DNA of 64,000 nt, taken from assembly GCA_007693785.1 (NCBI GenBank), contig RECY01000023.1, forward strand, positions 1 to 64,000, written 5' to 3'. The notes beneath the pieces were generated by a model. That model was not told the DNA's origin and did not search any database. It worked only from the letters and a program-made list of their open reading frames with translations. This DNA is from Phycisphaerales bacterium (GTDB lineage Bacteria > Planctomycetota > Phycisphaerae > Phycisphaerales > UBA1924). The translations under genes and the position numbers were made by a program. Positions 1 to 64,000 of this stretch are shown piece after piece; positions within the stretch are counted from its first letter, which is position 1; each line of letters begins with the position of its first letter.

Positions 1-156
1 GTCACCGGCAAGCTCGACGTGCGGGGCGTTGCCGACGCGCTGCCCGACGAGGGCGAGGACGATGAGCCGGTCGACGTCGACGGGGCGGAAGCCGAGGAGA
101 ACGACGAGGGGCTCGAGCCCGTGCTCGCCGCGGGCGAGGATGTGGAGAACCTGTAG
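1..156 (+). CDS. hsdS: Type I restriction specificity subunit HsdS, C-terminal end (partial)
   Basis: The window opens inside a frame that runs to a TAG at 154-156, giving 51 codons. It begins VTGKLDVRG and continues into a very acidic tail ending AGEDVENL. A 'TGK(I/L)DVR' stretch close to the C-terminus is typical of HsdS, the subunit that reads the target sequence of a type I restriction-modification enzyme. The stop codon is immediately followed by the ATG of hsdR, so the two genes are translationally adjacent. The rest of hsdS, and presumably hsdM, lies to the left of the window. The family call rests on this short tail plus the neighbour. Confidence 0.7.
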   Translation, partial: VTGKLDVRGVADALPDEGEDDEPVDVDGAEAEENDEGLEPVLAAGEDVENL

Positions 157-3126
157 ATGCCCATGCCGACCACCGACACCAGCGAGGGCGGGCTCGAGGC
201 CCTGATCGTCCGCGACATGGTCGAGCGCGGCTACACGCAGGGCGACCCGGGCAACTACGACCGGCAGTTCTGCGTCGACCTCGCCGAGCTCGCGGCGTTC
301 CTCGAGGCCACCCAGCCCGAGGTGGCCGGGGCGCTCGCCCTGCACGAGGACGGCGCGACGCGCCGGGCCTTCCTGGCGCGGTTGGCGAAGGAAGTCGAGA
401 AGCGCGGCGTCGTGGACGTGCTGCGCAAGGGCATCGGGCACAACGCCCACACCGTGAGCCTCTACTACGGCATCCCATCTGAGGGCAACCCGACCTCGAC
501 CAGGCAGCACGCCCAGAACCGCTTTGGCGTGACGCGGCAGCTCCGGTACAGCACGACCGACACGGGCAAGGCGCTGGACCTTTGCCTGTTCATCAACGGG
601 CTGCCGCTGGCGACGTTCGAGCTCAAGAACAGCCTGACCAAGCAGACCACGGGCGACGCCGTCGAGCAGTACAAGCGCGACCGCGACCCGAAGGAGCCGC
701 TGTTCCGCCTGGGTCGGTGCGCCGTGCACCTCGCCGTCGACGACGCCGAGGTGATGATGTGCACGCACCTGCGCGGCAAGGCCTCGTGGTTCCTGCCCTT
801 CAACAAGGGGCGCAGCGGCGGGGCGGGGAACCCGGTGAACCCCGATGGGCTGCGCACCGCGTACCTGTGGCAGGACGTGCTCGCGCCCGCGTCGCTGTGC
901 GACATCGTGGAGCACTACGCCCAGGTCGTCGAGGAGAAGGACAAGAAGACCGGCAAAGCCACGCGCAAGCAGATCTTCCCGCGTTACCACCAGCTCGACG
1001 CCGTGCGGAAGCTGCTGGGCGACGCGAGGGCTCGCGGCGTCGGCAAGCGGTACCTCATCCAGCACTCGGCGGGCAGCGGCAAGAGCAAGACCATCGCGTG
1101 GCTCATCCACCAGATGATCGGGCTGCGCGGGGCCGATGGCAAGGATATCTTCGACCAGATCGTGATGATCACCGACCGCGTGATCCTCGACGACCAGATG
1201 GCGCGGGAGATCAAGCAGTTTGCCCAGGTCGGCAGCACGGTGGGCCACGCCCGCGGCTCGGAGAAGCTGTCGGACATGATCGATGCGGGGAAGAAAGTGA
1301 TCGTCGCGACCGTGCAGACGTTCCCCTTTGTGCTGCAGAAGCTCGGCGACGAGCACCGCGGGCGGAAGTTCGCCGTGGTGATCGACGAGGCGCACAGCAG
1401 CCAGGGCGGCAAGACGGCGACGGCCTTGAACAAGGCACTGGGCGAGGCGGGCGAGGATGCGGAAGCGGACGACGCCGAGGACATTGTCAACGCGGCCCTC
1501 GAAGCGCGGATGAAGTCTCGCAAGATGATGGACAACGCCAGCTACTTCGCCTTCACCGCGACGCCCAAGAACAAGACGCTGGAGATGTTCGGCGACGCCT
1601 ACCAGCGCGACGACGGGAACGTGGGCCACAAGCCTTTTCACGCCTACACGATGAAGCAGGCGATCGGCGAGGGCTTCATCCTCGACGTGCTCAAGAGCTA
1701 CACGCCGGTCAAGAGCTACTACAAGCTCATCAAGACCACCGAGGACGACCCCGAGTACGACGTCACGAAGGCAGGCAAGAAGCTGCGCCGCTATGTCGAG
1801 GGCCACGACCACGCCATCCGCCTCAAGGCCGAGATCATGGTCGACCACTTCCATGAGAAGGTCGTTGCTACCGGCAAGATCGGCGGCAAGGCCCGGGTTA
1901 TGGTCGTGTGCGGCAGCATCGAGCGGGCGATCCAGTACTACCACGCTATCTCGACCTACCTCACCGAGCGCAAGAGCGGATTCAAGGCCATCGTCGCCTT
2001 CAGCGGCGAGCACCTCGATCCCGCCACCGGGCAGAAGGAGACCGAGGGCAGCCTCAACGGCTTCGCGTCCTCCAAGATCGCCGACAAGGTGCGCGAGGAG
2101 CCGTACCGCTTCCTCGTGTGTGCTGACAAGTTTCAGACCGGCTACGACGAGCCGCTACTGCACACCATGTACGTCGACAAGCCTCTCAGCGGCATCAAGG
2201 CCGTGCAGACGCTCTCGCGCCTGAACCGTGCCCACCCGCAGAAGCACGACGTGTTCGTGCTCGACTTCCAGAACGAGGCCGAGGCGATCCAGGCCAGCTT
2301 TGACGCCTATTACCGCACGACGATCCTGAGCGAGGAGACCGACCCCAACAAGTTGCACGACCTGCAGGGTGACCTGGACGCCAGCGGTGTCTACGGGCCC
2401 GAGCACGTCGACGCGGTGGTTGAGAATTTTCTGGCCGGCGCGGACCGCGACGCCTTCGAGGATGTGCTGGACGCCTGCCGAGACGTGTACACCGACCGGC
2501 TCAACGAGGACGAGCAGGTCAAGTTCAAGGGCGATGCCAAGTCATTTGTGCGGACGTACGAGTTCCTCGCGAGCATTCTGCCTTATCGCAACAAGGCCTG
2601 GGAAAAACGCTCGATCTTCCTGACCCTGCTCATCCCCAAGCTCCCCTCTCCGAAGGAGGAGGACCTTTCCAAGGGCATCCTCGACGCCATCGATATGGAC
2701 AGCTATCGGGCCGAGAAGAAGGCGGCGATGTCGGTTGAACTCACTGATGAGGACGCCGAGATCGGTGCCGTGCCGGTGGCTCAGGGCGGCAATAAGCCCG
2801 AGGCCCAGCTCGACCGGCTGAGCGCGATCCTCGAAAACTTTAATGAGCAGTTCGGCACGCTGTTCGAGGACGGCGACCGCATCCTGCGTCACCTGACCGA
2901 GGAAGTCCGTCCGGCTGTGCAGGCCGATCAGGCGTACAAAAACGCCTTGGCCAACACGCCCGCCGCCGCGCGGCGCGAGGGCGAGCGGGCCGTCAAGGAG
3001 CAGGTCATCGCCACGCTTAAAGACGGCAACGCTTTCTACCAGCAGTACACCGAGAACCCGGCGTTCAAGCGTTGGGTCGATGATTACGCTCTGCGGCCGG
3101 TTTCAGAGAGCGGCGCGGCGGGTTGA
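157..3126 (+). CDS. hsdR: Type I restriction endonuclease HsdR subunit
   Basis: The motor and nuclease subunit of a type I restriction enzyme (989 aa, normal length). It translocates unmodified DNA with ATP and cuts at a distance. The N-terminal nuclease domain shows the PD-(D/E)xK pattern: D141, then ELK at 155-157, then QYKRDR at 171-176. The superfamily 2 helicase core follows with Walker A GSGKS at about 306-310, DEAH at 410-413 and a TATPK motif near 475. The helical C-terminal region is complete. The ATG lies directly after the hsdS stop codon. The next gene converges on it with a gap of only about 24 bp. No frameshift is seen, so the subunit looks functional if hsdM and hsdS to the left are intact. 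Confidence 0.95.
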   Translation: MPMPTTDTSEGGLEALIVRDMVERGYTQGDPGNYDRQFCVDLAELAAFLEATQPEVAGALALHEDGATRRAFLARLAKEVEKRGVVDVLRKGIGHNAHTVSLYYGIPSEGNPTSTRQHAQNRFGVTRQLRYSTTDTGKALDLCLFINGLPLATFELKNSLTKQTTGDAVEQYKRDRDPKEPLFRLGRCAVHLAVDDAEVMMCTHLRGKASWFLPFNKGRSGGAGNPVNPDGLRTAYLWQDVLAPASLCDIVEHYAQVVEEKDKKTGKATRKQIFPRYHQLDAVRKLLGDARARGVGKRYLIQHSAGSGKSKTIAWLIHQMIGLRGADGKDIFDQIVMITDRVILDDQMAREIKQFAQVGSTVGHARGSEKLSDMIDAGKKVIVATVQTFPFVLQKLGDEHRGRKFAVVIDEAHSSQGGKTATALNKALGEAGEDAEADDAEDIVNAALEARMKSRKMMDNASYFAFTATPKNKTLEMFGDAYQRDDGNVGHKPFHAYTMKQAIGEGFILDVLKSYTPVKSYYKLIKTTEDDPEYDVTKAGKKLRRYVEGHDHAIRLKAEIMVDHFHEKVVATGKIGGKARVMVVCGSIERAIQYYHAISTYLTERKSGFKAIVAFSGEHLDPATGQKETEGSLNGFASSKIADKVREEPYRFLVCADKFQTGYDEPLLHTMYVDKPLSGIKAVQTLSRLNRAHPQKHDVFVLDFQNEAEAIQASFDAYYRTTILSEETDPNKLHDLQGDLDASGVYGPEHVDAVVENFLAGADRDAFEDVLDACRDVYTDRLNEDEQVKFKGDAKSFVRTYEFLASILPYRNKAWEKRSIFLTLLIPKLPSPKEEDLSKGILDAIDMDSYRAEKKAAMSVELTDEDAEIGAVPVAQGGNKPEAQLDRLSAILENFNEQFGTLFEDGDRILRHLTEEVRPAVQADQAYKNALANTPAAARREGERAVKEQVIATLKDGNAFYQQYTENPAFKRWVDDYALRPVSESGAAG

Positions 3127-3150
3127 TGCCCTCGCCCCTTTGCCTCAACT

Positions 3151-4140
3151 TCACGCGTCTCCTCGCAGCCGCTCCCGATCCGCCCTGGCCCGCGCGTGGT
3201 TCCCGAGAGCTTCGTAGACCTTCGCGCGCTCGGCCCGCGCTTCGCGGAGCAGGGCCGGGCTGCGGTCCCGTGTGCGTCGCAGGGCCGCGGTGAGCGCGTC
3301 GCGTGCGAGGACGGGCCGCCCCAGCGTGCACAGCGCCCGCCCCCGGAACACCAGCAGCGCGGCGTGCGCCTCGGACTCGTTCTGCACGCCATCGGACAGT
3401 GCGACGACGCGCCGGGCCGAACTGGTATCATCAGGCTTGTGCTCCAGCAGCAGTTCGGCCAAGGACAGGCGCACGAGCACGCAGGTCGGGTCGAGCTTTC
3501 GGAGCTTCTCCAGGTCCGCGATCGCCTCGCGAAGCTCGCCGCGGAGCTGGTGGATCTCCGCAAGCCCGAGCACGGCCCCGGCCCGACCGAGCTCAACCGA
3601 CGCGCGCACCTGCGGGATGATCAGCAACTCGGCTCGCGGGCGCACCCCGTACTTTCGGGCCAACGCGCCGAGCCTTCGGTGCTCCTCTGCGGCGTAGCGG
3701 AGCATCCGCTCGGCCTGGTCGAACTTGCGGGCCTTGAGCGCGAGGTACCCGCCCATGAACGCCGCGTCGGGTTGCCCGTCGGCCCGGGCGAAGTGGGCGA
3801 GGGCCTCGTCTTCGCGTCCCGCGACGCACGCCCGGCAGCCGTCGATGAACGCGCGTTCGTGCTTCGGCGTGGTGAGCCGTGCAAAATAGCCCTGGTGCAG
3901 CTTGGCGCGAGCGGCGTCAGCGCGCTTGCGTGTGCCGGTGGTGCGTCGCGATCCGGACCGCTTGTGGACGGTGGTGTAGTGGATGCCGGTGCCGGGAAGG
4001 CCCGCGGTGGTGCGCAAGCCCGAACGCCCAAGCGTGAGCCGTGCCCCGCGCACGCCGAAGGATGGCGAGACGCCGGACCGGCTCAGGTTGAGGCGGATGC
4101 CCGGTGCGACCTGTACGCGACGAAAGAAGCGAAGACCCAT
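3151..4140 (-). CDS. DUF4236 domain protein with TPR-like helical region
   Basis: A 329-residue protein. The first ~55 residues fit DUF4236: MGLRFFRRVQVAPGIRLNLS followed by SGVSPSFGVRGARLTLG and a GLPGTGIHYT end. The family is predicted to fold as a small beta-rich domain of unknown function. From about residue 85 the chain becomes alpha-helical with TPR-like helix pairs (for example a segment around LAEIHQLRGELREAIADLEK), suggesting protein-protein binding. No signal peptide or membrane segment is evident. The gene converges on hsdR and is divergent from the flavoprotein at 4321. Cellular role is unknown. Confidence 0.8.
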   Translation of the reverse strand: MGLRFFRRVQVAPGIRLNLSRSGVSPSFGVRGARLTLGRSGLRTTAGLPGTGIHYTTVHKRSGSRRTTGTRKRADAARAKLHQGYFARLTTPKHERAFIDGCRACVAGREDEALAHFARADGQPDAAFMGGYLALKARKFDQAERMLRYAAEEHRRLGALARKYGVRPRAELLIIPQVRASVELGRAGAVLGLAEIHQLRGELREAIADLEKLRKLDPTCVLVRLSLAELLLEHKPDDTSSARRVVALSDGVQNESEAHAALLVFRGRALCTLGRPVLARDALTAALRRTRDRSPALLREARAERAKVYEALGNHARARADRERLRGDA

Positions 4141-4320
4141 TGCTGGAATGTACAGCGGATGTAGATGCTTCGCGCGCCGTATCAGTCCGCACCGCAGACG
4201 TCGGGCTCACGTCCTGACAACCGATTCGGCGGGCTCACCTTTGCCCGGCTTTGCCCCCGCCGAGACTTCCTGCTTCACTCAGAACCCACACGTGTGAGCT
4301 TCACCTTCTACACTCCCAAC

Positions 4321-5403
4321 ATGACGCTCATCGACCCGGCACGCGCGCCCAGCATCGCAGTGGTCGGAGGCGGCATAGCGGGGATGTCCGCCGCATGCGC
4401 CCTGGTAGATCAGGGCGCCAGAGTCCTCGTCTTTGACAAAGGTCGTGGGCCGGGTGGCCGCACGAGCACCCGACGGCGGGATGATCTTCGGTTCGACCAT
4501 GGCGCGCAGTACTTCACCGCCCGGGACGAGCGCTTCGAGCGGGCCGTTGCGCGCTGGGTCGATGCTGGCGTCGCCAGCCCGTGGCGCGGCCGGATCGGGC
4601 AAGTCACCAATCCGGGCGTGATCGAAGAAAAGCCCTCGGCAAGGGTGCGGTACGTCGGTGTTCCGGGGATGAACGCCGTCGTGCGTCATCTTGCCAGCTC
4701 CCTTGGCAGCCGCGGTGAGGTTCGGTTCGGGGTGCGTGTCACTGCAGCCGTCTTGGTTGAGGGTCGCTGGTTACTCAAGGGTGATCGGAACGCGGACCTT
4801 GGGACATTCGACGCGTTGATCGTCGCACTACCAGCGCCCCAGGCTGCGGTCGTGTTGAACGACGCGCCAGGGCTGTTTGAGCAAGCTCTTGCCATCCCCA
4901 TGCTGCCGTGCTGGTCTGTGATGGCCTCGTTTGATCGTCGGTTGCCGGTTGAGTCTGATGGCATCTTTGTCAACATGGAGAGTGGGACCGGTGACGCTCA
5001 GCTCTCGTGGGTCGCGCGCGATTCATCGAAGCCCCAAAGGCCGCCGGGCGAGGCCTGGGTGCTGCACGGGTCGCCGGGCTGGAGCGAGGCGAACATCGAG
5101 CGTGATCCGCGGGAAGTTGCCGAAGCGTTACTCGTGGCGTTTTTCCGGGCCGTTGGCATCTCAGCCGAAACGCCCTCCACGCTCGACGCGCACCGCTGGA
5201 GGTTCGCCAATGCGGAGCCGCGAACAAGCGAGGGATGCCTGTTTGATCGCCAGCGTCTTCTTGCTGCGTGCGGGGATTGGGCAAACGGCGGCCGTGTGGA
5301 AGGGGCGTATCTGAGCGGTGTCCAGGCTGCAGAATGCATGATCAGCGAGATGCTTCGTCGGGCACAGGAGCAGCCCACATCCTCGCGGCCATGGCCTCGA
5401 TGA
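4321..5403 (+). CDS. Renalase-like FAD-dependent amine oxidoreductase
   Basis: A soluble flavoprotein of 360 residues. The N-terminus has a Rossmann dinucleotide motif, GGGIAG at 16-21. It is followed by an acidic strand end (VLVFDKGRGPGGRTSTRR) and then DHGAQYFTARD, a combination typical of the renalase-like branch of the amine-oxidase family (about 330 aa). The C-terminal WRFANAEP and GAYLSGVQAAE stretches match the second FAD contact of that family. The frame is open upstream to 4165, but the ATG at 4321 places the Rossmann motif at the usual distance. Substrate is unknown; bacterial members oxidise isomeric dihydronicotinamides, so a repair role is possible. Its stop codon lies inside a short stretch resembling a recombinase 3' end (see 5380-5416). 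Confidence 0.8.
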   Translation: MTLIDPARAPSIAVVGGGIAGMSAACALVDQGARVLVFDKGRGPGGRTSTRRRDDLRFDHGAQYFTARDERFERAVARWVDAGVASPWRGRIGQVTNPGVIEEKPSARVRYVGVPGMNAVVRHLASSLGSRGEVRFGVRVTAAVLVEGRWLLKGDRNADLGTFDALIVALPAPQAAVVLNDAPGLFEQALAIPMLPCWSVMASFDRRLPVESDGIFVNMESGTGDAQLSWVARDSSKPQRPPGEAWVLHGSPGWSEANIERDPREVAEALLVAFFRAVGISAETPSTLDAHRWRFANAEPRTSEGCLFDRQRLLAACGDWANGGRVEGAYLSGVQAAECMISEMLRRAQEQPTSSRPWPR

Positions 5404-5416
5404 CGACGGCGACGGG
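5380..5416 (-). repeat. Short recombinase-tail-like scar (copy E, weak)
   Basis: About 37 bp that align by eye with the 3' end of the recombinase remnant at 9599-9631: three mismatches and one 2-base insertion. The shared core is ATGGCCTCGATGACG. In the minus frame it reads VVIEAMAARMW, against VIEAMTARTW in the 9.6-kb remnant. It overlaps the stop codon of the flavoprotein gene. The stretch is short, so chance resemblance cannot be excluded. Confidence 0.35.
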
Positions 5417-5652
5417 CTGATATGTCGCAGCAGCCCGATGATCTACTTCGCCGTGTACAGTTTCCTTGCCATCGAAAGCTCTCCGTGGTCTAGGCCGGAG
5501 TATTTCCGACTCTGGACCGGTCTGGAGGGGGCAGGCCAGGGGCGTACAACACATTGAGAATTGAGCGAGCTTGGGCGATCGCGGATCTGGCGATGGGCAC
5601 CGCACGTACGCCTGCGATGATGAGCAGGTTTTATCCGGGCGTGGATGCTTTC

Positions 5653-7065
5653 CTACTCATCTGGCGTAAGCTGAGTGGCCGCTTGCATCAATCGGTGATC
5701 CGGCGATGCTGAATAATCGTTCTTGCCAGCGAGGTGGCGTCCGAGCACTGCTGCCTGAGCGGCGATCTCCGGAACGGCCGTCGACTCCCACAACGACCCG
5801 CGCCGCGGCGGCCCAAGCGTGGAGAGGCGGTGCTGGACGACACCCCCGCGTCCGACAAGAAGTCCGGCCCCATTGGTACGCAGACCAAGCCGGTTCAACT
5901 CGGAACTAGCGAAACCATCCGCCATGAGCTGGTCGATCAGCGGGGATTTCCAGCGACGCTGGTCGGGATCTGGTCCTGTGCAAAGTACGATCGCGTCCGC
6001 GTCCAACGTTTCGCGGTGTCGAATACCGTGCGGCTGAAGCTCGCAGGTGAGCCACGATCGGTTTCGCTGGACCCGGCCAATGTGGCCGCGGACGATGCGA
6101 AGCGACCCGGCATCACGCAGCATGCTGATCATAGAAGCGCACTCGACAGGCAAGCGGTGTCGGTGACTGTCCCAGTAGGGCGCAAGCCTGCGGGTGAATC
6201 GGTCCTGCTCATGAAGACTCAATGCGCCCCAGAGTGAGCTTGTCCTCCCGCGCAGCGCATCCATGGCACTTCGCCAGCCATGCTCACGAGCCCCCCACCG
6301 AATCTCCCGTCGCAGGGTGCGGAGTGATCCCGTCGGGAGTCGGTCGGCCCAGTCGGCAAGCCTCGCTGGATTACTGGGGCTATGAACCTGGGGAAGCAGA
6401 CCCCGTCGCGAGATCGCCGTGAGTTCGCCCCGAAAACCCATTCGTGCCAGCGTGATCGCTGCATCGCACATGGTCAGCCCGGTGCCGACGAGCAGAACGC
6501 GATGTGCCTCATTTGCGATACGATCCATTGCGATCCGGTCCCAGGGGGAAAGAAGCACCTGGGGGGAATCGCTGAACGGCGCGATCGCCTCTGGAATCCG
6601 CGTTGGTCCGTGTCCGAGCGCGAGAACCGCGTGATCTACGTGTGCAACACCACCGCCCGAGTCCGTGACCCGGAGCATGTCGGCTTGCGCATCGATGCGG
6701 TCAACGCGGCTCTGCACTCGATGCAGCGTTACCATGCCACCCGTGGCGTGAACATGCTCGGCCATGCGAGATTCGGAGTAAGCCCCGAACCATGACCGCG
6801 GCAGAAACGCGCCGGCGTCGGCTCGATACTCCCGACTCAGACACCAATCAAGAAAGTCCGCTGGCCGGTCCGGATCAATGCTCAACTTCCCGGCGGGCAC
6901 ATTGAGCAGCAGATGATCATCCGAAACCGAATACGCTACGCCGTGCCCAACGCGATCACGCGGCTCGTATACGAAGATGTCGAGTCGGTCGTGCGCACAG
7001 CGAGCCAAGTGGTACGCCACCGCCGAGCCGCTGAATCCGCCGCCGACGATGCCGATGCGTTTCAT
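5653..7065 (-). CDS. FAD/NAD(P)-binding oxidoreductase (YdhS-like)
   Basis: A 470-residue flavoprotein starting MKRIGIVGGGFSGSAVAYHL, with the FAD-binding GGGFSG at 8-13. It fits the FAD-NAD(P)-binding family (PF13454 type) through VGHGVAYSVSDDHLLLNVPAG and FLDWC. A second nucleotide site (VLLVGTGLTMCDAAITLA) and an ALGHG segment follow. The frame is open further upstream, but the ATG at 7065 places the Rossmann motif at the N-terminus. It lies 32 bp downstream of the cysteine dioxygenase gene on the same strand, so the two are probably one transcript. That suggests a role in sulfur amino acid oxidation, which is inference; substrate unknown. No Shine-Dalgarno sequence is visible. Confidence 0.8.
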   Translation of the reverse strand: MKRIGIVGGGFSGSAVAYHLARCAHDRLDIFVYEPRDRVGHGVAYSVSDDHLLLNVPAGKLSIDPDRPADFLDWCLSREYRADAGAFLPRSWFGAYSESRMAEHVHATGGMVTLHRVQSRVDRIDAQADMLRVTDSGGGVAHVDHAVLALGHGPTRIPEAIAPFSDSPQVLLSPWDRIAMDRIANEAHRVLLVGTGLTMCDAAITLARMGFRGELTAISRRGLLPQVHSPSNPARLADWADRLPTGSLRTLRREIRWGAREHGWRSAMDALRGRTSSLWGALSLHEQDRFTRRLAPYWDSHRHRLPVECASMISMLRDAGSLRIVRGHIGRVQRNRSWLTCELQPHGIRHRETLDADAIVLCTGPDPDQRRWKSPLIDQLMADGFASSELNRLGLRTNGAGLLVGRGGVVQHRLSTLGPPRRGSLWESTAVPEIAAQAAVLGRHLAGKNDYSASPDHRLMQAATQLTPDE

Positions 7066-7097
7066 ATCGACTAGGTGTGACTGTTCATTGGAGGAGG

Positions 7098-7604
7098 TCA
7101 CGACTCGCCTCCCGACCCGATGCGGTACTCGTTCATCACCGGCCGAGGTCGGTAGACATGCAGCGTGACAAGGGGTTCGGTGTTCGCCCGATCGTTCCCA
7201 AGCGCGTGAATGTCCTGCCCATCGCACGAAACAATCGAGCCCGGAAGAAAGCGATCCTCCTCAATCATGCTGACCCGATCGTCGCCAGCTCGCTCGAAAC
7301 GCTGCTCCGTGGCGAGGCCCCGCATGATCCGAAAGGTGCAGGCCGACCCGCCGTGGTCATGGGCCGGGCTGAACTGCCCGGGCAACCACACAATGAGAAC
7401 GATCAGTTCTTCATCGGATGACACCAACTCGAACCGAGCGTATCGAGCAGCTATCCCGTACCGCCGAATATCCGGCACAAGATCGTCCTGGCGGACCCGT
7501 CCGAGTGCCGCACGCGCGTCCACGGTACGAAGGTCCGCGAGCAGCCGATCGACCGCACCGTCGGATAGTGGATTCGAAAACTGACAGCACGAATCAGACA
7601 GCAT
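7098..7604 (-). CDS. Cysteine dioxygenase family protein
   Basis: A cupin-fold non-haem iron enzyme of 168 residues, predicted to convert cysteine or a related thiol to its sulfinate. The iron-binding pattern is visible: H82 and H84 in PAHDHGGSACTFRIMRG, then the third histidine in QDIHALGN near residue 131, followed by LVTLHVYRPR. Length matches bacterial cysteine dioxygenases. The ATG at 7604 is chosen; a GTG at 7637 would add 11 residues. It heads a two-gene unit with the flavoprotein at 5653. A sigma-54-type promoter (7616-7631) and a palindrome (7701-7720) lie upstream, and a sigma-54 activator gene is divergent. Confidence 0.85.
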   Translation of the reverse strand: MLSDSCCQFSNPLSDGAVDRLLADLRTVDARAALGRVRQDDLVPDIRRYGIAARYARFELVSSDEELIVLIVWLPGQFSPAHDHGGSACTFRIMRGLATEQRFERAGDDRVSMIEEDRFLPGSIVSCDGQDIHALGNDRANTEPLVTLHVYRPRPVMNEYRIGSGGES

Positions 7605-7615
7605 GACCCAGGTAC

Positions 7616-7631
7616 TGCAGCGCGTATGCCA
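7616..7631 (-). promoter_or_regulatory. Candidate sigma-54 (-24/-12) promoter for the cysteine dioxygenase gene
   Basis: On the minus strand the sequence reads TGGCATACGCGCTGCA. Against the sigma-54 consensus TGGCACGN4TTGCW the invariant GG and GC are present with exact spacing; three other consensus positions differ. Transcription would start close to 7605, next to the ATG at 7604, so the message would be nearly leaderless, or the true translation start lies elsewhere. The divergent gene encodes a sigma-54 activator, which supports the call. Moderate-to-low confidence. Confidence 0.4.
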
Positions 7632-7700
7632 GAGCACAAAACCGCTTCAGAAGCCTGTGAACAGCCTTGGGCGATAAAAAGCGTTCTATTTCATGGCTAA

Positions 7701-7720
7701 ATCCGTGTAATATCACGGAT
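7701..7720. promoter_or_regulatory. Palindromic upstream activator site candidate
   Basis: ATCCGTG, six bases, then CACGGAT: a perfect 7-bp inverted repeat. It lies 20 bp before the activator gene start and about 95 bp upstream of the predicted dioxygenase transcription start, the usual distance for a sigma-54 activator site. A second small dyad, CGCTA-TATT-TAGCG, sits at 7724-7737, and GCTAAAT / ATTTAGC (7696-7702 and 7730-7736) enclose both. Binding of the divergent regulator is inferred. Confidence 0.5.
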
Positions 7721-7739
7721 ATACGCTATATTTAGCGGC

Positions 7740-9287
7740 ATGGACCAGCGTCGTGAACTCGAACTCGCCCTCTGGCGTGAGGCCTCTCGGCACATCGACA
7801 TCGCCGAGTCGTTACCGGATCTGATCGGAACGATCCGGACCGGGGTGCCTGTCGAGTCGATGTGGGTGTTCGCTATTGACGGTTCGCGGGTCGCACTCGT
7901 CGCCGGCACGCCCAACGGACCGCGTGACACACGGTTCTCGATCGGCGGCGAGGATGCCGGCCGAGCAGCCCGCTTCGCGGCCAAGGGTGGCGTCTCAATG
8001 GTGAACCCCGCGCGGCCCGGCAAAAGCCTCGTCCGGGGGCTCCTGCCTATCGCGGGTCCGGGCATGCTTCTTGCCGGCGGGCTCCAGCGGGACGGCGAAG
8101 CGGAAGGCGTCGTCCTATGGCGTCTCCACGACACCCAGGAATTGACCGATGCACAGGCCGAACTGCTGGCAGCCACGCTCGAACCGCTCGGCGTTGCGAT
8201 GGACACGTCCAGGCGCTTCCACGAACTCGAAGACTTGCGTCGCTCCGCCGAGGCGGACCGCCAGTCAGCGCTCAGACGCCTGGGCCGCGAGTCGCTTACG
8301 GAGCCGATCATCGGCACTACAGGCGGGCTCAAGCCCATCATCGACCGCATCGCGACGGTTGCCGGCCAGGACGTCCCCGTCCTGATTTTTGGAGAAACCG
8401 GGTCCGGCAAAGAGGTTATTGCCCGCGCGATCCACGAACGCTCCCACCGGCACGACGGCCCGTTCATCCGTGTGAACTGCGGCGCGATTCCGCCCGAGCT
8501 GATCGACTCGCAACTCTTCGGGCACGAGAAGGGATCGTTCACGGGTGCAACCGAGCAAAGGCTCGGGTGGTTCGAGCGTGCCGACGGCGGGACGCTGTTC
8601 CTCGACGAGATCGGCGAACTCCCGCTCGCCGCACAGGTCCGCCTGCTCCGCGTCGTTCAGGAAGGCCTACTCGAACGCGTCGGTGGCCAAGAGCCGGTTC
8701 GCGTTGACTGCCGCATCGTTGCTGCGACCCACCGTGATCTTGCGAGCATGGTTCGCGAGAAGACCTTCAGAGAAGACCTTTGGTACAGGCTCGCCATCTT
8801 CCCGCTGATGCTGCCACCGCTGAGAGAACGAGCGCAGGACCTTCCCGATCTCGTTCTCCATTTCGCGGAACGTGCATCCCTCCGCTTCGGGCTGCCTGAG
8901 TTCGAGATCGTCCCCGAGGACATCGAGTTGCTTCGCGAATACTCGTGGCCAGGCAACATTCGCGAGCTTGCTGCGGTAATCGACCGCGCAGCGCTGCTCG
9001 GGACCAACCACCGGCTCGCAATCTCGGCCGCCATGGGTGCAGCCCAGCCAGTCTTGCCACCATCAGCCGCACCGGAGTCCGCTAGGGAAGCGAGCCCCGT
9101 CCGACCGCTCACAGATACCGTACGCACAGCGATCGAATCCGCACTCACCGCATCACAAGGCCGGGTCGAAGGCTCTGGCGGCGCAGCAGAACGCCTCGCG
9201 ATCAACCCGAATACGCTGCGATCAAAGATCCGGAAACACCAGATTGATGTGCTGCGGTTTCGGGGCACGTTGCGACTGGGCGATTGA
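7740..9287 (+). CDS. Sigma-54-dependent transcriptional activator (GAF-AAA+-Fis HTH)
   Basis: A 515-residue enhancer-binding protein. Residues ~1-170 look like a GAF sensor domain. A linker and an AAA+ module follow, with Walker A GETGSGKE at about 218, the sigma-54 contact loop GSFTGA near 265 (Ala to Ser relative to GAFTGA), and Walker B TLFLDEIGEL. A Fis-type helix-turn-helix ends the protein (AAERLAINPNTLRSKIRKH). No receiver domain is present, so it should respond to a ligand or redox signal, as NorR-type activators do. It is divergent from the cysteine dioxygenase / flavoprotein pair and probably controls them from the palindrome at 7701-7720. That link is inference from position. Confidence 0.9.
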   Translation: MDQRRELELALWREASRHIDIAESLPDLIGTIRTGVPVESMWVFAIDGSRVALVAGTPNGPRDTRFSIGGEDAGRAARFAAKGGVSMVNPARPGKSLVRGLLPIAGPGMLLAGGLQRDGEAEGVVLWRLHDTQELTDAQAELLAATLEPLGVAMDTSRRFHELEDLRRSAEADRQSALRRLGRESLTEPIIGTTGGLKPIIDRIATVAGQDVPVLIFGETGSGKEVIARAIHERSHRHDGPFIRVNCGAIPPELIDSQLFGHEKGSFTGATEQRLGWFERADGGTLFLDEIGELPLAAQVRLLRVVQEGLLERVGGQEPVRVDCRIVAATHRDLASMVREKTFREDLWYRLAIFPLMLPPLRERAQDLPDLVLHFAERASLRFGLPEFEIVPEDIELLREYSWPGNIRELAAVIDRAALLGTNHRLAISAAMGAAQPVLPPSAAPESAREASPVRPLTDTVRTAIESALTASQGRVEGSGGAAERLAINPNTLRSKIRKHQIDVLRFRGTLRLGD

Positions 9288-9584
9288 GTCGCCAGATCTG
9301 TTCGTGTATTCGTCGCCACCTCTCCACCCATGTGCCCGCGACAAGTGCTTCTGCATCAGCAACCGGCTCCAGTTGGAAATCGGCGCGACCTCGGTGTCCG
9401 TCGGATGGAAGCACGCTGGCGGCCAGAGGAACTGATGGTCGTGCTCGAGCAGTATCCGCGCAACGAATACCGGGCCGGCTTAGTCATCGACACAGGGCCG
9501 CTCGACGAACGACTCCTCGATGGTACTGGAGGCTTGCCAAGCCGTGGGCTGGTTCGGCACGAAGCGGTTCGCATCCCGTGATCA
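9288..9584. other. Gap without a convincing gene
   Basis: About 300 bp between the sigma-54 activator and the first recombinase remnant. A plus frame contains PRNEYRAGLVIDTGPLDERLLD and stops at 9579-9581. It looks protein-like but has no recognisable domain or start and may be the tail of a lost gene. Confidence 0.3.
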
Positions 9585-9770
9585 TCACCCCTCCCAGGTC
9601 CTCGCCGTCATGGCCTCGATGACGGCGGCGGGTCGGAGGTGGTCGAGGTACCGGATGGTGGTGGCCAGCGAGGCGTGGCCGAGTTGTCTTTGGATGATCG
9701 CGACGTCGACGCCCTCGGCGCGGAGCTCGGCAACGTGGGCGTGCACACAGCGGACCATGTGTCGGGCGGG
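9585..9770 (-). pseudogene. Tyrosine recombinase C-terminal remnant (copy A)
   Basis: The minus frame ending at the TGA at 9585-9587 reads ...HVAELRAEGVDVAIIQRQLG, HASLATTIRYLDHLRPAAV and then IEAMTARTWEG. This is the C-terminus of the recombinase encoded at 10591. Compared with that copy it has lost about 18 bp between two GTGGGCGTG repeats, which removes the catalytic HGFRH motif; the GH and the tyrosine motifs remain. There is no upstream catalytic half, so it cannot be active. One of five related pieces in the window. Confidence 0.85.
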
Positions 9771-9775
9771 ACGAC

Positions 9776-10372
9776 TCAGGCCCGCCCCGTTTCACGCCAT
9801 TGCAAAACGTCCGCGATCACGCGTCCCGGATCATCGGCTTGGTCTAACGGCACCAGCAGTGCCGAGCCTAGGTCTCTGGGCGAACGCAGCGGCCTTGCGG
9901 AAATCAGCATCGCGTCCTTGCCATCGATCTGTACTCGCGCCAGCCCGCCCGCCTGCGGCCAAGCGAGGTGCCGATGCCGGCCCTGCCAAGCGGCAGCGGC
10001 TCCGCTTGCGTTCAGCGTAAGGACGACCGCCCCCACCGGCACATCCAGCTTGCCCTTTTCGATGGACTGGACAGCCTCGCGGACGCCGGTCCGCTCGATG
10101 AGCCCCGTGCTCGCTTTCTCGAATGCCACTTCCGTTTGCTTGACCCGCTTGCGACCAAACACCATCGATAGAAGACCCCGAACCAAGCCTTCTTCCACGC
10201 GGGAAACGGACTCGGCCAGGCCATCAATCCCGTCAAAGCGATGAGTCTCATAGCCCACCCGGGCGACGGCCATGACCGCGATGCCCCAGTCTTCTGGCGT
10301 GATCGTGCATTCGAACCGATGGGCGTCGCTCGAATAGGCGTCACTGTCTTGGCCACTTGGTATCTGCATATG
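9776..10372 (-). CDS. Hypothetical protein between two recombinase copies
   Basis: A 198-residue protein of unknown function that I do not recognise. The ATG at 10372 is preceded by AAGGGG at good spacing; an ATG at 10405 is the alternative. The chain is mixed: a beta-rich start (HRFECTITPEDWGIAVMAVA), a basic helix around residue 70 (GLLSMVFGRKRVKQTEVAFE), and a C-terminal half with VGAVVLTLNASGAAAAW and an EALLVPLDQ-like strand. No signal peptide or membrane segment is visible. It is a single gene trapped between recombinase remnant A and the larger recombinase at 10591, both on the same strand, so it looks like cargo. Confidence 0.6.
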   Translation of the reverse strand, partial: HMQIPSGQDSDAYSSDAHRFECTITPEDWGIAVMAVARVGYETHRFDGIDGLAESVSRVEEGLVRGLLSMVFGRKRVKQTEVAFEKASTGLIERTGVREAVQSIEKGKLDVPVGAVVLTLNASGAAAAWQGRHRHLAWPQAGGLARVQIDGKDAMLISARPLRSPRDLGSALLVPLDQADDPGRVIADVLQWRETGRA

Positions 10373-10590
10373 CGTGCCCCTTCGCCACATACCGATGAGA
10401 GCCATCGCTGCATTGTTGGGCTCTGCATCGGCCGGGTTTCAACCTTGTCCACGCATGCGCCCAGCGGCGTACTAGCATCCGTGGGCCTCTGCGAAGCCTA
10501 CATCCATCAAGTGGCGGGATCATCGGTAGCATCCAAGCCCAATGCTGCGACCCGCTCTGATTGAGTAAAAGTTGCCCAAGCTGCGAACCC

Positions 10591-11247
10591 TCAGTCTACT
10601 TCCCCCACCTCCCATTCCCTCGCCTGGATCGCCCGCACCACGGCGGCGGGGCAGAGGTGATCGAGGTAGCGGATGGTGGTGGCGAGGCTGGCGTGGCCGA
10701 GCTGTCTTCGGATGACGGCGACGTCGACGCCCTCGGCGCGGAGCTCGGCGGCGTGGGCGTGGCGGAAGCCGTGGGCGTGGACGCGGCGGTCCAGCCCGGC
10801 GCGGTGGCCGAGGCGTTGGAGCTGCACGCGGACGTAGCTGGCGGAGATCGGCTCGCCGGAGCGGCCGCAGAAGACCCAGCCGTCAACGCCGTGCCCGAGC
10901 GTCTTGCGCGCTTCGAGCCAATCGATGAGCAGTGCAGTGCCGCCGTGGTCGATGCCGACGGTGCGGGCGCGGCCGCCCTTGGCGTGCAGGACGCGGATGG
11001 AGCGTGCGTCCGGGTCGAGGTCCTTGACGCGGAGCAGGCGGGCCTCGTTGAGGCGGAGCCCGGCGCGGTAGAGGGCGGCGATGAGCGCGCGGGTGCGGAG
11101 GCCGGCGGGCGTGGTGCCGCAGGCGTCGAGCAGGGCGCGGACCTCGTTGGGGCGGAGCACCTCGGCGGGGAAGCGCCGGGGTCGCGCCGGTGACGACGGG
11201 GGCGGCGTGGTCGATGGGCGTGCTGCTGCTGGGGGTGCTGTATTCAA
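10591..11247 (-). CDS. Tyrosine recombinase/integrase, catalytic domain only
   Basis: A site-specific recombinase of about 218 residues. The catalytic set is complete: Arg in AGLRLNEARLLRVKDLD, the HGFRHAHA box, LGHASLATTIRY with the Tyr nucleophile, and a lysine-containing beta-hairpin (HAKGGRARTVGID). The N-terminal core-binding (SAM-like) domain seen in most integrases is missing, so it is either truncated or a minimal type. There is no ATG. A TTG at 11247 has GGAG 6-7 bases upstream; the frame is open to a TTG at 11319. It lies just after a minus-strand phage-like gene pair and is the best preserved of five related copies. Confidence 0.8.
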   Translation of the reverse strand: MNTAPPAAARPSTTPPPSSPARPRRFPAEVLRPNEVRALLDACGTTPAGLRTRALIAALYRAGLRLNEARLLRVKDLDPDARSIRVLHAKGGRARTVGIDHGGTALLIDWLEARKTLGHGVDGWVFCGRSGEPISASYVRVQLQRLGHRAGLDRRVHAHGFRHAHAAELRAEGVDVAVIRRQLGHASLATTIRYLDHLCPAAVVRAIQAREWEVGEVD

Positions 11248-11320
11248 GGGGATCTCCGGCTGCGCGTCTGGTGGCAAAGCGCAACCGGGACCTTCCCTCA
11301 ACGCCCCCGCAGGGATCAAG

Positions 11321-11554
11321 TCATGTCGGCACGGTCATGGACGGCCGCCCCGGCGGGTCGTCGATCCCTGGCGGGCGGTTGGCGATCGTGACCATGATGC
11401 ACGCGCCCACGCGCCCGCAGCGATGACACCCGGCGGGGAGCGGCTCCCCCTCGAGGACCAACGCCAGCCTGCCGCGCCCGGCGCAGACCGGGCAGACGCT
11501 GGCGGCCCCGAGCCGGGCCTCAATGCGTCGCACGCGGCCGCGGAGCGCGCCCAT
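11321..11554 (-). CDS. Small CxxC zinc-ribbon protein
   Basis: A 77-residue protein beginning MGALRGRVRRIEARLG. It has two cysteine pairs, CPVCAGRG at 21 and CHRCGRVG at 43, which should bind zinc. Its ATG overlaps the stop codon of the preceding HTH gene (TGATG), showing translational coupling. Position after a small-terminase-like gene suggests a phage origin. Specific function is unknown. Confidence 0.6.
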   Translation of the reverse strand: MGALRGRVRRIEARLGAASVCPVCAGRGRLALVLEGEPLPAGCHRCGRVGACIMVTIANRPPGIDDPPGRPSMTVPT

Positions 11555-12060
11555 CAGCGCACCTCCCCCGGGTCGTCCCCGTCGGCGAGGCGCTCCAGGT
11601 CGTCGACGCGCCCGGCCAGGTCGTCCAGCTCGATCGCCTCCCGGCTGAAGCGCAGCAGCGAGCCCGCCGCCTGGACACGGGCGGCGTAGGGGGCTCCGGG
11701 GTCGACCATGATCCGCGCCAGCGTCTGCACCGCGGCCGCGGCGATGCGGTGCGAGCCCGCGATCGCCTGGGCGAAGGCCTCGCGGCGCGCCGCCCGGTAG
11801 GCGCGGGCGAAGACCGGCTCGCGCATCCAGCGGTGCAGCGTCCGCTCCCCGACGCCGGCGGCCCTGGCGGCGCGGGCGATGGTGGGCTCGGCCAGCAGCG
11901 CGATGATCGCCTTCTCCTGGCTGTGGGTCACCCCGTCCGGGGGCGCGTCGAGCACCTCCCCGTCCACGGCCTCCGCATCGGCGACGGGCGCGTCGACATC
12001 GGCGACGAGCGGGGTGTCGGCCGGGGGCACGCCGGACTCGGGCCCGTGCTCGGCGCTCAT
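11554..12060 (-). CDS. Small-terminase-like helix-turn-helix protein (phBC6A51-like)
   Basis: A 168-residue protein. After an acidic Pro/Ala/Val-rich N-terminus, residues ~50-90 form an HTH: EKAIIALLAEPTIARAARAA followed by GVGERTLHRWM. A helical region and a coiled-coil-like end (AIELDDLAGRVDDLERL) follow. The HTH and the following helices are typical of phage small-terminase-like proteins, which recognise phage DNA for packaging. No large terminase follows; the zinc ribbon and recombinase come next, so the packaging module has been cut. The ATG at 12060 is preferred over upstream in-frame starts because the conserved part begins downstream. Confidence 0.6.
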   Translation of the reverse strand: MSAEHGPESGVPPADTPLVADVDAPVADAEAVDGEVLDAPPDGVTHSQEKAIIALLAEPTIARAARAAGVGERTLHRWMREPVFARAYRAARREAFAQAIAGSHRIAAAAVQTLARIMVDPGAPYAARVQAAGSLLRFSREAIELDDLAGRVDDLERLADGDDPGEVR

Positions 12061-12209
12061 GCCGCGGCTCCAAGGACATGTCCTGGGTAGGCCAAGAAAT
12101 CTCCAAAACATCTGGAATTCAAGGCGGAAACGACTTCCCTTCGGCGCGGGGTCATGGCTGAATGTGTCACACGCGGGGCGAATGCCCGCCGCCGCGAACG
12201 GAGACGACC

Positions 12210-12455
12210 ATGAGCAACGACCCCACCACACGCGACACCACGATCGAGCGCATCGCTCGGAAGGCGCTCGGCATCGAGACGCTCGAGACCCGCCACACCG
12301 ACGGTCTCGACTTCCACGACCTGGCGGTCTGGACGATCAAGGACGCCCTCGAGCACGCGTACGAGGCGGGCCGCAAAGCAGCACCGCCGACCCGAGTCAC
12401 ATGCCCGGCCTGCCGCCGGGACATCGAGATCCGACCCATCCCACCCCTGACCTGA
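12210..12455 (+). CDS. DUF6900-like small protein
   Basis: An 81-residue protein whose core (IERIARKALGIETLETRHTD, then LDFHDLAVWTIKDALEHAYEAGR) matches the DUF6900 family, found in phages and mobile elements and of unknown function. A terminal CPACRRDIEIRP segment carries one CxxC pair. It is divergent from the small-terminase-like gene with a ~150-bp control region between. A strong hairpin directly follows its stop codon. Confidence 0.65.
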   Translation: MSNDPTTRDTTIERIARKALGIETLETRHTDGLDFHDLAVWTIKDALEHAYEAGRKAAPPTRVTCPACRRDIEIRPIPPLT

Positions 12456-12476
12456 AGCCCGCTCGTCGCGGGCTTC
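12454..12476 (+). terminator. Hairpin after the DUF6900-like gene
   Basis: Perfect 9-bp stem GAAGCCCGC / GCGGGCTTC with a TCGTC loop, starting at the stop codon. Only a weak T-rich stretch follows (CGCTGTTTCTC), so it is a probable rather than certain Rho-independent terminator. The next gene on the same strand begins about 30 bp downstream. Confidence 0.6.
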
Positions 12477-12509
12477 GCTGTTTCTCAACCTCGAGCAAGG
12501 AGCATCGAC

Positions 12510-12881
12510 ATGACCACGAAGAAAACCACCACCAAGAAGGCGGCCGCAAAGAAGGCGGCCACCGCGCCCGCGAAGGCCGCGGCCAAGCGCCGCACGCAGG
12601 ACGGCGGCGAGGACCCGGTCGCCACGATCGCCGTCAAGGCCGACCGCATGAGCGGGCTCGACCTCGCGGCGCGGGTCATCGCCGAGGCGGGCGAGCCGCT
12701 GGCCGCCAAGCAGATCGCCGAGCGCGCCATCGAGGCGGGATGGAAGACCCGCGGCAAGACGCCCGAGGCCACGCTCTACGCCGCCATCGTCCGCGAGATC
12801 GCCAAGAAGGGCGACGGGGCCCGCTTCAAGAAGACCGACCGCGGGCGCTTCGAGGCCGCCGCCATCACGACTGGTCACTGA
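12510..12881 (+). CDS. HARE-HTH winged-helix protein
   Basis: A 123-residue protein. A lysine/alanine-rich disordered N-terminus (KKTTTKKAAAKKAA) resembles histone H1-like tails. A HARE-HTH domain follows: SGLDLAARVIAEAGEPLAAK, then KTRGKTPEATLYAAIVREI and FKKTDRGRFE. HARE-HTH domains bind DNA and occur in RNA polymerase delta subunits, restriction enzymes and phage proteins, where they are thought to sense modified or unusual DNA. It sits beside a ParB-domain DNA methyltransferase gene on the opposite strand, compatible with a DNA-modification theme. The ATG is preceded by AAGGAG. Confidence 0.8.
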   Translation: MTTKKTTTKKAAAKKAATAPAKAAAKRRTQDGGEDPVATIAVKADRMSGLDLAARVIAEAGEPLAAKQIAERAIEAGWKTRGKTPEATLYAAIVREIAKKGDGARFKKTDRGRFEAAAITTGH

Positions 12882-12908
12882 CGGGATTGACCGCATCGCG
12901 TCCCTCCC

Positions 12909-14333
12909 TCACGCCTCGGCCGCCGCCGGGGCGTTTTCTGCGGTTGCAGCGCTCGCGGGCACCCGCTCGGCCTTCAGCCCGGTGAACTGCTCCCAGCGCT
13001 GCACGATCACGTCGCAGTACGGCGGGTCGAGCTCCATCAGCAGCGCCGTGCGCCCGGTCATCTCGCAGGCGATCAGCGTGCTGCCGCTCCCGCCGAAGAG
13101 GTCGAGCACGCGCTCGCCGGGGCGGGAGCTGTACTCGATCGCGCGCTGGGCCAGCTCGACGGGCTTCTCGGTGAGATGCACCATCCGCTGCGGGCTGACC
13201 TTTTTGATGTGCCAGAGGTCGGTCGCGTTGCTCGGCCCGTGGAAGTGGTGCCCGGCGCCCTCCTTCCAGCCATAGAAGCACAGCTCGAAGGCGCCCATGA
13301 AGTCCTTGCGCGTCAGCACCGGGTGCTGCTTGTCCCAGACGATCGCCTGGGAGAAGTACAGCCCCGCCTCGGCCAGCGGGCCCGGGTAGTTGCCGAGATT
13401 GGCGTAGCCGCCCCAGATGTAGAACGACCCGCCGGGCTTGAGCGCCCGCGCCGCGTTGCCGAACCACGCCAGCAGCAGCGCGTCGAACGCCTCGTCGGTC
13501 ACGAAGTCGTTGGTCAGCGGGCGGTCCTTGGCCCGCATCTTCCGCGTGGTGCCCTTGGCCTTCTCGGGGTGGCGGGCGAGGTCGAGCTTCTGGTGATGGG
13601 TCTGGGTATTGCCCCCTGCCTTCCCGGCCTGCTTGCTGAACGATGAGTTGCCCGCCGCGATGGCGTTATTGCTCCGCGGCTCGACCTTCACGTTGTACGG
13701 CGGGTCGGTGTTGACCAGGTGCACGGGCTCGCCGCCGAGGAGACGATCAAGGTCCGTTGCGCTCCCGCTATCCCCACAGAGCAGCCGGTGGCGGCCGAGG
13801 ATCCACAGGTCGCCGGGGCGCGTGATCGCTTCGTCCGGCGGCTCGGGCGCCTCGTCGGGGTCGGTGAGGCCCTCGGTCCCGGCCGGGGCGAGGATCGCCG
13901 AGAGCTCCGCGGGGTCGAAGCCGAGTGAGGCGAGGTCGACGTCGGCGAGCTGGAGCGCCTCCAGCTCGATCGGGAGCAGCTCCGCGTCCCAGCTCGCCAG
14001 CTCGGCGGTCTTGTTGTCCGCGATGCGGTAGGCCCGCGCCTGCTCCGCCGTGAGCCCGCGGGCGACGTGGACCGGGACCGTGCCGAGGCCGAGCTTCTGC
14101 GCGGCCTTGAGGCGCGTGTGCCCGGCGAGGATGACACCGTCTTCGTCCACGACGATGGGCACGCGGAAGCCGAACGCCGCGATGCTCGAGGCCACCGCGT
14201 CGACGGCGTGGTCGTTGCGCCGGGGGTTGCGGTCGTACGGCACGGGACGGTCGATCGGCCACAGCTCGATCGACAGATCGGTGACGGCGGGCGCGGTGAC
14301 AGGATCGGCGGGAGCGGGGTCTGGATTGGTCAT
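12909..14333 (-). CDS. ParB-domain DNA methyltransferase (N6-adenine or N4-cytosine)
   Basis: A 474-residue fusion common in prophages. Residues ~20-110 are a ParB/sulfiredoxin-like domain (RNPRRNDHAVDAVA, GHTRLKAAQKLG at 71-82, RIADNKTAELA). The C-terminal half is a beta-class amino-methyltransferase: catalytic DPPY at 210-213, a target-recognition region, then the AdoMet-binding LDLFGGSGST near 420. It should methylate an exocyclic amine in a short DNA site. The ATG at 14333 gives the expected ParB start. No cognate restriction gene is adjacent, so it is probably a phage or solitary methylase. It is divergent from the truncated SRAP gene, with a short tandem repeat between. Confidence 0.88.
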   Translation of the reverse strand: MTNPDPAPADPVTAPAVTDLSIELWPIDRPVPYDRNPRRNDHAVDAVASSIAAFGFRVPIVVDEDGVILAGHTRLKAAQKLGLGTVPVHVARGLTAEQARAYRIADNKTAELASWDAELLPIELEALQLADVDLASLGFDPAELSAILAPAGTEGLTDPDEAPEPPDEAITRPGDLWILGRHRLLCGDSGSATDLDRLLGGEPVHLVNTDPPYNVKVEPRSNNAIAAGNSSFSKQAGKAGGNTQTHHQKLDLARHPEKAKGTTRKMRAKDRPLTNDFVTDEAFDALLLAWFGNAARALKPGGSFYIWGGYANLGNYPGPLAEAGLYFSQAIVWDKQHPVLTRKDFMGAFELCFYGWKEGAGHHFHGPSNATDLWHIKKVSPQRMVHLTEKPVELAQRAIEYSSRPGERVLDLFGGSGSTLIACEMTGRTALLMELDPPYCDVIVQRWEQFTGLKAERVPASAATAENAPAAAEA

Positions 14334-14430
14334 GGGGGCGGTCCTTGCACGTGGGGGGATGGTGTGGGTCGCGAGGCTTGCATCACGCGCACCGCTAATT
14401 ATAATAAAATCACGCATCACATGCAATCTA

Positions 14431-14465
14431 GCAACGCCCCGCAAGCGCTCGCAACGTCCCGCAAG
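14431..14465. repeat. Two tandem 15-bp repeats in the divergent promoter region
   Basis: GCAACGCCCCGCAAG at 14431-14445 and GCAACGTCCCGCAAG at 14451-14465 differ at one base and have a 20-bp period, i.e. two helical turns. They lie between the methyltransferase gene and the SRAP fragment, just after an AT-rich stretch at 14395-14410. This is the layout expected for a regulator binding two sites on one face of DNA. The binding protein is unknown. Confidence 0.4.
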
Positions 14466-14484
14466 GTCGGTGTAAGATCCCGCG

Positions 14485-14619
14485 ATGTGCGGGCGGTTCA
14501 CGCGAGAGCGCGACAGCGACCGGATCCTCGAGCCCCTCGGGCGGCGCTTCCCGGGCGGCGCCGCCGAGGCGGCCCACGCTGCGCACCCGATGCCGCCGAG
14601 CTACAAAGTCGCGCCGTAG
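14485..14619 (+). pseudogene. Truncated SRAP (YedK/HMCES-like) gene
   Basis: The 44-codon frame starts MCGRFTRERDSD and ends PMPPSYKVAP followed by TAG. Cys2 (the catalytic residue that crosslinks abasic DNA) and the YxxAP element match the first ~45 residues of SRAP proteins, which continue 'APTQ' and run to ~220 residues. Here a stop replaces the Thr position, the next codon is still Gln, and the frame has no further family similarity before the kinase gene end at 14688. A broken fragment; the first sites are real but the protein would not fold. Confidence 0.65.
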
Positions 14620-14687
14620 CAGCCGTCGGCGTCAAGCGATCCCATGATCCGGGTTAAAATCTGTATGCACTGGGGAATGCGGTGTTC

Positions 14688-17390
14688 TCAGGGCGCATCG
14701 CCAGTCTTATCCGCCTGCCCAGGCTTCGTGCGCCAGTGTGCAGCCTTGGCGTCGTGGCCGGCATCGGGGTCGGCTTTGTGCCAGGTATTGTAGAGATCGG
14801 TGATGGCTTTGATCGCGTCTTGCGTGCGCTCGTGATGTTCACCAAGGGCCGCGCAGAGGATCGCGTACGCGTCCAGGGCGCGCTCCTCGGCATCCGCGTG
14901 CCGGCCCATGGCGGCAAGCGTGCGCGCGTGCCCCATTCGGAACATCCCGAAGATCCAATGCTCACTACCCAGAACATCGCGAGCGATTCGTACGGCCTCG
15001 TCTCCGAGCGCGTTCGCCTCTTCCAGACGGCCCAGATCCCGCAGCAGGACGCCCATGTTGCTGATGCTGACCAGCGTGTCCGGATGGTCATCACCCAGCA
15101 CGCGCCGGCGGACCTCCAGTGCTTCGCGCTGGTACGGCTCGGCTTCGGCCAGTTTGCCCTGCGACCGGAGCAGAAAAGCCATGTTGTTGATAGTGCCCAG
15201 CGTGCGTGGATGGTCCGCGCCCAGCACGCGGCGGAGGCCATCGAGCGCTTCGCGCGCGTATGCCTCAGCCTCGGTCAGCTTGCCTTGGGCCGCGAGCAGG
15301 ATGCCCATGTTGTTGATGCTGATCAGCATGTTCGGATCATCAGGACCAAGCACGCGGCGGTAGCCCGCGAGCGCCTCGCTGTAGTACTGTTCGGCTTCGG
15401 GCAGCCTGCCCTGTGCCTGCAGCACTTGGCCCATGCTGTTGATGCTGTCCAGCGTGCTCGGGTGGTCCGCGCTCAGCGCGCGACGGCGACCCTCCAGTGC
15501 TTCGCGGTAGTACGGCTCGACCTCGGGCAGCTTGCCCTGGTTCAAGAGCAGAGCGCCCATGTTGTGAATGCTGCTTAGCGTGTCCGGGTGGTTAGCGCCC
15601 AGCAACTCCCGCCGGATCGCCAGCGCTCGCTGCTGCGGGTCGGTGGCGAGGTCGAGCAAGCCCAAGCCGCGCAGCGTGTCGGCGACCGTCTGCAGCAAGC
15701 GGGCCCGGACGAGCGGCTGGCTCGCGAACTGCGTATCGATGGAACTGATCGTGCGCTCGAAAATATTGTTCTTGAGTGTGTTCAGCGCGATGCTCGTGAA
15801 GTTGATGGGTGCCAGGGCCGCGGCGAGGGCGTCGCGCTCGGCTTCGGGAGCCGCATCGAGCAGCGACCGACGCAGGTTCGCGCCCATCGCCTCCGGCTGG
15901 ATCGCGCTCAGCTGCCCGGCCTGGAAGTCGGCGACGAGCTCGAACTCTTCGGCGCGGGCGAGGGCGTCAGTCTCGGCCGCCTCGGCCCGTCGCGCGTTCT
16001 CCTCTGCTTCGAGCTTCGCGATCCGTTCCGACTCGGCGGCGGCCATCGCTACCGACGCCTGCTCATCAGCCCGCTTCTTCTCGTCCAGCGCCCACACCAG
16101 TCCGTAGCCGGTGCCGACCATACCCAACACGAGCATCGCAGCGATCGTGCCCCCTGCCAGCACCTGGCCTTGATTGCGTTTCACGAACTTACGCAGCCTG
16201 TAGCTCGTCGAGGGCGGACTGGCTAGGACCGGCTCATCGCTCAGGTGACGCTGGATATCCGCCGCCAGAGCGTTGGCGGTGTCGTAGCGGCGCGTGCGGT
16301 CCTTCTCCAGACACTTCATCACGATCCAGTCGAGATCGCCGCGCAGCAGCGTTCCGAGCCTCTGGACATCGGCCCTGCGCTGCAGGGCGTTCGATGTTGC
16401 CGTTACACCGAGCGAGGAGACGCGCGTCGAAGGCTTGTGCGGCTCGACCTCGCGGATCAGCTTCATCATGCCCTCGAAGCCGGCGGAGTTGAGCTCCTCG
16501 TGGCTGAAGGGCGTTGTTCCTGTGAGCATCTCATACAGCAGGACGCCCAGCGAGTAGATGTCGGATCTCGTGTCAATGTCCAGCCCCGACATCTCCGCCT
16601 GCTCCGGGCTCATGTACGCCGGTGTGCCGATCATCTGGCGGTGCTGGGTGTAGATCGTCTTCTCGGTCAACTCCTGGTTGGTCGCCTTGGCAATGCCGAA
16701 GTCGATCACCTTGGGCACCGGTCTCCCGTCGTGCAGGGTGACGAGGACATTGCTCGGCTTGATGTCGCGGTGGATGATGCCCTTCTGGTGCGCGTGCTGG
16801 ATGGCGTGGCAGACCATCATGAAGAGAGCCAGACGGGCCTTGGTGTCCAGCTTCTCACGGTCGCAGTACTCGATGACCGACACGCCCTTGACCAGTTCCA
16901 TCGCGAAGAAGGGCCGGCCCGTGTCGGTGGCGCCGGCGTCGAGCACCTTGGCGATGTTGGGGTGCTCCATCATCGCCAGCGCCTGACGCTCGGCCTCGAA
17001 GCGGGCGATGACCTGCTTCGTATCCATGCCCAGCTTGATGATCTTCAGCGCCACGCGTCGCTTGACGGGCTCTCGCTGCTCGGCGGCCCAGACGGTTCCG
17101 AAGCCACCCTCGCCGAGTGGTTCGAGCAGCTTGTAGCGGCCGATCTGCTGGCCGGGCTGCTCGGACCCGCCGCGCGGCGCGGTCTGCGAGGCCGGCGCAA
17201 TCCGCGACACGGTCGCGTCGGCGTCGGAGGCTCTGAGGGAGTCGGCCGCCTCTTCCGCCGAAGCCAGCATCGCATCGACCCTACTCCGCAGCGCGAGATC
17301 CTTGCCGCAGGCGCCCCTGAGGTATGCGCTGCGCTGATCCGGTGGTAGTGTGCTGGCTTCATCGAAGATTGATTCTGCACCATCTGGCAT
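14688..17390 (-). CDS. Transmembrane Ser/Thr protein kinase with C-terminal TPRs
   Basis: A 900-residue receptor-like kinase of planctomycete type. The kinase domain spans ~85-350: glycine loop [10 protein letters not shown]116 in [15 protein letters not shown] at 207-214, DFG at 230-232, and [10 protein letters not shown]. One transmembrane helix follows the kinase ([20 protein letters not shown]). The rest is outside: a coiled coil rich in Glu/Ala, then about seven kinesin-light-chain-like repeats of ~42 residues (pattern LGxDHPxTLxSINNMGxLLxxQGKLxEAExY). The TPRs probably bind partner proteins. No linked substrate is evident. The gene ends just after the phage-like module, on the opposite strand to the SRAP fragment. 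Confidence 0.93.
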
Positions 17391-17466
17391 GCCTGGCTCC
17401 TCTGTGCTCTACGTACATCATAACGATGTGAGAGGACGTCTTGAATGCCTCCGATTTGAATATGGT

Positions 17467-17590
17467 TCAGTGGCGCAAGTGCCTGGCTTCGCGCCCGAAG
17501 CGCTCCGCGTTGGCGGTCAGTTCAGTGGGAAGTGCCTTGATCGCGACCTTACGGCCCAAGCGAGTACCCACCACCCGGACTTCACGCAGA
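17467..17590 (-). pseudogene. Ser/Thr kinase N-lobe fragment
   Basis: On the minus strand a frame reads VVGTRLGRKVAIKALPTEL and then TANAERFGREARHLRH before a TGA near 17467. This is the beta-strand/lysine part of a kinase N-lobe (LGRKVAIKVLP type) and helix C start, without any other kinase part. It is a different kinase from the one at 14688. It overlaps the end of the dinB fragment. Non-functional debris. Confidence 0.6.
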
Positions 17591-17689
17591 CGGGCCGCCC
17601 CCAAGCCCGGGGTGGTCCATTTGCTCCACAGACGCGAAGAAAGCATCCATATCGAGGAACAGGACCAGCAGTTCGGGTGAGGGCGTCAT
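17582..17689 (-). pseudogene. DinB (DNA polymerase IV)-like N-terminal fragment
   Basis: The minus frame from the ATG at 17689 reads LLVLFLDMDAFFASVEQMDH followed by PGLGGGPSA and stop. The DMDAFFASVEQ segment is the first catalytic motif of Y-family polymerases. Nothing of the remaining ~300 residues is present; the sequence continues directly into the kinase fragment. A relic of a recombination or deletion joint. Confidence 0.6.
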
Positions 17690-17816
17690 GCCAGCACAAT
17701 ACTGTACGAATACTGAATACCAAGGGCTCAGGTTCAGTCCACGGGCTTCCCACTGGCCGACACCGCGAGCGCCGCCGTTGACCCGGAGCCGGGCGGGCTT
17801 GGCCTTTCTGGAAAAT

Positions 17817-17887
17817 GACACAACCTCGTCCCACCGGCGTTTCTAGCCCGTGAGCGGGGTTTTGTCAGTTATGTCAGATGTCAGACG
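17817..17887. repeat. ~70-bp imperfect direct repeat, left copy
   Basis: It begins GACACAACCTCGTCCCAC and ends GTCAGATGTCAGACG. By hand alignment with 21542-21610 it shows six mismatches and two single-base gaps over 71 positions. The inside contains CCCG-TGAG-CGGG followed by GTTTTG, a terminator-like element. The two copies are in the same orientation and enclose the three-gene operon at 18182-21233, like attachment-site or target duplications. Confidence 0.7.
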
Positions 17888-18181
17888 CGGCTTCCGCAGC
17901 AAATCAAGCGGCGGTGCAGAGCCCGTGTGGTGGTCAGCGCTTGGTGGGAGCCGCCTCGTGGAACGCGGGGTCCGCGCCCGTCCGGGCTTCACGCGGAGGT
18001 CGAAGTGCTCGCCGAGGGTTCCTCCGATTCGGGTCACGGTGGTCTCCTTGCCGAGGGGCGACAGGCTCTCCCCCCAAGCCCTTCTTTCCGGCGCAGACAC
18101 TGAATCATAGTGCTGATTTAAGATTTCTGTCGTGGCGAGCGCAGGGGATAGGGTGGGCCGCTTACCGAAGTGGCACCAACA

Positions 18182-19126
18182 TCATCCGAACAGAGATGCC
18201 GCGGGCGACGATCCGCTTTGCCCGCCTCGACAAGCAGTGACGATGCTTGACACATCGATTCCTGTTGAACCTGGCGCTAGCGAAAACGCCCCTCGGTCAA
18301 GCAGCGCTTGGTTCCCAGCGGCAGATTCTGGGGGATTGTCGAAGCGGATGGCAAACACAGGAAGCCCTAGGCGGATAGCAGTGGTTCCCGCGTCAAACGT
18401 GCCTCCATCTAATCCCGACTCTACAATCAGCATCGCGCCGGACAGTCCAATGATTGTCCGATTGCGTTGCATCGCTTGGTACTGCGTCCAGCGGGCCGCT
18501 GGCCAGAACTGGGAGACGATCAGGGAGTTCTGAGCTGTCAGGTGGTCTGCTAGTGGAGCCTTTGGTCGAAAGCCGAGAATGCCCTCAGCTAGCACAATCG
18601 TCGTGGTGCCACCTGCCGCGACAACACCCTCATGCGCAGCAAGGTCCACTCCGTTGGCATACCCACTGGTCACGTTTACCCTTGCATTCGCCAACGCGCG
18701 GCAAGCGGTGCTGGTGAGCGTCAGTCCTCTTTCCGATGCGTCTCGTGCCCCAACGCACGCAACTGAAAGGGAGTTCAGGAGCTCCATCGACCCGGCTGCA
18801 AACAGAACCGCGGGAGCATCCTCGCCCAGACGGGTCAGCAGTTGCGCCGGATACTCAGGGTCGGTCGCAGTCAGAAGTGCCACGCCGCGCTCGTCCAGCG
18901 CAGCGTTCACGGTTTCGGCGTCCCGGTTCTCTTTAGGAATTTCCGAGCAAATCTCTTCCTTGAGGGCGAATCGCTTCTGTAGCACTGATGGCTGCAAGCG
19001 AACAACATCCGCGGGCGTTATGCCGACATCGGCCGCGCGGACAAGCAATCGGTGCAGTGTCTTCGGTCCAAGCCCGGATACCTGCATCAATCGGAGAATG
19101 GCCACATTGTCTTCAGGAGTCGTCAT
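18182..19126 (-). CDS. DprA/Smf-like Rossmann protein (ShosA-like)
   Basis: A 314-residue DprA-like protein, third gene of the operon. A helix-hairpin-helix lies at the N-terminus (VSGLGPKTL at 16-24). The DprA Rossmann domain follows: GARDASERG at 126-134, SGYANGVDLAAHEG at 154-167 (DprA consensus SGxAxGID..AH), GGTTTIVLAEGI, and a later LIVSQFWP / MQRNRTIIGLS segment. DprA proteins bind single-stranded DNA. In the ShosTA defence system, as I recall it, a DprA-like protein neutralises a phosphoribosyltransferase toxin. The ATG at 19126 overlaps the stop of the upstream gene (ATGA). It has no clear C-terminal winged helix, unlike classical DprA. It is not next to competence genes, so a transformation role is unlikely. 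Confidence 0.85.
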   Translation of the reverse strand: MTTPEDNVAILRLMQVSGLGPKTLHRLLVRAADVGITPADVVRLQPSVLQKRFALKEEICSEIPKENRDAETVNAALDERGVALLTATDPEYPAQLLTRLGEDAPAVLFAAGSMELLNSLSVACVGARDASERGLTLTSTACRALANARVNVTSGYANGVDLAAHEGVVAAGGTTTIVLAEGILGFRPKAPLADHLTAQNSLIVSQFWPAARWTQYQAMQRNRTIIGLSGAMLIVESGLDGGTFDAGTTAIRLGLPVFAIRFDNPPESAAGNQALLDRGAFSLAPGSTGIDVSSIVTACRGGQSGSSPAASLFG

Positions 19127-20559
19127 CTGAAGCCCCGGTTCTTTACACAGGAAATACCAAGCACACGCCTCGCACCCGAATCTCGCAGCGTCCGAGCCAC
19201 CTCCCAAAGTGTAACTCCCGAGCCGTAGGTATCGTCAACGAGGATTACGTCGTCGCCCGCGATGCTGAGTGCATCTGCGCGAAAGGCCCCCGAAACATTC
19301 GATAGCTTCTCGGCGTGATCGTCGATGTCCTTCATGGGCTTCGTCTCGCGCACCTTGCGGAGCGATCCAGTAGCATCCACCTTCCTGATCAGGGGAGTCA
19401 ATGTAGCGCACAGGTGACGCGGCAGGTCGTACTGCTTGCTCGGGAGGCATGGTACGGCGGCCAGCAGCCGGGCGCTCGAGTAGAGCGGATGCACGCGAAT
19501 GAGTTCCGCTAAACGTGCCGCGAGTGTTGCCACCAAGTCGCGCCTTCCGTGGTACTTTGCTTGGTAAACCATCTCGCCGAGCTCAGAGTTGTGCCACTGG
19601 GCTGTCGCTTCGTCATGGGCCTTGTACCAGTCAAGAGCGAAGTACGCATCGAGGCTGGTTGAGCAGCAAAGCGCGGATTGCATGGCCGTGAGCAACGGCT
19701 CGATACGCTCTCGATCTCGCGCGTGCACTCGTCCTGCGTCGAGCGCCCAGCGGTTCACGTACGGTTTCTCCGTTAGTTCCGTCTGCCCCTGAACAGCCTG
19801 AGGGAATGCCAGTTGAAGGGCATCCTTGTGGCAGGGCTGCCCGCGGAGGATCCACAGCCCCGCACCACGAGACTCAAAGCCATCGAGAAATGATGGGAAA
19901 GATGATTGATGTGCCCGAAATGGCGTGGTTGAACAAAGCCGATAGTATACAAACGAAGGTAGTATGTGACTATTTTCACATAGTTTATTGTTCAGTATGG
20001 CTAGCCGACCCGCGAGCTCCGCGACCCGACCCTGTGCCCGTTCCAATTCGGCAGCAGCCGAATCGACAGTTCGTTTATGCTCAAGATAAAGACGAGTGGC
20101 ATCAAGGGCTCCTGCCGCGTCGCCTCGTCGCAGCAGTTCATGCTGAGTAAGGCCTATAGGTCGATTATGTCCCGTGGGTCCGGTGACAGACAACATCGCC
20201 AACTCTGCGGTTTGCAGTTGCTGAACAGCTTCAGTGTGGTCGTCCTGGGCGCACGATAAGCACAAATTCTGATACTCCACCCACGCCCGCTGAAGCGATG
20301 TTGCTGGCGCAGCCAAGCCCCGCGCAACTTCAAAAAGTGAAGCGGACTCCGGGGCGATGTCTGAACGAATTTCTCCCGTCACGATGGCATGACAGAGCGC
20401 ACCTGCGCCGGAGATCAGACGGCGGCTGTCTGGCGAAAGGCGCTCCAGCGGTACGGCCAGGTCGAACGACCGGTCCCTCCACACCTCAAACATCGTCCGC
20501 CATTCCGGCGATGGGCCGGCGCGGGAGCCTGTCGATTGCGTGGGATCGGGCGGGCTCAT
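19123..20559 (-). CDS. ComF-like phosphoribosyltransferase (ShosT-like)
   Basis: A 478-residue protein. Residues 1-170 are helical with no known domain; ~170-200 could form a coiled coil (DSAAAELERAQGRVAELAGR). The C-terminal ~140 residues resemble ComF phosphoribosyltransferases: YQAKYHGRRDLVATLAARL, LLAAVPCLPSK, an RETKPMKD segment (ComF has R.R.T..Q), then the PRPP loop VILVDDTYGSGVTL with D442 D443. The zinc-finger N-terminus of ComF is absent. Together with the adjacent DprA-like gene this is the domain pair of the ShosTA antiphage toxin-antitoxin system. Start and stop overlap both neighbours by ATGA, so all three proteins should be made together. The centre holds a locally AT-rich stretch near 19940-19995. 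Confidence 0.82.
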   Translation of the reverse strand: MSPPDPTQSTGSRAGPSPEWRTMFEVWRDRSFDLAVPLERLSPDSRRLISGAGALCHAIVTGEIRSDIAPESASLFEVARGLAAPATSLQRAWVEYQNLCLSCAQDDHTEAVQQLQTAELAMLSVTGPTGHNRPIGLTQHELLRRGDAAGALDATRLYLEHKRTVDSAAAELERAQGRVAELAGRLAILNNKLCENSHILPSFVYYRLCSTTPFRAHQSSFPSFLDGFESRGAGLWILRGQPCHKDALQLAFPQAVQGQTELTEKPYVNRWALDAGRVHARDRERIEPLLTAMQSALCCSTSLDAYFALDWYKAHDEATAQWHNSELGEMVYQAKYHGRRDLVATLAARLAELIRVHPLYSSARLLAAVPCLPSKQYDLPRHLCATLTPLIRKVDATGSLRKVRETKPMKDIDDHAEKLSNVSGAFRADALSIAGDDVILVDDTYGSGVTLWEVARTLRDSGARRVLGISCVKNRGFR

Positions 20560-21233
20560 TCCGATGGCCTCGGGGTCGGTGGGTCGAAGACGGTCATGAG
20601 CCCTGCCCGCTTCAGAACGCGAACGACAAGCAAACCCGTAAGGTCATTGACCTGGCGAACCAATTCCATCATCCCCTGGACCATTTCGACCGCTTCGTCC
20701 CCGGTTTTGAGGCTGAACTGGCGCTCAAGGTCGGCAAACCATGCGAGGCGGACCCACTGATAGGCGGTCTCGTCATTTGCGCCGTCGCCGGACGACTCAA
20801 GTATCGGAGGGTCTGATGGAGCTCCGGTGATTCCTCTGATGAATCGCGACGCGACATCGTCATCCCAGTGTGCCCAGTACTTGTCGCGGGCCCGCATCGC
20901 CACCTTGACGTCGCGAGTTGCCGGTTCTGCTGTAATCTGGTCCAGGGTCGCCGCCAGTCCAGCGTCTTCTTCGACCAAGGTACGGGCGATGTATTCGTCG
21001 CTGACGGACCTCTTGATGACCTTGATCGCTTCGCCGCACGCCCCGGCGGCGGCAAACAGAAGGTAGTAGCGGTCGGCCTCTGTTGCTGGTGAATCGTCTT
21101 TCGGTAGACGTGCGAGAGCGCGCAATGCCGATCGCATTGACTCTGCGGCAGTCATCAATCGCAGCGCGAGCACGAGGGCCGGGCGATTGGCCTCGTTCAC
21201 CGCTCCATCCAGCCGGATTCGCTTGATCGCCAT
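20556..21233 (-). CDS. HEPN-like (AbiU2-type) helical protein, candidate RNase toxin
   Basis: First gene of the three-gene operon: 225 residues, almost entirely alpha-helical. The central part resembles AbiU2/HEPN proteins. It contains R116-DKYWA-H122, the Rx4-6H signature of HEPN ribonucleases, followed by WDDD, where many relatives have HxD. Helices rich in Ala/Leu precede it (YYLLFAAAGACGEAIKVIKR). HEPN proteins with this motif usually cleave RNA and act as toxins in abortive infection. The gene's stop overlaps the next ATG (ATGA). I do not recall this gene as a fixed part of ShosTA. The HEPN assignment is from motif and helix pattern only. Confidence 0.7.
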   Translation of the reverse strand: MAIKRIRLDGAVNEANRPALVLALRLMTAAESMRSALRALARLPKDDSPATEADRYYLLFAAAGACGEAIKVIKRSVSDEYIARTLVEEDAGLAATLDQITAEPATRDVKVAMRARDKYWAHWDDDVASRFIRGITGAPSDPPILESSGDGANDETAYQWVRLAWFADLERQFSLKTGDEAVEMVQGMMELVRQVNDLTGLLVVRVLKRAGLMTVFDPPTPRPSE

Positions 21234-21541
21234 ACGGGCTAATCGTATCGGGCTTGGCCACGCCGTCCCTCGGGCGCACTGCGCGGCCTCAGAACGCGCC
21301 CGGATATCTGAAAAAAGTCATTCAATAGTCGCGGCTGTTCTCGCGGGAGTCACATCGGCATGTCCGGCGGGAAGCAACCATGCCGCCGAAGCCGCCAACG
21401 GGACTGGCGGCGATGCCCCGGCACCTTACCGCACTTTGGGGTCGCATCAGTTCTGTCAAGTGTCGGCGGAGGTCAGCGGGAGTGGCATTACGAAGCCCCA
21501 CGACGCTGGCCTCCGGACGGATTTTGTTCTCTCTGGAGCCC

Positions 21542-21610
21542 GACACAACCTCGTCCCACAGGCGTTCCCGGGCCGTGAACGGGGTTTTGTCGTTTGTCAG
21601 ATGTCAGACG
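21542..21610. repeat. ~70-bp imperfect direct repeat, right copy
   Basis: Partner of 17817-17887, same orientation. It includes the last codons and the stop of the abiEii pseudogene (TCA at 21597-21599 on the plus strand) and the downstream terminator-like segment. The 3.7-kb interval therefore looks inserted at the 3' end of abiEii, with the gene end regenerated or duplicated. Similarity stops sharply on the right at about 21610 and fades on the left near 21530. Confidence 0.7.
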
Positions 21611-22374
21611 GGCTGAGCGGCCGGATCTGGTTCCAGAACGCACCGAGGATCTTGAACGCCTCGTCGACGTCCGCGGTCGAGATACCTGCCTCGGTCGCCA
21701 TGGCCGGGAACTCACTCGCCCACGACCGCGGCGGCGGAGCAAGTTCGCTCGGGATCGAGTGACGCCGGCGATGGGTGAACGTCTCCATCACCGCCCGCCG
21801 AACCGCATCGAGATCGAGCGCGCCCCGCTCGATCAGCAGCACCATGTCCACCAGGTCGCGCGAGCGGGTGTTCTCTCGGTCGGTCCACGGGAAGGTGTAG
21901 GCGTGGATCTTCTCTGCGAACTGCTGCGCCTTCGGGATCGCGAGCGCGACGGGCGGCGGGATCTCGGCGAAGGCCAGGAGGTCGTCACCGACAAGATGCT
22001 CGGGGCCATCGAGGACGGCATCGCCGAACCCGACGTCGAGGTGGAACCGGGCGAATTCGCGGCCCGCCACCTTGGCGACCACACTGAATACGCCGCCGCC
22101 TCCGGGCGCGGCGGCCAGTTCGCGCCGGGTCGCCGAGTGTCAGGTCAAGATCGCGTGTGGTCCTAGCCTTCGGGCGGAATCGGAGTTCCATCGCGTACCC
22201 GCCCTTGAGCAGCCATGGCTGGTTCGGCTCGTGGAACAGCCTCGCGAGCAGTCGCTCGATCGCGACCTTCAGCCGAAGCCCATGGATCTGCACGCCCCGT
22301 TGCTGGGCGATGTTGCGAAGGCGGGTCTCAAGCGCCTGCCGGAACGCCGCTGCGTTGGCGTACGAGCGAGTCAT
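21597..22374 (-). pseudogene. abiEii: AbiEii-type nucleotidyltransferase toxin, frameshifted
   Basis: The N-terminal half (from ATG 22374) reads WLLKGGYAMELRFRPKA and TTRDLDLTLGDPA: the GG..A and DxD nucleotidyltransferase motifs of AbiEii/AbiGii toxins. After the GDP codons near 22130 the correct continuation (RELAAAPGGGGVFSVVAKVA, then REFARFHLDVGFGD and the helical end LSPSDI) lies in another frame. A single extra G would explain it. So the toxin is broken, or the read contains an error in a G/C run. It overlaps the abiEi stop by ATGA, as in intact AbiE pairs. Its 3' end is part of the 70-bp direct repeat. Confidence 0.8.
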
Positions 22375-22976
22375 CGATCGCCCACCGATCCGTTCGCACT
22401 ACGCCGTTTATGATCGTAGCCGAGCAGTTCATCGGCGTCGCGCTGCCGGATCAGGCCGCGTTGCACCGCGGCGCCTACGGCGTTCTCGAACTGCTCGGTC
22501 GGCAGTGTGCCCGTCGCCGCAAGGTCCCGCAGTGTCCGGAGTGGCGCTGTTACCGGGAGCGCATCGAACGACTGCGTCTCGTTCCGATCGAGCCTCCCCT
22601 TGTGCAGCACGCAGCCCTGAGGCGGCTGCTTGCGGAAGCCGTGCGGGACCGTCAGGTGGATCGTTGTCGGAATGAACTCCGCCAGATCGTGCAGCACGAG
22701 CGCGGCCTGATGCGAGACGACCGCCCGCGGCTGATCGTCACGGCCCCGGCTCCAGAGCCAGAGCCGGATGAGGTCGTCCTGCTCCGAGAGCGGCAGCGTG
22801 GGGATCCGATAGAGCCCACGCCCAGCCCGCTCAAAGTTGCCGGCAGAGAGGTGGTAGGTCAGATGCGGCGCGTCGTACCCGGCGTCCTCGGCCTGTCGCG
22901 CTGTGAAATAGCCCCCCTGCGAGGCCGCGACCTCGGTCAGGCTACGGAGAGCAGATTTTTGGTCCCGATAACCCAT
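22371..22976 (-). CDS. abiEi: AbiEi-type antitoxin/transcriptional regulator (type IV TA)
   Basis: A 201-residue antitoxin. The N-terminal winged helix-turn-helix is typical of AbiEi (GYFTARQAEDAGYDAPHLTY, then ERAGRGLYRI). The C-terminal domain contains VVSHQAALVLHDLAEFIPTT and the PLRTLRDLA / GLI segments of the family. AbiEi represses its own operon and counteracts the AbiEii toxin without contacting it. The ATG at 22976 is taken; a GTG at 22982 is six bases upstream. A perfect inverted repeat (22983-23003) abuts the start, as expected for autoregulation. The antitoxin is intact while its toxin is frameshifted. Confidence 0.88.
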   Translation of the reverse strand: MGYRDQKSALRSLTEVAASQGGYFTARQAEDAGYDAPHLTYHLSAGNFERAGRGLYRIPTLPLSEQDDLIRLWLWSRGRDDQPRAVVSHQAALVLHDLAEFIPTTIHLTVPHGFRKQPPQGCVLHKGRLDRNETQSFDALPVTAPLRTLRDLAATGTLPTEQFENAVGAAVQRGLIRQRDADELLGYDHKRRSANGSVGDR

Positions 22977-22982
22977 GCGCAC

Positions 22983-23003
22983 ACCTTCAAATCTTTTGAA
23001 GGT
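22983..23003. promoter_or_regulatory. Probable AbiEi autorepression operator
   Basis: ACCTTCAAA-TCT-TTTGAAGGT: perfect 9-bp arms with a 3-bp spacer, ending seven bases before the abiEi ATG. AbiEi proteins are known to bind inverted repeats in their own promoter. Position and symmetry make this the likely operator. Confidence 0.7.
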
Positions 23004-23606
23004 TTATGCAGTCGCGGAGGTCCCGTCAAGCGGGCCATCAGCCCCCAACCCCTCCACCATCGCCAGGATCATCCCCCGTCGCACTGCCTCCGGCAGCCCC
23101 CGCCGGACGTCCTGCTCGCGGACCAGGGCGAACGAGTGGCGTCGTCGGTCGCTCCATTAGTGGACTCGCCGTTTCGGTTCCCGCTCGGTGCGCGGCGTGC
23201 GGGTATCATTTTTTGTGTTACCTGACGGTCGAGTTTTAGGGCCGGTTGCGGTTCGTGATGATTTTGCGCCAACTGACATAAGTATTATTAGAAATAATAA
23301 TTAAATACATATTTGCATAGCGGGTCACGCCTGCTGAGGCCTGAAACTTGGGCTGTGTTGACCATGTGGCCATGCGTAAACGGTACGCCAACGGGAGCGG
23401 CACGCTCGGCGAGTGTATGTGTACTGCAGAACTGCCAAGCGTCCCCTACGAGGACCCGGGTGTCCGTGGAGGAGCTTGCGGGCCCACTCGAACTCCTGGC
23501 GGCTTCGCAGAGTCGGAGCGAGGCACGGGTGCCCAACACGAACGCCGCAGCGAAGCACCGGATGAAGAAGTACACTCTGCATACTCCATAAAATACGGGG
23601 AGCATC
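23004..23606. other. Intergenic region with protein-tail debris
   Basis: About 600 bp. Minus strand 23015-23160 encodes a tail-like segment SFALVREQDVRRGLPEAVRR, GMILAMVEGLGADG that looks like the end of a lost protein I cannot name. An AT-rich stretch at 23276-23312 (many TAA/ATT) follows. The remainder up to the Tat-exported enzyme has no convincing frame. The promoter of the gene at 23607 should lie here but no clear -35/-10 pair is seen. Confidence 0.3.
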
Positions 23607-25262
23607 ATGCAGCGAAGCAGTCAGCAGCCTCTTGGAAACATCAGCCGTCGGCATTTTCTGGGCGGCCTGCTTGGAGCCGGTGCGGCGAGCACGCTGCCGC
23701 CGGGGCTCGCGGCTCGCTCGCTGGCAGGCCTCAGATCTGACGACACGGTGACGGTCTCCATCCTGCACACCACCGATCTGCACGGACGGATTCTGGGGAA
23801 CACGGTGCGAGGGTTCGGAGACAATGTCGGCGGGATGGCGCGATGTGCGACCCAGATCCGGCGCTGGCGGCGCGAAAACCCGAACACGCTGCTGTTCGAC
23901 ATCGGGGACCTCTTACAAGGCACGGATGTCGGCTGGCGAACAGGCGGACGGATCATGACCGACTGTCTGAATGCGCTGAACTACGACGCGTGGTCGATCG
24001 GTAATCATGAGTTCGACTGGGGTCTTGAGCCCCTGCACGATGCGCTCATCCACAGCCACGCTCCTGTGATCGGGACAAACATCCTGCTTGAAGGCAGGCG
24101 TCCTGAAGACTTTGACCAGGGGGGCCACCCGCTCTCGAACATCCGTCCGTGGAAAGTGTTCACGGTGGGCGGCATGCGTATCGGGGTGCTCGGGTTCAGC
24201 ACGCCCGGGATGCCCTACTGGTTCCCGCCGTCTTTCCACGAGGGCATGAGCTTCGAGGACTGCGCGGACCCAGCCAAGCGGGGAGAAGCCGCGCTGCGTG
24301 CGATGGGGATCGACGCGCTGGTGCTGCTGGGGCACATGGGGCTGAGGCCGGACGGCGATAATCAGTCGAACCAGGTTCGATCGGTGATGCAGGCTTGCCC
24401 GAGTGCGGCGGCATACATCGGCGCGCACAGCCACCGCCTGCACGACGCCGACAAGGTCGGCGATGTGATCTACACCCAAGCCAATTTCTGGGGCTCGCAC
24501 CTCGGCCGGCTCAATCTGGTCTTTGATCGCCACAGCCGCAAGCTCATCGCGCGTGAAACCGAGATGGCGTTCATGTCTCCCGAAACCGCGCCGGACCCGA
24601 TCATCATGGATCTCTGCCGTGATCGTCTAGACGAATCCGAGCGTGCCCTTGCGCAACCCGTCGGGCGCCTCGCAAGCACGCTGAGCGTCGAGAGCGAGCC
24701 CGGCCGACCGAGCCAAGTCGAGCGATTGATCGCCGCCGCGATCATGGCGGGCATGCGCCAACGCCAGACGCGTGTCGACGGCGTGATCCACGGCCAGTTC
24801 ATGCGGCAAGACTTCCGCGCCGGCACAAAAACAGTCGCGGACATGTGGCCGGTCATTCCCTTTGAGAACTTCACCATGACAGCGGATCTCACGCCCGGGC
24901 AGATCCGCCTGATCATGGAAGAGTGCTACAACAGCTCGCCTCGGAACCTGATGGGCATGCACGCAGAGGTGAGCAAGGATAGCGAGCGGTGGACCGTTGA
25001 TCGGATTCTGGACCGCGACGACGCACCAGCGGATCCGACACGGCGCTACCGGATCGCGCTCAACACTTGGGACGCCCAATCCGGCGGCGGCCGACTGATG
25101 CGTCTCCGCCAGATCCTGAGCGAGCCGGAAAGCAATCGCACGGTTCACGCCGTGCAGACGCGGCAGTCCCTGATCGAGTACTTCATGGAACAGCAGATCA
25201 TTGACAGCACGCACCTTGCAAGCACCCATTATCGCCGCATCCTCCCTGGGCTAATCGCTTAA
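23607..25262 (+). CDS. Tat-exported metallophosphatase / 5'-nucleotidase family protein
   Basis: A 551-residue periplasmic or surface enzyme of the UshA/SoxB-like family. The N-terminus carries a twin-arginine signal, SRRHFLGG at 13-20 followed by a hydrophobic GLLGAGAAS stretch. The calcineurin-like domain shows DLHG near 57-60, GDLLQG, GNHEFDWG, LGHMG and GAHSHRLHD, the metal ligands of two-metal phosphoesterases. The C-terminal nucleotidase domain (about 350-520) includes VIPFENFTMTADLTPGQIR. It probably hydrolyses nucleotides or other phosphoesters for phosphate scavenging; specificity cannot be read. AAATACGGGGAG precedes the ATG as a ribosome site. No co-transcribed neighbour. Confidence 0.9.
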   Translation: MQRSSQQPLGNISRRHFLGGLLGAGAASTLPPGLAARSLAGLRSDDTVTVSILHTTDLHGRILGNTVRGFGDNVGGMARCATQIRRWRRENPNTLLFDIGDLLQGTDVGWRTGGRIMTDCLNALNYDAWSIGNHEFDWGLEPLHDALIHSHAPVIGTNILLEGRRPEDFDQGGHPLSNIRPWKVFTVGGMRIGVLGFSTPGMPYWFPPSFHEGMSFEDCADPAKRGEAALRAMGIDALVLLGHMGLRPDGDNQSNQVRSVMQACPSAAAYIGAHSHRLHDADKVGDVIYTQANFWGSHLGRLNLVFDRHSRKLIARETEMAFMSPETAPDPIIMDLCRDRLDESERALAQPVGRLASTLSVESEPGRPSQVERLIAAAIMAGMRQRQTRVDGVIHGQFMRQDFRAGTKTVADMWPVIPFENFTMTADLTPGQIRLIMEECYNSSPRNLMGMHAEVSKDSERWTVDRILDRDDAPADPTRRYRIALNTWDAQSGGGRLMRLRQILSEPESNRTVHAVQTRQSLIEYFMEQQIIDSTHLASTHYRRILPGLIA

Positions 25263-25624
25263 AAGAAAGATTCGGAACTGGGCTCAGGAAGCCGGATCGT
25301 TTCAAGATGCCTCCCCAAGGGCGAGTTGAGCGCGAACCCGTCCTGCGATCGCGGCCTGAAGAAGCACGCGACGCATATCGCGGCGCGGGTGCTCCACGAC
25401 GCGGTAGCGGCAAAGCACTGCGTGAACGAAACGCCCGCATGCTTGAACGCGAGCACGATGCGCGGCTCGCTGCACACAACCATTTCTTAATGACCCGCCC
25501 CTCCACTTGGTCCGCGTCGCTGGAGATTTACAGATGCCGATTCCACCAAAGACCAGGCCCCGCGGGAACCTTTGCAGGTGTGCCGCGGGGCCCGAGAGGG
25601 ATGGGTCTACGTTGTATTACGCGA
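25263..25624. other. Intergenic region between convergent genes
   Basis: About 360 bp between the nucleotidase and the PEP-CTERM gene. No frame has a recognisable product; none has a plausible start with coding character. No strong terminator hairpin was noticed. Confidence 0.3.
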
Positions 25625-26863
25625 TTAGCGTCGGCGGCGACGCACGGCCGCCGCGAGGCCGAGCGCGAGCACGCTGGCGGTGCCCGGCGCGGGGATGACG
25701 ATCACGAACGCCTGCGTGCCGAGCCCGGCGCCGATGTTCTGGTTGGTCGCAAAACCGGTGATGACGTTACCGTCGGCCGAGACACCCGTAGCTCGCTCGA
25801 GCCACCAATCACCCAGATCGATGCCCGCGTCACGGACGACGTCCTCGAGCGAGCGCATGCCGTTCTCCGCATCCCAGATGAACGCCTCAAAGAACCGGCC
25901 CTCGTTGGTCGAGGAGCCGACCACGACGCGCCCATCGGCGGACATGGCGAACGCCTCTGCCTGGCGAACAATGCTGGCGCCGGTGTCCACGAACCCAAGG
26001 ATGCCGAGAGATTGCGTGCCCCCGTCCGCGGTCCAGTGGTAGGGGGTGGAGTAGCTGTTGATCCCGTCGTTGAAAGTGCCGCTGCCGGCCGCGGCGGTGC
26101 CGTCGTCGGCGAGCCCGTAGATGCTTGAGACGGTCATGCCGGGACCGTTGGGGATGATAGTGACGTGGGTGTTGGTTTCGCGGCTGTAGATGCTGGGACG
26201 GAGCCCGCCCAGGCTGCCGCCACTCGAGTTGACGCCCATCAGGCGTGCATCGCCGGAGATCACGCGTGACTCGGAGAACGCCCCACCGGGGATGGGGTCG
26301 ACCTGCTCGAACCCGCCGGTCTGCGTCCAGGCGTACGCCCGAGAGCCGTCCGGGGCGAAGCCCGAGCCCACAACGACACTGCCGTCCGCGCTGACGCTCC
26401 AGGCGCTGCTCTGGTTGGCGACACCGCCCGCAAAGTCGCCGATTCCGACCATGCCCGATGCGCTCGTCCAACGGTAGGACTCGAATGGCGCGGTGCCTGA
26501 CCATGCTCGGCCGACCACGACCGAGCCGTCGGCGTTGACGGCGGCTGCGGAACTCCGATTCTGCCCGCCGGGGAGCTGCCCGAGCCCCGTGATCGCGCTC
26601 GGGCCAGAGCCCGCCCACGTGTCCCAAAGGATCGCTTCTTCCGGAAGGCTGCTGGGCCCGCGACTGCTGCCGACAACGTAACGCCCGTCACGGGAGATCC
26701 CGACTCCGTTGGTCGAGACACCGTTCCCCGCGAGGTGCCCGCTGAACTGGATGCTGACATTGTTAGCACCGGCTTCGGGAAGGGCGAAGCCCACCGAGGC
26801 GATGGCGGCTCCCGCGATGACAGCGAAGCGCGCGGTGGTGACGGAACTGATTCGTGCGGTCAT
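25625..26863 (-). CDS. HAF-repeat extracellular protein with PEP-CTERM-type sorting signal
   Basis: A 412-residue secreted protein. A signal peptide is visible (TARFAVIAGAAIASVGFALP, cleavage after about residue 30). The mature part consists of HAF-like repeats, each with a VSADGSVVVGSG or ADGRVVVGSS segment and a tryptophan-containing strand (AYAWTQTGG, PYHWTADGG), at least six copies, likely a beta-propeller or solenoid. The end has the tripartite sorting tail: PAPGTASVLALGLAAAV plus RRRRR, a planctomycete form of PEP-CTERM processed by exosortase/archaeosortase systems. No exosortase gene is in the window. Role probably surface or exopolysaccharide associated. Confidence 0.85.
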   Translation of the reverse strand: MTARISSVTTARFAVIAGAAIASVGFALPEAGANNVSIQFSGHLAGNGVSTNGVGISRDGRYVVGSSRGPSSLPEEAILWDTWAGSGPSAITGLGQLPGGQNRSSAAAVNADGSVVVGRAWSGTAPFESYRWTSASGMVGIGDFAGGVANQSSAWSVSADGSVVVGSGFAPDGSRAYAWTQTGGFEQVDPIPGGAFSESRVISGDARLMGVNSSGGSLGGLRPSIYSRETNTHVTIIPNGPGMTVSSIYGLADDGTAAAGSGTFNDGINSYSTPYHWTADGGTQSLGILGFVDTGASIVRQAEAFAMSADGRVVVGSSTNEGRFFEAFIWDAENGMRSLEDVVRDAGIDLGDWWLERATGVSADGNVITGFATNQNIGAGLGTQAFVIVIPAPGTASVLALGLAAAVRRRRR

Positions 26864-27327
26864 GTCTCTGGTCTCCGTGTGTTCTCGGCGTCGTGTCTCT
26901 CTCGGGCCTGCGGTCGACGCCATTGGCCGCTGGCGTACTTTGGTCTGTGCGATGGGGAATTGCTGTCCTGCCTGACCCAAGCACGCGAGATCCCGTGAGG
27001 TCGTGCCTGTTCACGCCTCCCCGGCTGCGATAGAGGAGAGGTCTTTGCCCCACGGCTCATGCTGCTTTGAGGAGACTACAGACTCGCGAAAAAGACGTCA
27101 AGGATTATTCTCAGAACAATCACAGAATTGTGAAGGCATCGGCGGCTCGCCGGGTACACTGCATCTGGAGAAGCTCAGACGCTTTCGACGGGGCTTTCCA
27201 CGGGTCGAACGCCTCTTCGGTCGAAGCTGGTCGATCCGTCCGCCTCGCGGAGCTGTCTAGGCATATGGAGCGATAAACAGAGATTTATTCGGGCGGCCAT
27301 TGCCCGGCGAGACGGAGTGTGTCAGCG
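26864..27327. other. Divergent promoter region, no gene seen
   Basis: About 460 bp between the PEP-CTERM gene (minus) and the unknown gene at 27328 (plus). Locally lower GC around 27090-27135 and 27265-27290. It presumably holds both promoters; I cannot assign boxes with confidence and see no ORF worth listing. Confidence 0.3.
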
Positions 27328-28572
27328 ATGCCCAACCTCAGAAAGGCCATGCCCGATCGGACGGAGCCGCCGATCGAGGTGCAGATCGGTGAGGTCGGGC
27401 GACAGCTCGCGGAAAGCTTCCAGCGTCTCTTGGACGGCACCGAGAGCCGCCCGAGCGCGCCCAAGGACGTTGCCCGGACCTACGGCATGAACGCGGTCTT
27501 CGCGCAGCGTCTGGCGGCGGCCCTGAAGCGGACCGACCCCTTGGCGACGCTGCAGCACATTCCGGGCCCCGAACCGTTGCGCCGCTTGATCGAGGCCGCG
27601 AGGAAAAAGGGCGTGCCGGAGCCGCTGCTCGAGCAGGCGACGGCCGCGAACGACGCGTTCCAGCACATCATCCGACACGTCGCCGGCGATCGGAGCGGGC
27701 TCGACGCGATCATCGCCGCGTGGCTCCCCGAGGCGCGGGCGAGGATTGACAACGATGCGAAGCAGTCGGCCTACCGCGGGATGCGACAGCTCAAGGGCAT
27801 CGCCGCGAACACGGTGTTCTTCACCTGCTTCATCCATCCCGGCGGGCCTGGCCAGCCCCGGCACGATCAGCTCATCCTCCGCGGGCACATGGGGCTGCGC
27901 TGCGTCCGACCGGGAGCACCGCTCACGCTCTCGATCCGCACGGGCTCAACGCGTCCAACACCTGTCGAATCGATCGAAGGTGTGTCCGTTCGCGAGAACC
28001 CGCGGAGCATCCTGATCGACGAGTTCTGCTGCGGGCTCCCGCTTGAGCTCTCGTGCCACGAGATCGGGGACGCGGCCGTCTACACCTTTGACTGGGGCGA
28101 CGCCGTGGGGATCTCCTCGGCCCGCGACATCGTGCTCGGCGAGCTCACCCGCGCCTTCTTCCGCCCGAGTTGCCCGCCGGACAGCCCGCGTCCGCGCAGC
28201 GGCGTGACCCATGGGATCAGCGTGCCCACCGCGCTGTACTTTTTTGACATGATCCTGCACAAAGACGTGTTCCCGGGACGCGATCCGAAGATGCGCGTTC
28301 TGGAACTTGGCGAGAGCGGCGCGGCCGACCCGAACGACGAGAGCCGCGAGTTTGAAGGGCTTGATGTCGCCGACAAAGTCGATGCCATGGGCCTCGGCTT
28401 CCAGCGTCTACGGACGCAGGACATCCCCAACTACGTTGATCTGCTTGAGCACGTCTGCGGCAAGATGAGGTGGAACCCCGCCGAGATGCGGTGCTACCGC
28501 ACGCGGATCGAGTACCCGATCTTCGGCTCTCAGGTACGCATGGCGTTCGACTTGCCCCTTGAGACGAGTTGA
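27328..28572 (+). CDS. Conserved-looking hypothetical protein, 414 aa
   Basis: I do not recognise this protein. It has no signal peptide or membrane span. The first ~140 residues are helical, with an HTH-like stretch (APKDVARTYGMNAVFAQRL). The remainder is mixed, with beta-strand runs such as QLILRGHMGLRCVRPGAPL and SILIDEFCCGLPLELSCHE, and a helical end (YVDLLEHVCGKMRW). The coding pattern is clear and uninterrupted. GGAG stands ten bases before the ATG at 27328; a GTG at 27319 is possible. An AraC or kinase identity is not supported. It directly precedes recombinase remnant C and could be cargo or the module's left edge. Confidence 0.7.
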   Translation: MPNLRKAMPDRTEPPIEVQIGEVGRQLAESFQRLLDGTESRPSAPKDVARTYGMNAVFAQRLAAALKRTDPLATLQHIPGPEPLRRLIEAARKKGVPEPLLEQATAANDAFQHIIRHVAGDRSGLDAIIAAWLPEARARIDNDAKQSAYRGMRQLKGIAANTVFFTCFIHPGGPGQPRHDQLILRGHMGLRCVRPGAPLTLSIRTGSTRPTPVESIEGVSVRENPRSILIDEFCCGLPLELSCHEIGDAAVYTFDWGDAVGISSARDIVLGELTRAFFRPSCPPDSPRPRSGVTHGISVPTALYFFDMILHKDVFPGRDPKMRVLELGESGAADPNDESREFEGLDVADKVDAMGLGFQRLRTQDIPNYVDLLEHVCGKMRWNPAEMRCYRTRIEYPIFGSQVRMAFDLPLETS

Positions 28573-28590
28573 CCCGCTCGCTATCCGATT

Positions 28591-28730
28591 TGTGGCGCAT
28601 CAAGGACCTGAACCTCGACGCGGGCTCCATCCGCGTCGGCCACGCCAGCCTCGCCACGACCATCCGCTACCTCGACCACCTCTGCCCGGCTGCCGTCGTC
28701 CGGGCCATCACGCAAGGGAATGGGAGGCGT
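28591..28730 (+). pseudogene. Tyrosine recombinase remnant with internal deletion (copy C)
   Basis: Plus frame: RIKDLNLDAGSIRV joined directly to GHASLATTIRYLDHLCPAAV and then VRAI. In the full copy (10591) these two parts are separated by about 100 residues holding the first catalytic histidine and arginine. The joint lies at a short GGCCACGCC/CTGCACGCC-like similarity, so a deletion by microhomology is likely. It is on the opposite strand to the other copies and marks the left edge of the rhodopsin-efflux module. Confidence 0.8.
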
Positions 28731-29020
28731 AAGACGGGGCAACGCGAACGCGTCGACGGCTATCCTCGATCGTTTATGCTGTAGGTGCACGGGCTCGCCG
28801 TCCAGCAGCCTGTCGTGGGCGTGCGGGTTGCTTCTGGCAGGCCCGCTCGCCGCGTGCGGCGCAGACGACATCTGATTGAAGACTGATTCATTTGGATTTT
28901 GAAAGGGGTCGTCTCTTTTCACAATTTTCTTAAACATTTGAAACCCTACTCCCCCGGCCAGCGATCACGCTCAGCGGCATCAGTGCAAAACCACCAATTT
29001 TCACGTAATGGAGACGAAGC

Positions 29021-29824
29021 ATGGTCGTGGCGAATATTTCGGACACCTCGATCGCCCTGAATGCTGGGCTCTCGATCGAGGGGATCACCATGTATCTCTT
29101 CTGGGTCGGCACGGTCGCGATGGGGGCGGGAGCGATCTTTTTCTGGCTCATGGCCGGGTCTGTCCCCAAGGTCTATCGGTCGGTGCTCGTGGTCTCAGGC
29201 GTGATCTGCGCGGTCGCGTGTTTCCACTATTTCCGCATGTCCAGTCTTTACATCGAGCAGGTTGCCCAGCTCTTTGCGCCCGATGGCACGCGCATCGCTG
29301 GTGCCGAGATCGGCCAGTTCCCGACCGCCTATCGCTACATTGACTGGATCATCACCGTGCCGCTGCTGGTGCTGAAGTTTCCTTTGCTGCTCAACCTCGG
29401 GCGATCTGGCGCGACCCTGTTCCGAACCCTCGTCGCGGCATCCATGGCGATGCTCATCCTCGCGTGGGTGGCCGAGGAATCAACCGTTGGCGGCGGTACG
29501 TGGTGGATCACCTACCTGCTCTCGTGCGCGGCCTGGCTGTACATCGTCTATGTCCTCTTTGTCCAGGTCTCGGGCCAGATTGCCAGCAAGCCGGAGCCCA
29601 TCGCCCGCTCGCTCAAGACCATGCGCCTGTTCATCCTCGTCGGGTGGACGATCTACCCCGTGGGCTTCCTCATGGCGCTCGCCGGCAACGATGGGGAGTC
29701 TGTCCGCGAGATCTGCTACAACATCGCGGACGTCATCAACAAGGTCTTCTTCGGGCTCGTCGCGTACGCGGGCGTCAAGGCGGTGAGCGAAACGCCCGAC
29801 GCGATCTCCAAGGCGGCCAACTGA
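29021..29824 (+). CDS. Microbial rhodopsin, proton-pump type with DTK motif
   Basis: A 267-residue seven-helix retinal protein. Helix C reads YRYIDWIITVPLLVLKF: D108 (proton acceptor), T112, and K119 at the position where proteorhodopsin has the carboxylic donor Glu108. Helix B keeps H69 (partner of the acceptor in proteorhodopsin). Helix G has D237 and the Schiff-base lysine K241 in DVINKVFFG. The residue corresponding to position 105 is Leu, usually green-absorbing. Lysine as donor is known from Exiguobacterium rhodopsin, so outward proton pumping is the likely function. GGAG stands about eight bases before the ATG. The retinal-synthesis gene blh follows, so the pair forms a self-sufficient light-energy unit if beta-carotene is made elsewhere. 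Confidence 0.95.
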   Translation: MVVANISDTSIALNAGLSIEGITMYLFWVGTVAMGAGAIFFWLMAGSVPKVYRSVLVVSGVICAVACFHYFRMSSLYIEQVAQLFAPDGTRIAGAEIGQFPTAYRYIDWIITVPLLVLKFPLLLNLGRSGATLFRTLVAASMAMLILAWVAEESTVGGGTWWITYLLSCAAWLYIVYVLFVQVSGQIASKPEPIARSLKTMRLFILVGWTIYPVGFLMALAGNDGESVREICYNIADVINKVFFGLVAYAGVKAVSETPDAISKAAN

Positions 29825-29907
29825 TCCGGCTCCCAATTTTTGAAGACCGGAACGATTGGTGTCTTCCCACCAGACCATCTCGGATCATCAAACATTCTTT
29901 GACGGGG

Positions 29908-29935
29908 GCGCACGGGAAGTGCGCTCTCATTTTTT
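29908..29935 (+). terminator. Terminator/attenuator hairpin between rhodopsin and blh genes
   Basis: GCGCAC-GGGAA-GTGCGC (6-bp GC-rich stem) followed five bases later by TTTTTT. It ends about five bases before the blh ATG. This would lower blh expression relative to the rhodopsin, sensible since one oxygenase serves many opsins. It also occupies the ribosome-binding region of blh, where no Shine-Dalgarno is visible. Confidence 0.65.
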
Positions 29936-29939
29936 CGGG

Positions 29940-30911
29940 ATGGACACTCTTGGGCCGCACGCGTGGATGGCGCTCGCCTTTGCACTCCTCGCCAGCTTCA
30001 TGTTCCGACCCGCGCCGGAGTCCGGCGGGTGGCTCTGGGCCGTCGCGTTGTTCGTGATCGGCATGCCGCACGGGGGGTATGACCTCGAGGCGATCCGGCG
30101 CACAACCGGAACGCGGGCCTGGGGCGCTGTCGTGCGCCCGTTCGCCGCCTATACGCTGGTCATGCTGGCGTGTCTCGGCGCGATGGTCGCGGTGCCAACC
30201 ATCGCTCTGCTGGCGTTCCTATGTCTGACCATGCACCATTTTGGTCACTCGGACAGCGTCTGGACGCGATACGAGGCTCGGCCACGCTTGTTGGACAGGG
30301 TGCCGGCATGGGGGCATGGTGCCGTCGTGATTGCTTCACCATTCTACTTTCAACCGGCTGCGGCCTGGATGCCGTTCGAAACGATCGCTCGAGTGTTCAG
30401 GTCACAGCACACGCTGTCGCTCCCGAGCCTGCAGCTCGCGGCAGGCGTGCTGCTGACCCTCGCAGCCGCCCTCCTCTGCCTGGGCATCGTCCGACTGATT
30501 GTCGCGCATCGTCATCGCGACGCCGTTCGGCAAATCGCGATCGTCGCGCTGATGCTCGCCCTGGCCGCGTACGCCCCGCCCCTCGTCGCGGTGGGTGCGT
30601 ACTTCCTCGTCGTGCACGCGCTGGGTCATTGCCTGACCGCGTCCTTGCCACCTCGTGGCAGAACAAGCTCTGCGACCGTCGCGGGCGCCTGGCGCGTGCA
30701 CGCTCGTTCACTGCCGCTCCTGCTGCCGTCGATTCTGATTGTGCTTGCCATGAGCGGGCTGTTTATGGCCAAGCCGGTCCTGGTGGATCGCATCGGCTTG
30801 GCATTCTTGCTTTTCTGCGTCTTCGCAACGCTCCCCCACCACATGCTTTGGGCTGGTTCTACTTTTTTCGGAACGCTGCGCGTGCCACACGCCTCGATAG
30901 ACCAATCGTAA
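29940..30911 (+). CDS. blh: Beta-carotene 15,15'-dioxygenase, Brp/Blh family
   Basis: A 323-residue integral membrane oxygenase that cleaves beta-carotene into two retinals for the upstream rhodopsin. The iron-binding histidine motifs of the Brp/Blh family are all seen: GMPHGGYDLE at 41-50, MHHFGHSD at 98-105, VVHALGHC near 236 and TLPHHMLW near 302. About seven hydrophobic helices. The ATG at 29940 is used; an in-frame TTG at 29856 would add 28 unconserved residues. No beta-carotene biosynthesis genes are in the window. Gene order rhodopsin-blh is common in horizontally spread phototrophy cassettes. Confidence 0.93.
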   Translation: MDTLGPHAWMALAFALLASFMFRPAPESGGWLWAVALFVIGMPHGGYDLEAIRRTTGTRAWGAVVRPFAAYTLVMLACLGAMVAVPTIALLAFLCLTMHHFGHSDSVWTRYEARPRLLDRVPAWGHGAVVIASPFYFQPAAAWMPFETIARVFRSQHTLSLPSLQLAAGVLLTLAAALLCLGIVRLIVAHRHRDAVRQIAIVALMLALAAYAPPLVAVGAYFLVVHALGHCLTASLPPRGRTSSATVAGAWRVHARSLPLLLPSILIVLAMSGLFMAKPVLVDRIGLAFLLFCVFATLPHHMLWAGSTFFGTLRVPHASIDQS

Positions 30912-31083
30912 GGAAGAATTTCCGAGCCCGGGACCGATCGCGATGATACTCACTTTCCTAATCGCGAATCGGGCCGGCCAGAACCTTCGACGGGCTCGGG
31001 GTTCACGACCGGCAGGTTCAGAATCACGGGCGAACCCGCCGATCCGCCGGCGTAAACGTGACGCACGGACCTTTCCCCCACGT

Positions 31084-31355
31084 TCAGTTCATAGTGCATG
31101 TGAGTTCAGGGACTCGGCTACCCGCTGCAGAGCCGCCCGGATCGGAGGGCGGGCCTGCAACGATCGTCTCCTGGGTGGGCGGTCGATAGCCCAGCGTCGA
31201 GACAGCTGGACCGTGTTGTAATGCTCGAGCCACCTCTCGATCAGTACCCGCGCCTCCAGCAGCGTCTCAAAGCATTCGCGGTTCAGTAGTTCATCACGGA
31301 GCCTGCCGCTGAAGCTCTCGACATAGCCATTCTCCCAGGGCTGCCAGGCTTAATG
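31084..31355 (-). pseudogene. IS3-family transposase OrfB C-terminal remnant
   Basis: Minus strand pieces read ENGYVESFSGRLRDELLNRE, CFETLLEARVLIERWLEHYN-TV and, in another frame, STLGYRPPTQETIVAGPPSD ending at a TGA at 31084-31086. These are the last ~85 residues of an IS3-group DDE transposase, including the region of the final catalytic Glu (the E of VESF). Two frameshifts are needed: a missing C in the PGSPWENG codons and one after NTVQL. No inverted repeats or the 5' part remain. An old transposon trace between blh and the efflux operon. Confidence 0.8.
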
Positions 31356-31431
31356 AACAGCGTTTTCACGCCGACCGGCCCCTCTCGGCGGGTGCCGTTC
31401 CGATGCGATGCACAAAATCTCAAACACGCGC

Positions 31432-31460
31432 TTGACAGAGCGATGCCAGCAGTGCACACT
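31432..31460 (+). promoter_or_regulatory. Sigma-70-type promoter of the TetR-efflux operon
   Basis: TTGACA at 31432-31437, 17 bases, then CACACT at 31455-31460. The -35 is a perfect match, the -10 is weak. The initiation region coincides with the palindromic operator that follows, so repressor binding would block polymerase. It is the only good promoter before five genes with overlapping or near-contiguous joints. Confidence 0.6.
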
Positions 31461-31490
31461 CAAACGGTTGTTTCAGAACAGTCGTTTGAG
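31459..31490. promoter_or_regulatory. Palindromic TetR-family operator
   Basis: CTCAAACG at 31459-31466 and CGTTTGAG at 31483-31490 are perfect 8-bp arms; inside, TGTT and AACA extend the dyad. It lies between the -10 box and the GTG start of the tetR gene, the normal site for an autorepressor. TetR dimers bind such 25-32-bp dyads. Confidence 0.7.
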
Positions 31491-31498
31491 AGACTGCC

Positions 31499-32158
31499 GT
31501 GTCCGATTTTTCATCAAGCATCTCGACGGACGATACCCGCGACCGCCTGCTGCACGCGGCGGGTGAGGAGTTCGCGCGGGTCGGCTTCGCCTCGGCGAGC
31601 GTGCGGGCGATCTGCGACGCCGCCGGGGCCAATGTGTCCGCGGTCAAGTACCACTACGGATCGAAGGAATCGCTCTACCTCGCGGTCTGGTCGGTTGCGG
31701 CCGAGCAGATGGTCATCGCCGAGCCGATGCCCACGGTCGAAGACTTCGAGGACCCGAAGGACGCGCTCCGTGCGTACGTCGCGTGGTTCATGCGGCTCGT
31801 GCTCACCGAGAGCAAGACCCACCCTTGGGCGGGGCGGCTGCTCGCGCACGAGACCGTCTCGCCGACACCAGGGGCTCTGGATGTGTTCGTGAAGCACTGC
31901 GCCGGGCCGGTGACCAAGGAGATCTCGCGGATTGTCAAAGCGATCGTGGGCAAGCCCATGCCCGCCAAGACCCACGACGACCTGGTCTTCGCCGTGGTCG
32001 CCCTGTGCGTCAACCCCAAGCACTCCTGCGAGATCCTGACCAAGCTCGGGCACCCGCCGCCGCAGAGCAAGGCCGCGATCAACCGCATGGCGAGCGTCAT
32101 GGCCGAGTTTGCCATCAGCGGGCTCTCGGGCTTCGCCGGCAAAGGGGACGAGCGATGA
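31499..32158 (+). CDS. TetR-family regulator with CerR/CecR-like C-terminal domain
   Basis: A 219-residue repressor. The N-terminal HTH is TRDRLLHAAGEEFARVGFAS, then VRAICDAAGANVSAVKYHYG with the YHYGSKESLY end typical of TetR. The C-terminal ligand domain (PWAGRLLAHETVSPTPGAL, then the VTKEISRIVKAIVG helix) resembles the CerR/CecR type; E. coli CecR controls an ABC-type exporter with a HlyD partner, the same layout as here. GTG start at 31499; the stop overlaps the next gene by ATGA. It most likely represses itself and the downstream efflux genes through the operator at 31459-31490. Confidence 0.9.
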   Translation: MSDFSSSISTDDTRDRLLHAAGEEFARVGFASASVRAICDAAGANVSAVKYHYGSKESLYLAVWSVAAEQMVIAEPMPTVEDFEDPKDALRAYVAWFMRLVLTESKTHPWAGRLLAHETVSPTPGALDVFVKHCAGPVTKEISRIVKAIVGKPMPAKTHDDLVFAVVALCVNPKHSCEILTKLGHPPPQSKAAINRMASVMAEFAISGLSGFAGKGDER

Positions 32159-33294
32159 TCACCACGGCGCTGCGGATGCTGATCGGGGACAAGACCAAGC
32201 TGCTCGGGCTGATCTTCGGCGTCGCGTTCAGCACGCTCTTGATCTGCCAGCAGGTCTCGATCTTTGCCGGGCTGCTCGGGCGGGCGTCGAGCGTCATCAA
32301 CGACGTCCGCTCGGCGGACATCTGGGTCATGGACCCCAGTGTCCGCACGATCGACGCCTCGTACCCGATGCGGGACACCGAGCTCTCCCGCGTGCGGGGT
32401 GTGGAGGGGGTCGCCTGGGCGGTGCCGCTGTTCAAGTCCCAAGTGCAGGTCCGGACGCGCGAGGGTCGGCTGGAGAACGCGGTGATCCTCGGCGTGGACG
32501 ACGCGTCGCTCATCGGTGTTCCGAACGAGTTCCTGCTCGGACGCGTCGAAGACCTCGCGCTGCCCGACGCGATCGCGATCAACCCCGCGGGGTTCCGGCT
32601 GCTGTTCCCGGGCGCCGAGCTGGATGTCGGACGCGAGCTGGAGCTGAACGACCGTCGAGCACGCATCGTCGCGATCCTCGACGCGGCCCCCGCGTTCGCC
32701 GCGAACCTGACGATCTACACCCGCTACAGCCTCGCCACCACCTACACCAATCCGGGGCGCAACGTCATGAGCTTCATCATCGCCAGGTCGGGCGACGGGC
32801 TTTCGCCCGAGGTGGTCGCGCAGAACATCACGGACCGAACCGGGCTCAAGGCGGTGTCGTCGTCCGCGTTCCGCAACGAATCGATCATGTACATCATCGA
32901 GAACACGGGCATCCCCGTCAGCTTCGGCACCGTGGTCGTGCTCGGGGCGATCATCGGCGTCGCCATCGTGGGCCTGACCTTCAACCAGTTCATCATGGAG
33001 AACCTGAAGCAGTACGCGGCGCTGAAGGCGATCGGCCTGAAAAACCGCCGCCTGCTCGCCATGACGCTCTGGCAGGCCGGGTTCGTGTGCGTGATCGGCT
33101 ACGGGCTCGGGCTCGGCGCGGCGGTGATGTTCTTCCGGAGCACCGCGGACGTCGATGCGTTACGCGGCTTCTACCTGCTCCCCGAGGTGGCGGGTGGCGT
33201 CGCGGTGCTCGCGGCGGTCATCGTGCTGCTCTCCACGCTGGTCAGCATGCGTCGCGTCCTCACCGTCGACCCCGCGACCGTCTTTCGAGGCTAA
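32155..33294 (+). CDS. ABC exporter permease (MacB/DevC-like, FtsX fold)
   Basis: A 379-residue permease with one N-terminal helix (LLGLIFGVAFSTLLICQQVS), a periplasmic domain of ~220 residues, and three C-terminal helices (VVVLGAIIGVAIVGLTFNQF, VCVIGYGLGLGAAVMFF, GGVAVLAAVIVLLSTLVSM). This is the FtsX/MacB topology, close to DevC of heterocyst glycolipid exporters. It should work as a dimer with the ATPase at 33298 and the HlyD-type adaptor at 34080 to drive export by a mechanotransmission mechanism. Substrate unknown. The ATG overlaps the tetR stop. Confidence 0.9.
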   Translation: MITTALRMLIGDKTKLLGLIFGVAFSTLLICQQVSIFAGLLGRASSVINDVRSADIWVMDPSVRTIDASYPMRDTELSRVRGVEGVAWAVPLFKSQVQVRTREGRLENAVILGVDDASLIGVPNEFLLGRVEDLALPDAIAINPAGFRLLFPGAELDVGRELELNDRRARIVAILDAAPAFAANLTIYTRYSLATTYTNPGRNVMSFIIARSGDGLSPEVVAQNITDRTGLKAVSSSAFRNESIMYIIENTGIPVSFGTVVVLGAIIGVAIVGLTFNQFIMENLKQYAALKAIGLKNRRLLAMTLWQAGFVCVIGYGLGLGAAVMFFRSTADVDALRGFYLLPEVAGGVAVLAAVIVLLSTLVSMRRVLTVDPATVFRG

Positions 33295-33297
33295 ACC

Positions 33298-34083
33298 GTG
33301 TCCAGCACCACCATCCAGCACAGCCAGAAACATGCTCCTCCGTCAGGATCGGACGCGGCGGTCGTATGCCGCTCGATCGAGAAGTCCTTCGGCGAAGGTC
33401 AAGCCCGCGTTCGTGTGCTGCGCGGGACGGACTTCGACGCCAAGGCCGGCGAGATGACATTCCTCGTGGGCCCGTCGGGGTGCGGCAAGACCACTTTGAT
33501 CTCGATCATCGGGGCGATCCTATCGTGCGACGACGGCGATATCCGTGTGCTGGGCGATGACCTCCGCCGGATGCGCAACGGGCGTCTGGCCGAGTTCAGG
33601 CTCGACAACTTCGGCTTCATCTTCCAGCAGTTCAACCTGCTCCCGGCGCTGAACGCGGCCGAAAACGCCGCCATCCCGCTCGTCGCACGCGGCTACTCCA
33701 CACGGAAGGCCGAGCGCGTCGCGAGCGAGATGCTCGACAAGCTGGGGCTTGGTGAGCACACACGCAAGATCCCGGCGCAGCTCTCCGGCGGCCAGCAGCA
33801 GCGTGTGGCGATCGCGCGGGCGCTCGTGCACAGCCCCAGGATCGTCATCTGCGACGAGCCGACCGCTTCACTGGACGCGGCTTCCGGACAGCGCGTGATG
33901 GAACTGCTTCGCGATGCCGCGATGGACCACGAGCGCGCGGTGATCGTCGTCACCCACGACGACCGGATCTTCCGCTTCGCCGATCGCATTGCGCACATGG
34001 CCGACGGCACCATATCAACGGTCGAACAGGGCAAAGCCGAACACAGCAAGACTGCGGTTGCACCCGAGGACACAACACCATGA
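33298..34083 (+). CDS. ABC transporter ATP-binding protein (LolD/MacB-type)
   Basis: A 261-residue ATPase with Walker A GPSGCGKTT at 58-66, Q-loop QQFNLLPALNA, signature LSGGQQQR at about 162-169, Walker B IVICDEPTASLD and the switch histidine in VVTHDD. It energises the permease at 32155. A GTG start three bases after the permease stop is used; the first 20 residues are unconserved. The stop overlaps the start of the adaptor gene (ATGA). Confidence 0.93.
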   Translation: MSSTTIQHSQKHAPPSGSDAAVVCRSIEKSFGEGQARVRVLRGTDFDAKAGEMTFLVGPSGCGKTTLISIIGAILSCDDGDIRVLGDDLRRMRNGRLAEFRLDNFGFIFQQFNLLPALNAAENAAIPLVARGYSTRKAERVASEMLDKLGLGEHTRKIPAQLSGGQQQRVAIARALVHSPRIVICDEPTASLDAASGQRVMELLRDAAMDHERAVIVVTHDDRIFRFADRIAHMADGTISTVEQGKAEHSKTAVAPEDTTP

Positions 34084-35249
34084 GCAAGCGTTCCAAAGTA
34101 CTGACCTGGGGACTGCCGGCCGTCGGGCTGACCACCTTGGTGCTCGGCTCGTTCGCGGTCATCGTCGACCGCCCCGTGCGAGCGGCCGAGCAGCCGCCGC
34201 GACAACCCACGACCGCACCGACCGAGGCGTTTGTAATGGATTCCCGTGCGTTCATCGGGGCGATCGGTGTCGTCGAGCCTCCCGATGAAGCGATCCAGAT
34301 CGCGGCGCACGTGCCTGGTGTGGTGGAAGCGCTCTTGGTCGGTCTTGGAGACCGCGTCGAAGCGGGACAGCCCCTGCTGCGGATCGACACGCGGCGCGCC
34401 ACCCGTGAAGTCGAACGGCGTCGGGCCGCACTTCGACTGGCGGAAGCGGAACTTGATGCGCTCCGGGCCCAGATCGCCCCGGCTCACGCGAGGGTCGAGT
34501 CCGCGAAGGCGGCCGTTGCCGCTGCAGAAGCCGCGCTCACCACCGCCCGCGCCGAAGTTGACGACCGGCGGAATCGGCTCCGGATCGCCGAATCCGTCGA
34601 TGATCCGAGGGCCATCGCCTCGGAAGAGATCGATGCCAGACGGTTCGCGGTCCAGCGTGCGGCAGGGTCCGCCGCCGAGGCCCAGTCCAAGATCGCGCAA
34701 GCCGTCGGCAGCCTGGCGGAAGCCGAGGCCGAGCTGTCGCTGCTCCGGGATGGCGACCAGGACGGTCCCGACATTCGCGCGGCCACCGCGCGTGTGACTC
34801 AGGCCGCATCGGAGCTCGACGCGGGCGAGACCGACCTCGAACTCGCAACGGTGCGTTCACCGATCGACGCGGTTGTCATCCAGCGCAATATCCGAGTCGG
34901 CGAGTTCGCCGAGGCTCGCAGCAACGGCACAGGCTTGCTGACCCTCTCGCCCGACGGCCCGAAGCACATCCGTGTGCAGATCGATGAGGTCGATATCCCA
35001 AGGTTCCATCCCGATGCGAAAGCCATCGGCTCGCCACGCGGGAACCCGGGCCTGCGCATCCCGCTCACACTGGCGTATGTGGAGCCGCTGGTCGTCGCCA
35101 AGACCAACCTATCCGGGCGGACGAGCGAGCTGATCGACACCCGGGTGCTCCGCGTGGTGTACGCGGTCCCCGCCGAAAGCCAGGGCATCGTGTTCGGGCA
35201 GCAGATCGATGTCTACATCGAGGCCGCGCCGATGGGGGAGGGGTCATGA
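34080..35249 (+). CDS. HlyD/DevB-family periplasmic adaptor
   Basis: A 389-residue membrane-fusion protein. A single N-terminal anchor (LPAVGLTTLVLGSFAVIV) is followed by a lipoyl-type beta segment (AAHVPGVVEALLVGLGDRVE, AGQPLLRID). A long alpha-helical hairpin rich in Ala/Glu/Arg covers about 105-235. The second lipoyl half and barrel domain follow (LATVRSPIDAVVIQRNIRVG, IRVQIDEVDIPRF). It links the inner-membrane ABC complex to the outer-membrane channel encoded next. Overlaps both neighbours by ATGA. Confidence 0.9.
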   Translation: MSKRSKVLTWGLPAVGLTTLVLGSFAVIVDRPVRAAEQPPRQPTTAPTEAFVMDSRAFIGAIGVVEPPDEAIQIAAHVPGVVEALLVGLGDRVEAGQPLLRIDTRRATREVERRRAALRLAEAELDALRAQIAPAHARVESAKAAVAAAEAALTTARAEVDDRRNRLRIAESVDDPRAIASEEIDARRFAVQRAAGSAAEAQSKIAQAVGSLAEAEAELSLLRDGDQDGPDIRAATARVTQAASELDAGETDLELATVRSPIDAVVIQRNIRVGEFAEARSNGTGLLTLSPDGPKHIRVQIDEVDIPRFHPDAKAIGSPRGNPGLRIPLTLAYVEPLVVAKTNLSGRTSELIDTRVLRVVYAVPAESQGIVFGQQIDVYIEAAPMGEGS

Positions 35250-36712
35250 TGCGTGCGCACCGGCGGCAAGTCCAGCTCGCATCCGCTTGGCTCCTCGGCG
35301 CTGTGCTCATCGGCTGCACGGTCGGCCCGGACTACGCGCCACCGGACCTGAGCTTTCGCTTCGGCGAGGGCTGGTCAGAGGCGAATGCTGAACAACAGCA
35401 CGCGAGCCGCAGCGATCTCTCGCGATGGTGGCGGTCCTTCGGCGATGACGAGCTCGTGGTGCTGATCGAGCGTTCGCTGAGCGGCAACCTTGATCTCCTC
35501 GAAGCGCAAGAGCGGATCATCGCGGCCCGAGCCCGCCGAGGCGTGGTCCACGCGGACCGATTGCCGACGCTCGACGCCGAAGCCGCGTATTCCCGGACCG
35601 AGCGGGGCAGCGATGCCCCGATGCAGATGGGGCCGGTCCGTGAGCGCTCGTTCGACACGTTCTCCGGTGGTGTGGTCGCGGGGTGGGAGGCCGATCTTTG
35701 GGGCCGGGTCTCACGCCTGGTCGAGGCCGCGGACGCCGAGACCGACCTGAGCGTCGAAGACTACCGAGCGGTCAGGGTCATGATCGCGGCCGAGGTGGCT
35801 CGGGAGGTCTTGAGCATCCGTGCGATCGATGACCGTCTCGCCGTGCTCGCGCGAGCCATCGAAGTCGACCGTGAGTTCATCGAGATCACGCGGGCTCGCA
35901 CCCGAGCGGGCCTCGTCAGCGAGCTCGACCTGCTCAGGGCCGAGCGAACAGCCTCCGTCAATCGCGCCGCTCGCGAGCCGCTGCGTGGCGAACGCCGGGC
36001 CGCCGAGCACCGCATCGCCGTGCTCGTGGGTGAACGCCCCGGTTCGATCTCGGTCGCTCAGCACCGGCAGGCCGTCGCGCCACCGATCCCGGACCTTGGG
36101 TTACCCGCCGAACTGCTCGTCCGACGTCCCGACATCCGCAGCGCCGAGCGTGCCTACGCCGCGGCGGTGGCGAGAATTGGAGCGGCTCAAGCCGACCGCT
36201 ACCCCCGGGTCGTCTTCGGCGGATCGTTCGTGCTCGGCGGTTCGGATATCGGCGACCTTGTGGACCCGGATACGCGTGTGCTCTCGTTCGGACCGAGGGT
36301 GACCGTTCCAATATTCGAGGGCGGCCGCATCCGCTCAAACATCACCCGTGCCGAGTCGGATGCCCGCTCGGCCCATCTGCGACTGGAGCGGCGGGCACTG
36401 AACGCGGTGCGTGAAGTCGAAACCTCGCTTGTTCGTCTCGGTCGCGCCCGGGACCGAGTCACCGAGCTCGAATCCGCGTTCGATTCCGCCCGCGACGCGG
36501 AGCAACTCGCAACTTCGCTGTACAGCGCCGGGAATATCGACTTCATCAACGTCCTCGAAGCACGGACCGAACGCCTGGCGATCGAAGAACTGCTCGCGAC
36601 CGCCCGGCTTGACGTGCTCAACGAGTCCGTCAGCATCTCCGTTGCGCTTGGCGGAGGGTGGCTTCTTGATGAAGGACCCCTGGGTTCTGATGGCCTTCTT
36701 ACACAGAGGTAG
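35246..36712 (+). CDS. NodT-type outer-membrane efflux lipoprotein (TolC family)
   Basis: A 488-residue outer-membrane channel, last gene of the operon. Lipoprotein signal with lipobox LIGC (Cys24), followed by TVGPDYAPP, the usual NodT start. Two OEP domains follow with RLPTLDAEAAYSRTERG, EVLSIRAIDDRLAVLARAIE, the LVRRPDIRSAERAYAAAVAR signature and QADRYPRVVFGGSF. It ends SVALGGGW, the standard C-terminus, so the protein is complete although recombinase remnant D starts immediately after. Its presence shows the organism has a diderm envelope. Confidence 0.92.
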   Translation: MMRAHRRQVQLASAWLLGAVLIGCTVGPDYAPPDLSFRFGEGWSEANAEQQHASRSDLSRWWRSFGDDELVVLIERSLSGNLDLLEAQERIIAARARRGVVHADRLPTLDAEAAYSRTERGSDAPMQMGPVRERSFDTFSGGVVAGWEADLWGRVSRLVEAADAETDLSVEDYRAVRVMIAAEVAREVLSIRAIDDRLAVLARAIEVDREFIEITRARTRAGLVSELDLLRAERTASVNRAAREPLRGERRAAEHRIAVLVGERPGSISVAQHRQAVAPPIPDLGLPAELLVRRPDIRSAERAYAAAVARIGAAQADRYPRVVFGGSFVLGGSDIGDLVDPDTRVLSFGPRVTVPIFEGGRIRSNITRAESDARSAHLRLERRALNAVREVETSLVRLGRARDRVTELESAFDSARDAEQLATSLYSAGNIDFINVLEARTERLAIEELLATARLDVLNESVSISVALGGGWLLDEGPLGSDGLLTQR

Positions 36713-36739
36713 TCGTCGAAGCGTTTGCGATGCCATGTC

Positions 36740-36985
36740 TCGCGCGCGCCACGTGCGCTGCGTGAGGGCCCGGACGACAGCCGCCGGGCAGAGGCGCTGG
36801 AGGTAACGGATGGTAGTGGCGAGGCTGGCGTGGCCGAGCTGGCGCTGGATGACGGCGACGTCGACGCCCTCGGCGCGGAGCTCGGCGGCGTGGGCGTGGC
36901 GGAAGCCGTAGGCGTGGACGCAGCGGTCTAGCTCGGCGCGGTGGCTGACGCCGAATGAGATGTACCCCTTCCAGATCGCTCTCAC
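36740..36985 (-). pseudogene. Tyrosine recombinase C-terminal remnant (copy D)
   Basis: Minus frame: HRAELDRCVHAYGFRHAHAA, ELRAEGVDVAVIQRQLGHAS, LATTIRYLQRLCPAAVVRAL. It keeps the YGFRHAHA box, GH and Tyr but lacks the N-terminal catalytic half. By eye about 10 differences over ~150 bp from the copy at 10591, with a 60-bp stretch identical. The frame then runs antisense through the nodT gene. It marks the right edge of the rhodopsin-efflux module, inverted relative to copy C at the left edge. Confidence 0.85.
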
Positions 36986-38706
36986 AACGGACTCCTACCG
37001 TCTCAGCCGTCGGTCAGTCGCCAAGGCCCAAAGCGTCCACACCGTGAGAACACCGTGAGCCCGGCGAGAATTCTCAAGATCTTCTGGCCGAGCCTACCGC
37101 CCCGTCCGCGCGGGCCGGTGCCACGAGCGAGTGCCTGGCGGACATCACGCCGGGGAAGTAAAACGGCAAACGGGGTCACCAGCGTAACGGCTGTTCCTAT
37201 AAAATTGTATTCAAATTGAATTTTGTATTTTTTGACTTTACCTAGATTTACAAAATGTGCACGCCGAGTCCCGGCAGGCCGCCAAATAATATACGGGATA
37301 CACGATCATGAAAATGATTTCATATACAAGCTCCCGCACGAATCACTCTCGCAATTTTACAGCCAGTCGCGACAAAATCTACAACTAGGGGTCTCGCTCG
37401 CTGACACAAAAGCACGACCGTTTTGCTCGGGAGCGATGGCCTGTGCCGAGGCACGGTCGTCTATAGCCAGTCGCCCAAACCTCTCGCCCGCGCTCGCTCG
37501 CTCGCGGCGAGCCCACGTCTTCTCCCTCGATATCAATCGGAAAACAATAAAAGTTCTTCGGGCAGCTCCAGGATCAGACGCGTTAGCAGACGAACCGCGT
37601 GTTCTGCGTCCTGAAGATCCGCAACCTCGACTTGTGTGTGCATATTGCGAATAAGGATCCCGATCGCTGCCGACGCGGATCCGCCCCCGGCCACCTGAAG
37701 CTGCTTCGAGTCGTTCGAATCCGGCTCCGGGTTCGGCTCGCTCTGATCGTTAATCTCGTGGTTTTTTGCCGTAAACGATTCCTGCACCGCCGCGACGATC
37801 CCCATTCAAGCCTGTCGCGGCGGCCCCAAAACCGTCCCCACGAGTTGGGCGCACCGGGGATAGCCCGAGCCATCGGACCACGCCGCCCGTCGCGGCCTCG
37901 GGCGCTTAGGGCCACTCAAGCGAAGCCTCGTGATCGACCCGCAGACCGTTTCATTGCAACCCCATCAAACCAGTTGCCGTGCGCTGCGCACGACGCTGCG
38001 CATCGTTTTGAAACGCTCGAAACGCTCGGAAGAACGAGCCCCGTCCGGAGGATTCGATTCTCCCTCGGCTCCCATCTTGCTCGGAGTTCCAGCGTGTCGC
38101 GAAGTGGTGATGGCCGCTGTTGCAGAGCCGGTCGGTACAGGCCCGCTCTTTCCCCAGAGAAAGCCTATAAACCTGTCGCAACAACGGAACGAGTCTTGAT
38201 GACTGAGAATAAATTTGAGGCAGCAAGCGATGAAACTCGCCAATGATGGCGTTTCATGTTTTACGGCAGGGCAGATTCTGTGCGAGCTTGGCGGCCCGAA
38301 GGGACGGGCGTCTCGTCCGGGCTCTTTTCATCCCCGACGCGGGTGGGCGTCGCAGAAAGGATGGCCCGGATCAGGCGATCGTCCGCAGCCGGGCGTTTGC
38401 CTTCCATCAACTCGCTGTGCTTTGTGCGGGGTTCGATGGGCAACGATTCGCGTCGCACTCGAGGATCGCTTCGGGGATGGCTCATGGGTGTTCCCAACTT
38501 GGCGTGTCGCGGAGTCCAACTTATGCCCCCGATGGTGTGCCTCCATAGCGTCTCAGCCCATCATCACGCCCACGAGATGACGCACCATCGGGTCAAACCC
38601 TGAGAGCCAGCATCGCAATGCACGCAGTGAGCCGAAAGCCGTGGTTGCCGCGCGAAGTTCCGCTATAGTCGAATTGGGGTAATTGCGATTCGCACAATAG
38701 ATCTGA
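36986..38706. other. 1.7-kb region without a confident gene
   Basis: A gene-poor stretch. 37180-37420 is markedly AT-rich and contains ATTCAA-A-TTGAAT (37209-37221). Several frames exceed 90 codons on both strands, but their composition looks random except possibly 37533-37805 (listed separately). A tRNA-like T-arm with TTCGATT occurs near 38045 but no matching tRNA body is found. Probably decayed mobile DNA following recombinase remnant D. Confidence 0.4.
37533..37805 (-). CDS. Possible small hypothetical protein
   Basis: A 90-codon frame with an ATG start and plausible composition: a polar, acidic first half (NDQSEPNPEPDSNDSKQLQV) and an amphipathic helical end (LQDAEHAVRLLTRLILELPE followed by ELLLF). 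No recognised domain. The ribosome site is weak. It is the only frame in the 36986-38706 gap that looks protein-like. Confidence 0.3.
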   Translation of the reverse strand: MGIVAAVQESFTAKNHEINDQSEPNPEPDSNDSKQLQVAGGGSASAAIGILIRNMHTQVEVADLQDAEHAVRLLTRLILELPEELLLFSD

Positions 38707-39828
38707 ATGTCTTCGCCTATGGAACACTCGAATCCAAACACGACCGGCGTGACGGACTGGTCAATCCTGCACGACGCGCTCTCGGTCCTTGACCTCGCGG
38801 CCGCGGTGGTAACGGAGAACGACGAAGTCTTGGTCTGCAACAGCGCGTGGGCGAAACTCGGCGAGGAGCCGATCGTCACCGCCCCGCCCCGCGCACCCGC
38901 CGCAGGCGATCATGAAGTGACGAGTGCGGCGGAGTCTCGCATCCAAACGGGCGATGAGAATGAGGATGACGGTGCGCCCGAGGTGCCGCTGCCCCCCCGA
39001 CGGATGACCACCCTGTCCTCCGCGACCGAAGTGGCGCATCACTACGGGTACGACCTGGAGCGGCGCACGCTGCAATCCAGCGGGTGGGGCAAGGTGCTGT
39101 CGATGGTGATCATGCGTGCACCAACTTCCCAGCTCGTGGATGCGGACGAAGGCCAGCGGTTCAGCGACCACCTCCTGATCCATCAGACGCTGATCCAGGA
39201 GGACGAGCGCCGTCGCGTGGGGCTCGCGCTGCACGATGTGGTTTCACAGGACCTGGTGTACGTCCGTTCAAGATTGCTTGGGCTGGATCTCCAGCCCAAG
39301 GACACCGAAGAACTCATCGGCACGATCGATCACATCATCGACGAGGTGCGCACGCTGACGTTCGATCTCAGCCCGCCGATCCTTGAAGATCTCGGGTTGC
39401 GCGCGGCGCTGCAGTGGCTCACGGAGCACATCGGACAGCGGTACTCGGCCTACATCGCCATGACAGACAACGAGGTGACCCCGACGCTCGGCGAGCGGAA
39501 GACCGTCATCCTGTTCCGCGCCGCGCGGGAGCTGCTGATCAACGCGGCCAAGCACGCGCCCGGCGCCGAGATCATCATGACCCTGATCGTCGGGAAGCGC
39601 CTGCTGCGTATCATGATCAAGGACACCGGGCCGGGATTCCATCTGGAGACCATCCGCGCCCAGATGCGTGAGGGGCGGAACTACGGCTTGCTCAGCATCG
39701 AGCAGCAGGTCCGAGGCCTCGGCGGGCAGTTGCACCTGACCAGCGCACCCGGTGAGGGCACCAAGGCAATCATCACGATGCCCATGGATCATGAATCTGA
39801 CCCTGCAGCTGAAGACGACCATGCCTGA
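38707..39828 (+). CDS. NarL-family sensor histidine kinase (soluble)
   Basis: A 373-residue kinase without membrane segments. The N-terminal ~150 residues hold a PAS-like start (LAAAVVTENDEVLVCNSAWA) and an acidic linker. The HisKA_3 dimerisation domain has ERRRVGLALHDVVSQDL with H176 as phosphorylation site. The ATPase domain shows the N-box ELLINAAKHA, G1 box KDTGPGF and NYGLLSIEQQV. It phosphorylates the response regulator encoded next, with an 8-bp overlap. The signal is cytoplasmic and unknown. Confidence 0.9.
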   Translation: MSSPMEHSNPNTTGVTDWSILHDALSVLDLAAAVVTENDEVLVCNSAWAKLGEEPIVTAPPRAPAAGDHEVTSAAESRIQTGDENEDDGAPEVPLPPRRMTTLSSATEVAHHYGYDLERRTLQSSGWGKVLSMVIMRAPTSQLVDADEGQRFSDHLLIHQTLIQEDERRRVGLALHDVVSQDLVYVRSRLLGLDLQPKDTEELIGTIDHIIDEVRTLTFDLSPPILEDLGLRAALQWLTEHIGQRYSAYIAMTDNEVTPTLGERKTVILFRAARELLINAAKHAPGAEIIMTLIVGKRLLRIMIKDTGPGFHLETIRAQMREGRNYGLLSIEQQVRGLGGQLHLTSAPGEGTKAIITMPMDHESDPAAEDDHA

Positions 39829-40489
39829 CCAAACGTCCGTAATGATCGTCGATGACCACGCCATGATCCTCGCCGGGATCCGCTCGATCCTCGAGCACAC
39901 CGAGGGGATCAGCGTCGTCGGGCAAGCGACCGACGGGCGAGAAGCCGTCGCCCTCGCCTCCCGCCTCGCGCCCGACGTCGTGCTGATGGACGTGGGGATG
40001 CCGGAGCTCAACGGGGTCGAGGCCACACGCAAGATTCACGCGCTGGACCCGAAGATCGCGATCATCGCGCTCTCCATGCACTCCGACCAGCGGTACGTCA
40101 CCGGCATGCTGGACGCCGGCGCCCGCGGCTACCTGCTGAAAACGTGCGAGGCCGACGAGCTGCTGCGCGCGATCGACGCCGTCCGGCGCGGGCGGATCTA
40201 CGTCGCGTCGGACCTGACGCACGTGCTGGTGGAGCGCCGTCAATCGGGCGGGCATCCGTCGATGCACACCGGCACCCCGCCGGCGGACACGCTCACCCCG
40301 CGCGAGCGGGAGGTGCTCCAGCTCATCGCCGAGGGCCTGACGAGCAAGGAGATCGGTGCGCGTCTCGGCATCGCCCTGAAAACCATCGAGACGCACCGCA
40401 CGAACCTCATCCGAAAGCTCGACCTCCACACCATCGCGGACCTGACCAGATACGCGATCCGCGAAGGGCTCGTCTCGCTGAGCGAGTGA
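39821..40489 (+). CDS. NarL/LuxR-family response regulator
   Basis: A 222-residue regulator. Receiver domain with acidic pocket DD at 11-12, phospho-acceptor D57 (VVLMDVGMPELNG) and K109 (GYLLKTCEADE). The C-terminal LuxR HTH is LTPREREVLQLIAEGLTSKE and IGARLGIALKTIETHRTNL. The ATG at 39821 lies inside the kinase gene end and removes 23 unconserved upstream residues. Partner of the kinase at 38707; targets unknown. Confidence 0.92.
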   Translation: MPDQTSVMIVDDHAMILAGIRSILEHTEGISVVGQATDGREAVALASRLAPDVVLMDVGMPELNGVEATRKIHALDPKIAIIALSMHSDQRYVTGMLDAGARGYLLKTCEADELLRAIDAVRRGRIYVASDLTHVLVERRQSGGHPSMHTGTPPADTLTPREREVLQLIAEGLTSKEIGARLGIALKTIETHRTNLIRKLDLHTIADLTRYAIREGLVSLSE

Positions 40490-40643
40490 CCGTATCGCCC
40501 GCGTAGGGTCGTCCAAGAACGCCCACTCCGGGCATCCCCCGATACCCGCACTGTCCGCACCTGCTCATACTTGACCGTGAACGAGAGAGCTTGGCGTCAC
40601 GAAAGACGCGGGCCCCAGGACGTTCACGGAAGGCGTGTGGTCA

Positions 40644-41099
40644 ATGGACACTTCACAAAATTTATCCCCGCTGGCGACCGCGTCTCGGGAGCTGGTGCTC
40701 GGGCTCGCCGACGGCGCAGACCCGTTGCAGGTTGAGGCCGGGTGCCGCGATCTTCTTCGCGTGAACACCAACGGGTTCAACTCGGTGGACACCCGCATGG
40801 TGGACGTGGCGAGCGAGATCGTCAAAGGCGTGCTCGCGGGTTACGTCATGCTCCGTTCACCGTCGATCACGGCGGCGACACGGGGCGTTTCGGACACCGG
40901 CCGAGACGGCGAGGACAGCGACGCCGAGCGTCTGCAAATCTCCGAGCGCACCTGCCGAGAGGTGCGCGACAGCGACGACGCCTCTCCGAACGACTACAGC
41001 CGGGCGCTGGAGGGTGCCGCGCCCGCCGCCCAGATGACCCCCGATCAATTGCGCGAGCGGATCGCCCGCAACCCGACAGGAACCGGAGCGGGTGCCTAG
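40644..41099 (+). CDS. Small hypothetical protein
   Basis: A 151-residue protein of unknown function. Residues 5-85 are a helical domain (ASRELVLGLADGADPLQVEA, VDVASEIVKGVLAGYVML); the rest is hydrophilic and probably disordered (DTGRDGEDSDAERLQ, then QMTPDQLRERIARNPTG). GGAAGG precedes the ATG at 40644 with fair spacing; a GTG at 40635 is an alternative. It follows the two-component system and might be part of its regulon; not shown by the sequence. Confidence 0.5.
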   Translation: MDTSQNLSPLATASRELVLGLADGADPLQVEAGCRDLLRVNTNGFNSVDTRMVDVASEIVKGVLAGYVMLRSPSITAATRGVSDTGRDGEDSDAERLQISERTCREVRDSDDASPNDYSRALEGAAPAAQMTPDQLRERIARNPTGTGAGA

Positions 41100-41216
41100 C
41101 ACCCCCGAAGAGATAAACGACGCATTCCCAATCGAGTGAACTTTCTGACGTACGAGTGTCGGAGCACTTGAAATCATCGTGGCAGCACGCCGGGCCACTC
41201 AACATGGAGTATCACC

Positions 41217-41432
41217 ATGCCAGAAGAGAAGAAATACGAGCAAGGCAGACCTTCAGAGAAGACCGACCAGGGCCAAGGTCAGGGGCACCCCGGCAAGACG
41301 CAGGGCGCCCCGGGCGACGCGACCGGTCGCGACGCCCAGCAAAAGGACAAGGATCCGAACAAGTCTTCCGAGAAGCAGCAGCAACACGATAAGCAGCATC
41401 AGGGCAATCGCTCTGAATCTCAAAACAAGTAG
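41217..41432 (+). CDS. Small hydrophilic, probably disordered protein
   Basis: A 71-residue protein made almost only of Lys, Glu, Gln, Gly, Asp and Asn (EKKYEQGRPSEKTDQGQGQG, then KDKDPNKSSEKQQQHDKQHQ). No hydrophobic core, so intrinsically disordered, similar in composition to stress or hydrophilin proteins. GGAG lies about eight bases before the ATG. Followed by three hairpins, the last a strong terminator. Coding status is likely but not certain. Confidence 0.5.
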   Translation: MPEEKKYEQGRPSEKTDQGQGQGHPGKTQGAPGDATGRDAQQKDKDPNKSSEKQQQHDKQHQGNRSESQNK

Positions 41433-41622
41433 CGCGCCCTCATGTGCGGGGAGGGATGCCGCACACGATGGTGATGAGGCGATGGGAGAGGGAAGCCGCC
41501 TCTGCGTGAAAACGGGGAGGCGGCTATTCAGAAGCACGAAACCCGCGGCACAAAGACCCGTGCCGCGCACAAATCCTGGCGTTGGCGCAGCGTGCGATAT
41601 CCCCCCCGATTGCACCACGCCG

Positions 41623-41654
41623 CTGAGTGATTTGCTCTTTGTCAAATCACTCAG
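41623..41654. repeat. Perfect 12-bp inverted repeat
   Basis: CTGAGTGATTTG, loop CTCTTTGT, then CAAATCACTCAG. AT-rich for this genome. It directly precedes the terminator hairpin at 41660, so the two could form alternative or tandem RNA structures. No T-run follows this one. Confidence 0.6.
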
Positions 41655-41659
41655 AGCCG

Positions 41660-41694
41660 GCGGCGTTCCATGGAAACATGAAACGCCGCTTTTT
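41660..41694 (+). terminator. Strong Rho-independent terminator
   Basis: GCGGCGTT-C-CATG, GAAA tetraloop, CATG-A-AACGCCGC, followed at once by TTTTTC. The stem has 12 pairs with one internal C/A mismatch. Best terminator in the window; it would end transcription from the small genes at 40644 and 41217. Confidence 0.85.
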
Positions 41695-42099
41695 CTTTCT
41701 GAAATGACGGCAAGCCCACCGGGCTCCCTTCGCAGGGCCGAGCATGGCACGCGTTTTCGTGTCGAGGCCTGAAGCGGAAGCCGCACCCCTCGCGAGATCC
41801 AGCTACCGGGCCGCCCCACCCCTCGAGCCGAGCACGAAGGGCGACGCCCGCCAAGTGGTCGCCGAGCCCCTGTGGCACGCCGGCCGGTGTTCCCCCGCCC
41901 GAGGCAATGCCGTATTGTACGCGAACACCGTTCAGCCGCGCCAGAGACCGGGGGACCGCGATGATCGCCAAACAGGCAGACCATGACGCCCAGCCGAGCG
42001 ATCCCGGCTCAGAGCCGGTGTTGAGGCTGCGCGCGGGGGCGACGTGTGGACCATGGGGCGAGGTGTCTTGCCTGCTTTGTCTCACAAAGGAAATCACAT

Positions 42100-42522
42100 A
42101 TGGATCGTGACGCGGAGCATCTGAACCTACTGGCGTTGTTCCACTTTATCTACGCCGGTTTAACCGCGGCTTTTTCCTCCCTGTTCCTGTTCCATGTGAG
42201 CGCGGGCATCATGATTTTGAACGGGATGTTTGAAGATAAGAACGCAAACACGCCCGAGGAGATCGGGTGGCTTTTTGTCCTGATGGGCGGCTTGGCAGTG
42301 CTCATCGGCTGGCTGTTGGCGGGCCTGATCGTGGCCGGCGGGGTCAAGCTGCGCCAGCGCCGCGGGTGGCTGTTTTGCATGATCATGGCAGGGCTGATGT
42401 GCATGATGGCTCCGCTCGGCACAGTCCTCGGGGTGTTCACCATCATCGTTCTGCTGCGGGACCGCGTGCGCGACCTATTCGCCAGCCGCGCCGTCACGAT
42501 GTCACCGGAAGTGAGTCGCTGA
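42100..42522 (+). CDS. Small four-helix membrane protein
   Basis: A 140-residue integral membrane protein with four hydrophobic stretches (FIYAGLTAAFSSLFLFHVSA, WLFVLMGGLAVLIGWLLAGL, LFCMIMAGLMCMMAPLGTVL, VFTIIVLL) and a short cytoplasmic end. It begins MDRDAEHLNLLALFHFIYAG, a pattern I associate with small planctomycete membrane proteins of unknown function, ending PLGTVLGVFT..VLLRD. AAAGGA stands nine bases before the ATG. Confidence 0.75.
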   Translation: MDRDAEHLNLLALFHFIYAGLTAAFSSLFLFHVSAGIMILNGMFEDKNANTPEEIGWLFVLMGGLAVLIGWLLAGLIVAGGVKLRQRRGWLFCMIMAGLMCMMAPLGTVLGVFTIIVLLRDRVRDLFASRAVTMSPEVSR

Positions 42523-42595
42523 GCGGCTTTTCATCGGGCTTGCAGCGCGCCGCGGGCTGCGTAAGGCCGTGAGCGTGGGAGGCCTTGCCGATGAA

Positions 42596-43783
42596 TCAGT
42601 CTCCGTCCGGCGTGAGCCGCAAGAGCCGCCCGCCGACCTGATCCGTCAGCAGATAGATCCGCCCGTCCGGCCCCTGTCGCACGTCGCGGATCCGCTCCCC
42701 GAACGAGAGCGTTTCCTGCCGCGTCGCCTCGCGCCCTTCCAGCACGATCCGGCGCACCTGCTGCGAGACCAGCCCGCCCGCGAACAGATCCCCCTGCCAC
42801 TCCGGGAAAGCCTCCCCGGCATAGAACAGCAGCCCGCTGGGCGCGAGCGCGGGCGTCCACACGGCGACAGGATCGATCATGCCGTCGCGGGTGCGCTCAT
42901 CGGTGATCGGACGCCCGCTGTACTCGGTGCTATAGGTGACCTCGGGCCAGCCGTAGTTCCGCCCGGGCTTGAGAAGGTTCAACTCGTCCCCGCCGCGGGC
43001 GCCGTGCTCGCTCGACCAGACGTCGCCGGTCACCGGGTCGATCGCGAGCCCTTGGATATTGCGGTGCCCGTAGGTGTAGACGTACCGCCCGTCGTCGTCG
43101 CGCTCGATGAACGGGTTGTCCGGCGCGGCCCGCCCGTCTTCGGTGATGCGGACAACCTTGCCCAGCGTGTTCGAAAGATCCTGCGCGTTCTCGCGTGTGA
43201 GGCGTCCGCCGACGGCAACCGGCGGGTTCCCGCCGTCGCCGATCGCGACCAGGAGCGTGCCGTCCCCCAGCCAGAGCAGGCGGCTCCCGAAGTGCTGCCC
43301 GCCCGGCTTGTCCGGAGCGGCCCGGAAGATCGTCTCGACGTCCTCGAGCCGGGGCGGGTCATCGCGCACCAGCCTCCCGCGGCTCACGACCGTCCGGTTC
43401 GCCCGGGCCGAGCCCGTGCTGTGCGTGAAGTACACCAGCCCGTTCGCTGCAAACCGCGGGTGCAACGCCAGGTCCATCAACCCGCCCTGTCCGACAGGCA
43501 AAATCTCCGGCAGCCCCTCGACGTCCACCGGCTCGCGATCGCCCGCTTCCGCTTCCGCGAGCAGCAGTCGCCCGCCGCGCTCGGTGATCAGCATCGCGCC
43601 GTCCGGCAGCCACGCGACCGCCCACGGGTGCGCGAGCCCTTCGAGCACCACCTCCACGCGGTAGCCCGAAGCGGGCGGGCTCTCACCGGTGACCGGTACG
43701 GGCGTCTCAGTCGGCGGCACGAGCGCAAAGGCCGGCCCCCACGCCGGCACGAGCATCAGCGAAGCGATCAAAACTCGGCACAT
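42596..43783 (-). CDS. PQQ-dependent sugar dehydrogenase (soluble aldose dehydrogenase family)
   Basis: A 395-residue exported beta-propeller enzyme. Signal peptide CRVLIASLMLVPAWGPAFA. Family motifs are present: LAHPWAVAWLPDGAMLITER near the start, GQGGLMDLALHP, HFGSRLLWLGDGTLLVAIGD, YGHRNIQGLAIDP and SSEHGARGGDELN, which make the PQQ and calcium sites of the glucose/sorbosone dehydrogenase family (YliI type). It would oxidise aldoses in the periplasm. The ATG at 43783 is chosen to give the signal peptide. Last gene of a possible minus-strand run with the sulfur genes at 43830 and 44436, though the functional link is unclear. Confidence 0.85.
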   Translation of the reverse strand: MCRVLIASLMLVPAWGPAFALVPPTETPVPVTGESPPASGYRVEVVLEGLAHPWAVAWLPDGAMLITERGGRLLLAEAEAGDREPVDVEGLPEILPVGQGGLMDLALHPRFAANGLVYFTHSTGSARANRTVVSRGRLVRDDPPRLEDVETIFRAAPDKPGGQHFGSRLLWLGDGTLLVAIGDGGNPPVAVGGRLTRENAQDLSNTLGKVVRITEDGRAAPDNPFIERDDDGRYVYTYGHRNIQGLAIDPVTGDVWSSEHGARGGDELNLLKPGRNYGWPEVTYSTEYSGRPITDERTRDGMIDPVAVWTPALAPSGLLFYAGEAFPEWQGDLFAGGLVSQQVRRIVLEGREATRQETLSFGERIRDVRQGPDGRIYLLTDQVGGRLLRLTPDGD

Positions 43784-43829
43784 ACCCCATCCTACGGCCC
43801 ACATCCCGCCCCCACCCCGCCGAACGCCC

Positions 43830-44408
43830 TCACGCCTTGTTCCAAGGCATCCGCCCCAGCAGCACCGCCATCCCGCACCACCCCGACGCGCCCGCGAACA
43901 CCAGCCCCGCCCCCACAAAGCCCGCAATCGCAAGGAACCACCCCGACACCAGCACCCCGAGCACCACGCCCAGCACCACCAGCGAACCCGCAACGATCTG
44001 CACCTGACGCATGATCGACACGCGACGACGCCCCCCGGGCTTCACCGTCGCCAACCCCGCCGACTTCCAAGCCTCGATCCCGCCCAGCATGTGCAACGCG
44101 TGCTCACCCGTCGCCGCGAAACGCTCGGCCGCCTGCGCCGAACGCTTCCCCGAGCGACAGTGAAACACCACCCGTCCGCCAGCACCCATCTCACGCACCG
44201 CCGAAGCATCCAACGAGGACAGCGGCATCGACGTCGCCCCCTCGATCCGCTCCTCGGCGTGCTCGAAATCCTCGCGCACGTCGATCAGCGCCGCCTTGCC
44301 CGCCGCGAGCCACCCCGCGACCACACTCGCCTCCACGCCCGACACCCCGCCGCCCGGAACGCCCCGCTCGCCCGCGCCCGTATCCAAATCCGTGCTCGCC
44401 GCCGACAT
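43830..44408 (-). CDS. Rhodanese with DUF2892 membrane anchor (YgaP-like)
   Basis: A 192-residue sulfurtransferase. Rhodanese domain ~20-115 with LIDVREDFEHAEERIEGATS and active-site Cys in FHCRSGKRSA. Two C-terminal hydrophobic helices (VAGSLVVLGVVLGVLVSGWF, AIAGFVGAGLVFAGASGWCG) form the DUF2892 part, as in E. coli YgaP. It moves persulfide sulfur at the inner membrane face. GGAG precedes the ATG at 44408; an ATG at 44426 is also possible. It follows the persulfide dioxygenase-rhodanese gene by about 30 bp, forming a sulfide-oxidation operon. Confidence 0.88.
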   Translation of the reverse strand: MSAASTDLDTGAGERGVPGGGVSGVEASVVAGWLAAGKAALIDVREDFEHAEERIEGATSMPLSSLDASAVREMGAGGRVVFHCRSGKRSAQAAERFAATGEHALHMLGGIEAWKSAGLATVKPGGRRRVSIMRQVQIVAGSLVVLGVVLGVLVSGWFLAIAGFVGAGLVFAGASGWCGMAVLLGRMPWNKA

Positions 44409-44435
44409 GCCACACGCTCCATTCATCCCGCCGGT

Positions 44436-45869
44436 TCAGCGCTCGACCGGCTGCGACTTCGCCCACGCGCCGAACCCGCCTTGAAGGTTGACCACCCGAC
44501 GCCCCATGCGTTGCAGATACGCCGACGCGCGAGCCGAGCGCACCCCACCCTGACAATGCACCAGCAGCACCCCGTCCCCCAACGGGACCTCGTCCATCCG
44601 ATCCGCCAGTCGCGTGTGCGCGATGTTCGTCGAGCCGGCGATCCGCGACGCGTCGTGCTCGGTCTTGCGCCGGACATCCAGCACACGCACGCCGCCCTCA
44701 ACCATCCCCGCAGCCGTCTCGACGCCCACTTCCTCGATCTGCGCCAGGCGACCGCCCGCCTCGGCGTAGCCCGCAACCGCTTCCGGCGGGCACCACCCCT
44801 CGATCCGGTCCAGGCCGATCCGCACCAGGTCGCGCACCGCCTCCTCAAGCCGCGACGCCTCCACGACCAGCACGATCGCCTCGTCCGCACGCACCAGCGA
44901 GCCCGCGTCGGTATTGAACGAGCGGCTCAGCGGCATCGACAACGCACCCGGCACGTGACCGTCCCGGAACGACGCCCACTCCCGCGTGTCCAGCAACGCG
45001 ACCGAACCCGTGTCCAGCGCGCCCAGCTCCGCAGACGTGAGCTCACGCGTATCCGGCAAGCCCCCCAGCACACGCGGGCCTTCCTTGTTCACACGCTTCA
45101 TCGTCGCGAAATACAGCGGCGGCTCCGGCTGCCCGCTCAGAATGAACGCCACAAACCCACGCTCGTCGCCGGCCGCTCGGATCGCCGGGTTGAACCGTCG
45201 CTCATACCCCATCGTGCTCGTCGGCACACCGCCGAGCGCCTTCCCGCACGCGCTCCCCGCCCCGTGACCGGGCCAGACCTGCACAAAGTCCGGCACGCTC
45301 TCCAACTTGCGCACCGTCGCAAACAGACGACGCGCCGAGGGCTCCATCGCCCCCGACTGACCGGCCGCCGACTCGAGCAGGTCCGGACGCCCGAGATCCC
45401 CCACGAACACAAAATCGCCCGTCGCCATCCCGATCGGCTCGCTCGCGCCCGCGCCCAGATCGGTCACCAGATAGCTCAGGTGCTCCGGCGTGTGCCCCGG
45501 CGTGTGCACCGCCCGCAGCTCGATATTTCCCACGCGGAACGTGTCCCCGTCGCGCAGCACGCGGTGCGCGTAGCTCCCCCCGCCGAGCTTCTGATCCAGC
45601 CACTGCGACGACCACTCGTCCCCGCCCTCACCCGAGACGTACACCGTCGCACCCGTCCGCTCGCCCATCTCCCGCGCGCCGGACACAAAGTCCGCGTGAA
45701 TATGCGTCTCGGCGACCGCTGTCACCCGCAGCCCGTGCTCGCGAGCCAGCTCGATGTACCGGTCCACGTCGCGCTCCGGGTCGATGACGATCGCCTCGCC
45801 AGTCTTCTGGCACCCGATCAGGTACGCCGCCTGCGCGAGCTTCTCGTCGTACACCAGACGCATGAACAT
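44436..45869 (-). CDS. Persulfide dioxygenase-rhodanese fusion (MBL fold plus two rhodanese domains)
   Basis: A 477-residue enzyme. Residues 1-250 are an ETHE1-like metallo-beta-lactamase domain: ETHIHADFVSGARE with H56, H58 and D60, HTPGHTPEHLSY, FVGDLGRPDL, WPGHGAGSACGKA. It oxidises glutathione persulfide to sulfite. Two rhodanese domains follow: the first (VALLDTREWASFRDGHVPGA) lacks an obvious active-site Cys, the second has VHCQGGVRSA with the catalytic Cys. The middle rhodanese is probably structural. GGGAGG lies six bases before the ATG. Head of an operon with the membrane rhodanese; part of sulfide detoxification. Confidence 0.92.
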   Translation of the reverse strand: MFMRLVYDEKLAQAAYLIGCQKTGEAIVIDPERDVDRYIELAREHGLRVTAVAETHIHADFVSGAREMGERTGATVYVSGEGGDEWSSQWLDQKLGGGSYAHRVLRDGDTFRVGNIELRAVHTPGHTPEHLSYLVTDLGAGASEPIGMATGDFVFVGDLGRPDLLESAAGQSGAMEPSARRLFATVRKLESVPDFVQVWPGHGAGSACGKALGGVPTSTMGYERRFNPAIRAAGDERGFVAFILSGQPEPPLYFATMKRVNKEGPRVLGGLPDTRELTSAELGALDTGSVALLDTREWASFRDGHVPGALSMPLSRSFNTDAGSLVRADEAIVLVVEASRLEEAVRDLVRIGLDRIEGWCPPEAVAGYAEAGGRLAQIEEVGVETAAGMVEGGVRVLDVRRKTEHDASRIAGSTNIAHTRLADRMDEVPLGDGVLLVHCQGGVRSARASAYLQRMGRRVVNLQGGFGAWAKSQPVER

Positions 45870-45977
45870 GCCGCCCTCCCCTTTCTCACCCGCCCGCGAA
45901 CCCGGGCGGAACGCCCCGCACGCGAGCCGTGCATTCTTTCACGCAACCCACCCGCGAGTTCGACCTACCCTAGCCGC

Positions 45978-47252
45978 ATGAGCCCCATCCCCGAGAACGA
46001 GCGTGCCCTCCACGAGCGCTGGCTCTTCGAGCTGACCCAGATCCCGACCGTCGCAGGGCGGGAAGACCGCGTCGAACGCTGGATCGAGGCCTGGGTCGCC
46101 GAGCGCCCGGACCTGGCCTGCACGCGCGACGAAGCCGGGAACATGATTGTGCGGCCCCGAGAAACATGGGGTGCCGCGAACGCCTCGCCCGCCGCCCCCG
46201 TCTGGTTCACGGCCCACCTCGACCACCCCGCCTTTGTCGTCAGCAACCCCGCCCCGCCCGCCGACACCAGCCCCGACCCGCGCCGCATCGAGTTGACCTT
46301 CCGAGGCGGGGTCATGGACGACTACTTCCCCGGCGCGCGCATCGAAGCCTTCACGGCCGACGACCGGCGCTTCGAGGGCACGATCGACGCCAAGCTCGAT
46401 GACGACACCCCGCCCCCCGCCGGCTTCAAGCGGTACGCCGTGACGCTCGACGAGGCGCACGGCGGCGCGCTGGCCGTCGGCGACGTCGCACGCTGGCTCT
46501 TCCCACGGGCCGAGACAATCGACGGGTGCATCCACACCGACGCGTGCGACGACCTCGCCGCGGCCGCCGCCGCCCTCGGCGCGATGGACGTCCTCCGCCG
46601 CCTCCACCGCGAGGGCGAGGCGGGCGAGAAACCGGGCGACGTGCGACTGCTCTTCACACGGGCCGAGGAAATCGGGTTCGTCGGCGCCATCGGCGCAACC
46701 AAGCTCGGGACGCTCCCGCCCGGCTCGAAGGTGATCGCGCTGGAGAACAGCCGCAGCTTCGACGACTCGCCGATCGGCGGCGGGCCGATCGTCCGCGTGG
46801 GGGATCGGATCTCGACGTTCAGCCCCTCGCTGACCGGGGCCGTCGCGCAGCGCGCCGAGGACATCGCCGGCGGGAGCGCGCACGTGCTGGCGATCCAGAA
46901 GCAGAGCGACGCACCGGCCTGGCGCTGGCAGCGCAAACTCATGGCCGGCGGCGCCTGCGAGGCGAGCGTCTTCTGCGCCGCCGGGCTCGAGAGCACCTGC
47001 GTCTGCCTCCCGCTCGGCAACTACCACAACATGGCCGACCTCGCCGCCGCCCAGGCCGGCACCAACACCGACCCACTCCGCCCGGGACGCGAATACGTCA
47101 GCCTGAGCGACTACCGCGGGCTGGTCGACCTGCTCGTCGCGTGCGGGCAGAAGCTCGAGCCGGCCGCCAGCTTCCGCGAGCGGCTCGACAAGCTCTATGA
47201 CGAGCGCCGCTTCGTCCTCGATGAGCGCGAGCCAACGCAACCCACTCGCTGA
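45978..47252 (+). CDS. M42/M20-like zinc metallopeptidase
   Basis: A 424-residue predicted aminopeptidase. It begins ERWLFELTQIPTVAGREDRV, the usual start of these peptidases. Metal-ligand segments are visible: FTAHLDHPAFVV (His/Asp), TDACDDLAAAAAAL (Asp), FTRAEEIGFVGA (Glu-Glu) and IALENSRSF. An inserted domain about 85-165 fits the M42 lid. The ATG at 45978 is the first with this start; the same frame is open far upstream by chance, antisense to the sulfur genes. Divergent from the persulfide dioxygenase gene. Confidence 0.85.
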   Translation: MSPIPENERALHERWLFELTQIPTVAGREDRVERWIEAWVAERPDLACTRDEAGNMIVRPRETWGAANASPAAPVWFTAHLDHPAFVVSNPAPPADTSPDPRRIELTFRGGVMDDYFPGARIEAFTADDRRFEGTIDAKLDDDTPPPAGFKRYAVTLDEAHGGALAVGDVARWLFPRAETIDGCIHTDACDDLAAAAAALGAMDVLRRLHREGEAGEKPGDVRLLFTRAEEIGFVGAIGATKLGTLPPGSKVIALENSRSFDDSPIGGGPIVRVGDRISTFSPSLTGAVAQRAEDIAGGSAHVLAIQKQSDAPAWRWQRKLMAGGACEASVFCAAGLESTCVCLPLGNYHNMADLAAAQAGTNTDPLRPGREYVSLSDYRGLVDLLVACGQKLEPAASFRERLDKLYDERRFVLDEREPTQPTR

Positions 47253-47289
47253 ACCGCACCGACCCGTCCGCCCGCCGTCTCGCCACGCC

Positions 47290-48369
47290 TCACCGCCCGC
47301 GACCCAGCAAATCGAACGACTCCGGCGGATGAGGCACCAGCACCACCACAACCTTCAACCGACCCGCCCCCGCACGACCACCCGGCCCCAACGAACGCAA
47401 CATCGCCTCACCAAGCGTCGGCGGGCCCACAAGCTCTGGCCCGAACACGCCCAGCACCGGCGCCTCGTCCTCCCCCGCCCACACGTCCTCACCGCCCCGC
47501 GCATCCCCGCCATCCGGATCACCCTCCGGCCCCACCGCGCTGCGCAACGCGCGCAACGCCTCCTGCTGCGCCAGCACCGAAGGCGGCGGCGTCGGCGCGG
47601 GCAACGATGACCAGTCCACCTCCGGCGACTCCGGCACCAGCAAGTACGCCATCGCACGCTCGGATCGAAACGACGACCGCAAACCACCGAACGCGATCCC
47701 CTCCGACCAACCCGGGCCGCGAGGCTCGTCCTCCAAACGACGCGACCACAACGCCAGGTGCGACGTCTCGTCGCTCGCCATCGACGGAGCCGCGAGCTGC
47801 GGCGTCAACTCCACGCGCAACCCCGCAGACCCCTCGGGCGACGACGCCGGCGACGCCCAGCTCCGCGCCAACAACCGGAATCGTCCCTGCGGCACCCGGA
47901 ACAAACCATCGCTCAAACGCACCGTCACACCCGAAGACAGACGCGGCCCCCCCGCGATCTCCGTCCACTCCGGCAACGCGCCGTGCCAGATCGAACGCGC
48001 CGGACCCGCCATCGGCAGCGACGCCTGCAACGCGTCCAACGCCTCGACGGGCACCGCCACCACGCGCAACCCGCTCCGAGACCACGCCTCGCGCACGCCG
48101 TCCGCCCAAGGCACCGGACGCGACGACGCCGACGCGAGCGCCGGGCCCAACGCCCCCCACCCGTCGTCCACCACCCACCAGCGGACCTCAAGCCCCCCGT
48201 GCCGAAGCTCCGTAAACGGCGCCACCGTCGTCGTCCCCTCGCCGAGCGGCGAAACCCCCGAAGCCCCGCAACCCCAGAGCGCCCCGACGCACGCACCCAC
48301 CGCCGCCAAGCTCAGGAGCCGGGCTCGGACGCGGGCGCGCGAGCGGGCTGGGGCGAAGACGCAAGGCAT
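47290..48369 (-). CDS. Hypothetical lipoprotein
   Basis: A 359-residue protein with an N-terminal signal ending in a lipobox (ALWGC, Cys34), so it should be membrane-anchored. The mature part has strand-rich segments (GLEVRWWVVDDGWGALGPAL, RLSDGLFRVPQGRFRLLARS) and an acidic Gly/Glu-rich stretch near 290-320. I recognise no domain. It lies 60 bp downstream of the LOG-family gene on the same strand and may be co-transcribed. Confidence 0.65.
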   Translation of the reverse strand: MPCVFAPARSRARVRARLLSLAAVGACVGALWGCGASGVSPLGEGTTTVAPFTELRHGGLEVRWWVVDDGWGALGPALASASSRPVPWADGVREAWSRSGLRVVAVPVEALDALQASLPMAGPARSIWHGALPEWTEIAGGPRLSSGVTVRLSDGLFRVPQGRFRLLARSWASPASSPEGSAGLRVELTPQLAAPSMASDETSHLALWSRRLEDEPRGPGWSEGIAFGGLRSSFRSERAMAYLLVPESPEVDWSSLPAPTPPPSVLAQQEALRALRSAVGPEGDPDGGDARGGEDVWAGEDEAPVLGVFGPELVGPPTLGEAMLRSLGPGGRAGAGRLKVVVVLVPHPPESFDLLGRGR

Positions 48370-48433
48370 GGGGTTCGGTCCGGGGCGGGCGCGGGACGGT
48401 TCCCTCCGGGCGAGCCGACCCCGCCGGCTCGGC

Positions 48434-49612
48434 TCAAGCCGGGTCGAAATCGTTGATGCGGTCGATGAGCGCGCGCACGAGCCCGAAGTCCCGGCGCGTG
48501 TGCGTGAACGCGAGCCGCGGGAGCTCCAGGTGGTCGTCCTCCACCTCATACGCCCCACGCTGCTCGATCGTCCCCCGCGCGATCAGACTCTTGAATTCTT
48601 TCGCCAGCTCCGCCACGTCGTCGTCCCGAAGGCCCTTGTGCAGGCGGATCACCAGGTCGTCACGCACATACCGCGACGAGTGATAGTTGCGGTAAAACCG
48701 CCGGATATGCTCGGCCGCCTCCCGAGGATCCGTAAAGATCTTGTAGAGGTGCAGGTCGTCCTCCGAGATCATCCCCTGCTCGAGCAGGCTCTTGCGCACA
48801 AAGTTGTCAAAGTGCTGCCAGTACGTCCCGCCCTCGTGCTCCACGCACACGATCGGGATCATGCTCGCCTTGCCCGTCTGGATCAGGGTCAGCGTCTCGT
48901 ACGCCTCGTCGAGCGTCCCGAACCCGCCCGGGAAGAGCGCCACCGCCTCCGCCTGGCTCAGGAACATCAGCTTCCGTGTGAAAAAATACCGAAAGTTGAT
49001 CAGCTTCTCGTCGCCCGCGATCACGTCGTTCGCCGTCGTCTCGAACGGCAGGCGGATCGCGACACCGAAGCTCGCCTGACGACCCGGCCCCTCGTGACCC
49101 GCCTTCATGATCCCGTCGCCCGCCCCCGTGATCACCATCCAGCCCGTCTCCGCCATCTGCTTGCCAAACTCCACCGCCGACTTGTAATCCGGGTGGTCCG
49201 GGTGCGTCCGCGCCGAGCCGAAGATCGTCACCTTGTGCGGCTCCGGGTACTGCCCGAACACCCGGTACGCGTACCGCAATTCCTTCACCGCCGCCGTGAT
49301 CAGCTTCAGCTCGCCCGTCTCCCGACCGTCCGGCAGCAGCTTCAGCCCCGCCGTCATCAGTTCCTTCACAAGCCGCACCTGGAAGTCCGACTGCTCGGAG
49401 CCGTCGAGGTGCGCCGCGCCCACCCCCCGGACCAGATCCTCGATCACCCGCTGCACGTCCTCGGAATCCGCCCGCTTCTGCTCGGGAAGCTCCGGCGGCG
49501 CCGCCGACTCGTCACGCAACTGCGACGACTCGGGCGGGTTCAACTCCACCCGGTTCGGCTGGGATCCGTGCGGCTCGGAACGGCTGCGGTCTGACGCGTC
49601 GGGCACAGGCAT
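48434..49612 (-). CDS. LOG-family (TIGR00730-like) nucleotide phosphoribohydrolase-type protein
   Basis: A 392-residue protein. An N-terminal disordered part (~1-40) and a helical segment precede a Rossmann LOG domain: VTIFGSARTHPDHPDY, MVITGAGDGIMKAGHEG and the signature PGGFGTLDEAYETLTLIQTG. LOG proteins cleave cytokinin-type or other nucleoside monophosphates to a base and ribose 5-phosphate; many bacterial ones were mis-named lysine decarboxylases. The longer form with a C-terminal extension is frequent in planctomycetes and actinobacteria. The ATG at 49612 is preceded by GAGGGAG. It follows the large AsmA-like gene by 28 bp. Confidence 0.87.
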   Translation of the reverse strand: MPVPDASDRSRSEPHGSQPNRVELNPPESSQLRDESAAPPELPEQKRADSEDVQRVIEDLVRGVGAAHLDGSEQSDFQVRLVKELMTAGLKLLPDGRETGELKLITAAVKELRYAYRVFGQYPEPHKVTIFGSARTHPDHPDYKSAVEFGKQMAETGWMVITGAGDGIMKAGHEGPGRQASFGVAIRLPFETTANDVIAGDEKLINFRYFFTRKLMFLSQAEAVALFPGGFGTLDEAYETLTLIQTGKASMIPIVCVEHEGGTYWQHFDNFVRKSLLEQGMISEDDLHLYKIFTDPREAAEHIRRFYRNYHSSRYVRDDLVIRLHKGLRDDDVAELAKEFKSLIARGTIEQRGAYEVEDDHLELPRLAFTHTRRDFGLVRALIDRINDFDPA

Positions 49613-49640
49613 ACTCCCTCTCCTAAATCCATCGTGGGCT

Positions 49641-52600
49641 TCATTCTTGACCCCCCGGACGACCCGCGACGTCCCGATCGATCCGAACCGACCGACCCGC
49701 ACGCTCCCGCGCACGCTCGGCACGCTCGCGCAGCTCCGTCAAACGACGCGACCGATCCGACTGCGGCAAACCCAGAAACCGCGTCACCATCCGGCGCGTC
49801 TGCGGGAATTGCAACAGCTCAAACTCCGGCTCACCCGGCGTCCCCGTCACACGCGTCGACACCAGCTCGTCCCGAAGATTCTCGAACACGTCGCTGATCA
49901 GCGGGATCCGGGCCTCCGCCTGCGAATTGAAACGCAGGTCCATCCGCAGCTCAGGCCAGCTCATCGTCCCGTACCCCAGCACACGAACGCTCCGGCTGAA
50001 CGCCGACAGATCCTCGAAAACAATCCGACCGTTCTGCAAGTAAAAATCCGCCTGCGCGAAATCGATCGGCTCGTTCGTCGGCAACCGAAAATTGCTCACC
50101 TCGATCAGACGCACCGCCAGCGGCAGGCTCAACACCCGACCGCCGAACACACGCACGATCCCACGCCCGCTCGCCGCCTCCGGCTCACCCGCGAACCCGC
50201 GGAAGCCCAGCTCCGCGTCGATCCGCCCCCGGCTCTCATCCGGCACCCCACGCCCACCGTTCAGCGGGTCACCCTCCAGATCCAGCTCACCCGCCAGCGG
50301 GATCCACGTCTCCCCCCGCTCCGCCCGCGCGACACGCTCGGCCTCAACCCGCAGCTCCTCCACCACCGGCGCCAGACGAACACCCGACAGCCGCACCTCG
50401 CCCTCCACCGCGACACGCCCGTCCGCCTGCGTGTCCGTCCGAGCCTCCACGCTGACCCGCCCCCCGTGACAGTCGGCCGTACACAGCGGGATCAACGTCG
50501 GGAGCGGGCCCGCCGCGTCCGACCCCCCCGCCAGACGCGCGCGCGCATCGGTCAGCCCGACCCCGCCGTACCGCAAGCTCGACGCCAGCACGTCCATCGA
50601 CCAACGCCCGCGATCCTGCGCCGGGTCCCGCTCCACGAAGAAACGGGCCGACAATTCCGCCTCCGCGATCGGCAACCCGATCACCATCGACAGATCGCCC
50701 GCGCGCAGCAGCCCGCTCACCGTCGCCTTCGGCTCCGGGGCCGCCTCGTCCGCCACGTCCGGGCCCCGCGCCAGCAACAGCTCCCCGTCGGTCACCGACC
50801 ACGTGCCCCGAGGATCCATCTCCAATGTCTCGATGATCTCGATCAGCTCGTCGGCCAACAGCGAACGCAGGTCCGACGACAGCCCGTCGCTCCGCACGCT
50901 GAACCGCACCCGCGTCTCCGCCGCCCCGTCCTCACTCGCCAGCCAGAGCCCGCTCGCCGCACCCCCCCACGTCGGCGCCTCGCCCCGCAGGTTCACAAAC
51001 TGCGCCTCCCCGGGCCCGAACACCACCGACCCCTCGATCGGGTGAAACCGCACGATCTCCTCGCCCCGTGTGAACGCGAACGACTCCGGCCACACCACCC
51101 CGCGCACGATCGGCTTCGGCGGCGCCTCCGCCGGCGCACGACCGATCGGCGCACGCTCCGGACGCAGCTCCACCTCCGCGCGGAACGCCCCGAACGGCTC
51201 GTGACGGTCGTAATACGACAACAGCTCCCGCGCCTCGCCCGCCAGCAACGCACCCCGCACCAGGCTCGAGCCCGCGTCGCCGTCCTCCAACACGATCCTC
51301 AGCACCGCCTCGTCGTCATCGGTCCCGACCCCCCCCGCGCCCGTGCCGCCCGCGGGCGACGGCGTGATCACCAACGCCCCATCCAGCCGCGCATACCCCG
51401 CGGGCGAGCCGTCGTGACGGATCGGGCCCCGCAGCGCGTACAGGTGCGCCAACCCCAGCCCCCCCGGGTCCACGTCCACCAGCACCACCCCGCCGTCGGC
51501 GTCCATCCGGACGCGACCTTCCAGCAGGTCGATCTCCACGCCGCGCAGACGCGTGAGCGCCGCCTCCACCCGCGGCGCCTCGCCGAGCACCCCCGACACC
51601 CGAACCCCCGCGTGCGCCACGCCCAACGGGCGGTACAACCCCCGCGCCTCGCGCATCGCCGACGAGCCGTCCGGCGAAAACACGCCCACCAGGTCCTCGA
51701 ACGGCGCCGCCAGGTCCGCGTCGTCGCCCTCGACAAAGACCTCCAGCCACCCCGGGTCCGCCTCCCCCGCCTCGGGGGTCAGCGCCTCGTCTTCCGCCGA
51801 CGCGAACCGGACCGACGCGCGCACGCCCACGCGCCCCACGTCCGAAACCTCCCGCTCGCCCGTCGCATCGATCGACGACGCCAAGCCCGACAGATCGAAC
51901 TCCAGGTCCGTCTCGCGGACATGGACGCGCCCCGCAAGATCCAGAGCGAGCCGCTCGCCAGCGCCAGCGCCGCTCGCCGGGCTCGCGGTCACCCGGGGCG
52001 CGAGCAACTCCACGTCGAAGCCGAGCCCCCCGTGCTCGCGACGACCGATCGCGACCTCCGCGTCCACCGCCCCCGCGAGGCGCAGGTTCCGCAAGATCCG
52101 GCGCACGCTTTCCTGATCCGAACCGCCCGCCTCGCCGTCCTCGCCCGGATCCGGGATCGCGTGGATCAGCCGCTCGTCGATCGGCACGTCCTGCGCGCGC
52201 ACGCGCACCGTCGGCGTCACCGGCGTCCCCTCCGGCGCATCGATCGCCAGGTCCACCACCGCATCGATCGAAGCCGAGCCCCCCAGCAGGCCCCGGAACG
52301 CCCCGCCCATCAGCTCCCCCGTGCTCCCCGCGATCCGCAGGCTCAAGTCCTCACCCACAATCGGGAGCGGGAACTGCTTGGGCAGCAGCCCGGCCTGCGC
52401 AAAATGCACGTCGATCTCATTCTCCCAAGGGCTCAGGTCGCCCTCGCGACGACGGATCCGCACGTCCACACGCCCCGACGAGCCGAGATCGAACTCCGGA
52501 GCCCGCAGGCGACGGTCGATCGTTTCCCCCTCTTCACGCAGGTGCGCCGCCGCCCCGGGCGCGGGGTCCCGCGCCAGCTCCGCCCGCACCTCCGCCCGTC

Positions 52601-54257
52601 GCCCACGAAGCGACGACGCCTCCCCCGAAGAGATCACCAGCCCCAGCCGCACCAGCTCCGCGTACCGACGCTGGCTGAACAGCTCCTCGATCACCTCCGC
52701 GCGCGAGGCCCCCATCCCGCCCACCAGGTGCTCGTCCACCGGCACGTGCGACGCGCGGATGTCGATCGCCACCGCCGCCCCGGGCTCCGGCGGCGCGATC
52801 GTCCCCGTCGCCTCCAGCACCGCCCCCGTCGGGCCGCGACCTCGGAGGTTCACGATCTCGATCCGAGACTGGTCGAACGTCACCAGCCCGTGCAGGTCCA
52901 CAAAGGGGTAGGGGAAGTGCTCGTAGCTCGCCGTCGCGTCCCGAAAGTCCAGCCAGCCCCGCACAACGACCGGCGCGGGCGCACCCTCCACCGGCGGGCC
53001 GCGCTCCACGAACACCGTCGAATCGATGATCGCCGTCGGGTTGTTGAACGACTCCAGACGACGGCGCACGATCGGCGGCGCGAACGGCAACAGACTCGGC
53101 GCCCGCTCAAGCTGATAATCCCGCGTATCCAACTGGCAGAAGAACGCCGAGTCCGGGCTCGTCCCGTTGTACTCCAGCAGCACCTCGTACGGCAGGTCCT
53201 CCAGGATCCCCCGCAGCTCCGCACGCACGCGCCCCCGCTCGAACGCCACCTTCCCGCTCACCCGACGCATCCGCGCCCGCTCCTCCGAGCTCCCCGCGCT
53301 CTCCTCACCCGCATCGATCGCGAACGGCAGGCTGATCGACACGTCCGTGAGCTGGATCTCCGCCACGATCTCGCCCGGGAATGCGTACCCAAACGCCGTC
53401 CGCGCGATCTCACCTTCCAGGTCCAGCGATTCGTACACCGCCCGGTACGCCGTCGGCACCGCGCTCGAAGGCCAGTCGCTCAGCGCCACCTGCTCCAGCA
53501 CCAGACGCACCCCGTCCGCGTCCAGACGACCCGTCAGATCCAGCGGCCGCAGCCCCGCCCCACGACGCTCGATCAACTGGATGTCGTACCCCGCCTGCCC
53601 CGCGTCGTCCCGCGCCGGGAGCAGGCTCCCGTCCACCAGGATCGAACGCAACAGCGAGAACGAACCGTCCGGCGCGTGCTCGCCGAACTCCACCCTCGCG
53701 TCCGTCGCCGACAGCGTCGGCAGCTCGAACAGCCCCCGCGCGCTCGTCCCCGTCCGCAGGAGCGCCAGCGACGCCAGGTTCACACGCCCCGTCACCGAAG
53801 ACTGACTGATCCGAACCACCGGCGACTCGACCTCCACCGACACGATCCGCGGCGACAACGCGAACAGGCTCGCCGTGTCCGGACGCGCCACCAGACGATC
53901 CACCGTCAGCAGACGACCCGCCTCCCCCGCCACCCCCGGGATCGAGAACGTCCCGTCGCGGATCGTCACCACACCGTCCAAGCCCACCGACAGACGCCCC
54001 GCCTGGATCTCCAGCCCCAGCTCACGCTCCAGCTGCGGCACCAGAATCGCACGCGACACCGGCGTCTGCGTGATCACCAGCCACGCCACCGTCAGCAACA
54101 ACGCCAACGCGATCACGACCCGCAAGCACCACCGCGCCACACGCCGGCGACGCGACAAACGCGACCACTTGCTCACGCGCCTGCCGCCCACCCTGTGCAC
54201 GCCAGAGACACCCTTGGCGCGATCCGGACCGGGCTGTGGCGTCGGGGCGTCGGGCAT
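49641..54257 (-). CDS. Very large AsmA/TamB-like envelope protein (1538 aa)
   Basis: A single N-terminal membrane anchor (VARWCLRVVIALALLLTVAW) is followed by TPVSRAILVPQLERELGLEI, the start typical of AsmA-like bridge proteins. About 1450 periplasmic residues of beta-rich repeats follow, including several DUF3971/AsmA-type segments such as GLVTFDQSRIEIVNLRGRGP and SVVFGPGEAQFVNLRGEAPT. The end (FRLPTNEPIDFAQADFYLQN, IVFEDLSAFSRSVRVLGYGT) matches the AsmA C-terminal region. These proteins form hydrophobic grooves for phospholipid transport to the outer membrane. Same strand as the LOG gene; divergent from radA. Confidence 0.85.
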   Translation of the reverse strand: MPDAPTPQPGPDRAKGVSGVHRVGGRRVSKWSRLSRRRRVARWCLRVVIALALLLTVAWLVITQTPVSRAILVPQLERELGLEIQAGRLSVGLDGVVTIRDGTFSIPGVAGEAGRLLTVDRLVARPDTASLFALSPRIVSVEVESPVVRISQSSVTGRVNLASLALLRTGTSARGLFELPTLSATDARVEFGEHAPDGSFSLLRSILVDGSLLPARDDAGQAGYDIQLIERRGAGLRPLDLTGRLDADGVRLVLEQVALSDWPSSAVPTAYRAVYESLDLEGEIARTAFGYAFPGEIVAEIQLTDVSISLPFAIDAGEESAGSSEERARMRRVSGKVAFERGRVRAELRGILEDLPYEVLLEYNGTSPDSAFFCQLDTRDYQLERAPSLLPFAPPIVRRRLESFNNPTAIIDSTVFVERGPPVEGAPAPVVVRGWLDFRDATASYEHFPYPFVDLHGLVTFDQSRIEIVNLRGRGPTGAVLEATGTIAPPEPGAAVAIDIRASHVPVDEHLVGGMGASRAEVIEELFSQRRYAELVRLGLVISSGEASSLRGRRAEVRAELARDPAPGAAAHLREEGETIDRRLRAPEFDLGSSGRVDVRIRRREGDLSPWENEIDVHFAQAGLLPKQFPLPIVGEDLSLRIAGSTGELMGGAFRGLLGGSASIDAVVDLAIDAPEGTPVTPTVRVRAQDVPIDERLIHAIPDPGEDGEAGGSDQESVRRILRNLRLAGAVDAEVAIGRREHGGLGFDVELLAPRVTASPASGAGAGERLALDLAGRVHVRETDLEFDLSGLASSIDATGEREVSDVGRVGVRASVRFASAEDEALTPEAGEADPGWLEVFVEGDDADLAAPFEDLVGVFSPDGSSAMREARGLYRPLGVAHAGVRVSGVLGEAPRVEAALTRLRGVEIDLLEGRVRMDADGGVVLVDVDPGGLGLAHLYALRGPIRHDGSPAGYARLDGALVITPSPAGGTGAGGVGTDDDEAVLRIVLEDGDAGSSLVRGALLAGEARELLSYYDRHEPFGAFRAEVELRPERAPIGRAPAEAPPKPIVRGVVWPESFAFTRGEEIVRFHPIEGSVVFGPGEAQFVNLRGEAPTWGGAASGLWLASEDGAAETRVRFSVRSDGLSSDLRSLLADELIEIIETLEMDPRGTWSVTDGELLLARGPDVADEAAPEPKATVSGLLRAGDLSMVIGLPIAEAELSARFFVERDPAQDRGRWSMDVLASSLRYGGVGLTDARARLAGGSDAAGPLPTLIPLCTADCHGGRVSVEARTDTQADGRVAVEGEVRLSGVRLAPVVEELRVEAERVARAERGETWIPLAGELDLEGDPLNGGRGVPDESRGRIDAELGFRGFAGEPEAASGRGIVRVFGGRVLSLPLAVRLIEVSNFRLPTNEPIDFAQADFYLQNGRIVFEDLSAFSRSVRVLGYGTMSWPELRMDLRFNSQAEARIPLISDVFENLRDELVSTRVTGTPGEPEFELLQFPQTRRMVTRFLGLPQSDRSRRLTELRERAERARERAGRSVRIDRDVAGRPGGQE

Positions 54258-54317
54258 CCGTTGCAGTGTACGAGCCCCGTCGCGCCCGGTGGCGAAGAGC
54301 TATCCTCGCGCACGCCC

Positions 54318-55799
54318 ATGCCCAAAACCCGAAAAACCTTCATCTGCCGATCCTGCGGCGCGATCCAACCCCGCTGGATGGGCAAATGCCCCGACTGCGC
54401 CACGTGGGACAGCCTCGAAGAAGCCGAGGCGACGCCCTCGGCCACCAAAGACCCGCAACGCGGCCTCGTCGAAGGCTGGCACGCCCTCCAGCACGACGAA
54501 GATCCCGGCACAGGACTTCGCCCCACCCCCGCACCCTCGCGCGACACCCCCGTCGCACGCCCCATCGCCGACGTCGGCGACGCCGACACCGAAACCGCAC
54601 GACTCGCCACCGGCATCGCCGAGTTCGACCGCGTCCTCGGCGGCACGCCCGACCGACGCGGGCTTGTCCCCGGCTCGGTCACCCTCGTCGGCGGCGAGCC
54701 CGGCATCGGCAAGTCCACCCTCCTCCTCCAGGCCGCCGGCTCACTCGCCCACGACCACCCCGCCACCCAGCGTCAAAGCGTCCGCACGCTCTACGTCTCC
54801 AGCGAAGAGTCCGCACCGCAGGTCCGCGACCGGGCGCGCCGCCTCGGCGTCCCCGACACCGCCGCCCTCTACCTCCTCGCCGACACCAACCTCGCCCGCA
54901 TCGTCGAGCAGACCCGGCGCACCAGCCCCGCCGTCCTCATCATCGACTCGATCCAGATGATCTACAAATCCGACCTCCCCGCTGCCCCCGGCTCGGTCGC
55001 ACAGGTCCGCCGATGCTGCGCCGAACTCGTCTACCTCGCCAAAGCCAGCGGCATCGCCGTCGTCCTTGTCGGGCACGTCACCAAGGACGGCGCCCTCGCC
55101 GGCCCGCGCCTCCTCGAGCACCTCGTCGACGCCGTCATCCTCTTCGAAGGCGACCGCCACCACGCCCACCGCGTCGTCCGCGCCATCAAGAACCGCTTCG
55201 GCACCACGCAAGAGCTCGGCATCTTTGAGATGACCGGCACAGGCCTCCGCGAAGTCCCCGAGGGCGCCAGCGTCGCCGCACTCGACACCGGCGCCGACCC
55301 GCGCCCCGGCTCGGTCGTCTGCCCCGTCATGAGCGGCTCGCGCTGCGTCTGCGTCGAGCTCCAGGCCCTCACCGCGACCGGCTTCCTCGGCGCCGCCAAA
55401 CGCAAGTCCAGCGGGCTCGACGCCAACCGCCTCGCGATGCTCATCGCCGTCCTCGAACAGCACGCCGAACTCCGACTCGCCGACCGCGACATCTTCGCCA
55501 GCGTCGTCGGCGGCGTCCGCGTCGCCGAGCCCGCCAGCGACCTCGCCCTCCTCCTCGCCATCGCCGGCAGCCACCACCGGCGCGCGCTCGAACCACGCAC
55601 TATCGCTGTCGGCGAAGTCGGCCTCGGCGGCGAGGTCCGCCCCGTCCCTCAACTCGAAACCCGCCTCCGAGAAGCCGCCCGCCTCGGCTATCAGCACGCC
55701 GTCATCCCCACACTCGGACGACACGCCCTCCCCAAAATCCCCGGCCTCGAACTCCGCGAAGTCAAAAACGTCGACCGAGCCATCGAACAACTCGGCTAA
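54318..55799 (+). CDS. radA: DNA repair protein RadA (branch-migration helicase)
   Basis: A 493-residue RadA/Sms. Zinc finger with C10, C13, C24 and C27 (CRSCG ... CPDC). RecA-like core with Walker A GEPGIGKST at 126-134, the RadA-specific KNRFG near 290, and the C-terminal Lon-like domain (LDANRLAMLIAVLEQHAELR, VAVGEVGLGGEVRPVPQ-like end). It extends D-loops during recombination with RecA. Slightly longer than the usual ~455 residues because of an Ala/Pro/Thr-rich linker at ~40-90. The ATG at 54318 is clear; the frame is open for thousands of bases upstream only as the shadow of the AsmA gene. Confidence 0.96.
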   Translation: MPKTRKTFICRSCGAIQPRWMGKCPDCATWDSLEEAEATPSATKDPQRGLVEGWHALQHDEDPGTGLRPTPAPSRDTPVARPIADVGDADTETARLATGIAEFDRVLGGTPDRRGLVPGSVTLVGGEPGIGKSTLLLQAAGSLAHDHPATQRQSVRTLYVSSEESAPQVRDRARRLGVPDTAALYLLADTNLARIVEQTRRTSPAVLIIDSIQMIYKSDLPAAPGSVAQVRRCCAELVYLAKASGIAVVLVGHVTKDGALAGPRLLEHLVDAVILFEGDRHHAHRVVRAIKNRFGTTQELGIFEMTGTGLREVPEGASVAALDTGADPRPGSVVCPVMSGSRCVCVELQALTATGFLGAAKRKSSGLDANRLAMLIAVLEQHAELRLADRDIFASVVGGVRVAEPASDLALLLAIAGSHHRRALEPRTIAVGEVGLGGEVRPVPQLETRLREAARLGYQHAVIPTLGRHALPKIPGLELREVKNVDRAIEQLG

Positions 55800-55815
55800 C
55801 CCCTCTCCCCCCGTG

Positions 55816-55836
55816 GCACGGGCCTCCCGCCCGTGC
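55816..55836 (+). terminator. Hairpin after radA
   Basis: GCACGGGC-CTCCC-GCCCGTGC, 8-bp stem starting 16 bases after the radA stop. Not followed by a T-run, so either a Rho-dependent end or a REP-like element. The same hairpin type is frequent between planctomycete genes (recollection). Confidence 0.5.
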
Positions 55837-55855
55837 ATTCCCCCAAGCCCGCACC

Positions 55856-56251
55856 ATGCTCACCCCGCCTCCACCCAAGCCCGGGCAACGCAAGACGCGG
55901 GCCGACCGCATCAACGAAGCCTATTTCGGCCCACCGCTCCTCCGTCGCAACGAGAAATGGCTCTGGCTTGCCATGCTCGTGATAGGGCTTGTCTGCGTCG
56001 TGCTGCTCATCTGGGTGCCGATGCCCAACTGGGCAACGAAGATCATGAGCTACCTCTTTTTCATCCCCGCGTTCGCCTTCGCCGCCATCGTCAGCTCCGG
56101 CATCAAACGCCGCCTCCGACGCGGCGAAGTCCCCTGCCCCAACTGCGGCTTCGACCTCCAAGGCCTCCACAACACCGAGTTCTGCCCCGAATGCGGCCAC
56201 CACTTCGAATCCCCCGAAGCCGCACGCAAAGCGATCGAGAACTATAAATAA
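55856..56251 (+). CDS. Small membrane protein with C-terminal zinc ribbon
   Basis: A 131-residue protein. Two transmembrane helices (WLWLAMLVIGLVCVVLLIWV, MSYLFFIPAFAFAAIVSSGI) are followed by a cytoplasmic zinc ribbon CPNCGFDLQGL ... FCPECGHHFE. This architecture is abundant in Phycisphaerae and Planctomycetia; function unknown. It resembles the next gene in layout, but the two differ strongly in base composition. Confidence 0.8.
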   Translation: MLTPPPPKPGQRKTRADRINEAYFGPPLLRRNEKWLWLAMLVIGLVCVVLLIWVPMPNWATKIMSYLFFIPAFAFAAIVSSGIKRRLRRGEVPCPNCGFDLQGLHNTEFCPECGHHFESPEAARKAIENYK

Positions 56252-56318
56252 ATCACTATAAGTGCATTAAAATTTTCCCAACGGGTCGAGAAGTATTCGA
56301 TAATAACGAGCAGTCCAG

Positions 56319-56702
56319 ATGAAGAATGCACTACATAAAGTAAATCTTTTTTGGCCACCCGCATACCTGCGGGTGGCCAAAATCCCATTGTTTGCCGCTG
56401 CAGTAGCTCTGCTTCTTTTTCCACTAGCCGACAGTATAGAAGGTGCTTTAACGCGAAGTTTTAATATTTATATTTCTATGAAATCTAGCGCCTATTTCAA
56501 AAGTATTTTGATTGCATTCGCCCTGTGTTCCATCCTCACATGCGTTGCCATTCGGCTGAACATGCGCCGCAAAATACGTTCCGGAATCATGCTGTGCCCT
56601 GAATGCGGGTATGACCGAAGCGGCATGGAGTGTTCGAAGTGCCCGGAATGTGGTGATCCGCCTTCGACGAAGGAACGATTGCTTCACGAGTGGGATCGGT
56701 AA
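56319..56702 (+). CDS. Second small membrane zinc-ribbon protein, AT-rich
   Basis: A 127-residue protein with two transmembrane helices (IPLFAAAVALLLFPLADSIE, SILIAFALCSILTCVAIRLN) and a C-terminal zinc ribbon CPECGYDRSGMECSKCPECG. Same architecture as the gene at 55856, but the nucleotide composition from ~56240 to 56560 is clearly AT-richer than all neighbours and uses many A/T-ending codons, suggesting a foreign or unusually relaxed origin. A perfect 15-bp inverted repeat lies inside codons 11-22. Function unknown. Confidence 0.7.
   Translation: MKNALHKVNLFWPPAYLRVAKIPLFAAAVALLLFPLADSIEGALTRSFNIYISMKSSAYFKSILIAFALCSILTCVAIRLNMRRKIRSGIMLCPECGYDRSGMECSKCPECGDPPSTKERLLHEWDR
56349..56382. repeat. 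Perfect 15-bp inverted repeat inside a coding region
   Basis: TTTTGGCCACCCGCA, loop TACC, TGCGGGTGGCCAAAA. It starts 30 bases after the ATG of the gene at 56319 and encodes FWPPAYLRVAK. In mRNA it would fold into a very stable stem close to the start codon. No T-run follows on either strand, so it is not a standard terminator. Confidence 0.75.
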
Positions 56703-56760
56703 AGCTCGAATCGACAGCTATTGCATCACGAGAGCCCTCGATCCGATACTCACTGAAGCC

Positions 56761-57219
56761 TCACCCCTCGCCCCCCAACCACCCCGGCAGCGCCCGCGGT
56801 CGCCCGTCCGCCCCCACGCACGCCAGTTCGGTCGTCGCCGCGACGCACACGCCCAGGCCGCTCGCGTCCGGCGTCGGGAGCGAGGGATCCCTCGCCGCGT
56901 CCAGCTCCTGCGCCGCACGCCCAGCACGCTCGGCCAGCGCCACCTCGTACGCGTGCCGGATCTTGATCTTGCTCACGTGCTCCACCCGCGTCCGCACCTC
57001 GACCACGTCGTCGTACCGCACCGGGCGCCGATACCGCACGTCCAGCTTGGTCACGACGAGGAAGACCCCCGCCGCCTCCAATGCCGCGTAGCTCACGCCG
57101 CTCGTGCGGAGCAGCTCCGTCCGCCCCATCTCCAGCCACGGCACAAAGCTCGCATGATGCGCCACGCCCATCGGGTCGCACTCGCAATACCGCACACGCA
57201 CGCGGATTGAGCCCGACAT
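56761..57219 (-). CDS. Acyl-CoA thioesterase, YbgC/4HBT hot-dog family
   Basis: A 152-residue hot-dog fold enzyme. It starts with the motif RVRYCECDPMGVAHHASFVP, where D15 is the catalytic Asp (family consensus YxDTDxxGxVYHxxY), and continues FLVVTKLDVRYRRPVRYDD and VEHVSKIKIRHAYEVAL. It hydrolyses acyl-CoA thioesters; in many bacteria YbgC is linked to the Tol-Pal system, not seen here. In-frame ATGs at 57264 and 57282 could add up to 21 residues without conserved content. Confidence 0.82.
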   Translation of the reverse strand: MSGSIRVRVRYCECDPMGVAHHASFVPWLEMGRTELLRTSGVSYAALEAAGVFLVVTKLDVRYRRPVRYDDVVEVRTRVEHVSKIKIRHAYEVALAERAGRAAQELDAARDPSLPTPDASGLGVCVAATTELACVGADGRPRALPGWLGGEG

Positions 57220-57336
57220 GGCCGGGGCCCCCGTCGGCTCGGCGTGCGTCGCATCCGTCGGCATCCTCGATCCATCACGCATGGGCAAGGCTACGCCCAC
57301 GCCGCGACACGCCACCACGCCAATGAATGCATATTC

Positions 57337-58008
57337 ATGCATGACGCAAGATTTTTTCCATTTACCGCTTTACCACGCCCCGGGGGCTCACTAGCGTTCC
57401 CTTCTGTGCCACAGATCACTGCTCAGCGTCTGATCGTGCGTGTCCGCCCGTGGGGGGCCGGTGACGACGCGCTCGCAGCGACCGGCGTGCTCCACCGCGC
57501 CTACCGCCCGCAGGTCGAGGCCGGGCTCCGCCCGCTCGCCGGGCGCCAGTGCGCCGACACCACCGCGCGCCGTCTTCAGAACGCGACTCCGATCCTCGCC
57601 GAGGGCCTGCTCCCCGAGCCCAGCCCCCACCGCCGCACGCCCCGCCCCGTCTCGGCCCACGCCACCGCCGCCGAGCCGCCCCCCGCGACCCGCCTCGCCG
57701 GCGTCATCCTGCTCGACGAGCTCGAAGAAGCCGCCTTCCCACCGCTCTTCAAAGAGTTCGGCGTCGCCCACTTCTCCATGTTCGCCGTCGAGCCCGAACT
57801 CCAGGGCCTCGGCATCGGCGCCCGCCTGCTCGAAGAGGTCGAACGCCGAGCGACCCAGAGCGGGCGAGCCACCCTCGCGTGCTCCATGGCCGGGCCCGAC
57901 ACGGCCCTCCGCGACTGGTACCTCCGGCGCGGCTACACCGTTCGCGCCACCTGGCAGTGGCCCTACACCAACTACGAAAGCCTCATCCTCGCGAAAGACC
58001 TCGCCTGA
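57337..58008 (+). CDS. GNAT-family N-acetyltransferase
   Basis: A 223-residue (or shorter) acetyltransferase. The acetyl-CoA site is FSMFAVEPELQGLGIGARLL (Q-x-x-G-x-G), followed by the typical DWYLRRGYTVRATWQW strand-helix end. The N-terminal part carries an Ala/Pro-rich loop (~95-120). Start is uncertain: ATG 57337 or GTG 57406 (SVPQITAQRLIVR), the latter fitting the fold better. Substrate unknown. Divergent from the thioesterase with a 120-bp gap containing the dyad ATGAAT-GCAT-ATTCAT at 57323-57338. Confidence 0.8.
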   Translation: MHDARFFPFTALPRPGGSLAFPSVPQITAQRLIVRVRPWGAGDDALAATGVLHRAYRPQVEAGLRPLAGRQCADTTARRLQNATPILAEGLLPEPSPHRRTPRPVSAHATAAEPPPATRLAGVILLDELEEAAFPPLFKEFGVAHFSMFAVEPELQGLGIGARLLEEVERRATQSGRATLACSMAGPDTALRDWYLRRGYTVRATWQWPYTNYESLILAKDLA

Positions 58009-58018
58009 GCGGGCGCGT

Positions 58019-58831
58019 TCACTCGCCCGCTCGACGCCCCGGCGACCACGCCCGCTCCACCCGGTGGACCTGCCCCGTCACCGCGTCCTCGAACCGCACG
58101 CGGACGAGAAAATCCCGCTCGCTCAGATCGCCGAACACGCCTTCAAAATCCACCCAGTACGCCGGCGAACCCAGACCCTGGCGATAGGCCTCGCGCAACG
58201 CCGAGGCGTCGAGCGTCACCTCGCCCAAGCGGCTCGCCCCGAAACCGATCGGCGGACGCTCGAACAGGCGTCGTTCCTCCTCCATCGCCTCGCGCGACAA
58301 GCGACGATCCGGATCGAAACCATCCCCCCGCACACCCGCCGACGCCGAGGCGTCCTCGCGCCACCCCATCGGCGGGAACGCGATCAGCTCCACCGTCATC
58401 GCCCCCACCATCTGCACGAACCGGCCGCGCCCATCCACGGGGCGCACACGCACGCGCACCCGACCCAGCCGCTCGCCCTCCCGAGAGACATCCTGCAGCG
58501 GCTCCAGGATCTCCAGCTTTCCCACCCGCGGCAGCGCCTCGCGCACCGATTCCGGCATCGGCGCGTCCGACCGACGATCCGCCTCGAACACCTTCGCCCG
58601 GAGTTCCGCGTTCGCCGCCTCGAGCTCGCCGATCCGAGACTCCCGCGCGATCGCCTCCGACCGGAGGCGGTCGTTCTCGTTCGTAAAGTTCTTCGGCCCC
58701 CCGCACCCGCCCGCGAGCAGCACCGCGCCGATCACCGCCGAGCCGGCCAGACCGCCCAAGAGCGACCACACCCGCCCAACCCGCCGAACGGGGGCGACCG
58801 CGTCACCCGTCGAATGTTGAAAACCGCGCAC
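58019..58831 (-). CDS. Hypothetical lipoprotein with coiled-coil segment
   Basis: A 270-residue protein. N-terminal signal SAVIGAVLLAGGCGG with a lipobox Cys near 43. A short coiled coil follows (ENDRLRSEAIARESRIGELE, AANAELRAKVFE). The rest is beta-rich (LGRVRVRVRPVDGRGRFVQM, DFLVRVRFEDAVTGQVHRVE), resembling a domain that measures or binds envelope components, but I cannot name the family. GTG start at 58831 (TTG at 58834 also open). It converges on the GNAT gene, ten bases apart. Confidence 0.65.
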   Translation of the reverse strand: MRGFQHSTGDAVAPVRRVGRVWSLLGGLAGSAVIGAVLLAGGCGGPKNFTNENDRLRSEAIARESRIGELEAANAELRAKVFEADRRSDAPMPESVREALPRVGKLEILEPLQDVSREGERLGRVRVRVRPVDGRGRFVQMVGAMTVELIAFPPMGWREDASASAGVRGDGFDPDRRLSREAMEEERRLFERPPIGFGASRLGEVTLDASALREAYRQGLGSPAYWVDFEGVFGDLSERDFLVRVRFEDAVTGQVHRVERAWSPGRRAGE

Positions 58832-58946
58832 CAACGCGTGGGCTCTCCCGGTCGCACAGCTCTCCGAGCCGTGTCCCTCCCAAGCTCAGACGCCGAGCAC
58901 GCCCGCAGGTTCCCTGCCGGCGCAAACTCGGCCCAGGGATCAGAGT

Positions 58947-59561
58947 TCAGTCCTCGTCCCGGGGCTTATTCGGCATGCTCGTCAGGATCTCATCCACCAA
59001 CCCGTACTCGACCATCTCCTTGTCGTCGAGCCACTTGTTCCGATCGCAGTCCGCCTCGATCCGCTCCGGCGTCTGCCCCGTCTGCTGGCTGTAGATCGCG
59101 TACAGGCGCTCACGCAAGCGAAGCATCTCCTTCGCCTCGATCTCGAGGTCCGTCGCCTGACCCTCCATCACCCCGCCGATCAGCGGCTGGTGCATCAGGT
59201 TGCGGCTGTTCCGCAGCGCGTACCGCTTGCCCTTGGTCCCGGCGCACGCCAGCACGCTCCCCATGCTCGCCGCCTGCCCCACGATGTACGTCGCGATTTC
59301 CGGCTGGATGAACTGCATCGTGTCCAGCATCGCCAGACCCGCCGTCACGCTCCCCCCCGGCGAGTTGACGTACATCGAGATGTCCGCCTTCGGGTCCTCG
59401 TTCGCCAGGAACAGCAGCTGCGCCACCACGACGTTCGCGACCTCGTCGGTCACCGGCCCACCCAAAAAGATGATCCGGTCCTTCAGCAGGCGCGAGTAGA
59501 TGTCGTACGAACGCTCCCCGCGGGCGGTCTGCTCGACAACGATCGGCACGAGATACGACAT
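58947..59561 (-). CDS. clpP: ATP-dependent Clp protease proteolytic subunit (ClpP, copy 1)
   Basis: A 204-residue serine protease with the complete triad: S99 in [11 protein letters not shown]124 in [11 protein letters not shown]173 in [28 protein letters not shown] and the handle helix are standard. It forms the barrel that degrades unfolded proteins fed by ClpX or ClpA. ATG 59561 is chosen; 59579 would add six residues. It lies about 65 bp downstream of a second clpP, so hetero-oligomers are possible. Confidence 0.95.
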
Positions 59562-59626
59562 GCGATTCGATCCTTCCATCCGCGGCCGGTCGCGACCCGC
59601 GACCGGCGGTCTTCATGCCGTGTCCA

Positions 59627-60247
59627 TCACATCCCGGGGCCGGTCGCGCCCGGGTTATTCAGCTTCGACGCCTCGCCCGCGCTCAGCACCTCGTCCGCCA
59701 GCCCGTACGCCACCGCTTCCTGAGCCGTGAAGTACTTGTCGCGCTCGCCGTCCTTCGCCACCGTCTCCACTTCCTGGCCCGTGTGACGAGCGATGATCTC
59801 GTTCAGCTGACGCTTCGCCTTGATGATCTGCTCGGCCTGGATCCGAATATCCTCGGCCTGTCCCGTCACCCCGCCGTACGGCTGGTGGATCATCACCTTC
59901 GCGTGCGGCAGGATGAACCGCCGCCCCTTCGTCCCGGCCGTCAGCAGCACGCTCCCGCCCGAGTACGCACGACCCAGGCAATACGTCGCGATCGGGCTCG
60001 ACAGAAACCGCATCGTGTCGTACAGCGCGAGCGTGTCGTCCACCGCCCCGCCCGGCGAGTTGATGTAAAAACTGATCTCCTGAGCCTTCCGCTGGTGCTC
60101 CAGATAGAGCATCTGCATCATGACCCGGGCCGCCGACGACTGGTTGATCTCACCGATGAGAAACACGATCCGATTCTCGAGCATCAACTCGTCGATCGTC
60201 ATCTCACGGGTCCGCTGGTAGTTGACGCCTGCAGCCGGCATAGGCAC
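59627..60247 (-). CDS. clpP: ClpP, copy 2 (divergent paralogue)
   Basis: A 206-residue ClpP homologue, clearly different from copy 1. Active-site serine in LGRAYSGGSVLL (S96; glycine-rich, where copy 1 has GQAASMGS), H121 in MIHQPYGGVTG and an Asp in KDGERDKYF, so the triad looks intact. The QAEDIRIQAEQIIKAKRQLN handle is normal. First gene of a two-gene clpP unit. Paired, non-identical ClpPs often form mixed rings with distinct specificity; here inferred from adjacency. Confidence 0.92.
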   Translation of the reverse strand: MPMPAAGVNYQRTREMTIDELMLENRIVFLIGEINQSSAARVMMQMLYLEHQRKAQEISFYINSPGGAVDDTLALYDTMRFLSSPIATYCLGRAYSGGSVLLTAGTKGRRFILPHAKVMIHQPYGGVTGQAEDIRIQAEQIIKAKRQLNEIIARHTGQEVETVAKDGERDKYFTAQEAVAYGLADEVLSAGEASKLNNPGATGPGM

Positions 60248-60621
60248 TCCAAACGCCTGTTAAGGCCCCCCGACGATGCACGCTCGCGGGGCCGAGTCCC
60301 GTCCTTGAATCGCCACGCCCCGGATCCCACCGTCCGGACCGAGCCGCGGTCGCGGCCACTATAGCCACGCCTGCCCACACCGCCCAACACCCGCAAATCA
60401 CCAAACACAGGACCAGGCCCACGCAGACCGAGCCGGGCAAGCTCCCGATCACGCCCGCTATCGACCCGATCCCACCCCGCCTGAACCGGGATTCCCCGGG
60501 CCACCGCCCCGCCCCAGATCTTCCCGCGTTGCCCGGCCCGCCCCGGAACACGTAGCATGGGCGCCCTTGCGCCACGCGAGCAGGCCCGTCCGCCAACAAG
60601 CCGGACCCATCGGGAGCCAAC
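60248..60621. other. Divergent control region, no gene seen
   Basis: About 370 bp between clpP copy 2 (minus) and the metallophosphoesterase (plus). No frame looks coding. It should contain both promoters; I could not identify boxes or heat-shock elements with confidence. Confidence 0.3.
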
Positions 60622-61416
60622 GTGCCGACAGCCGTCATCAGCGACATCCACGCCAACGCCGAGGCCCTCCGGGCCGTCCTGGCGGATATCGACGCACGCG
60701 GCATCGACCGCATCATCTGCCTCGGCGACATCATCGGCTACGGGCCCGAGCCCCTCGCCTGCGTCGATCTCGTCCGCGAGCGATGCGCCTGGTCGCTCAT
60801 GGGCAACCACGACTTCGCCGTCCTCTACGAGCCCACCAACTTCAACGCCGTCGCTCAGGCCGCCGCCTATTGGACGCGCGAGCAGTTCGACGCCGAGCCC
60901 GACGAGGCCCTCCGGGCCGCACGCTACGACTTCCTCGGGCGGCTCCGCGTCCGCGTCGTCGAACCCATCCCCACAAACGGTGGTGATGACACCGCCCGGA
61001 CCGCCCTCGCCGTCCACGGCTCCCCCCGCCGACCGATCAACGAATACATCTTCCCCTCCGACGCCACCGACGCCCCCGACAAAATGGAAGCCCTCTTCGA
61101 TCGCATCGAGCACCTCGCGATCGTCGGGCACACCCACGTCCCAGGCGTCTTCACCGACGAGCCCGACTTCTACCCGCCCGCCGAACTCGGCGAACACCGC
61201 ACCTACAAGTTCACCCCCGGTGAAAAAGCCATCGTCAACGTCGGCAGCGTCGGGCAGCCCAGAGACCTCGACCCGCAGGCGAGCTACGCCATCCTCCAAC
61301 CCGACGGCGTCGAGTTCATCCGCATCCCCTACGACGTCCACAAGACCGCCGACCAGATCCAAGCGATCCCCCAGCTCGACAACTACCTCGGCCTCCGCCT
61401 CCTCGAAGGCCGGTGA
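60622..61416 (+). CDS. Calcineurin-like metallophosphoesterase
   Basis: A 264-residue two-metal phosphoesterase. All ligands appear in order: ISDIHANAEAL with D8 and H10, CLGDIIGYGPEP, LMGNHDFAVL, ALAVHGSPRRP and IVGHTHVPGVF. The long GDIIGYGP form is found in a widespread group related to diadenosine tetraphosphatase and YfcE-like enzymes; the substrate is not evident. GTG start at 60622, with SD-like GGGAG upstream. Same strand as yidC but separated by 260 bp. Confidence 0.9.
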   Translation: MPTAVISDIHANAEALRAVLADIDARGIDRIICLGDIIGYGPEPLACVDLVRERCAWSLMGNHDFAVLYEPTNFNAVAQAAAYWTREQFDAEPDEALRAARYDFLGRLRVRVVEPIPTNGGDDTARTALAVHGSPRRPINEYIFPSDATDAPDKMEALFDRIEHLAIVGHTHVPGVFTDEPDFYPPAELGEHRTYKFTPGEKAIVNVGSVGQPRDLDPQASYAILQPDGVEFIRIPYDVHKTADQIQAIPQLDNYLGLRLLEGR

Positions 61417-61678
61417 CGGGGAAGCACGAGGGAACAGGCATCGAGCCTGGGGCGCAGGCTTTGGTGCAAACGCGTTGGCACCAAGTCAACGCCAAGCCAC
61501 CAAAGACACCCAAACCAAGACAACCTTCACTTCTCACGCCCCCTCGCCCCTCTCATGCCTAGTGCCGAGTGCCTCATGCCTCGCACCTCCAACGCCTCCC
61601 CCCTCTCCTAGACTCTCCCCCTTTGCCCCCCGCTCCCCCGGCCGCCGCCCGCGGCGCCCCGCGCTGATCCATCCTGCC

Positions 61679-64000
61679 ATGCCGAAAAAGCCGAACAAAG
61701 CGCTCCGTCTGGCCGTCCCGCTCGTCGCAATCGCCGTGGGGCTGATCGTCGTCTGGGCGTTTGTCAACAACACCGCCAACCCGCGCACCGCGACCCGCGA
61801 CGCCGCCCGCCAACAGGCCGACGCGACCGCCGAAGCCCCGCGTGACCAACGCCGATCCACCGAAGCCGGGACAACCAACCCGAGCCGCCGAGCCCGGCCC
61901 AGCCCGAGCCCGCGGAGCCCGCGCCGGAGCCCGCGCCGGAGCCCGTCCCCAGCGATCCCGGCGCCGACCTGCCAGACCCCGCCGATTCCCCGGGCGAACC
62001 CGCCCCCGAAACCGAGCCCACCCCCCAGCCGCGAACGGGCTCGACCCCTCCCGCCGCCTTCCAGGCCCGGCTCATCGACACCGACTTCCCCGACGACCTC
62101 CACGAGCTCGGCGGGCTCGGGCCCGCGAGCGAGTTCCGTCTCCGCGTCCGATTCGCCCCCTACGGCGCCGGCGTCCGAGAGATCCGCCTCGCCCGCCACT
62201 ACGACAACGTCCCCGCCCTTACCCGAGCCCGCACCGAGCCCGACGCGCTCACCGACGACGACTTCGTCCGCATCCAAAGCGAGATCCGCGACGACCGCAA
62301 CCGAACCCTCACGCCCTTCATGGTCCTCGGGCTCGAGATCAACGGCGTCTACACCGACCTCACCGGCATCGGGCGGGGCCTCCTCTGGGAACAAACCCAA
62401 CCCGGACGCTTCGTCGCCACCATCCTCGACGACCAGGACCGACCCGCCTTCCAGGTCACGCGAACCTACCGCCTCGAGGCCGGCAGCTACGACATCGCCG
62501 TCCGAACCAACGTCCAAAACGTCACCAGCCAACCGGCCGAACTCGTCCTCTACCAGTTCGGCCCCGTCGAGCTCCAGCGCGAGCAGGCCAGCTACGGCGG
62601 CGACATCCGACGCGTCCGCTTCGGCTACATCGTCCCAGCCGCCGACCCCGGGCGACGAACCGTTCTCAGCGACGCCTTCATCTGGAGACAGCAGAGCGGC
62701 GACGTCCTCGGCAAACGAGCCCCCGAGCAAACACAATGGGGCCCCGAAGACCTCTACCCCGAGGTCCACCCCATCTGGCCCAACACACGAAGCCAGAACC
62801 GCAACTTCGACCTCGTCTGGGCCGCGTTCACCGACCGATACTTCGGCGTCGCCGTCCACCCCGCGCTCCCGCCCGACCACGCCGGCCCGATCCCCAACCT
62901 CCTGCCCGGGCAACGCCTCGACCGCGTCCTGCTCAACCGGCGCACCGGCGACGGCGCCGCCATGCGGCTCACCAGCGCCCCCGTCACCGCCAACCCGGGG
63001 CAGACCGCCGACTTCTCCGTCGCCGTCTACGCCGGCCCGCAAAGCTCCGGCATCATCCGCCAAGAGCCCCGCGCCGCGGCCGCCGGCATCGACGCCATCG
63101 TCCTCTACAACTTCGGCGGCCTCTGCGCCGCCTGCACCTTCCCCATCCTCACCAACGCCCTCTTCGGCGTCCTCGTCCTCCTCCACAACTACCTCGTCTT
63201 CGACTGGGCGCTCGCCATCATCCTCCTCGTCGTCATCGTCCGAACCATCCTCCACCCCGTCACACGGTGGAGCCAGGTCCGCATGCAACGCTTCGGCAAG
63301 CAGATGCAGGCGATGGCCCCCAAGCAGAAAAAGCTCCAGGAGAAGTTCAAGGACGACCCCAAACGCATGCAGCAGGAGATGCGCAAGCTCTGGGCCGAGG
63401 AAGGCGTCAACCCCGCCGGACTGCTCGGGTGCCTGCCCATGTTCCTCCAGACCCCCGTCTGGATCGCGCTCTTCGCAACCCTCTTCTTCGCCGTCGAGCT
63501 CCGCCACCAGCCCGCGTTCTTCGGCCTCTTCCAAACCTTCGGCGGCTGGACCTTCCTCGGCGACCTCGCCGCACCCGACTCATTCGTCAAGTTCGCCACC
63601 GGCATCACACTCCCCTGGAAGGGCGTCGTCGATAGCGTCAACGTCCTCCCCCTCCTCCTCGGCGTCGTCTTCTACTTCCACCAGAAATACCTCACCCCCG
63701 CCACCCCCAACATGACCCCCGAGCAGGCCCAGCAGCAAAAAATCATCAAGGTCATGACCGTCGTCATGTTCCCCATCTTCATGTACACCGCCCCCAGCGG
63801 CCTCACCATCTACTTCATCACCAACTCCGTCCTCGCCATCTTCGAAACACGCTGGATCCGAGCCTCCGCCGAAAAGAAGGGCCTCCTCGACCCCGAGCAG
63901 TACAAGCAGCGCAAGCAGGCCAAACGCGCCGGCAAGCCAGGGGGCTTCATGGCCCGCCTCCAGGCCGCCGCCGAGCAGGCCCAGGCCCTCCGCGAGCAGC
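61679..64000 (+). CDS. yidC: Membrane protein insertase YidC, frameshifted near N-terminus, 3' end outside window
   Basis: YidC inserts proteins into the inner membrane. The ATG at 61679 starts with KKPNKALRLAVPLVAIAVGL, the first helix. A linker follows. The body (periplasmic domain from FQARLIDTDFPDDLHELGGL; helices LFGVLVLLHNYLVFDWALAI, LLGCLPMFLQTPVWIALFAT and APSGLTIYFITNSVLAIFET) lies in a different frame, which has a stop at 61843-61845. A one-base indel between about 61840 and 61890 is required. Since yidC is essential, a sequencing or assembly error in a Pro/Glu/Ala repeat is more likely than a real lesion. The frame is open at 64000; the basic C-terminal end (QYKQRKQAKRAGKPGG) is reached. 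Confidence 0.88.

Follow-up and report, generated by a model that had tools for sequence, protein, structure and literature searches.

We found that the window, the whole 64,000-nucleotide stretch of DNA from a Phycisphaerales bacterium which was analysed here, encodes a rhodopsin with a lysine at the proton-donor position (Lys119) in the midst of close relatives which, among those compared, all have glutamate there. Going by comparison of the sequences, the most likely history is that Lys119 was regained by a Glu-to-Lys change along with a Cys-to-Ala change at position 248 of helix G. We give a probability of about 0.68 to the reading in which the protein is an outward light-driven proton pump and these two changes were coupled. 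What appears unusual is the occurrence of a Lys donor amid all-DTE relatives, not the Lys donor itself.

The rhodopsin gene and its surroundings

The rhodopsin gene (29021-29824, + strand) is a single open frame of 267 aa and was the sole match to the Pfam family Bac_rhodopsin in the whole genome (PF01036; 141 bits against a cut-off of 24.6, E = 5.2e-41). The profile match together with the retinal-binding lysine in helix G (K241) identifies the product as a microbial rhodopsin, and Pfam, alignment and a predicted model place it with the ESR-like proton-pump type. Its characteristic residues are H69, D108, T112, L116, K119, D237, K241 and A248. In helix C, D108, T112 and K119 aligned without gaps to the D/T/K of ESR (4hyj) and to the D/T/E of green proteorhodopsin (2l6x), which bears out an earlier note on this DNA, made from the sequence alone, that these residues stand where proteorhodopsin has Asp, Thr and Glu. 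The acceptor Asp is followed by Thr at D+4 and by the donor, which can be Asp, Glu or Lys, at D+11; this spacing is exactly that of ESR and proteorhodopsin, and Lys119 is not displaced by one turn from the donor site. A lysine at this site assigns the protein to the ESR-type (Lys-donor) rhodopsins. DTD, DTE and DTK are given in PMC10154332 as motifs of proton pumps of the proteorhodopsin/ESR kind.

Among solved structures, the top sequence match was ESR (4hyj, 177.5 bits) and the runner-up was green proteorhodopsin (119.4 bits). The predicted structure had a mean pLDDT of 93.8, and both Foldseek and VIA-align ranked ESR first against it (VIA-align: Z = 30.6, rmsd 1.1 over 216 residues). The link to Exiguobacterium which had been drawn previously therefore stands, since ESR is the closest solved relative by both sequence and structure. 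The two proteins have in common the DTK triad, the His-Asp acceptor pair, Ala at the 248 position and the fold. They are about 40-43% identical, however, the B-C loop is longer in the window rhodopsin, and the latter lies within a clade of Glu donors, so that its lysine probably arose independently.

The helix-E fenestration glycine is the mark of antenna-carrying (xanthorhodopsin-type) rhodopsins, and the window rhodopsin has Tyr165 at the aligned site; we take column 165 to be the fenestration site from the numbering of bacteriorhodopsin W138 and xanthorhodopsin G156. Three DTK rhodopsins from Hymenobacter, Pyrinomonadaceae and Lewinella (L095, L096 and L110) have Gly at this site, and these may possibly combine a Lys donor with a carotenoid antenna.

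The next frame is blh (29856-30911, + strand), as had been stated from the sequence, which encodes a Brp/Blh-type beta-carotene 15,15'-dioxygenase (PF15461, 115 bits; TIGR03753, 120.8 bits, cut-off 95.25); its start is unsure, with a TTG as listed and an in-frame ATG at 29940. The cassette had also been described as bordered by two recombinase scars. On the right this was supported by the truncated remnant of an IS3-type transposase (integrase core, rve_3; about 31092-31349, - strand; PF13683, E = 2.5e-16). On the left, where the position meant was probably about 28569-28709 (+ strand), the scar was unsupported, with no Pfam match and only a PHROG integrase family at E = 0.33. The IS3-type remnant separates blh from an efflux operon (31499-36712, + strand) comprising TetR, FtsX-type permease, ABC, HlyD and OEP frames, of which the permease frame is of the FtsX/MacB type.

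A search for repeats flanking the cassette returned short imperfect pairs only. The GC content of the cassette was about 0.61-0.64 vs 0.64-0.68 around it, which as a hint of foreign origin is only suggestive. The rhodopsin gene also adjoins blh in six relatives, with different flanks, and when 17 further frames of the window were compared with the regions of these relatives there was a single match (the frame at 27319, 22.7% identical, near the edge of L204); the rhodopsin-blh pair may be mobile, or the genomes may simply have been shuffled. Eight of 72,556 plasmid records matched P0001, at 28-34% identity, so no mobile close copy of P0001 is present among these plasmids, and nothing in the viral contigs matched P0001 patterns. 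The suggestion that phototrophy had recently been acquired was not borne out: the nearest kin belong to the same family and order, and only one of the two scars has support.

The genome contains HpnC-, HpnD- and HpnE-like squalene genes (HpnC and HpnD below the NCBIfam cut-offs), and a CrtI-family desaturase lies beside this cluster (G000 contig C13, 81690-83431; L238, 7231-12780). The lycopene cyclase models PF05834, PF18916 and TIGR03462 had no match in the genome despite the presence of blh. Full-length PF05834 was found in 0 of 13 tested genomes with the window's rhodopsin type (weak partial matches in 7, best E = 4.6e-8). It was found beside blh in all three genomes (G007, G053 and G071) whose rhodopsin is of the other DTE type, about 30% identical to the window rhodopsin.

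That no lycopene cyclase for beta-carotene synthesis was found would fit a protein that senses light, or a copy in decay, instead of a pump. We regard either as distinctly unlikely: the frame is intact, 80 of the 84 positions which are invariant among relatives have been kept, blh has been retained alongside, and the acceptor, the donor, the second counter-ion D237 and the retinal lysine are all in place. In addition, a Pfam search of the neighbouring frames identified no transducer (the frame at 27319 had no family match).

Relatives of the rhodopsin and the descent of Lys119

We scanned genome contigs at the DNA level with the pattern R-Y-x-D-W-x-x-T-x-P-(hydrophobic)2-x-x-K and found at least 118 stretches; among the matches listed, 115 belonged to DTK rhodopsins, 2 to DTE rhodopsins and 1 had no rhodopsin found. 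There were at least 115 DTK loci, and at least 66 had a Poseidoniales-type helix C. The others, among the matches listed, came from Bacteroidota (n = 13), Planctomycetota (n = 10), Bacillota (n = 8), Verrucomicrobiota (n = 8), Pseudomonadota (n = 5) and a few more. As these loci span several phyla, and as Lys at the donor site has been published for Poseidoniales (PMC6336850, PMC6461757), the view of the earlier note that a lysine donor is rare and best known from Exiguobacterium is too strong. The Lys-donor proteorhodopsins of Poseidoniales (MGII) share DTK with the window rhodopsin and have Ala248 in 65 of 66 listed loci, the remaining one being gapped, but they are archaeal, about 29-38% identical to it and form a separate clade. 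Poseidoniales rhodopsins with a Glu donor have been published as well.

A DTK rhodopsin with Ala248 is also found in Candidatus Uabimicrobium amorphum (L141 / L181). The same phylum holds rhodopsins with NDQ, NTT or NDS motifs (L045 in G180, L047 and L049 in G035, and L190 in G510), which are possibly sodium, chloride or other pumps. In cyanobacterial-mat genomes, PMC13043013 reports an eight-member rhodopsin branch that contains ESR and diverges at the donor position. Our literature search, which covered titles and the openings of abstracts, turned up no report of planctomycetes in which the donor had switched from Glu to Lys.

Rhodopsin matches were found in 52 of the 400 sampled genomes from the window's order, in 8 of 163 from its family and in 44 of 181 from a second rhodopsin-rich family; weak or partial matches (G313, G311, G215, G245 and G038) were kept outside the comparison. 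Within the order, 40 full-length rhodopsins of the same type as the window rhodopsin were compared; all are DTE, and all have Cys at site 248 vs Ala in the window rhodopsin. L222 and L235, from the second rhodopsin-rich family, are DTE/Cys as well. In the eight DTE relatives with codons read, codon 119 (29375-29377, + strand; AAG, Lys, in the window) is GAG or GAA (Glu) and codon 248 (29762-29764, + strand; GCG, Ala, in the window) is TGC or TGT (Cys).

The five nearest rows of the alignment, all DTE (L015, L007, L002, L027 and L006), are 67-76% identical to the window rhodopsin and have the same B-C loop insertion and rhodopsin-blh pair. The organism is a planctomycete, as had been proposed previously. 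The 14 nearest DTK rows, from Planctomycetaceae/Pirellulales and Verrucomicrobiota (e.g. L102, L127), are about 48-53% identical. These resemble the window rhodopsin in DTK and Ala248, and 13 of the 14 have a Blh-type frame of more than 200 aa at the locus, but they lack the marker sites of the Glu clade and the loop insertion. This insertion (residues about 81-96, 29261-29308) occurs in the window rhodopsin and in all 40 of its DTE relatives, which are ungapped at 83, 86 and 87, and is absent in 23 of 23 DTK rows of a 64-row set.

Eighty-four positions are invariant in the 40 DTE rows, and the window rhodopsin differs at four of them: 59, 76, 119 and 248. When the 40 DTE rows were set against the 23 DTK rows in the 64-row set, the only strict separators were 119, 145 and 248. 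At 119 and 248 the window rhodopsin has the Lys-type residue, at 145 the Glu-type one. It carries further Glu-type markers at 65 (V), 113 (V), 117 (V), 165 (Y) and 226 (E), in addition to 145 (L), and is of neither type at 61. I187 and P193 are Lys-type, each being found in 14 of the 14 nearest DTK rows vs 1 of the 40 DTE rows.

It could be argued that GAG was read as AAG at codon 119 through a one-base assembly or sequencing error and that the real protein is DTE, as a single genome of the genus was compared and so no second copy was available. However, the strict marker at 248 is also Lys-type, and its GCG differs from the TGC of relatives at all three bases; as both codons have changed, a single base error cannot yield the pair, and we find this explanation scarcely credible. 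Very unlikely, too, is an origin of the two Lys-type residues in a DTK rhodopsin gene that recombined with this one. DTK rhodopsins are present in other planctomycetes and I187 and P193 are Lys-type too, but the Glu-type markers (65, 113, 117, 145, 165 and 226) lie between and around the two, so that the imported block would have been very short and would have been imported at least twice.

We built a 107-row rhodopsin tree which left out L045-L050 (fragments, other motifs), the truncated L113, L135, L143, L144, L148 and L162, the duplicates L178-L181, L189 and L191, L190 (NDQ), L088, L186 and L187 (near-identical to kept rows) and about seven of the eight Poseidoniales rows. In this tree, the order's DTE clade, which numbered 41 rows with the window, was nested in a wider DTK group, and the window grouped with five DTE rows. 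The same grouping of the window with five DTE rows was recovered from the 64-row set when columns 119 and 248 were masked (support 96/90), and forcing the 40 DTE rows into a group that excluded the window cost 19.8 log units (P = 0.039). Without the ESR-clade rows this test gave P = 0.196 and the six-row group had a support of 45/86, so the rhodopsin alone is not decisive.

In the Blh tree, the Blh of the window clustered with the same five genomes (99/95). L063, whose Blh row came out misplaced on a branch of 8.94, was dropped from the Blh and joint trees made afterwards. Without it, the six-row group had a support of 91/96 and the test keeping the DTE rows apart gave P = 0.0011; a narrower test, of the five rows excluding the window, did not lead to rejection (P = 0.113). 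For rhodopsin and Blh jointly (51 rows), the six-row group had a support of 100/100 and the DTE-apart arrangement P = 0.010. It should be borne in mind that the groups were named after the first tree had been seen, and these P values are therefore optimistic. Blh would be an independent witness to descent if the pair was inherited together. The trees put the window rhodopsin with DTE rows, more firmly with Blh than by the rhodopsin alone.

The trees support a window lineage inside a planctomycete clade of Glu users, in which Lys would have been regained by a Glu-to-Lys change. Alternatively, Lys119 and Ala248 could be ancestral, retained from the wider DTK group (ESR/verrucomicrobial/Planctomycetaceae), the DTE planctomycetes having turned to Glu/Cys once or more around the window lineage. 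Retention predicts residues in common with the nearest DTK rows, as is the case for I187 and P193, and the rhodopsin alone, without the ESR rows, does not reject it (P = 0.196). We nonetheless consider it rather unlikely, as it is opposed by the tests on rhodopsin with ESR rows (0.039), on Blh (0.0011) and on both (0.010; six-row group 100/100), and as it would call for four Lys-to-Glu changes, one on every DTE branch that surrounds the window, vs 2 donor changes on the best rhodopsin tree.

Site 248 and the lysine donor

Site 248 is found seven residues after the retinal lysine, in the cytoplasmic half of helix G. We take it to be near the donor from the geometry of bacteriorhodopsin, where D96 and L223 are the corresponding residues. 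We counted residues at this site from the alignment after removing duplicates (L178, L179, L180, L181, L189 and L191 repeat other loci) and setting aside gapped rows (3 DTK, 2 DTE) and the NDQ/NTT/NDS rhodopsins; the loci that remain still include four pairs in which the protein stretch is the same. Among the matches listed, with the window included, 108 of 113 DTK loci have Ala, 4 have Val, 1 has Thr and none has Cys, these loci having been chosen for Lys119 and not for site 248. Of the 54 DTE loci, 42 carry Cys here and the other 12 carry Ile.

Parsimony on the 107-row tree requires at least 3 donor changes and 7 changes at site 248, and again 7 when the two sites are scored together. As the joint minimum equals that of site 248, every donor change can be placed on a branch with a change at 248; four changes at 248 occur without a donor change. 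Related rows are non-independent, and it is about three donor changes, not 167 independent cases, that link 119 to 248. We give an even chance to a history in which the donor switched repeatedly, from Glu to Lys, to Glu again where the planctomycete clade begins and then once more to Lys in the window lineage, with site 248 going each time from Ile to Ala, from Ala to Cys and from Cys to Ala, and in which 248 is the compensating partner that lets a Lys donor work at speed.

By analogy with ESR, the window rhodopsin would pump protons outward. The proton of the Schiff base would pass to D108; a neutral Lys119 would then gain a proton from the cytoplasm and afterwards reprotonate the Schiff base, so that with Lys the order of these proton steps would be the reverse of that with a Glu donor. 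The replacement of Glu by Lys at 119 would have been accompanied by that of Cys by Ala at 248 in helix G, and the small Ala248 would leave space for the swinging side chain of Lys119. We infer from this that the changes at 119 and 248 were coupled, the small alanine making room for the longer, swinging lysine.

Exchanges of the donor have been made in the laboratory. Sasaki et al. 2021 (PMC8387761) report that proteorhodopsin is functional with Lys and ESR with Glu, through a swing of the donor side chain, and that the PR-E108K and ESR-K96E mutants still pump. In the Results of that paper the activity of the swapped pumps is similar to wild type; its Discussion describes PR-E108K as significantly less active and puts this down to a distorted conformation and slow N decay. 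For whatever a mutant of the PR-E108K kind is missing, a small residue at 248 suggests itself.

The window rhodopsin resembles a natural version of this laboratory donor mutant, set in a close Glu background and with one additional change in helix G. If the coupling with site 248 is true, 248 would be a residue which decides between a carboxylate and an amine donor, and it would help to predict donor chemistry from sequence.
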